The position numbers were made by a program, and so were the translations under genes. Shown one piece after another: positions 1 through 32,335 of a DNA stretch of 32,335 bases. Under the pieces are notes generated by a model, which made no database searches, was not told where the DNA came from, and worked only from the letters and a program-made list of their open reading frames with translations. The number at the start of each line of letters is the position of its first letter. Position 1 is the first letter of the stretch. This DNA comes from Patescibacteria group bacterium. Lineage in GTDB: Bacteria; Patescibacteriota; Minisyncoccia; Phycocordibacterales; Phycocordibacteraceae. The DNA is taken from positions 1-32,335 of the forward strand of contig JANLHF010000023.1 in assembly GCA_024653825.1 (NCBI GenBank), read 5' to 3'.

Positions 1-3000
1 TGCAGGTCGTCTCTCTATCGGTACTTCCACACCCTGGGGCAACGGCCTCCTCACCGTCGGCACTTCCTCGCCACTTCTCTATGTGGACAGCAACACCGGT
101 AATGTGGGGATTGGGACCTCGACACCTAGTCAAATGTTGGAGGTCAACGGAACGTTTAAGGCGGCAGCAACCAAGGTTGGCACATTTGTAAGTGAAAAGT
201 CATTTACTGTTTCTTTTCCTTCTGGCGTGGACAATCAAAAGGTCAAGCTCTATTGGCCAACAGGAGTGAGAGTACAGGGCGGATATGAAGTTACCGTGGC
301 CGCTGGTTGGAACTGGTTCATCGCTTCGGGGATGATACAAAAACGATTTGGAGTACAGGCGCAGGAATCGGGCACAATATATGTGCAACAAACTGATGTT
401 CCTTTTGTCCTTGGCGCTACAGGCAACGCCTTCACTATCTCGGACCTGCAATGGGACTCGGTAAATTTGAGGTGGTACATTGTTATCGCCGACATCCAAA
501 ATAACGCCCAGTCGGGGAACAACATCACCATCCACGTAAAGTCGTACGTGTATCCGGGCGAATCCGATACGTGGTATCTGGCCGCTGCTGATCAGATGGC
601 CGTTAGTGATGTTTACAGCGACGACGCCACTGTTTACCCGGCGCTCGCAGCAAATACTCCAAACAATTTCGGCATCGGGACCACCTCGCCACTCGCTCGA
701 CTTGATGTGGTTGGCGCGCTTTCTCAAACCACCCCACTTCTCCAAGTATCAAAACTCGGTGCGTCCTATGCCACCTCAACTGCTTTTATCATTGACTCTA
801 CCGGCAACGTCGGCATCGGGACGACGAGCCCCTACGCGAAACTGTCGATTGTCGGTTCTGCGGTCGCGGATTCGTTTAACGTCACATCTTCCGTCGGGTA
901 CCAACAGGGAGGTATCACACTGCTTACTGCGTCTACGACCGCATTTAATACCTTTGTCGGCTTCGGTGTCGGCACCTCGACCACAAGCGGTATCAAGAAC
1001 ACTTTCTTCGGGTATCAGTCGGGACAGGCAAACACGTCGGGTAACGGATCCACCGCTGTCGGATACCAGGCTCTCTTTTCAAATCTAACCAACATCAATA
1101 ACACAGCCATCGGCAATGGAGCGCTGAAATTAATGAATGGCGGCGAAGGGAACACGGCTCTCGGGAGTGGCGCGATGACTAATTCCACTTCTGGGAATTA
1201 TAACGTCGCCCTCGGACTCAACGCGATGTCGAATAGTACGGGCTCCAGCAACGTCGCAATCGGACACGCATCACTCAATCCCGCCGGCATCTTCACAGGG
1301 TCTTTCAACACGATGATAGGCAGGTATGCGGGGACCGATCTCCAGAGCGGCAGCAATAATACGTACGTCGGGTACAACACGGGAGCTTCTCTTATCGCTG
1401 CTGAGAGCGGTAATACACTAATCGGTTATCAAGCCGATGCGATCGCGGGCGCGACAAATGCAGCAGCGATTGGTAATGGAGCGTACGCCGGCGCATCAAA
1501 CGCTTTCGTGCTTGGCAATGCGAGTTCGAATGTCGGTATCGGGACGACGACGCCCTTCGCCAAGTTGGCAGTCGGGGGAGCGGCGGGCGATACGACCGGC
1601 ACGGGCTACTTCAGCGGCGCCCTCACCGCAAACTCGTTGAATCTCTCAAACGGAATTCTCACTTCAACCGCTGGCCTCTCGATCACCAGCGGCGGCGCGG
1701 GCGACCTCACTCTCGATTCGGGCTCGGGCACCATCAACATCGCCTCGGGCGACGACATCCTCGCTGTGGGCGCAAACAGCAACATCGGCTCGGTCGGCGT
1801 GAAGTTCAACACGGTGTATGCGGACACCATCTCGGCGACCACGCTCGTCGGCGTGGTCGTGGGCGGCGCGACCAACGCGGCTGATTGGATCATCAATAAT
1901 GATAACGCCTCTGCCGATACCGAACCGATGACGCTCGCCTTTGAGCGTGGTTCGGTGACGCCGAACGCGCTCCTCTCGTGGAACTCGGCCGAGAACGCAA
2001 AGCGCTTCGAGTTCAATCAGCCGCTCTTCATTCAAAGCGCCGATGCCTCCACCACGCTCACCACTCTTGATTTGAAATCGGTAGCGGGGCAGACGGCGGA
2101 TATCTTCCGCATCGCTTCTTCCAGCGGCGACTATCTTTTCAACATCGCGGCAAGCGGCAACGTCGGCATCGGGACGACCACTCCAGCGTACAAATTGGAT
2201 GTGAACGGGGATTTCAGGGTGGGAGTGGCAGGAGCAGTAGCGAATAGTCTCTATGTGAATACAACAGCCGGCAATGTCGGGATTGGGGGAACAGGTGTGC
2301 CGAATTTCATTGGCGTCAATGCAAATTCGCATGTCTTAACTATCAGCGGCGATGTTACAGGGGGTAACTTCTATCGAGGGGTTCTCGAGTTAAGAAATCC
2401 GGGAGAAGGCTTGGTAGACAATGGTGACATATATTTCGTTGGCGGTAGTACGCAGGCCACCGCCGCATACGCCTCGATTGGCAGCGGATCTGAAGGTTTG
2501 GGAGGTGCGAGCGGATACGGCTCTATTCTCACGTTCACAACTAAAGCTGATAATGGCGCGGCCGCACAACGTCTGCGTATCACAAGCACCGGCAACGTCG
2601 GCATCGGGACGACGAGTCCGTGGGCACAACTCTCGGTCAATCCGAATGGTATTACCGGCCCAGCCTTCGTCGTTGGGTCATCCACAGTCACCAACTTCAT
2701 CGTGACGAATGGTGGGAACGTGGGGATTGGGACGGCGAGTCCGGTGGCGCCTCTTAACATAGAAGGGCTTACATCTGGGGCACTTGTGCCACTTTTATAT
2801 CTTCAACAAGGTGGTTCATCTCCGAACTACGGATTTATTTTTAATGTGGACAATGTCACGACAGGAAATCTTTTCTTAGACCGCATTACTAACGGTTCTA
2901 ATGTGGGCACAGCGATGACGATTACCCCCAACCTCAATATAGGTATTGGCAACACAAGCCCCGACTCGTCTGGCGCGAGGATTGTTGTTTCACCTACGAA

Positions 3001-6000
3001 TACCACTGGCTCCGCCGTATATCAGGGTCTCGACGTTTCAAATAATATAGATGCGAATTTCCACATAGACATCACTGGTTCTGCGGCAACAGATAAGAGG
3101 GCAGTGCTTGGTAGCACAGTGGCTTCTGCACTCGCTTTCCAAACTGGCGGTACGGAAAAAATGCGGGTTACCAGTGGCGGCAACGTCGGCATCGGGACGA
3201 CGACGCCCTCATACAAACTTGACGTCGCCGGGTTCATCAACACCGACCAATATTCCGGATACAAACAAGCGGGGAATACAATTCTGTATGCTTCAACGAC
3301 AAATTTTTCAACACTTGTCGGTATAGGCCAGCCGACACTTACTCCAAGTATTGCTGGCGGGATGACCTCGTTCGGGTATCAGGCATTGGGTAACGCCACT
3401 TCTTCTTCTTACAACACGGCTATTGGATACAAGGCCCTTTTGGGGAATGCAGTAGACTCTAGTGGTCTTTCCAACACGGCTATTGGATACGAAGCTCTGC
3501 GCGACAACTCTTCAGGAGGCCTTAACACCGCCATTGGAGTAAGCGCTCTTGCTTCTCATTCGACAGGCTCATACAACACCGCTCTTGGTGCCAATGCTCT
3601 TTTGTTTGACACGGCGGGAGAACAAAATACCGCAAATGGTTCTTATGCACTTTACTCAAACACTATCGGCAGTTTCAACACCGCTGGTGGTGTCGGGGCT
3701 CTGCTTTATAACACCACTGGCTCAAATAATGCCGCTTTCGGTGTCAGTGCTCTTGAGAACAATGCTTCCGCGACCAACACCGTAGCGGTTGGATATAAAG
3801 CAGGGTTTGGTGTTCTTGGGCAGTCCGCCTTCCAGAATGCAACTTTGCTTGGTTATCAGGCTGGACTCGGTTTAACCACGGGCAACAATAATACTCTTTT
3901 GGGTTACCAAGCGGGGAGTAATCTCACCACAGGGAGTGGCAACGTTATCATCGGCTATAACATTTCGGCGACTTCAAGCATGGCCACGAACTCTCTTAAT
4001 ATCGGTAACTTGATTTTTGGCACCGGTTTAGATGGCACCGATACGACGCTCTCGAGTGGAAACGTCGGCATCGGGACGACGACGCCGGACACAAAACTTT
4101 CTGTAAACGGAACTATTTATTCATCCATAACTGAATTGGTGACCAACGGCACTTTTAGTTCAGATATTAGTGGTTGGACCGATAATTCCGGTGTTGGTTC
4201 GTCCATCGCTTGGAGTTCCGGTTTCAGTGGTTCTCTGTTGCTCAGTGGCGCTACCGCCAATGCTATAGCTGACCAGACACTGACCACTCGTATTGGGGCC
4301 AGGTATATTGTTAAAGTTACTGCGCCGGCTGCAGCACACAACTTCGACGTCCGTATTGGGTCAACTCTTGGCGGGACAGATTTACTGGACGAAACAATAT
4401 ATTCTGGGTCGGTGTCCGGTTCGTTTACCTTCTTCTTCACCGCAAGTTCCGCCACTACTTATTTCAGAGTGTTCACTGCGTCAGATGGAAATTATGTTGA
4501 TAATATATCAGTCACTCAAGCATCATTGATTGCAGAAGGAAACGTTGGTATCGGGACGTCGTCGCCGGCTGGTCCTCTGCACGTTGTAAATGTTGTTGGA
4601 GGGAGCGATGTCTTGCGTTTGGACACCACTGGCACCGGAGCTGATCAGCCAGTTGATATTCGTTTGGGTAGTAATAACGCAAAAGGTTTGAGGATTTACG
4701 CTAGTACTAACGAACTTGGATTTCAGCCCGAGGGTGCAGGATTTCAGTTTTATAGCAACAGCAGCGCTAATTTTCCCGGACAGGTCTATTTTGATTCAGG
4801 CGCACACGATTCAGCGGCGATAATGTTTAGAACATCCGCGTCTAGTACAAATATTACAGAGCGGATGCGGATAACATCCAGTGGCAACATAGGTATTGGT
4901 ATTACTACCCCAACGAGTCGGTTGCAGATTAAGGGATTTAATCAGTTGGCTGCCAGCTCCTCTCTCTCAGTCTTGGATTCTTCGAGCAACTCTCTTTTTG
5001 ATGTTAAAAACAACGGCAACGTCGGCATCGGGACGACGAGTCCGTTCGCCAAACTTTCAGTAGCAGGGGACATCTACGCAGACGGAAACCTGACCGTAGG
5101 GGGACTCACCGCCACTTCGTCAATCTCTGCCCCATACTTCACCGCCACCGACGCGGCAGCCACTTCAACTTTTGCGGGTGGACTCACGGTCGGCACTTCG
5201 CAATTTGTTGTTCAGCAAGCGACAGGGAATGTAGGGATTGGGACTGCGAATCCGGGTTCCAGTTTAGATGTGAACGGGATTATACATACAAACAATTATT
5301 TAAGGTTGGGTTCATCGGCGACTGATTCAAATTGGCAACTAGGTTTTGAAACTAGCCCAGTGTCAGCTCAACTCGTTACAGGATATGCAACTGTACTTAA
5401 TGCTGCTGCAAGTGCGAGTCAAGGGTTTATGTTCCGTAACGGGCCTACGGGGTCTAGTTTAATGGAGTTGAATGATACCAATGTATATATAGCCGGCAAC
5501 GTCGGCATCGGAACATCAAGCCCACAAGTATCGTTAGACGTTGCCGGTCTCACCCGCTATTCTGAAACTTCATCATTCACTCAGCCGACTAACGGAAAGG
5601 GTATTGAGTTTGTATATCGCACCGATAGCGGGAATGATTATGGATTTGTCCAATCGTATGACCGAACCAACTCTGTGTATAAAGACTTACACATTGACGC
5701 TCTACCGCTCAACCTGAATAGATACAGCGCTGGTGGTGTCAACATCGCGGCTGCTGGTCTTGTTAATATCGGTAATATCCAACAATCGCTTGGTAAACTG
5801 CAGGTTTTTGGAGTATACACGGGTGCGGCAGATAACATTGTGTTGAGTTTGAATTCTGGTGCTTCTGGCGTAGCTTCTAAAATCCACTTTTCTGATTCGG
5901 TAAATTGGAACTGGACAATCGGAGGATACGGAGACACGACAGGTGATTTCGTATTTAATAGCGGTGCTTGGGCAGGTGCGTTGGGAACAGAGAGAATGAG

Positions 6001-9000
6001 AATAAAACAAACTGGAGATGTCCGAATCGGAACGTATACCAATACAAGTTACGATGAGAAAGTAGCTATTGTTGGTGCCAAAGTCCCATTTGTAGGCATT
6101 CCGCAAAACCAATTGGCGGTTGTCGACAATACTTCAATGGCGGCTGGCGTGGGAGGGGCAATCAGCTTTGAGGGTAGTTATACTGGAACAACACTGACAT
6201 CATTTGCCGCTATCGCTGGAGTCAAGTCAAACGGTACGGATGCAAATTATGATGGAGACTTCACTATCGGTACCAGAGTTCACGGTGGAAATATAACTGA
6301 GAAAGTGCGTGTCTTGGCGAACGGCAACGTCGGCATCGGGATCGTGAACCCGGCATACGCGCTTGATGTTAAAGGCCAGAGTGGCACGAGCAATCTATTC
6401 AATGTCGCTTCGTCAACGGGGACAAGCCAGTTGATGGTAGATAGTCGTGGCAGACTAAATGTTAACTCTACTTCTGCCACGGCAAATCTAGCGAGGGCTG
6501 AGATAGTCGCACAGGATTCAGACCAGATAGCGCTCCACGTGAGCCACATCAATTCAAGCGGTGGTGTTTCTACTGCGTGGGGTATAAAAGTAGATGGGAA
6601 TCATCCAAATAACACCAGTCAGTACTACGGGATGCAGATAGCCCCGCTGCAATCTTATACCGCATCGATGACCGGACTGGATATTACTTATAGCGCGAGT
6701 TACGGCACCTCAAAAGGAATTAATATTGTTCTTAGTAAAAGTCTTGATGCTTCTACTCCCGGATACGGAATAAGTTCAAGTATCATTAGTACTGGCACCA
6801 CTAATAACAGCGAATTGCTTGCGGGGGATTTCAAAATTTCTCAAACAGGCGGGGCAAGCACAGATGTACAAAATGTCGCAAGATTCCAGAATGCATCTAT
6901 CACGGGAGATTCAAAATTCCTCACTTTTGGTACCGAGGCAAGTTATACAGAACGTGGGACAATTTTCTACGATAGAATCAACAATGCTCTCGATATTAAT
7001 GGCAATAACGCGTTAAGTTTGTCGACCGGGGGCACTGTCCGGGAGTTCATATCATCAACAGGCAACGTCGGCATCGGGACGACGAGTCCGTGGGGACTCC
7101 TTTCAGTCAATCCAAACGGCATCACGGGTCCATCATTTGTCATCGGCAGCTCTACACAGAACAGCTTGGTTTTCACACAAGACAATAATCTTCGTTTGTA
7201 CTCAATGGGGAATCCTCTTGTGTACTCGGAGTTCTCGCGTGGAGATACGAACGGTTATACGGTATTCAATCAAGTAGCAAATAATTTTGGATATTCTTTT
7301 AATAATAATGGCATCGCTTACCTCTCGATTCAAGGGGGCGGAGTTGGTCCCACGATTTCTGGGAATGGCGGACTTAACCTCACAACGACGAATAACACAG
7401 ATCTTCTTAACATGATGGGTTCAGTAAGAATTGGATATTCTGGAACGAATAACTACATTATACCGATTACCGACAACTTGATTTCAAACGGCACGGTAAC
7501 ACAGCGCTGGTCCTCTTTGCATGTTGGTACAGGCGATAGCTCATTCGCCGGCAACGTCGGCATCGGGACGACGAGTCCGACACAGAAACTTGATGTGTAC
7601 GCCACTGCGAATGGTGGTGGAATTGTTATAAATAATTCAGGTGGAGCTACGGCTCTGAGATTAAATACGGACAATGTTGCAACGAGTGATTATCGCAACT
7701 GGGCTTTAGTAACAAATTACACTACAAACGGCTCCTTAGCTTTTCAAGTCGGTTCAGCGAGAGGGGTAGAAGCGTATGGTGGTACAGAGGTAATGACGAT
7801 GACAAAAGAAGGCAACGTGGGTATCGGGACGACGAGTCCTTCCACCAAGTTTTCCGTCGGCGGGGCGGCGGGCGATACCACTGGTCATGGCTACTTCACT
7901 GGCGGGCTCGGCGTGGGGGTTGTCAACACGACCGCGGGCTCGCTACAGGTAAGCGGTACTGGCACATTCGGGAACCTGACTACGACGGGTAGCGATTCAG
8001 CCATTCTGCTGTCAAACACGGGTGCAGCGACGATTAAGGAAAGCGGCGGCGGCTATCTGGTCATAAGTACCGCCAGCAACAATATATATCTTGACCCCGC
8101 CGGCGATTTATATCTGAGGTCCGGTGGGGGATTCACACAGGCCGTAGTGACGGCTACAGCATCTGCCGACCGCTACTTGACGCTTACGGGCTCCAACGGC
8201 GGCGCACCAACTATTGGTACTTCTGCGGGAAATTTAAACCTCACTCCCGCCAACTCTGCCACCACTACAGTTGCAAATGGCTTCATCGCGGGGACAGGGG
8301 GCACAGGATTGGTGGTACAGCAAACAAGTGGCAACGTCGGCATCGGGACGACGAGTCCGGCTACAACGCTTTCGGTTGATGGAAATGGGTACCTCACGGG
8401 TGGGCTTGGGGTGGGCGTGGTAAATACGACGGCGGGTACCCTTAGTGTAAGCGGACTCGCTACATTAACAGGCGGTGCAGTTACTGATGCGGCGAATGGG
8501 TATGCGTTGTTCACGGGCGATCCTTCGAGTTACAATATAAGCAGGGACGGTGTAACAGTTAGTGTCAAAAGTGGAGGGGTTATTAGTTTGGTGGCACCTC
8601 AAGGAGTCTCCGTTAGTGCAGCGTTTAGTGCGACCGCCGGTCTAACTACGCTTAGTAATGCTTCCACAACGCAGTTGTCAGTATCAAACACCGCATACTT
8701 CCCCGGCTCTGGTATCTGGAATAGTAGCGGCAACGTCGGCATCGGGAACACTAATCCGCAATACACACTTGATGTCACTGGCACCGCGAACATCACCGGC
8801 ACGACGACGATTCAGGGGCTCACGGTGGGGAAAGGGGCGAGCTCTCTACCAGCAAACACCGTATTTGGAGTAGGAGCAGGAGCATCATTTACCACCGCAA
8901 ACAACAACATCGCCATCGGTACAAATGCGTTAGCAACTGCCGCGGCAACGGGAGACAGGCAAATTGCTATTGGTACGAGCGCTCTGCAAAATGCGGACAA

Positions 9001-12000
9001 CTATCTCAATGTCGCCATCGGTTATTTGGCCGGTTCTTCTATAAATACAGGTCAAGAAAACGTAATACTTGGCGGTTATGTGGCGACAGCAATGACAACA
9101 GGGTCACAAAATGTGTTTCTTGGCGGGAGCGTAGCACAACAAGGTGTTCTTACCGGCGGGCTTAATACTTTTGTTGGGTATGGCATTGCTAGCGGTCTGA
9201 ACCTTACCTCTGCATTTAGTAACACCGCCGTTGGCGGAGTCGCGCTCGCTTCACTTACGACTGGTCAGTACAACGTCGTTATGGGACGACGCGCCGGGTT
9301 TATGATTTCGTCAGGTAGCAACAACGTGATTATCGGTGGTACCGATGGTACCGCGGACTCTGTTCTCTCCACGGGGTCTGCCAATACTATAATTGGTCAA
9401 CAAGCTGGAGTTACCACAACTGGCGGCGGCAACGTTATGCTCGGCTATCGCGCCGGCTCCTTTGAAGCCGGCTCCAACTCTTTCTATGTTGATAATCAAA
9501 ACCGCACGAATACTGCAGGCGACAAAACGGGTGCGCTCCTCTATGGCACCTTCAACGCGACACCCGCTTCACAGACGCTCGTCATCAACGCCTCAACGAC
9601 CGTCGCGCAGAACTTGAGTGTTTTAGGAACAGGGAATAGTTACTTTGCCGGCAACGTCGGCATCGGGACGACGAGTCCGTGGAAGGCGTTAAGTGTCGTC
9701 GGTGGAGTAGCTTTTCCTGATTTGGAGACCAATACAGATAATGCAGATTATCCTATAATTCTGAAAAAAACAGATGGGACACTGATGTATGAAAGCGTGA
9801 TGACCGTAAACCCAGCCAACGACACTCTTGATGTCGGAAACTTACACCTGTTTACTTCTGGTACGATAAGGGCAGATAATGCGGCATTAATCTTAGCAAC
9901 CAACTACTTCAATCCCGGAATAGCATTAACCACGGGGGGTAGCAATAAGGCAATAATAGGAGATACAACCGACAGGACAATTGGGATAGCGGACAGACTA
10001 CAAATACCGGGAACTACAGAAATTACAAGTTCATTAGGTTTCTCTATGTGGTCGGCTGATGCATTAAGTTCTCGTATTGAGTTTGGTAAATCTCGTGGGG
10101 CGGCATTGGGAACGAATACTATTGTTCAAAACAATGACGTGTTAGCGACAATCGCTGGGTATGGTGCAAATGGTTCTACTTTCACGAACGCCGCGAATAT
10201 CTTTATGGAGGTTGACGGAACGCCAGGAGCAACCACGGATATGCCGGGGCGACTTACTTTTTACACCACGCCGGATGGTTCTGGGACAGCACTTGAGCGT
10301 ATGCGAATTGATAATGCAGGCAACGTGGGTATCGGGACGACGAGTCCTGCAAGTAAACTTGTTGTATATGGATCGGATTCGTCATACGGCATGGCAAGAA
10401 TCGTCAACTCAAGCGCGAACGGCGAGGCGAGTATCGCATTTAGAGATTCCAGCGACTCGGACTCGCAGTCATGGGTCATCGGGAAGAATCTTTCAAGCTC
10501 TGGTACGGATTCGTTCGGATTCTATAGCGTTACCGGTACTCATCTGACTATCACACAAGGTGGCAACGTCGGCATCGGGACGACGAGTCCATGGGCGCAA
10601 CTTTCGGTAAATCCAAACGGCATCACGGGTCCGTCGTTTGCAATCGGATCCTCCACCAAAACTGATTTCATTGTGACGAATGGGGGGAACGTGGGGATTG
10701 GAAACTTGAGTCCCACTGCCGGATTGCATATTGGTTCTGCCGCAAGCGGCAAAAACGTCAGAGTTGCTAATGGTTGGTTGTGCGTGGACAGTAATGACAC
10801 CTGCACCGGAGCGGGAACGGCCGGCACCATCTACACGGTCGACGTGGATGTCCAGGGCGCTGATGTGGCGGAAAACTATCCGACGTTGGACGCAATCCTG
10901 GAAGCGGGTGATGTAGTAACGACTGATGGTTCTAATCAGGGGTATGTTTCCAAAGCCGTTTCGACCTTTACTGTTTTAGGAGTTGTCTCCACCAAACCGG
11001 GCTTGTTGCTTAACGGGTATAAATCGGAAGATTTTCCCAATGCCAGCAACGTACCTATAGCGTTAAACGGGCGTGTGCCAGTTAAGGTATCGAGCGGAAA
11101 CGGATTCATCAGTATCGGTGATCGTCTCGCTCTCTCTTCGACCACTCCAGGTGTGGCGGTGAAGGCGCTCCATAGTGGCGAGACGATCGGTGTGGCGCTC
11201 GCACCCTACAACAGTGACACTGTGGGCTCCATAAACGTGTTCGTCTCACCGCAATACTGGCTTGCTCCCGGGGATATATCAGTTGATGTAATAACAGGCA
11301 GGGTCGGCATTGGCACCACGACACCGAACCACACGCTCACGGTCGCCGGAGATGTCGGCGCCATCGCATTCGTCAACACTTCCACCAGAAGTGCCAAGAA
11401 GGATATCGAATATAGTACTGCTTCCTCCACTAGCGATCGTCTGAACCAGCTCGTGAACCTCAAAGTCGCCACCTACCGCTACACCATTGAGAACCAGGCT
11501 GACCCACTGCGCATCGGCCTCATAGCCGAAGACACTCAATCTATCGCTCCTGAGATACTTTCAGCAGACGGTAAGGGAGTTGATCTCTACAAGCTTGCGA
11601 CCTTCACGCTCTCGGGTGTGCAGGCGCTCGCAGACAAGGTGGCGTCGGCGGAGACGCGTCTCACCTCGCTTGAAGAACGCGTTGCCATTTTGGAGCGTAT
11701 GGCAATCGGCACGAAAACCGATTTTGCGGACACGGCGACCAGCACAGTGGCAACTTCAACACCCTTTAGCATCGGGTTCATTTCAAGTTTATTCGGACAA
11801 ATAACAGAGTGGCTCGCGGATGCGGGGAACGGGATAGGAGACCTTTTTGCAAAAACATTCCACGCAAGCGAGCAGATTTGTGTGGACGATCAGTGTCTCA
11901 CGAAAGGTGATGTGAAGACGCTCTTAGACTATGTGCACGCACAGACGGCGAGTGTAGCCGATAATTCCGGCTCCTCCGGTATATCGATTTCACCGGTGGC

Positions 12001-12325
12001 GACCTCGACCACACTTTCATTAGAGGCAGCACCGACCACTGATGCAACTTCGACTACCGCGATGGCGACCACGACCGAAGCAGTGCTGACCTCGCTTGAA
12101 GTAACGACGCCCATCATTATCACCGATGTCGCGACTTCGACAGAAGCAACTACCACGACCGATACGACCACGACTATTGATGCTTCAGTGACTAGCTCGA
12201 CGACGACAGACACTCTTATCGCTGCTCCCGCGGACACAATCGCTCCGCCCGTTCCTGTCGATACGACCACGACTGCGATCAATGATACTGTTCCGACCGA
12301 CTCGGCGACAACAACAACTCCCTAG
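1..12325 (+). CDS. Giant modular repeat surface/fibre-like protein with internal Peptidase_S74 (intramolecular chaperone) domain; 5'-truncated by window edge
   Basis: Frame of ORF 83..12325 is open from nt 2: AGRLSIGTSTPWGNGLLTVGTSSPLLYV-DSNTGNVGIGTSTP. About 28 GNVGIGTTSPxxxLxVxG repeats; C-terminal region has GRVPVKVSSGNGFISIGDRLALSSTTPGVAVKA and STRSAKKDIEYS...LRIGLIAEDTQSIAPEIL (S74-type). Stop TAG 12323-12325. Confidence 0.93.
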   Translation, partial: AGRLSIGTSTPWGNGLLTVGTSSPLLYVDSNTGNVGIGTSTPSQMLEVNGTFKAAATKVGTFVSEKSFTVSFPSGVDNQKVKLYWPTGVRVQGGYEVTVAAGWNWFIASGMIQKRFGVQAQESGTIYVQQTDVPFVLGATGNAFTISDLQWDSVNLRWYIVIADIQNNAQSGNNITIHVKSYVYPGESDTWYLAAADQMAVSDVYSDDATVYPALAANTPNNFGIGTTSPLARLDVVGALSQTTPLLQVSKLGASYATSTAFIIDSTGNVGIGTTSPYAKLSIVGSAVADSFNVTSSVGYQQGGITLLTASTTAFNTFVGFGVGTSTTSGIKNTFFGYQSGQANTSGNGSTAVGYQALFSNLTNINNTAIGNGALKLMNGGEGNTALGSGAMTNSTSGNYNVALGLNAMSNSTGSSNVAIGHASLNPAGIFTGSFNTMIGRYAGTDLQSGSNNTYVGYNTGASLIAAESGNTLIGYQADAIAGATNAAAIGNGAYAGASNAFVLGNASSNVGIGTTTPFAKLAVGGAAGDTTGTGYFSGALTANSLNLSNGILTSTAGLSITSGGAGDLTLDSGSGTINIASGDDILAVGANSNIGSVGVKFNTVYADTISATTLVGVVVGGATNAADWIINNDNASADTEPMTLAFERGSVTPNALLSWNSAENAKRFEFNQPLFIQSADASTTLTTLDLKSVAGQTADIFRIASSSGDYLFNIAASGNVGIGTTTPAYKLDVNGDFRVGVAGAVANSLYVNTTAGNVGIGGTGVPNFIGVNANSHVLTISGDVTGGNFYRGVLELRNPGEGLVDNGDIYFVGGSTQATAAYASIGSGSEGLGGASGYGSILTFTTKADNGAAAQRLRITSTGNVGIGTTSPWAQLSVNPNGITGPAFVVGSSTVTNFIVTNGGNVGIGTASPVAPLNIEGLTSGALVPLLYLQQGGSSPNYGFIFNVDNVTTGNLFLDRITNGSNVGTAMTITPNLNIGIGNTSPDSSGARIVVSPTNTTGSAVYQGLDVSNNIDANFHIDITGSAATDKRAVLGSTVASALAFQTGGTEKMRVTSGGNVGIGTTTPSYKLDVAGFINTDQYSGYKQAGNTILYASTTNFSTLVGIGQPTLTPSIAGGMTSFGYQALGNATSSSYNTAIGYKALLGNAVDSSGLSNTAIGYEALRDNSSGGLNTAIGVSALASHSTGSYNTALGANALLFDTAGEQNTANGSYALYSNTIGSFNTAGGVGALLYNTTGSNNAAFGVSALENNASATNTVAVGYKAGFGVLGQSAFQNATLLGYQAGLGLTTGNNNTLLGYQAGSNLTTGSGNVIIGYNISATSSMATNSLNIGNLIFGTGLDGTDTTLSSGNVGIGTTTPDTKLSVNGTIYSSITELVTNGTFSSDISGWTDNSGVGSSIAWSSGFSGSLLLSGATANAIADQTLTTRIGARYIVKVTAPAAAHNFDVRIGSTLGGTDLLDETIYSGSVSGSFTFFFTASSATTYFRVFTASDGNYVDNISVTQASLIAEGNVGIGTSSPAGPLHVVNVVGGSDVLRLDTTGTGADQPVDIRLGSNNAKGLRIYASTNELGFQPEGAGFQFYSNSSANFPGQVYFDSGAHDSAAIMFRTSASSTNITERMRITSSGNIGIGITTPTSRLQIKGFNQLAASSSLSVLDSSSNSLFDVKNNGNVGIGTTSPFAKLSVAGDIYADGNLTVGGLTATSSISAPYFTATDAAATSTFAGGLTVGTSQFVVQQATGNVGIGTANPGSSLDVNGIIHTNNYLRLGSSATDSNWQLGFETSPVSAQLVTGYATVLNAAASASQGFMFRNGPTGSSLMELNDTNVYIAGNVGIGTSSPQVSLDVAGLTRYSETSSFTQPTNGKGIEFVYRTDSGNDYGFVQSYDRTNSVYKDLHIDALPLNLNRYSAGGVNIAAAGLVNIGNIQQSLGKLQVFGVYTGAADNIVLSLNSGASGVASKIHFSDSVNWNWTIGGYGDTTGDFVFNSGAWAGALGTERMRIKQTGDVRIGTYTNTSYDEKVAIVGAKVPFVGIPQNQLAVVDNTSMAAGVGGAISFEGSYTGTTLTSFAAIAGVKSNGTDANYDGDFTIGTRVHGGNITEKVRVLANGNVGIGIVNPAYALDVKGQSGTSNLFNVASSTGTSQLMVDSRGRLNVNSTSATANLARAEIVAQDSDQIALHVSHINSSGGVSTAWGIKVDGNHPNNTSQYYGMQIAPLQSYTASMTGLDITYSASYGTSKGINIVLSKSLDASTPGYGISSSIISTGTTNNSELLAGDFKISQTGGASTDVQNVARFQNASITGDSKFLTFGTEASYTERGTIFYDRINNALDINGNNALSLSTGGTVREFISSTGNVGIGTTSPWGLLSVNPNGITGPSFVIGSSTQNSLVFTQDNNLRLYSMGNPLVYSEFSRGDTNGYTVFNQVANNFGYSFNNNGIAYLSIQGGGVGPTISGNGGLNLTTTNNTDLLNMMGSVRIGYSGTNNYIIPITDNLISNGTVTQRWSSLHVGTGDSSFAGNVGIGTTSPTQKLDVYATANGGGIVINNSGGATALRLNTDNVATSDYRNWALVTNYTTNGSLAFQVGSARGVEAYGGTEVMTMTKEGNVGIGTTSPSTKFSVGGAAGDTTGHGYFTGGLGVGVVNTTAGSLQVSGTGTFGNLTTTGSDSAILLSNTGAATIKESGGGYLVISTASNNIYLDPAGDLYLRSGGGFTQAVVTATASADRYLTLTGSNGGAPTIGTSAGNLNLTPANSATTTVANGFIAGTGGTGLVVQQTSGNVGIGTTSPATTLSVDGNGYLTGGLGVGVVNTTAGTLSVSGLATLTGGAVTDAANGYALFTGDPSSYNISRDGVTVSVKSGGVISLVAPQGVSVSAAFSATAGLTTLSNASTTQLSVSNTAYFPGSGIWNSSGNVGIGNTNPQYTLDVTGTANITGTTTIQGLTVGKGASSLPANTVFGVGAGASFTTANNNIAIGTNALATAAATGDRQIAIGTSALQNADNYLNVAIGYLAGSSINTGQENVILGGYVATAMTTGSQNVFLGGSVAQQGVLTGGLNTFVGYGIASGLNLTSAFSNTAVGGVALASLTTGQYNVVMGRRAGFMISSGSNNVIIGGTDGTADSVLSTGSANTIIGQQAGVTTTGGGNVMLGYRAGSFEAGSNSFYVDNQNRTNTAGDKTGALLYGTFNATPASQTLVINASTTVAQNLSVLGTGNSYFAGNVGIGTTSPWKALSVVGGVAFPDLETNTDNADYPIILKKTDGTLMYESVMTVNPANDTLDVGNLHLFTSGTIRADNAALILATNYFNPGIALTTGGSNKAIIGDTTDRTIGIADRLQIPGTTEITSSLGFSMWSADALSSRIEFGKSRGAALGTNTIVQNNDVLATIAGYGANGSTFTNAANIFMEVDGTPGATTDMPGRLTFYTTPDGSGTALERMRIDNAGNVGIGTTSPASKLVVYGSDSSYGMARIVNSSANGEASIAFRDSSDSDSQSWVIGKNLSSSGTDSFGFYSVTGTHLTITQGGNVGIGTTSPWAQLSVNPNGITGPSFAIGSSTKTDFIVTNGGNVGIGNLSPTAGLHIGSAASGKNVRVANGWLCVDSNDTCTGAGTAGTIYTVDVDVQGADVAENYPTLDAILEAGDVVTTDGSNQGYVSKAVSTFTVLGVVSTKPGLLLNGYKSEDFPNASNVPIALNGRVPVKVSSGNGFISIGDRLALSSTTPGVAVKALHSGETIGVALAPYNSDTVGSINVFVSPQYWLAPGDISVDVITGRVGIGTTTPNHTLTVAGDVGAIAFVNTSTRSAKKDIEYSTASSTSDRLNQLVNLKVATYRYTIENQADPLRIGLIAEDTQSIAPEILSADGKGVDLYKLATFTLSGVQALADKVASAETRLTSLEERVAILERMAIGTKTDFADTATSTVATSTPFSIGFISSLFGQITEWLADAGNGIGDLFAKTFHASEQICVDDQCLTKGDVKTLLDYVHAQTASVADNSGSSGISISPVATSTTLSLEAAPTTDATSTTAMATTTEAVLTSLEVTTPIIITDVATSTEATTTTDTTTTIDASVTSSTTTDTLIAAPADTIAPPVPVDTTTTAINDTVPTDSATTTTP
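965..1540 (+). repeat. YadA-head-like repeat block 1 (NTAIGxxAL / NVAIG type)
   Basis: Protein shows NTFFGYQSGQ, STAVGYQAL, NTAIGNGAL, NTALGSGAM, NVALGLNAM, NVAIGHASL, NTLIGYQAD. Confidence 0.7.
3330..3990 (+). repeat. YadA-head-like repeat block 2
   Basis: NTAIGYKALLGN, NTAIGYEALRDN, NTAIGVSALASH, NTALGANALLFD, NTANGSYALYSN, NAAFGVSALENN, NTVAVGYKAG. Confidence 0.72.
4132..4530 (+). other. Carbohydrate-binding/jelly-roll-like domain inside the giant protein
   Basis: ELVTNGTFSSDISGWTDNSG...YIVKVTAP...FTFFFTASSATTYFRVFTASDGNYVDNISVTQ resembles CBM_4_9/galactose-binding-like domains. Confidence 0.5.
8850..9470 (+). repeat. YadA-head-like repeat block 3
   Basis: NNIAIGTNALATA, RQIAIGTSALQNA, LNVAIGYLAG, NTAVGGVALASL, NVVMGRRAG, NTIIGQQAG, NVMLGYRAG. 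Confidence 0.7.
11372..11690 (+). other. Peptidase_S74 / intramolecular chaperone auto-processing domain
   Basis: VNTSTRSAKKDIEYSTASSTSDRLNQLVNLKVATYRYTIENQADPLRIGLIAEDTQSIAPEILSADGKGVDLYKLATFTLSGVQALADKV; Ser codon 11381-11383, Lys codon 11396-11398 (+5). Confidence 0.75.
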
Positions 12326-12924
12326 GTTTCCTTGCGATTCGTGAGCGCGGCGCGGAGGGTCTCGGCGTCGGAGTATTCGAGCTCGCTACCAGTCGCGAGA
12401 CCGCGACCGAGCTGAGACGTTTTTGCTTGGTCGCGATACGGAGCGAGCAACTCGCGGACGCGATCAACGGTGTGTTCTCCTTCGCTCGTGGCCGAGAGCG
12501 CGAGGACGATTTCTCGTAATCCATTTTTCAAACGTTTCTCTACGATGTTCATCAACTCCTTTTCGCGAATTGCACCTTTGCCCGAGAGGGTGAGCACGCC
12601 ACCGAGCACAAAATAACGACCTTTGTAAGTGCCAGCACGCTCCACGGCCGCGAGATCCTGGTCCTTCTCGACAATCATTAAAAGAGTATCATCGCGTTTT
12701 GTGTCGGCACAATAATTGCAAATGGGCACAGTACTGCCATTATGGAAGCGCAGGCAATCGGGGCACTGTCGAACGTCCTTGCCCAAAGAGGCGATAAGAG
12801 TGGCGAGCTTTGTGCGCTCTATCGCGGGAGCGGCGAGCAAATAATAAACGAAACGCTTTCCCTGGCGTGGACCGATGCCAGGGAGTCGTGCGAGCGCAGA
12901 TGCCAATTCATCGATGTGATCCAT
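12322..12924 (-). CDS. recR: Recombination mediator protein RecR
   Basis: LARLPGIGPRQGKRFVYYLL, zinc motif CPDC...CNYC, Toprim region VEKDQDLAAVE, GGVLTLSGKG. Confidence 0.93.
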   Translation of the reverse strand: MDHIDELASALARLPGIGPRQGKRFVYYLLAAPAIERTKLATLIASLGKDVRQCPDCLRFHNGSTVPICNYCADTKRDDTLLMIVEKDQDLAAVERAGTYKGRYFVLGGVLTLSGKGAIREKELMNIVEKRLKNGLREIVLALSATSEGEHTVDRVRELLAPYRDQAKTSQLGRGLATGSELEYSDAETLRAALTNRKET

Positions 12925-14279
12925 CAGAATTCTTGTGCCAGTTCACCATACCCGGCCGTATCTACCGGCTGGAATGTGGCGCGCTTCTCGTCAAAGAAGA
13001 GTTCGGTTTTTCCGGTCGGCCCGTTGCGATGTTTTTCAATCAAGATTTCGGCGATATTCGGACGGTCGCTCTCTTTGTTGGCCTTATCGTCACGATGGAT
13101 GAACATCACCACGTCAGCATCTTGTTCAATAGAGCCCGAGTCGCGCAGGTCGGAGAGGCGGGGCCTGCCTCCGCGCTGTTCGACCGCGCGCGAGAGCTGT
13201 GAGAGCGCGATGACTGGCACCTCAAGCTCGCGCGCAAGCCCTTTGAGCGAACGGGAAATTTCAGTGATTTGTTGGACCATAGAGTCAGATGCTTTGGTTG
13301 TGGTCGGCGCCATCAGCTGAAGATAATCCACGATAATGAGCCCAATACCACGTTCACGCTTCAGCCGGCGCGCGACGGCGCGCATCGCGAGGATGTTGTT
13401 GCCCGGCTTGTCGTCGATGTAGATGGGCGCTTTTGAAAGGACCTCGAGCGCATCGCGGATACGGCTGAAGTCCTCCTCCTCCTTTACTTGTCCGGTGCGC
13501 AGCTTCCAAGAATTGACGAATGATTCGGCGGAGAGCATACGATCGATAATCTGCTCAGAACTCATTTCAAGCGAGAAGATACCGACGGGAACGTTGTGGC
13601 GCACTGCGGCGTTGCGTGCGATGTCAAGCGCGAGAGATGTTTTACCGACCGAAGGACGGGCGGCAATAATCACAAGATCGGAAGGATGAAAGCCCGAGAG
13701 GAGATTGTCGAGAGCGTCGAAGCCCGAAGGTACCCCGCGGATGCCGTCTTCTTTGTGCGAAAGCGCCTCGATGCGTTCCCATGCCTCGTGAATTTTGTCG
13801 CCGATGGCGGTGAACTTATGCGCGGCGGATGCGTTGCCGATAGCGTAGATGCTTTTCTCCGCTTCGTCGAGCACCTCCATTGTTTCGCGACCTTCATCGT
13901 AGGCGGATTCTGAAATACCGTATGCAGCATCGATAAGAGAGCGCATCAAGAATTTGCGCGAGACGAGTTCGGCGTAGTGTGAGAAATTGCCGGGTGCTGG
14001 TGCTGAGCCGGCGAGCTCGGCGAGGTAGGAGCGGCTCCCGCTGCGTTCAAGCAACCCCTGTCCTTGCAATTTTTCAGAAAGAGAGAGGAGGTCGATTGGT
14101 TCGCCACGTTCAGCGAGCTCGCGCATCGCGCCGAAAATGAGGCGATGCTTTTCCGCGTAGAAGGAATCTGGATGTATGAGATCTGAAACGTCGTGAATAG
14201 CGTCCGGTTTTAGAAGGAGAGCGCCGAGAAGAGCACGTTCGGACTCAAGGGATTGTGGGGGGATGCGGTCGGCTGCCAT
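12924..14279 (-). CDS. dnaB: Replicative DNA helicase DnaB (start proposed at M4 of the 14288 ORF)
   Basis: PPQSLESERALLGALLL; Walker A AARPSVGKTSLALDIARN; IIVDYLQLM; SRAVEQRGGRPRLSDLRDSGSIEQDADVV. Start discussed in findings. Confidence 0.95.
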   Translation of the reverse strand: MAADRIPPQSLESERALLGALLLKPDAIHDVSDLIHPDSFYAEKHRLIFGAMRELAERGEPIDLLSLSEKLQGQGLLERSGSRSYLAELAGSAPAPGNFSHYAELVSRKFLMRSLIDAAYGISESAYDEGRETMEVLDEAEKSIYAIGNASAAHKFTAIGDKIHEAWERIEALSHKEDGIRGVPSGFDALDNLLSGFHPSDLVIIAARPSVGKTSLALDIARNAAVRHNVPVGIFSLEMSSEQIIDRMLSAESFVNSWKLRTGQVKEEEDFSRIRDALEVLSKAPIYIDDKPGNNILAMRAVARRLKRERGIGLIIVDYLQLMAPTTTKASDSMVQQITEISRSLKGLARELEVPVIALSQLSRAVEQRGGRPRLSDLRDSGSIEQDADVVMFIHRDDKANKESDRPNIAEILIEKHRNGPTGKTELFFDEKRATFQPVDTAGYGELAQEF

Positions 14280-14292
14280 TGCCGCCATTGTA

Positions 14293-15750
14293 TCAAAGAG
14301 TCGTCCGAGTCAACACCGGACCATCAGGCCCGTCATCCACATGATATCCACTGTTTTCAATCTCATTCCTGAGGCGGTCTGCCAAGATAAAGTCTTTTGC
14401 CGTCCGGGCTAGCTCGCGCCGTGAGAGGAGGTTGCGCACTTTCCCCGGCACATCATCCTTTACGGTCGCGCCTGTGGAGGAAGTAGGTATAAGTGCAAGG
14501 CCGAAATGTGCGTCGGCCTCAAGTAAGAGGCCCCATTTTTCCTCAGGAGTGTACTCTTCGCTCTTAAGCGAATCCCAGAGAATACCGAGCGCCTGTGGTG
14601 TCGCGAGATCGTCGCGAACTGCCACGAGAAAACGCCCAAGCGCTTCCGAGGGCGCGCGAACACGTTTAGATTCTTCAGCCACAACCTTCGCATTTTTCTG
14701 AAGTCGCTCGAGCGCACTTGCCGCACCTGCGAGCGCGTCCCAAGAGAAGGAGAGGGGAGTACGATAATGCGCTTGCAGATAGAAATAGCGAAGCGCGAGC
14801 GGACGGAACCCTTTGGCAGTTACATCAGAAAGATCAAATACATTACCGAGCGACTTCGATACCTTCTCGTTCCCCATATTAAGGAATGCGTTATGCATCC
14901 AATAATGGACGAAGGTCCGTCCTGAGGCAGCTTCAGATTGCGCAATTTCATTGTTGTGATGCGTCATGATGTGGTCCTCGCCACCCGTATGGATGTCAAT
15001 CTCTTGTCCTAAGAGAGAACGGACCATCGCCGAACACTCAATATGCCAGCCCGGATTCCCCCGACCCCATGGGCTATCCCACTGCTGGAGATCATTCGCT
15101 TTTGCGGTACGCCAGAGAACGAAGTCTGAAGGGTGCCGCTTTCCCTTAACGACCGAGACGCGCGATCCCGCTTCAAGCTTCGCCGTATGCAGGCCACCGA
15201 GTCTGCCGTAATTTTGAAATTTCCCCGTATCGAAATAAAGACCATCGGAGAGCTGATACGCAAACCCTTTTTCTTCCAGCGTCTTCGCGAGTGCGATTTG
15301 TTCTTTTATGTATTCGGTTGCGCGCGGAAAACGAATATCATCGGTGTCGATATGCAAGTCGGCAAGATCTTCAAGAAATACCTTCGTGTATCGATCTGCG
15401 ATCATTTCAGGTGTCGTATGTTCGCGCTTTGCGCCCAGATTCATTTTATCTTCGCCACGGTCGCCGTCGCCCACGAGGTGCCCGACATCGGTGATATTGA
15501 TAACGCGACGTACTCGATAACCGGCGGCGCTAAGTACGCGCGCGACCGTGTCGGAAAAAACGTATGAGCGCAGGTTGCCGATATGCGCACGACTGTAGAC
15601 GGTCGGTCCGCAGGAATACATCGTGACGACGCCGAGACGTTGGGCGATGAACAGCTCTTTGTTGTTTGAGAGCGTGTTTATGAAAAATACTGGCGCGGGC
15701 CGGTGAACGGTCTCCTTACGTTTCCCAAATAGGCGAGCTAACCACTGCAT
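14293..15750 (-). CDS. cysS: Cysteinyl-tRNA synthetase
   Basis: YSCGPTVYSRAHIGNLRSY; GWHIECSAM; HTGGEDHIMTHHNNEIAQSEA; KVSKSLGN. Confidence 0.95.
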   Translation of the reverse strand: MQWLARLFGKRKETVHRPAPVFFINTLSNNKELFIAQRLGVVTMYSCGPTVYSRAHIGNLRSYVFSDTVARVLSAAGYRVRRVINITDVGHLVGDGDRGEDKMNLGAKREHTTPEMIADRYTKVFLEDLADLHIDTDDIRFPRATEYIKEQIALAKTLEEKGFAYQLSDGLYFDTGKFQNYGRLGGLHTAKLEAGSRVSVVKGKRHPSDFVLWRTAKANDLQQWDSPWGRGNPGWHIECSAMVRSLLGQEIDIHTGGEDHIMTHHNNEIAQSEAASGRTFVHYWMHNAFLNMGNEKVSKSLGNVFDLSDVTAKGFRPLALRYFYLQAHYRTPLSFSWDALAGAASALERLQKNAKVVAEESKRVRAPSEALGRFLVAVRDDLATPQALGILWDSLKSEEYTPEEKWGLLLEADAHFGLALIPTSSTGATVKDDVPGKVRNLLSRRELARTAKDFILADRLRNEIENSGYHVDDGPDGPVLTRTTL

Positions 15751-15751
15751 A

Positions 15752-16669
15752 TTAGAGCCATCGCTTCTTGATAAAGAACGCCGTTAGAAGCGTTGCGACG
15801 CCAAGCATAATCCCAAGTACGATCCAGAAAGCGTGCGGCGAGTTGATGATTGGAGTGCCTTCTGTGCGCATTGCGAATGTCCAACTGATGAGTCCGAGTG
15901 GCAGGAAAATGAAATTGACGATGGTCAACGTCTTCATAATCTCGTTTTGACGCGCCTCGAGAAGAGCCATATTAGTCTCACGCATTTCAGTGGCGATAGC
16001 GCGGTGGGTCTTAATCAGCCGCTCAACCTGCGTGCGCTCATCGAGAATGCGCTGGGCGCGTTGAGCGAAGGAAACACCGAAGAATCCTCGGTGTGCGAGC
16101 GCTTTAAGGAAATGGTCGAGCGGCTCTTCTTGATTTGCGAGAGCTGCCTCTAGATGAAGAAATTCGCGGCTGATGTCGGATATGATGCGCACGGTCTGAC
16201 GCTCGTGTCCATCAAACATCTCGTGTTCAGTCCGTGCGAGGCTGTCCGCCACATGATTAGTATGGTCGCGCACCGAGGTGTAGAGATGCGCAAAGAGAAT
16301 TTCAATCAATACATCAGTGGAAATCGTGTGTTGGCTGGAAACAAGTTTCTGCGCCTCAAGCAGTTTCTTTAAATGATAGAGCGGAACGACTACTTCATAA
16401 CGGACCGTGATGATGAAATCTTTGCCAACAATGAAGTCGATTTCTTGGTTTTTTGCATCATTGCTCTTGTTTCCATGCGCCGGGAAATGAAGAACGAGAA
16501 GGGCATTGCCTTCGTCGCCCGCCGCTAGGGGCGACGGAGTGGGGGAGAGTAGTTCAGTCTCAATCCGTTCACTGATCGAGAATTCGTGCGCAATATGGCG
16601 GATCTCCTCTCCGCTCGGTTGTTCCAGATCAACCCACACCCCCCCCGGATACTCGTAACGGAATATCAT
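15752..16669 (-). CDS. CorA-like Mg2+/divalent cation transporter family protein
   Basis: Start at M40 of the ORF track entry (MIFRYEYPGGVWVDLEQPS). C-terminal pair of TM segments after LTIVNFIFLPLGLISWTFAMR; DFIITVRYE; basic C-terminus KKRWL. Confidence 0.8.
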   Translation of the reverse strand: MIFRYEYPGGVWVDLEQPSGEEIRHIAHEFSISERIETELLSPTPSPLAAGDEGNALLVLHFPAHGNKSNDAKNQEIDFIVGKDFIITVRYEVVVPLYHLKKLLEAQKLVSSQHTISTDVLIEILFAHLYTSVRDHTNHVADSLARTEHEMFDGHERQTVRIISDISREFLHLEAALANQEEPLDHFLKALAHRGFFGVSFAQRAQRILDERTQVERLIKTHRAIATEMRETNMALLEARQNEIMKTLTIVNFIFLPLGLISWTFAMRTEGTPIINSPHAFWIVLGIMLGVATLLTAFFIKKRWL

Positions 16670-16675
16670 GGTTCT

Positions 16676-16684
16676 AGAATACCA
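16676..16684 (-). promoter_or_regulatory. Extended -10 for corA-like gene (TGG TATTCT, 6 nt to ATG)
   Basis: Minus strand: TGG-TATTCT-AGAACC-ATG. Confidence 0.45.
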
Positions 16685-16695
16685 TAACGTCTCTG

Positions 16696-16704
16696 TGATA
16701 CACT
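16696..16704 (+). promoter_or_regulatory. Extended -10 for S41 protease (TGA TACACT, 6 nt to ATG)
   Basis: Plus strand: TGA-TACACT-GCTCGC-ATG. Confidence 0.45.
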
Positions 16705-16710
16705 GCTCGC

Positions 16711-17964
16711 ATGAATACGAAAGAGGCATACTATCGCGGACGGAATATCGCAACGCGTGGCATTTCATTTGCGCTTGTCGCCGCACTTTCCTTCGGTGCT
16801 GGGCTTGCGGTGGCCAGTACCGGTTCGGTTGCCGCCGTGATTACACATATCCCGCTTATTGGCGACGGCCTTGATGCAACACCGGATCAGAGCGTCGATT
16901 TGGCCGATTTCTGGAAGGCATGGAACGCGCTGAATATGAATTATGTTGTTACGCACGCTTCTTCAACTCTGCCGACCGTTCGAGAACGTGTATTGGGTGC
17001 AATCCAAGGTCTTGCGACGTCTTACGGTGATCCGTATACAGTTTTCTTCCCCCCCAAAGAAGCGAAGGCTTTTTCCGAGGCTATCTCAGGTAGTTTCGCC
17101 GGCGTCGGCATGGAGATTGACGTGAAGGATCATATCCTTACCGTTATTGCGCCGTTGAAGGGTACACCGGCGGAAGCGGCGGGTATTAAGGCGGGGGATC
17201 AGGTGATCGCTATTGACGGGAAATCGACCGACGGCATCGCCGTTGAGAAGGCAGTAACGGAAATTCGCGGTCCGATAGGCACAACCGTTGTGCTCACCAT
17301 CATCCGTGACGGGAAGCCGCTTGAGATTAAGATTGTGCGCGAAACGATCCAGGTGCCGGAAACGGATGACGGTATAGATGTCCCAAGTGGCGTCTATCAC
17401 ATTGCACTGTATGAATTCACTTCAAACTCCGCGACGCTTTTCAGCAAAGCTTTCTCGCGTTTCCAGGCCTCAGGTTCAAAAAAACTCATCGTCGATTTAC
17501 GCGGTAATCCAGGCGGATATCTTGATGCCGCCGTCGATATTGCGAGCCACTTCCTGCCCAAAGGAGAGAAGATTGTGACAGAGGATTTTGGCGGGAAAGA
17601 ATCAAACAACGTCCATACGAGCTATGGCTACGCCGACCTGCCGAAGGGCGCGGAAGTCGTGGTTCTTATTGATGGCGGTTCCGCTTCGGCATCTGAAATC
17701 TTCGCCGGTGCGCTCCAAGACAATAAGGCGGCAACGCTTATTGGCATGGAATCCTTCGGTAAGGGATCGGTTCAGACTCTGCTCGATCTCGCTGGTGGAT
17801 CGCTGAAAGTCACGGTCGCTCGCTGGATCACACCGGCAGGTCACTGGATTATGGGCAACGGTGTCACGCCGGATATTACGGTCGCCTACAAGAAAGCGGA
17901 TACGGATGGCGGAAATGATTCGCAAATGTCCCGTGCCATCGATTTTTTGACTACGGGCAAATAG
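16711..17964 (+). CDS. S41 family carboxy-terminal processing protease with PDZ domain
   Basis: N-terminal TM anchor; SFAGVGMEIDVKD...VIAPLKGTPAEAAGIKAGDQVIAIDGKS (PDZ); IDGGSASASEIFAGAL and ESFGKGSVQTL (catalytic Ser/Lys). Confidence 0.93.
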   Translation: MNTKEAYYRGRNIATRGISFALVAALSFGAGLAVASTGSVAAVITHIPLIGDGLDATPDQSVDLADFWKAWNALNMNYVVTHASSTLPTVRERVLGAIQGLATSYGDPYTVFFPPKEAKAFSEAISGSFAGVGMEIDVKDHILTVIAPLKGTPAEAAGIKAGDQVIAIDGKSTDGIAVEKAVTEIRGPIGTTVVLTIIRDGKPLEIKIVRETIQVPETDDGIDVPSGVYHIALYEFTSNSATLFSKAFSRFQASGSKKLIVDLRGNPGGYLDAAVDIASHFLPKGEKIVTEDFGGKESNNVHTSYGYADLPKGAEVVVLIDGGSASASEIFAGALQDNKAATLIGMESFGKGSVQTLLDLAGGSLKVTVARWITPAGHWIMGNGVTPDITVAYKKADTDGGNDSQMSRAIDFLTTGK

Positions 17965-17983
17965 TGCGCTAGGCTCGAGTCAT

Positions 17984-18427
17984 ATGAAAGTTATATTGAT
18001 TAAAGACGTGAAGAGGGTAGGGCACGCACACGAGGAAATTGTGGTGGCTGACGGCTATGCGCTCAACTTCCTCATCCCGAAGAAGCTCGCCATAGCTGCC
18101 ACTGCAGTAGCGAAGCAAGAGGCCGAAACACGCCGAAAGCAGTCAACCGACCGCTCTGCTCTTGATGTAAAACTTCTTGCCCAAAACATCGCCTCTCTTA
18201 CCGAAGCGCGCATCATCATCAAAGTGAAGGCGAATGAAAAAGGTCATCTCTATGACGCGGTTGGTGAGCCGGAAATAATGCAGGCGGTGAAAGAGCAGTC
18301 TCATATTGATCTCCCTGAGGATGCAATCAAACTCGAGAAGCCGATCAAAGAGCTCGGCACGTTTGATATCCCGGTTTCTGCCGGCGGAACCTTCGGAAAG
18401 TTTTCTATCACTATTGAAGCTGAATAG
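17984..18427 (+). CDS. rplI: 50S ribosomal protein bL9
   Basis: MKVILIKDVKRVGHAHEEIVVADGYALNFLIPKKLAIAAT. Confidence 0.93.
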   Translation: MKVILIKDVKRVGHAHEEIVVADGYALNFLIPKKLAIAATAVAKQEAETRRKQSTDRSALDVKLLAQNIASLTEARIIIKVKANEKGHLYDAVGEPEIMQAVKEQSHIDLPEDAIKLEKPIKELGTFDIPVSAGGTFGKFSITIEAE

Positions 18428-18462
18428 TTGGGCGTATTCCAAAACCCGGTTCACCGGTAAAA

Positions 18463-18515
18463 CAAAAAGAGGTCGCGCTCCGGGCCGCTAGGCCAAGTCT
18501 AACTACCTCTTTTTG
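18463..18515. terminator. Bidirectional intrinsic terminator between convergent rplI and rpmA
   Basis: 11-bp inverted repeat CAAAAAGAGGT (18463-18473) / ACCTCTTTTTG (18505-18515), A-tract and T-tract at the ends, inner GGCC-GCTA-GGCC hairpin. Confidence 0.75.
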
Positions 18516-18550
18516 CTTCACCGGCTCTCCGGTTCGTTTTGAAATTTAAT

Positions 18551-18823
18551 TTAAACGACGTCGGCGACTTTCTTGGAGATAACGCGGCCCGTGAAGTTGG
18601 TCTTACGGCGCGTGCGGAAAGAAACGGTGCCGGTAGCGATGGAGAAAAGTGTATGGTCGCGACCAACGCGCACATTTTTTCCGGCCTCAATCTTTGTTCC
18701 GCGCTGGCGAACGATGACCATGCCTGGGCGAGCTGCGGCGCCATCAGCGAGTTTTACCCCAAGGTATTTTGGGTTTGAATCGTTGAGATTTTTTGCTGAT
18801 CCGCCGGCTTTAGTTGATGCCAT
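18551..18823 (-). CDS. rpmA: 50S ribosomal protein bL27
   Basis: MASTKAGGSAKNLNDSNPKYLGVKLADGAAARPGMVIVRQRGTKIEAGKNVRVGRDHTLFS. Confidence 0.93.
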   Translation of the reverse strand: MASTKAGGSAKNLNDSNPKYLGVKLADGAAARPGMVIVRQRGTKIEAGKNVRVGRDHTLFSIATGTVSFRTRRKTNFTGRVISKKVADVV

Positions 18824-18825
18824 AG

Positions 18826-18834
18826 TGGTATAGT
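18826..18834 (+). promoter_or_regulatory. Extended -10 (TGG TATAGT, 8 nt to ATG)
   Basis: TGG-TATAGT-TTTACCCA-ATG(18843). Confidence 0.45.
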
Positions 18835-18842
18835 TTTACCCA

Positions 18843-19223
18843 ATGACTATAGCAGATGCGCGCGAAAAATGCAAAGGTCTGGTCGCCCGAATACCTCGGG
18901 ATATGCTCATTATTATCATCCTTGTTTTGTCCTCGACGTTCAGTTTCTGGCTTGGCTATCTTGCCGGGACGGACGCGGGGCAGGGAAGTGTCGCACTTCC
19001 AGAAGTCTCTTCTGTGGCAAATTCAGTAGCAGCCCCGACGTCGGAAGTCGGGACCCCGACTGAAGCGTCGGGGGTGGTCGCTTCTAAAAACGGGACGAAG
19101 TTTTACCTCCCGGATTGCCCAGGTGTTGGCCGCATCTCAGAGAGTAATAAAGTGTGGTTCGCTTCACCGACGGCCGCACTGGCCGCCGGTTATTCTCCTG
19201 CCGCGAATTGCAAAGGACTCTGA
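18843..19223 (+). CDS. Small single-TM protein with Ada-like metal-binding-type C-terminal domain
   Basis: TM MLIIIILVLSSTFSFWLGYLAG; C-term KNGTKFYLPDCPGVGRISESNKVWFASPTAALAAGYSPAANCKGL. Confidence 0.75.
   Translation: MTIADAREKCKGLVARIPRDMLIIIILVLSSTFSFWLGYLAGTDAGQGSVALPEVSSVANSVAAPTSEVGTPTEASGVVASKNGTKFYLPDCPGVGRISESNKVWFASPTAALAAGYSPAANCKGL
19033..19073 (+). repeat. Two tandem palindromic units in-frame in the 18843 gene
   Basis: CCCCGAC-GTCGGAA-GTCGGGA then CCCCGAC-TGAAGC-GTCGGGG; encodes PTSEVG-T-PTEASG. Confidence 0.65.
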
Positions 19224-19225
19224 TC

Positions 19226-19234
19226 TGCTATCAT
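19226..19234 (+). promoter_or_regulatory. Extended -10 for the LOG-family gene (TGC TATCAT, 7 nt to ATG)
   Basis: TGC-TATCAT-TGAAACA-ATG(19242). Confidence 0.45.
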
Positions 19235-19241
19235 TGAAACA

Positions 19242-20000
19242 ATGAATGACGATCTGACACGCGATAATTCACCCCATCAGCCACCAATACACGAGACTGT
19301 CGAACGATTGGCCAAAGTAGTTCACGAAGGCGGACGCACAATGCCTGAAGATCGTCCGCTTCTCGTTTGCAAGCCTAAGAAGATTGAGTCGTGGCGCGTG
19401 TTTAAGATTATGGCTGAATTCGTCGAGGGGTTTGATATTATTCGCCGTTACGGCCTTGCCGTCTCTTTATTCGGCAGTGCACGCACTTTGCCAGGAAATG
19501 ATTCATATGTTCACGCCGAAGAACTTTCGCGCCGGCTTTCAGAGCACGGCTTTGCCGTTGTTACGGGCGGTTCCTCCGGCATTATGCAGGCTGCCAATAA
19601 AGGAGCGTTTGAAGTCGGCGGCGCTTCGGTTGGGCTCAATATCAATTTACCCACAACACAAGTCTATAATCCATATCTGACCGAAAAATTCGGCTTCGAT
19701 CACTTCTTCGTGCGGAAGGTAATGTTGACGTATTCTTCCGAGGTATATATTTATTTTCCTGGTGGCTTTGGCACGCTTGATGAATTTTTTGAGATTGTGA
19801 CGCTTGTACAGACCAAGAAAATCCGAAAAGTGCCCATCATTCTTTACGGGAAAGATTTTTGGGACCCGTTACTCGCCTTTATTGAAAAGACCGTCTATAA
19901 GGACCATTCTGCCATTGATAAAGAGGATATGGAGCTCTATACGGTCGTTAATTCGGTCGATGAGGCCTATGAGTATGTGGTTAAGAACGTTGTGTGCTAA
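19242..20000 (+). CDS. LOG family / TIGR00730-type (Rossmann fold nucleotide-binding) protein
   Basis: SLFGSARTLPG, VVTGGSSGIMQAANKGA, PGGFGTLDEFFE. Confidence 0.88.
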   Translation: MNDDLTRDNSPHQPPIHETVERLAKVVHEGGRTMPEDRPLLVCKPKKIESWRVFKIMAEFVEGFDIIRRYGLAVSLFGSARTLPGNDSYVHAEELSRRLSEHGFAVVTGGSSGIMQAANKGAFEVGGASVGLNINLPTTQVYNPYLTEKFGFDHFFVRKVMLTYSSEVYIYFPGGFGTLDEFFEIVTLVQTKKIRKVPIILYGKDFWDPLLAFIEKTVYKDHSAIDKEDMELYTVVNSVDEAYEYVVKNVVC

Positions 20001-20022
20001 TCGAGCGTGATATTATTTTTTT

Positions 20023-20136
20023 ATGAATCATAAAAGATTATCTGCGGGGCGCCTTCAGCTCTACGCTTTTTGGACAGGATGTATAAGTACGTTGGTAAGT
20101 CTTTTGCACGTCGTTATCATCGCGCTTAAAAAATAG
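20023..20136 (+). CDS. Putative 37-aa membrane microprotein
   Basis: ATG 20023, stop TAG 20134-20136: MNHKRLSAGRLQLYAFWTGCISTLVSLLHVVIIALKK. Preceded by TGA-TATTAT-TTTTTT-ATG. Absent from the supplied ORF track. Confidence 0.45.
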   Translation: MNHKRLSAGRLQLYAFWTGCISTLVSLLHVVIIALKK

Positions 20137-20155
20137 CAGGGGAGTTCGTGGCTAT

Positions 20156-20183
20156 AGTGCGCACAATATATCTTTTGCGCACT
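20156..20183. terminator. 8-bp hairpin between convergent microORFs (terminator-like, no clear U-tract)
   Basis: AGTGCGCA-CAATATATCTTT-TGCGCACT perfect inverted repeat. Confidence 0.45.
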
Positions 20184-20186
20184 TGT

Positions 20187-20366
20187 CTACGAGAGCAGAT
20201 TGAGCCAAGAGGCCATCCACTGCCAGAATTGGGAGAAGAGGTTTATCATATAACTTAGATTAGCCTGTCCGGCGGGAGAGTTGATGATAGCCTGGATAGA
20301 AATGCCGAAAAAAGATAGCGCAAAGAAGAGAATAATGGTCCAGAAAGCAAGACGTAACAGGGACAT
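20187..20366 (-). CDS. Putative 59-aa membrane microprotein
   Basis: Minus-strand ATG at 20366, TAG at 20187-20189: MSLLRLAFWTIILFFALSFFGISIQAIINSPAGQANLSYMINLFSQFWQWMASWLNLLS. Preceded by TATACT-ATAAGAT-ATG. Absent from the supplied ORF track. Confidence 0.6.
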   Translation of the reverse strand: MSLLRLAFWTIILFFALSFFGISIQAIINSPAGQANLSYMINLFSQFWQWMASWLNLLS

Positions 20367-20424
20367 ATCTTATAGTATACACCGCTCCCCTGCCCTAGGT
20401 AGCACGGCTAGCCGAGATACTGTC

Positions 20425-21759
20425 TTAAAGATAAGAAAGCGGATTAAGATATGCTGTCAGAGTTGCGACCGGCATTGTAGCGTTGGCACAGGCTGTGGTC
20501 GCTCCGCGGAACTGTTTTAACGTCATAATCTGGGTACCCTCAGTTGCGTACACTCCGTAGTGGAGGTGTGGGCCGGTTGCAAACCCGGTCATACCCGAAA
20601 GGCCGATTAGCTGCCCGGTACTTACCTGCTGCCCTTTTGTGACATCAATAGAGGAAAGGTGCGCATAGAGCGTGCTGAGACCATTGCCGTGGATTATCAT
20701 CACCCATTTACCGAAGGAATAACAGCCGCGTACGAGGTCCGTGTTGCCGGTACCGAGCACAGTACCCCCGAGTGAAGCATACAGCGGCGTACCGATAGAG
20801 GCGGCAATATCAATACCGTTGTGACCATGGCCATTATAGACCTGCGCATTCGCGGTCGAGAACGGCGTATTGCCGAAATACTGTGTGATGCAAAAAAGAT
20901 TGCCAAAAAGCGTCTTGCGTCCGGTGCAATTGAACATATATGCCGTACTAAATGGCCAGGAAAGGACACCTGAACCGACTTTCGGAAGAAGATTGGGGTG
21001 CACGATGAGGTTCAACTGGCCCTGAAGATCTACAAGTTCCTGTTCGAACGATTTTTCTGCCGCCTGCTTCTGGGCAATCAACTTTTGATAATTCGATTCT
21101 TGGCTTTTAGTATCAGAGAGCAGTTTCTGTTGGGTCGCCTTACTTGCATCAACCGAACGTTTTTGCAGCGTGAGTTGTGATTGTAGCGATACAAGATCGG
21201 CCTTGGTTTTCGACACTGCGTCGCGATTCGAGGCGAGTTCAATGCGTACGGTGCGTAAGTTTATAATATTGTCAGCGAGCGCCCGATTAAATTGAAGTGT
21301 CTCGTCTGTTAACTGCCACGCTTCGCCGAGAGAGTTTGAGGAAATGAGATTTGCAATGAGAGGAACGCTCTCTCGTTCAGCAATAGTTCGAAGCGCCTTT
21401 GCAATGGCGTTTTGATCAGTGGCGATGGATGCTTCTTTGTCGCCAATAGATAAGGTGAGTCGTTGTATCTGCAAGTTCGCTGAAGCGATTTTATTTTGAG
21501 TTACTTGTATCTGTGTCGCGAGTTGCCGTTGTGATAGCGTAAGCGAGCTGATCGTGGATTGGAGCGTGCTTTTCTTTACGCTGATGCTATCAAGCTGGCT
21601 TTGGAATGCGACGATTTCTGCCTTGAGTGTCTCGAGTTGACGGTTGTTCGCGTCGATTTGGGATTGTAGGTCAGCGGCCGATTGTGCGTGAGCTGTGTGT
21701 ACACCCGCAAAAAGAAAAAAGCTCAAAAACAAAAAAAGGACGGCGCGCGTTCGACTCAT
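20425..21759 (-). CDS. Secreted murein hydrolase activator / M23 peptidase with N-terminal coiled coil (EnvC-like)
   Basis: Signal peptide MSRTRAVLFLFLSFFLFAGVHTAHAQ; long coiled coil; GHNGIDIAASIGTPLYASLGGTV...LYAHLSSIDVTKGQQVSTGQLIGLSGMTGFATGPHLHYGV. Confidence 0.9.
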   Translation of the reverse strand: MSRTRAVLFLFLSFFLFAGVHTAHAQSAADLQSQIDANNRQLETLKAEIVAFQSQLDSISVKKSTLQSTISSLTLSQRQLATQIQVTQNKIASANLQIQRLTLSIGDKEASIATDQNAIAKALRTIAERESVPLIANLISSNSLGEAWQLTDETLQFNRALADNIINLRTVRIELASNRDAVSKTKADLVSLQSQLTLQKRSVDASKATQQKLLSDTKSQESNYQKLIAQKQAAEKSFEQELVDLQGQLNLIVHPNLLPKVGSGVLSWPFSTAYMFNCTGRKTLFGNLFCITQYFGNTPFSTANAQVYNGHGHNGIDIAASIGTPLYASLGGTVLGTGNTDLVRGCYSFGKWVMIIHGNGLSTLYAHLSSIDVTKGQQVSTGQLIGLSGMTGFATGPHLHYGVYATEGTQIMTLKQFRGATTACANATMPVATLTAYLNPLSYL

Positions 21760-23069
21760 CCTTTCAGTATAGCAAGAGCGACCTGAATGCGAGAAATCGA
21801 TTCCTTCGGTCCGATAATGCTTACGATGGTAAAGGGGTCTGGAGAACGTTCCTGTCCGGAGAGGGCGTAGCGCAGTGGCCAGAGGACGGCTCCTCGGCCT
21901 CCCTTCCCTTTTGCCTCCTCTGCGTTCGCAATCGGCATAAGGGCCTCTTTTACCGCATCAGCAGAAAGACTCTCAGGAAGGGCTTTTAGGGACTCGGAGA
22001 GGGTTTCTAGGACCATTTTAGTCATGCCCGAGCGTCCGGGGAGCTCCTTGGCGACCAGATAGCTCGAGCCAATGTCCGGCGCGGTAAAGAGGAAGGAAAG
22101 CTCACCCGAAAGCATCTCCCGAGCCTCACCAAAGGAGCGGGCGCGATCCTTCAGAAGAGGAATGGCCGATGTTGGACAGGGGGTGTGCAAATTTGCGAGA
22201 AAATTCTCATCAGAAAGTTTTCGCATCCAGTGTTGATTCACCGAAAGAAGTTTGACTTCATCAAAAATGGCACTCCCCTTCTGTACGCGTGCGAGGTCGA
22301 ATGCCTCAATCAGCTCGTCACGCGACATATATTCGCGGCCGTCGCCTGGATTCCATCCGAGGAAAGCAATATAATTAATCATCGCTTCCGGCAAGATTCC
22401 TTCATTGCGGTATTCGGTCAGTGCTTTCGCGCCAGTTCGTTTGGAGAGTTTTTTATGTGAGCTGTCGAGGATAAGCGGTAAGTGGGCATATAGAGGAACC
22501 GGTAGACCGAGTGCACGCTGGATAAGCATCTGACGGGCAGTATTCGAGATATGATCGCCGCCACGGATGACGTGCGTGACGCCTCCATCAGCATCGTCTA
22601 CGACAACGGCGAAGTGGAATACCGGCTCGTCGAGCGAGCGAGCGATAATAAAATCGCCAAGATCGGTGACGTCGGTAGAGATCTCTCCGCGAATTACATC
22701 AGTGAAAGAAACCGTTCCGCCAGGATTTCTAAAACGGATAACCTCTTCCCTATCGCCCGGAGCCTGCGGTACCTCTTTAGAAATGTATGCTGTATTGTCG
22801 GCGATAAGCTTCTCCAACAGTTCGCGATGGCGCGGACGATGTTCGCTCTGACGATACTGTCTGTCGGGAGTAAGCTTAAGCCATGCGAGAACTTCAAATA
22901 TTGGCATCTCGTATTCCAGTTTCGAACGTATCTTGTCAGTATCTTCGATGCGTACGATAAATTTCCCGCCTGTATGTTTCGCGAAAAGATAGGCAAAGAC
23001 AGCTGTACGATAATTGCCGGCGTGCAGTACACCGGTTGGCGAAGGAGCAAAACGGGTGACGGTGGTCAT
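21756..23069 (-). CDS. gltX: Glutamyl-tRNA synthetase
   Basis: TRFAPSPTGVLHAGNYRTAVFAYLFAKHTGGKFIVRIEDTD; KKLSKRTGA. Confidence 0.94.
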   Translation of the reverse strand: MTTVTRFAPSPTGVLHAGNYRTAVFAYLFAKHTGGKFIVRIEDTDKIRSKLEYEMPIFEVLAWLKLTPDRQYRQSEHRPRHRELLEKLIADNTAYISKEVPQAPGDREEVIRFRNPGGTVSFTDVIRGEISTDVTDLGDFIIARSLDEPVFHFAVVVDDADGGVTHVIRGGDHISNTARQMLIQRALGLPVPLYAHLPLILDSSHKKLSKRTGAKALTEYRNEGILPEAMINYIAFLGWNPGDGREYMSRDELIEAFDLARVQKGSAIFDEVKLLSVNQHWMRKLSDENFLANLHTPCPTSAIPLLKDRARSFGEAREMLSGELSFLFTAPDIGSSYLVAKELPGRSGMTKMVLETLSESLKALPESLSADAVKEALMPIANAEEAKGKGGRGAVLWPLRYALSGQERSPDPFTIVSIIGPKESISRIQVALAILKG

Positions 23070-24205
23070 GATTCGTGTGTCAGAGCAATTGAAAGCGCTG
23101 CACGCGCGACGAGGCGTGCCGCATCCGGGTCGGTAAAGCCGGCGGCGCCAACAGCCATACGCTTCATCAATTCCGGATCGCCCAGAACGCGCTGTACTTC
23201 AGAGATGAGCAAGTGGGGAGTAAGATTTTCTTCTTCAAGAACGATGGCCGCGCCCGTCCGAGCATAGCTGTATGCATTTGTACGCTGGTCATGGCTTATC
23301 GATTCGGGTATCGGAATAAGGATCGAGGGCTTCTTCCAAAGGCCAATCTCTGCGATAGAGTTGGCGCCGGCGCGCGATACGACAAGATCGGCGGCGCCTG
23401 CCGCTCTTTGAAGAGCGGTTTCATTCAAATAATTTATCGGATGGTAGCGGCTTGCGTGCGGAGATTTGGCGAGTACCACCTGTCCGATGGATTGCACGTG
23501 CTCAAAGTTCGTCTGCCCCGTTTGATGGATAAGGTTGGCGATAGTGACGAGCTCAGGAAGAGCTGATATAACAACTTCGTTTATCTTCACTGCGCCCTGC
23601 GAACCCCCGAGGATGACGATCGTCGGGACTTCTTTCTCCAATCCGAGAAATTGTCGCGCGCCTTCGGTCTCAAGTCGTCCGAGCGCCTTACGAATAGGAA
23701 TGCCGGTGCGCGCGATCTTCCCCTGCACCTTCTTGGGGAAATAGGCCGCGGCACTTTCAAAAGAGATGGCGATCTTTGTGGCAAATTTTGCGGCAAGCAG
23801 GTTCGCGCGGCCGGGCTTCGCATCTGATTCATGAATAATGATAGGAATGTGTAGGAGCCATGCGGCGATTACTGTCGGCACGCTACCGTAGCCGCCTTTG
23901 CTTACCACCACATCCGGATAAAGGCGGAAAAGCGTAATGACCGCCGCTATAATCCCGAAGAACGTAATGAAAGAGTCGGTAACGTTACGAATCGAAGTAT
24001 AGCGACGCATCTTTCCTGCCGAGACGTGGATATAGGTAATGCTGTTCTCAAAAAGAGCTTTTTCATCGAATGCACTTGGCGCGAGATAATACAGTTTCGG
24101 CGCGATGAGATGTTCTTCTCGCACGAAGTCGGCAAGCGCTTCGGCGATGGCGATAATTGGATAAAAATGCCCGCCGGTCCCTCCCCCCGTAAACGCGATA
24201 GTCAT
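23066..24205 (-). CDS. murG: UDP-N-acetylglucosamine--N-acetylmuramyl-(pentapeptide) pyrophosphoryl-undecaprenol GlcNAc transferase MurG
   Basis: AFTGGGTGGHFYPIIAIAEAL; VVSKGGYGSVPTVIAA; IIHESDAKPGRAN; VVSRAGANSIAEI. Confidence 0.93.
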   Translation of the reverse strand: MTIAFTGGGTGGHFYPIIAIAEALADFVREEHLIAPKLYYLAPSAFDEKALFENSITYIHVSAGKMRRYTSIRNVTDSFITFFGIIAAVITLFRLYPDVVVSKGGYGSVPTVIAAWLLHIPIIIHESDAKPGRANLLAAKFATKIAISFESAAAYFPKKVQGKIARTGIPIRKALGRLETEGARQFLGLEKEVPTIVILGGSQGAVKINEVVISALPELVTIANLIHQTGQTNFEHVQSIGQVVLAKSPHASRYHPINYLNETALQRAAGAADLVVSRAGANSIAEIGLWKKPSILIPIPESISHDQRTNAYSYARTGAAIVLEEENLTPHLLISEVQRVLGDPELMKRMAVGAAGFTDPDAARLVARAALSIALTHES

Positions 24206-24211
24206 AACTAG

Positions 24212-24220
24212 ATTGTATCA
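24212..24220 (-). promoter_or_regulatory. Extended -10 for murG (TGA TACAAT, 6 nt to ATG)
   Basis: Minus strand: TGA-TACAAT-CTAGTT-ATG. Confidence 0.5.
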
Positions 24221-24224
24221 GTTT

Positions 24225-25322
24225 TTAGTCCTTTTTATGAGCCGCGACATTCAAAATGAGACCACACATAATCAGGATCGCCATCAGTGCCGTACCGCCG
24301 CGCGAGACGAATGGTAATGGCAGACCGGTGAGCGGAATAATACCAAGCATTGCACCCATATTGATAAAGGCCTGCAGAATAATAATGGTCGAGAAACCGA
24401 GTGCGATGAGCCCGCCGAACAGGTCGCGCGAGTTCCCCGAGATGACGATACCGCGCGCTGCAAGCGCTACGAAGAGGAACAGGAGAATGATCGTGCCGAG
24501 AAAACCGGTTTCTTCAGCGAAAACGGCGAAGATTGAATCGCCATCTGGCTCCGGCAGGTAATTAAATTTTTCTACACTTTGACCGAACCCTCTCCCGAGG
24601 AGTCCCCCGCTCCCGATGGCGATGAGCGATTGTTGGATTTGGTATCCACTGCTGAGAGAATTGGCTGAGGGATCAATAAATGTCTTTATTCGTTCGAGGG
24701 CATACGGTCGGACCAAAATAATCGTCGTGAGTGTAAGAATGGCGACGAACAGCAACACGCCAAAATCACGCCACGGCGCTCCGGCTGCGAAATACATTAC
24801 CGATCCGGTTATAACTAAAAGCATCGTGGTCGACGTATTCGGCTGAGCGAGAAGTAGTGCTGCAGGCAGCGCGAGAATGATGATGAACGGAACGAGCCCT
24901 TGCGTAAAACTCGCGAGTTGGCGGGCGCGCGGGGCGAGCCACCATGCAAGTACAAGAACAAGCCCTATCTTTAAAAATTCTGCTGGCTGTACGGTCGTGA
25001 AGCCGATATCTATCCAACGCGTTGCGCCATTAGCATGCAGTCCGATGCCGGGCACGAAGACAAGCGCCGTGAAGAGGAGGGTGAGGACATACGCATAGGG
25101 AGTGAGGCGTTTCAGCTGTGTAAGCGGAATAGCCCGAGCAAGAAGTAGGGCTAAGAATCCAAGTCCGATACCCAGTCCGGCCTGCAGAAGTATGTCTTTC
25201 GACACAGAACTGCTTTCTCGGGCGAGCATACCGAGCGTCGCAGAAGAAAAGATGGCGAGACCAGCGAACACGATTCCGAGTACGAGCAAAAAGAAAATGC
25301 GATCGCCAGAAATAAACTTCAT
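24225..25322 (-). CDS. FtsW/RodA/SpoVE family (SEDS) protein
   Basis: LLGRGFGQSVEKFNYLPEPDGDSIFAVFAEETGFLG; PLTGLPLPFVSRGGTALM; multiple TM segments. Confidence 0.93.
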   Translation of the reverse strand: MKFISGDRIFFLLVLGIVFAGLAIFSSATLGMLARESSSVSKDILLQAGLGIGLGFLALLLARAIPLTQLKRLTPYAYVLTLLFTALVFVPGIGLHANGATRWIDIGFTTVQPAEFLKIGLVLVLAWWLAPRARQLASFTQGLVPFIIILALPAALLLAQPNTSTTMLLVITGSVMYFAAGAPWRDFGVLLFVAILTLTTIILVRPYALERIKTFIDPSANSLSSGYQIQQSLIAIGSGGLLGRGFGQSVEKFNYLPEPDGDSIFAVFAEETGFLGTIILLFLFVALAARGIVISGNSRDLFGGLIALGFSTIIILQAFINMGAMLGIIPLTGLPLPFVSRGGTALMAILIMCGLILNVAAHKKD

Positions 25323-25325
25323 AGA

Positions 25326-26402
25326 TTACTTAAGCAGAGCCACGGTCATACCGACAATCGCACAGATAATTGAGATGATCCAATAGCGCATAGTCACTTT
25401 ATACGACGGCCAACCGATAGCTTCGAAGTGATGATGGAGCGGTGCGATACGAAATATCTTTTTCCCTCGGAATTTTTTTGAAGCAACTTGGACGATGTTG
25501 GATAAGACCGTGACGACGAGCGGAAACGCGATGAGTGGCAGAGCGGCGACGCCGTACCCATTCCCGGGCGTATCGGTCATAAAAGCGATAACAGCAAGCG
25601 CCATGGTGAGTCCCATGGTCCCGGTCTCGGTCATCCAAAAACGCGCCGGCGGAATATTGAACCAAAGAAACGCGAGTATCGCACCGGTTAAGGTTGCGGA
25701 GAAAGCCGCGAGGTTAATTTGGTTTTGGAAATAGGCGATGCCTGCATAGGCCATGAAGGCAGTGCTGAAGACGCCTCCCGCGAGACCGTCGATACCATCA
25801 ATAACTCCGCCTGCATACAGGCCGAGCGTTATGAGGACAAAGAGGGGGACAATAAGAGCGCCGAGTGCGAAGGTTCCGTCGCCTGGGATGCCGATAGCGT
25901 CGATGCCGAGCTTCGCGTAGAACCACCAACCAATGAACGAGGAGACGAGTGTAACGAAGAGAAGGCGCGTACGCAGTCGCACTCCCCTTTCGCCAGAGGG
26001 ATGGATGTCGAGAAGATCATTCACGAATCCCATCAATGCACCGGCAAGAAGAGCAAAAAGCGGTATCCACGTCTGGCTACGACTGAGGAAATCAAGTTTT
26101 TCAAAAAATGGAATAGGGACACTCCGCGCGAGGATCCATGCGCCAATAGTGACTACGCTTGCGCTGACCCAGATAAGAATGCCACCCATGCGAGGTGTCG
26201 AGGTCTCGGTTCCGGTATGCACCGTTGCACGGAGCCGTTCAAACTCGACTGCCGGCGTACCATCAAGCGCGGTCTTTGATGACACCTTCTTCCATACGCG
26301 ATATTTGTATAAGTAATGAGTAAGAAGCGGCGCAAGAAGAATGCCGACCATGAATGAAGCGGTCGCCGGGATAAATACTTTTATGATGTTTGAGGTAATC
26401 AT
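25326..26402 (-). CDS. mraY: MraY-like phospho-N-acetylmuramoyl-pentapeptide transferase
   Basis: STPRMGGILIW; GFVNDLLDI; GVIDGIDGLAGG; FRGKKIFRIAPLHHHFEAIGWPSYKVTMRYWIIS; about 10 TM segments. Confidence 0.88.
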   Translation of the reverse strand: MITSNIIKVFIPATASFMVGILLAPLLTHYLYKYRVWKKVSSKTALDGTPAVEFERLRATVHTGTETSTPRMGGILIWVSASVVTIGAWILARSVPIPFFEKLDFLSRSQTWIPLFALLAGALMGFVNDLLDIHPSGERGVRLRTRLLFVTLVSSFIGWWFYAKLGIDAIGIPGDGTFALGALIVPLFVLITLGLYAGGVIDGIDGLAGGVFSTAFMAYAGIAYFQNQINLAAFSATLTGAILAFLWFNIPPARFWMTETGTMGLTMALAVIAFMTDTPGNGYGVAALPLIAFPLVVTVLSNIVQVASKKFRGKKIFRIAPLHHHFEAIGWPSYKVTMRYWIISIICAIVGMTVALLK

Positions 26403-26404
26403 AC

Positions 26405-27352
26405 TTAAAGAGAGCCGACGTTTGCAAAATGTGCAAACGTCGCAGCGACCAGCGCCGTGCCGTCAATGAAGCGAGCCTTCTGTGACGAACCGAGGACTAC
26501 CACGGCAATCGGATGTCGAATACCGACATCGAACACGAGTGCAAGATTCCCGCCGGCAAGGTCGGTGTAGCCGGTCTTTGAGAGTAAGAGGCGCGAAATT
26601 GTCCCCACCATCGGGTCGGTGTTCTGAACGGAGAACGAAGTACCTCCCGCAGATGTTGCTTGTGCCGAGTGCTGAGTAGTGGCCGCGGCGATACCCGGGG
26701 CTTGTGCTACGAGTGCTCCGGCGAGAATCGCGAGATCGTGAGCCGAACCGTAGCCACCAGAGACGGAAGAACTCACATCGAGACCGTTGCCGTTGACCGC
26801 GTAGGTCTGCGAGAGGCCGAGAGAGGCCGCAGCTCCCGCGAGCATGTCGCGCTGAGGAAGATTCTTCCGCGCGGCAGTCGCAATCGCGATCGCAGCGGCG
26901 CCGTCGTTGAGCGAAGCTGTGAGGGTCAGGCGTGCAAGATCGGAAAGAGTAAAGACTTGGTTGGCTGAAAATGCTCGAGGGCCTTCAACGCGTAGGGCTT
27001 CGGGCGGAATCGTTATTGGTGCGGTAAATGAAAGTTCGCGGAGCGCCGCATAGACCGTAAGCAGCTTCGTGAGCGAGGCGAGTGGCAATTGCGCGTCTGC
27101 GTTTTGTGCATAGAGCGTCTTACCGGTTACGAGATCATAGACAACGGCCGCTTTCGCCTCGAGAGAGACGGTGGCAAATGCATTCGGAATAACCGGTGCC
27201 GCGACCGTTATCACAGGGGCAGCAGGTTTCTTTGATGCAAATGGTATGAAAAGGAAGAAAGCAAGAAGACACGAAGCAAGCACAAGCGTTATGCCTGCTT
27301 CGCGCATAGAGCGCGTGTGTTGAGCAAGTTTTTGGAGTTCGGAGGAGTCCAT
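26405..27352 (-). CDS. D-alanyl-D-alanine carboxypeptidase, S11 family
   Basis: SxxK as LASLTKLLTVY, SxN as TASLNDGAAA, KTG as LSKTGYTDLAGGN; N-terminal TM. Confidence 0.88.
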   Translation of the reverse strand: MDSSELQKLAQHTRSMREAGITLVLASCLLAFFLFIPFASKKPAAPVITVAAPVIPNAFATVSLEAKAAVVYDLVTGKTLYAQNADAQLPLASLTKLLTVYAALRELSFTAPITIPPEALRVEGPRAFSANQVFTLSDLARLTLTASLNDGAAAIAIATAARKNLPQRDMLAGAAASLGLSQTYAVNGNGLDVSSSVSGGYGSAHDLAILAGALVAQAPGIAAATTQHSAQATSAGGTSFSVQNTDPMVGTISRLLLSKTGYTDLAGGNLALVFDVGIRHPIAVVVLGSSQKARFIDGTALVAATFAHFANVGSL

Positions 27353-27356
27353 AGGG

Positions 27357-27902
27357 TTATGGGAGCGCGGTTACTTCTTCTTTTAATATCTCTGCGGCGG
27401 CAACGCGCAATTCTTCTGCGCGCGGGAGGGCTTCAACGTTCGCTACGCCAAGATGAGCGAGCGCTTCGGTCGTAAGCGAGTAGCGGATACGACGCTTGTC
27501 GTGCTCGTCTTCTTTCCCCTCGATGAGCCCGCGCATAAGAAGTGTGCGGAGCGATGCCGAAGAATTAACCCCGCGCACCCAATCGATCTCGCCACGCGTT
27601 GTTCCGGTGCCGTAGGCGATTGTCGCGAGTGTTTCGAGGCTCGCCTTCCCAAGGTCGCGAGAGAGCTCGCTCTCGTGTAGTTTCTTCACGATATCGCTCG
27701 CCTCGGGAACGGTGCGCAATTCCACCTCGGTAGCAGTCTCAACGATCATAATCCCACTCCCTTTGAGCGAGTCCGTGAGCGCCTTGAGCACCAGTTTCAA
27801 TTCGGCGTCTTTGACCTCCAGAAGCTTGGCGAGTTGCTTCTTCTCCAAGGGTTCCCCGGAGGCAAAAAGAAGCGCATGGGCTGCGGCAGGAGGCGTAAGC
27901 AT
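27357..27902 (-). CDS. scpB: Segregation and condensation protein B
   Basis: AHALLFASGEPLEKKQLAKLLEV...ETLATIAYGTGTTRGEIDWVRGVNSSASLRTLLMRGLIE. ATG at 27902 preferred over the TTG at 27938. Confidence 0.9.
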   Translation of the reverse strand: MLTPPAAAHALLFASGEPLEKKQLAKLLEVKDAELKLVLKALTDSLKGSGIMIVETATEVELRTVPEASDIVKKLHESELSRDLGKASLETLATIAYGTGTTRGEIDWVRGVNSSASLRTLLMRGLIEGKEDEHDKRRIRYSLTTEALAHLGVANVEALPRAEELRVAAAEILKEEVTALP

Positions 27903-27954
27903 CCTCCTCAGTATAAAGGTCTCTTCCCTCTCCAGCAACGTCCTCTCTTGGGGA
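27887..27954 (-). repeat. Promoter/start duplication copy B (scpB)
   Basis: TTGCTG-N17-TATACT-N7-ATGCTTACGCCTCCTG; paired with copy A at 29192-29259. Confidence 0.65.
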
Positions 27955-27965
27955 TGTGAGAGTCC

Positions 27966-29207
27966 TTATGGTAATACAAATGTCACTTCGCGAATCATTG
28001 GGCTATCTGAAACCCCGTTATTATTATTCCTATAAACAGACGCGGTGAGTGTTCGTGTTTGCTCGTTAAATGAGACCTCATAGTCATCAGCTAATCCAAT
28101 TCGCTTGACATAAGATTCCTCGCTTTCATCACGACTTCGGACTCCATTAACGTCAGTGAAGCTATGGGTAAATTCTGAATTTGGAATTAGTGTAATAGTA
28201 CTGTCTCCTGCCTTGTAGTAGCAAACGCCACCGTCAGAAACCGAAATAATATAATTCTTTGTTTCCAGATAACCAGCCCACATATCCAAATTACAATAAT
28301 TATTGTTCTCAACACTTTTCCATGTGCCCCGCTCAATTAACTGAAACGCAAGACCCGGTTTTTCTCCAGCGCAGCCAACAAGTATGTTCTCCGCATCATA
28401 ATATTTAAGTTTGCATCTGTCGGATTGAAGCTGTGTGTCATATTTTTTAGCCAGATAGGTATTATATTCATCAACCAGTTTTTTTTGCTCAGTGGATAGA
28501 TTTTCATATTGAGCGGCACTTCCAAGCAAAATGTTTCCAGCAATTTTATCTTGCGGAGTTACAGATGTCTGTGCTGTTGTCGTCGTTTGGGTAGTGGATT
28601 TGATCGATTGCAATATCGCATCAAAAGTCGCCATAGTTGATGGCAACGTGTTTCCTGCGGCGTCGGTCAGAAGAGTTCGTACAACTATAGTTTGCCCTGA
28701 ATTGATAAGATATCCGGTTAAAGTTTGTTCTTTATAGGTTTGTGCTGTTGACTGTCCTGCAGTAATAACTCGTGCGTAGCTAACACCGTGCGCATTTTGC
28801 AAATTCTTGCACTCCACCTCTCGAACGTTTATCGGGCAAGTAGCTGAAGCGGTTCCCGTTTGGAGAGGAGAGAAAGCGAAAGTGATAATGTTGGCATCGC
28901 CGCTTGTTGGAATCAAACTCAAGCCGCCGCTTGTCTTAGCAACTGTCCATGTCGCAGGGTGTTCAAATTCAAATCCATATTGTGTATTTGTATACGTTTT
29001 TAAATCCGAAATCTGAGTTGTTGTGATTCCTTGAGTTGAAGGAGATTCATCCGCGGGTTGGTTGCCCTTTTGCACATACGCATACACACCAGCGCCGATA
29101 AGAAGAACTACTATGAGTATGATAATTAACGGCGTTGCAAACCTCATTTGTGGATTCTTCGTAGGAAGAACGGCGTCACTCGTATCAATATCAGGGGGCG
29201 TAAGCAT
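27966..29207 (-). CDS. TM-anchored protein with PsbP-like N-terminal module and unknown C-terminal domain
   Basis: TM FATPLIIILIVVLLIGAGVYAY; YTNTQYGFEFEHPATWTVAKTSGGLSLIP; C-terminal Cys-containing domain not recognised. Confidence 0.75.
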   Translation of the reverse strand: MLTPPDIDTSDAVLPTKNPQMRFATPLIIILIVVLLIGAGVYAYVQKGNQPADESPSTQGITTTQISDLKTYTNTQYGFEFEHPATWTVAKTSGGLSLIPTSGDANIITFAFSPLQTGTASATCPINVREVECKNLQNAHGVSYARVITAGQSTAQTYKEQTLTGYLINSGQTIVVRTLLTDAAGNTLPSTMATFDAILQSIKSTTQTTTTAQTSVTPQDKIAGNILLGSAAQYENLSTEQKKLVDEYNTYLAKKYDTQLQSDRCKLKYYDAENILVGCAGEKPGLAFQLIERGTWKSVENNNYCNLDMWAGYLETKNYIISVSDGGVCYYKAGDSTITLIPNSEFTHSFTDVNGVRSRDESEESYVKRIGLADDYEVSFNEQTRTLTASVYRNNNNGVSDSPMIREVTFVLP

Positions 29208-29259
29208 TGAGTCTATTGTAGCCGTCTCTCCTCTCTAGGGCAACGCCTCTATTTGGGGA
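29192..29259 (-). repeat. Promoter/start duplication copy A (413-aa gene)
   Basis: TTGCCC-N17-TACAAT-N7-ATGCTTACGCCCCCTG; same length and spacing as copy B. Confidence 0.65.
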
Positions 29260-29264
29260 AATGG

Positions 29265-29645
29265 CTAGTGTATGAAATTGCGATTGCGACGGAGATAGGC
29301 AAACCAGCCGGAGATGTTCGTAAACAGAAAGAGAATCAGAACGGCAATAGTGACGATCAAAAGATCATCATGATGAAGTGGATACAGAAGGAATAGGTAT
29401 GAAGTGAGGATAAAAGCTACCACAGGTAAGATAATGTCGAGCAGACTATTTTGGGTTGTTTCTTTTATGTCAACAAATTTTTCATATATCTCCCAGAGCA
29501 TTGCGAGTATGATAGTGAAAGCGAGAATGGTAAGGAATGGTATCCCCGTAAGCGGTGACAGAGCAGCCATAAGAATGCCGAAGAGAAAGTGCGGGATAGA
29601 CCAGAGATCAAACGCCCTCCCCTTCCGCCACCAGTCTCTAGCCAT
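29265..29645 (-). CDS. Small 4-TM membrane protein, possibly YjdF/DUF2238- or VanZ-like
   Basis: MARDWWRKGRAFDLWSIPHFLFGILMAALSP...AMLWEIYEKFVDIKETTQNSLLDIILPVVAF. ATG at 29645 overlaps the scpA 3' end. Confidence 0.65.
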   Translation of the reverse strand: MARDWWRKGRAFDLWSIPHFLFGILMAALSPLTGIPFLTILAFTIILAMLWEIYEKFVDIKETTQNSLLDIILPVVAFILTSYLFLLYPLHHDDLLIVTIAVLILFLFTNISGWFAYLRRNRNFIH

Positions 29646-30360
29646 ATCGTGGAGTGGAGGCAGAGGCCGTGTGGCTGATGCGAATGTCGCCATAAGTATC
29701 GTATTGTTCGGCGGCGACCGCACCCTGCTTCACGAGCTCGAGAAGAGCGAGGAATGAGACAATGATCTCCACTTTCTCCTTCGTCCCGCCGTGGAAGTCT
29801 TTGAAGGAGAGAGTCATCGCGCTCTGCACTCGCTTGGCGAGTTGGTCCATCATCTCTTCAATAGTAACGAGTGGCTTTACTCGCGCTTCGGGCAATTCTT
29901 CCACCACTTCGCGTGCGGTGAGCACGCGCGCCATCGCTTCGGCGAGCGCCGCGGCCGAGAGGTCGCGCGAGGGAGAGAAGACGACTCCGGGGAGCCGTTC
30001 CCCCGCCGGCAGCATCATCTTTTTTCCGAAAATGCGCACAAGTTCGCGCGAGGCCTCGCGCACTTTTTCATAGGCCTCGAGCCGGCGCTTCAGGTCATCG
30101 ACGTCCGCATTCTCGTCCTCGGTAAGCGCAAGATCGGGGATAAGTGACTTGGATTTTATGAGGAGAAGCGTTGCGGCAATCTGGATGAAATTCGCGGTTT
30201 CTTCTACCGGGAACGCTGTCTGCGCGCGGACGTGCTGGATGTAATCCTCGGTGATGTGCGCGAGCGCGAGTTCGTTAACCAAAAGTTTCCGTGCCTCAAT
30301 AAGGTCTAAGAGCACTTCAAACGGCCCTTCGTATGCATCGGTTTTTATATTGAATGGCAT
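29638..30360 (-). CDS. scpA: Segregation and condensation protein A
   Basis: YEGPFEVLLDLIEARKLLVNELALAHITEDYI...FIQIAATLLLIKSKSLIPD; VSFLALLELVKQG. Confidence 0.93.
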   Translation of the reverse strand: MPFNIKTDAYEGPFEVLLDLIEARKLLVNELALAHITEDYIQHVRAQTAFPVEETANFIQIAATLLLIKSKSLIPDLALTEDENADVDDLKRRLEAYEKVREASRELVRIFGKKMMLPAGERLPGVVFSPSRDLSAAALAEAMARVLTAREVVEELPEARVKPLVTIEEMMDQLAKRVQSAMTLSFKDFHGGTKEKVEIIVSFLALLELVKQGAVAAEQYDTYGDIRISHTASASTPRYG

Positions 30361-30363
30361 CGA

Positions 30364-31752
30364 TTATTTTTTATCGATTTTGAGTCCTAACTCCTTAAGC
30401 TGTTTGTCGGTCAATGACTTCGGTGCGTTCATCACCGCGGTCTGTCCGCCGCGCGTCATCGGGAAGGCCTGCACTTCGCGGAGCATCGTCTCGTCGGTGA
30501 GGTTCATGACGTTGCGTTCAATGCCGAGCCCGATGCCGCCGTGCGGAGGCGTGCCGTACTTGAAGGCTTGGAGCATATGTCCGATTTTTTCTTCAAGATC
30601 TTCGCCGGTGAAGCCCATTACTTTATAGGTTGCCTCAAGAATCTCCGGCTTATGCGCGCGGATGGATCCCCCGCCCGACTCATAGCCGTTGCAGACGAGG
30701 TCGTACTGCGTCGTGAGGATATCGCCGATATTCTCACCCCTCATCAGCCAGTCAATATGTTCGGGAATCGGCATCGAAAACGGATTGTGCGTGAAGGTCC
30801 ACCCTCCCCCATCGGTCTTTTCAAAAAATGGGAAATTCACCACCCAGGCGTAGGCGAGGATGCCCTTTTCTTTATCTTCTTCGGTGCGCATATCAAATTT
30901 GTCCGAACCATATTTTTCCATTGCATCTTTATAGGAAATGCGCGGGAAGGGCTTCTGTTTAATAGTGTGACCCATCGCCTCCACTGCCGTCGTTATCATC
31001 TCCTCGATGGTCGCCATTACATCCTCCATTTCCACGAAGGACATCTCGACGTCGATTTGCGAGTGTTCAAATCCACGGTCGGCGCGCAGGTCCTCATCGC
31101 GGATACAACGTGCGATCTGGAAGTAGCGTTCGAACCCTGCCGTCATCAGAAGTTGCTTGTACTGCTGGGGAGACTGCGGAAGTGCATAAAACTTACCTGG
31201 GTTGAGACGCGAGGGCACGACGAAGTCGCGCGAACCTTCAGGAGTCGATTCGGTAAGAAGCGGCGTCTCTATCTCGGTAAAGTCGTGCTTAAAGAGATAT
31301 TCGCGACAGTGCTGAATGAATTCGCTTCGTGTTTTTATATTCTTCTGCATTCGCTTCGAGCGCAGGTCGAGATAGCGATACTTCGCGCGGACGCCTTCGT
31401 CGATGCCGGCTGTGTCGCCGGAAATATCAAATGGCATCGCGTCTGACGGATTCAAAATTTCAATCGCCTTAACCTCGAGCTCAATGTCGCCGTTCTGGCG
31501 GTCGGCCTGAGCATTCTTTTCTGGACGTTTATTGACGACGCCCTCTACGCGGACAACGTATTCATTACGGATATCCTTAGCCGCCTCCATCGCTGGGCTC
31601 GAGGGAAGGACGACGCCCTGCACCAGCCCCGAGCGGTCGCGGAAGTCAAAGAAGACCATTTTCCCTTGGTCTCTTCGCACATCCACCCAACCCGAAATCG
31701 AGACCGTCTCTCCCACTTTCTCCCTCAACTCCCTAATAAGTGTCCGTTCCAT
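30364..31752 (-). CDS. aspS: Aspartyl-tRNA synthetase (bacterial-type core, GAD insertion apparently absent)
   Basis: ERTLIRELREKVGETVSISGWVDVRRDQGKMVFFDFRDRSGLVQ; LPQSPQQYKQLLM; FDMRTEEDKEKG; GGGSIRAHKPEI; GIGLGIERNVM. Confidence 0.93.
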   Translation of the reverse strand: MERTLIRELREKVGETVSISGWVDVRRDQGKMVFFDFRDRSGLVQGVVLPSSPAMEAAKDIRNEYVVRVEGVVNKRPEKNAQADRQNGDIELEVKAIEILNPSDAMPFDISGDTAGIDEGVRAKYRYLDLRSKRMQKNIKTRSEFIQHCREYLFKHDFTEIETPLLTESTPEGSRDFVVPSRLNPGKFYALPQSPQQYKQLLMTAGFERYFQIARCIRDEDLRADRGFEHSQIDVEMSFVEMEDVMATIEEMITTAVEAMGHTIKQKPFPRISYKDAMEKYGSDKFDMRTEEDKEKGILAYAWVVNFPFFEKTDGGGWTFTHNPFSMPIPEHIDWLMRGENIGDILTTQYDLVCNGYESGGGSIRAHKPEILEATYKVMGFTGEDLEEKIGHMLQAFKYGTPPHGGIGLGIERNVMNLTDETMLREVQAFPMTRGGQTAVMNAPKSLTDKQLKELGLKIDKK

Positions 31753-31762
31753 AGAATTTAAA

Positions 31763-32335
31763 TTATGCCACGCCGATAGCTTTTCGTACCTGTTCCATTT
31801 TTGCCTCACTCACATAGCGCGCCTCGCGCTTCCCGCTCTCGAGTACTTCATCCACGATGCTGGAATCCTTCTGAAGCTCTTCATACTTCGTGCGCATCGG
31901 GGCGAGATACCGGTCGAGATCCTCGATGAGAGTCTCTTTCAGAGTCTTATAGCTGCCCTTATGTTCCTCATAGAGCGGATCCAGTGTCTGTTCGCTCCTA
32001 AAGAGTCGGTGTATCCGATACACGTTCTGCGGAGCGACCTGCCCTGAGCTTGTCGAAGGGTCGCCGGAGTCGGTCACGATACCCATCACCGCTTTCGCGA
32101 GTTCGTCGCGCGAAGCGAAAAGAGGAATGACATTGCCGTAGCTCTTACTCATCTTCTGTCCGTCGGTACCGGGCACCACTGCGACATCCGGCAGAATGTA
32201 CGGCTCGGGAAGTGTGAAGACTTCTGTTTTAAAAACACGATTAAACTTTTCTGCGGTGTCGCGTGCTATTTCAATATGTTGTTTCTGATCAGCGCCGACA
32301 GGGACGACGACGGCGTCGTAGAGGAGGATATCGGC
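31763..32335 (-). CDS. trpS: Tryptophanyl-tRNA synthetase, C-terminal part (5' end beyond right edge)
   Basis: Frame open to the edge: ADILLYDAVVVPVGADQKQHIEIARDTAEKFN...LPDVAVVPGTDGQKMSKSYGN. Confidence 0.92.
   Translation of the reverse strand, partial: ADILLYDAVVVPVGADQKQHIEIARDTAEKFNRVFKTEVFTLPEPYILPDVAVVPGTDGQKMSKSYGNVIPLFASRDELAKAVMGIVTDSGDPSTSSGQVAPQNVYRIHRLFRSEQTLDPLYEEHKGSYKTLKETLIEDLDRYLAPMRTKYEELQKDSSIVDEVLESGKREARYVSEAKMEQVRKAIGVA
32041..32062 (-). repeat. Short interspersed repeat-like element in-frame in trpS (GACCCTTCGACAAGCTCAGGGC)
   Basis: Minus strand GACCCTTCGACAAGCTCAGGGC encodes DPSTSSGQ within VTDSG-DPSTSSGQ-VAPQNVYRIHRLF. Confidence 0.6.

Follow-up and report, generated by a model that had tools for sequence, protein, structure and literature searches.

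The window analysed here, a contig of 32,335 nucleotides (C31), belongs to a metagenome-type genome of 669 kb that consists of 41 contigs and shows 3.18% contamination. On the minus strand the genes of the locus follow the order aspS, scpA, m126, a gene for a protein of 413 amino acids, scpB and dacA (Table 1). The names aspS and dacA are presumed from the sequence and not from a family search, and the Pfam search with m126 returned no family above the cut-off. The original prediction held that the 413-aa gene interrupts the scpA/scpB cluster; it does lie between the two genes, but it shares this position with m126, so that two genes separate the chromosome-segregation genes scpA and scpB. The named relatives found on the basis of scpB are uncultured genomes that carry the labels Kaiserbacteria, Nomurabacteria, Parcubacteria or Paceibacterota, and all belong to the candidate phyla radiation. 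Elsewhere in the window (2-12325, plus strand) an open-ended ORF codes for 4107 aa with numerous GNVGIGT(T/S)(T/S)P repeats and resembles tail-fibre or adhesin-type repeat proteins.

Table 1. Features of the scpA-scpB interval and its flanks in window coordinates; the last row refers to a locus of another genome of the genus.
Feature	Position	Strand	Evidence or remark
scpA	29638..30360	-	Conserved left boundary of the slot; PF02616, E 2.5e-18
m126, 126-aa membrane protein	29265..29645	-	Found in this slot in nine further genomes of the genus
Upstream promoter/start copy (ATG and codons 2-5 included)	29192..29262	-	nhmmer 43.6 bits; directly follows m126
-35 TTGCCC of upstream copy	29238..29243	-	Sequence; aligned to the model
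-10 TACAAT of upstream copy	29215..29220	-	17 nt from -35, 7 nt before ATG
413-aa cargo gene	27966..29207	-	Carries an added N-terminus, a membrane anchor, a PsbP-like domain and a rare C-terminal domain
Captured codons 1-5 (MLTPP) of 413-aa gene	29193..29207	-	As in scpB
Putative linker codons 6-15 (DIDTSDAVLP) of 413-aa gene	29163..29192	-	Alignment of homologue N-termini
Position of the ancestral start of 413-aa gene, codon 16, now ACG	29160..29162	-	Homologue alignment
Predicted N-terminal peptide from captured start of 413-aa gene			MLTPPDIDTSDAVLPTK (with or without Met)
Downstream promoter/start copy, in use by scpB	27885..27964	-	nhmmer 48.3 bits
-35 TTGCTG of scpB	27938-27933	-	Sequence
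-10 TATACT of scpB	27910..27915	-	Sequence; 7 nt before ATG
scpB	27357..27902	-	Conserved right boundary of the slot; PF04079, E 7e-36
G087 scar	L171 (G087:C28:707-6102), 3694-3945		Partial scpB promoter/start fused to second scpA 3' end

The 413-aa gene and scpB begin in nearly the same way (MLTPP), and the similarity continues upstream. Alignment of approximately 29262-29192 with 27960-27885 (both minus strand) gave 50 identical columns out of 71, or about 70%, and the match spans a CCCCAA box, the spacer and five codons. The local score between the copies was 26, compared with at most 19 in 2000 dinucleotide-preserving shuffled pairs and with at most 18 for unrelated places of the window. 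The likeness that had been claimed for the two gene starts is thus significant against shuffled controls, and the promoter layout claimed for them can be read in both copies: a -35 TTGC(TG/CC), a 17-nt spacer, a -10 (TATACT/TACAAT), 7 nt and then ATGCTTACGCC(T/C)CCTG. We also built an nhmmer profile of the scpB promoter and first codons from 52 other genomes of the genus, with the source genome excluded. This model matches the window at two places only, scpB (48.3 bits, E 1.4e-14) and the 413-aa gene (43.6 bits, E 4.2e-13); the third-best score is 4.6 bits, and the window's remaining gene starts give no match. A promoter-only model, from which the coding part was left out, gave 22.7 bits at scpB, 23.7 bits at the 413-aa gene and 3.9 bits at the next place. 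Since a model that was built without the source genome matches both places, the 413-aa gene has a genuine second copy of the genus-wide scpB promoter with its start. Two matches to the promoter and start pattern at scpB occur in one of the 93 genomes of the genus, the source genome, and the others have one copy. A genome search with a loose 13-base pattern returned as many matches as the reversed control and is hence uninformative. In two other genomes, at L142 (G086, approximately 800-866) and just before scpB at L047 and L186 (G078), a similar extra stretch, ACTCGACAGTGTGATGA[AT]GCATCAG, seems to be present in the scpB promoter between the conserved TTGC box and the -10 element.

The 7 nt between the -10 element and the ATG in both copies are a leaderless distance. 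In 50 of the 52 relatives the scpB ATG is preceded by a TAnnnT element at a distance of 6-8 nt (shuffle mean 1.9), and a Shine-Dalgarno-like core precedes scpB in only seven of the 52. With the -10 element so close to the ATG, the transcripts from the scpB-type promoter are probably leaderless, and promoter and ATG would then form one transferable unit. If this is so, the promoter together with the ATG would suffice for a gene, and its capture would be effective in a single step. TAnnnT elements approximately 6-8 nt before an ATG are also seen in the window at 24205 (-), 21759 (-), 16711 (+), 18843 (+) and 19242 (+). Leaderless transcription may be common in the source genome, since several genes of the window share this spacing. 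Our literature search for leaderless transcripts in this bacterial group found no study.

The protein that is started by the upstream copy contains a PsbP-like domain (PF18933) at residues 28-141, with an E-value of 4e-8 and 33.9 bits at a curated cut-off of 27; its single-sequence structure prediction was poor (mean pLDDT 39). Matches to the protein were found in 21 of the 93 genomes of the genus, mostly to the N-terminal anchor and the PsbP-like part, and related proteins lie inside the scpA-scpB slot only in the source genome, G016, G073 and G087. The C-terminal domain is rarer still and was seen only in the source genome, in G016 (in the same slot) and in G240, which belongs to another family. 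About 20 homologues of the anchor begin with M-K-x-x-Q-K/R-G-F or a close variant, and these align without gaps onto T16-K17-N18-P19-Q20-M21-R22-F23. The homologue Met thus falls on codon 16, and this alignment shows that the ancestral start was codon 16, now ACG, and that approximately 15 residues have been added to the protein, five as in scpB and ten as a linker. M21 (MRFATPLIIIL), which had been suggested as the natural start, is ruled out by the same alignment, and the proposal that scpB donated the N-terminus holds for the first five residues but not for the ten that follow. The linker was probably the upstream DNA of the cargo gene. After codon 5 we found no further scpB remnant in the gene, and no TAnnnT element was read at the usual distance before codon 16, so that the gene appears to have lost its native promoter too.

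One would argue that two ordinary leaderless promoters may resemble each other by chance or convergence, and some similarity is indeed expected when several genes of the window share the -10 to ATG spacing. However, the match (E 4e-13) takes in the CCCCAA box as well as the spacer and five codons, it recurs at none of the window's other gene starts, and the homologues lack the extra N-terminal residues. We therefore regard a fortuitous resemblance as practically negligible. An assembly error joining two contigs or strains at the scpB promoter would be in line with the metagenome-type origin of the genome, its contig number and its contamination. It is nevertheless very unlikely, as the copies share no exact match long enough for the usual assembly collapse and the reading frame runs on through the junction for 413 codons. 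The captured promoter and start are fused in frame to a gene whose native start is missing. The promoter and start capture of the original prediction agrees with the independent model, which matches both copies, with the single copy in the other members of the genus, with the absence of the 413-aa gene from almost all relatives and with homologues that start at codon 16.

The place where this occurred is highly variable. We found scpA in 86 of the 93 genomes and scpB matches, a few of them weak, in 86 of 93; in the 79 genomes with both genes on one contig the interval between them measures 13 to 4594 bp. By contrast, all 30 loci compared have a gap of -4 to 23 bp between scpB and dacA. The 44 intervals of at least 200 bp contain 51 candidate ORFs in 28 clusters, some of which may be spurious. 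Among the cargo with Pfam matches are an arginine decarboxylase, a FAD oxidoreductase, a RibD-like protein, a cyclic phosphodiesterase, an IS200-like transposase, a RelB/YafQ toxin-antitoxin pair and a BacA-type protein on the opposite strand. The transposase ORF (Y1_Tnp; L167 of G073, 465-1172) adjoins a relative of the 413 anchor, and the toxin-antitoxin pair lies at 447-1024 of L168 (G002). Its contents are so variable that the interval between scpA and scpB amounts to a cargo slot with conserved genes on either side. This highly variable cargo supports the original prediction of a recurrent slot. m126 occupies the slot in ten genomes, the source genome included. One bin, G004, has two scpB-m126 copies (G004:C28 and G004:C40; L036 and L066), each 81% identical to the query scpB, which reflect a duplication or else the mixing of two strains in the bin.

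The 413-aa gene is more AT-rich than scpA and scpB (GC 0.42 compared with 0.56-0.58), as had been claimed of it and its neighbours, but m126 is similarly low (0.44). Low GC is a weak sign of import, since m126 and most other slot intervals of the genus also lie below their flanks.

A transposon target-site duplication or a mobile promoter cassette could also place a repeated promoter beside cargo, and the slot of G073 does carry the IS200-like transposase ORF. However, a repeat of approximately 70 bp with 70% identity is unusual for a target-site duplication, the ORFs of the slot in the source genome include no transposase, and the genome does not carry the promoter and start pattern at scattered sites, the third match to it being unlike the promoter. 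We hold this pair of explanations to be highly improbable, and the mobile cassette is ruled out by the lack of dispersed copies. What had been read as a target-duplication scar looks like a recombination remnant, which is more likely than a transposon scar, and of the proposed recurrent cassette slot the slot with variable cargo stands, but the mobile promoter cassette does not.

We favour, with moderate confidence, a scenario in which a slot allele was imported from a relative, with homologous recombination on one side and illegitimate recombination on the other, and the resident promoter and start were left to drive the cargo. Incoming DNA of a relative with the order cargo, scpB promoter and scpB would have entered the cell; one of its ends would have been exchanged homologously in or beyond scpB, and the other would have been joined illegitimately to the resident scpB, immediately past its codon 5. 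The promoter, the ATG and the five codons of the resident allele would have stayed behind m126, where they would now provide the start of the cargo gene, and the imported promoter would serve scpB. The arrangement at the locus is a remnant promoter and start at 29192-29262, then the cargo, then an intact promoter with scpB. Several relatives that carry m126 have their single scpB promoter just behind it, and the upstream copy is probably the resident one because it directly follows m126 in the same way. A component predicted to act in DNA uptake is encoded in the genome (ComEC family, E 6.9e-45), and com-dependent transformation has been demonstrated in Saccharibacteria, another patescibacterial class (PMC10633639). 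The donor would be a relative with the order scpA, 413 and scpB; this arrangement was not found in our samples of the genus and the order, and none of the 11 loci from an scpB-based scan of genome contigs has a 413 match or a second match to the promoter model.

The main competitor of such an import is an internal tandem duplication of the scpB promoter and 5' end, or of all scpB, after which the cargo landed between the copies or replaced the first scpB body. This would also account for two promoter and start copies in direct orientation with one intact scpB. It is at odds with the 413-aa gene, which has no scpB remnant past codon 5, and with the copies themselves, which are only 70% identical: they score 26 with each other, but the scpB copy scores 50 with G104 and the 413 copy 34 with G023. 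As each copy is closer to the promoter of another species, two alleles of different origin would fit better than a recent duplication, although this preference is thin, the comparison covering a short stretch of about 70 bp. We consider the tandem duplication possible but unlikely.

A comparable scar lies in the slot of G087, where scpA is followed by an ORF of 1075 aa. An incomplete scpB promoter and start comes next, then another copy of the scpA 3' end, then m126 and a protein of 180 aa related to the 413 anchor; the intact scpB promoter and scpB close the series. The second scpA 3' end is identical to the first in 153 of 167 columns, and the fusion point lies inside TCTCCTTCAA, which overlaps both parent sequences. 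It seems that two alleles of the slot have come to lie one after the other here. The arrangement could be an assembly fault; however, the repeated parts have diverged. This scar, the C-terminal domain of the 413-aa protein in the same slot of G016 and the variability of the slot count in favour of the import of slot alleles.

These findings provide a concrete and testable case in which an imported gene of an uncultured candidate-phyla bacterium would gain expression from the complete, probably leaderless start unit of its neighbour. They also suggest that the interval between scpA and scpB is a natural cargo slot and that remnants in such slots record recombination, in a phylum for which DNA uptake has been demonstrated in few cultured members only. 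A broader view would be that in this group leaderless promoters turn the promoter, the ATG and a few codons into a self-contained start unit and that the scpB start, a conserved housekeeping start beside a cargo slot, is a repeated landing point, which gives incoming genes expression and a new N-terminus; we put this forward as a distinctly doubtful generalization.

The capture is a well-supported variant of known processes, and our literature search for promoter capture together with a start codon found nothing directly comparable. The 413-aa protein resembles PsbP-like proteins in residues 28-141, which pass the Pfam cut-off, and differs from them by the extra membrane anchor, the rare C-terminal domain and the added N-terminus. 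The scpB and 413 starts share with leaderless genes the -10 element 6-8 nt before the ATG and the scarcity of Shine-Dalgarno-like cores at scpB. Homology-facilitated illegitimate recombination is described for Acinetobacter, Streptococcus pneumoniae and Pseudomonas stutzeri (cited in PMC5361080; also PMC3240628). Those events likewise combine a homologous and an illegitimate end, added DNA and a remnant of the displaced allele; in our case, read from the DNA of an uncultured patescibacterium, the remnant would be a promoter and start codon used by the added gene. In the stacked immunity-gene arrays of the Vibrio cholerae T6SS loci (PMC5361080), a conserved anchor gene is likewise the site where remnants of earlier slot alleles persist next to new cargo. 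The scpA-scpB slot differs from these arrays in that it has no effector-immunity genes and its remnant is a regulatory start unit.
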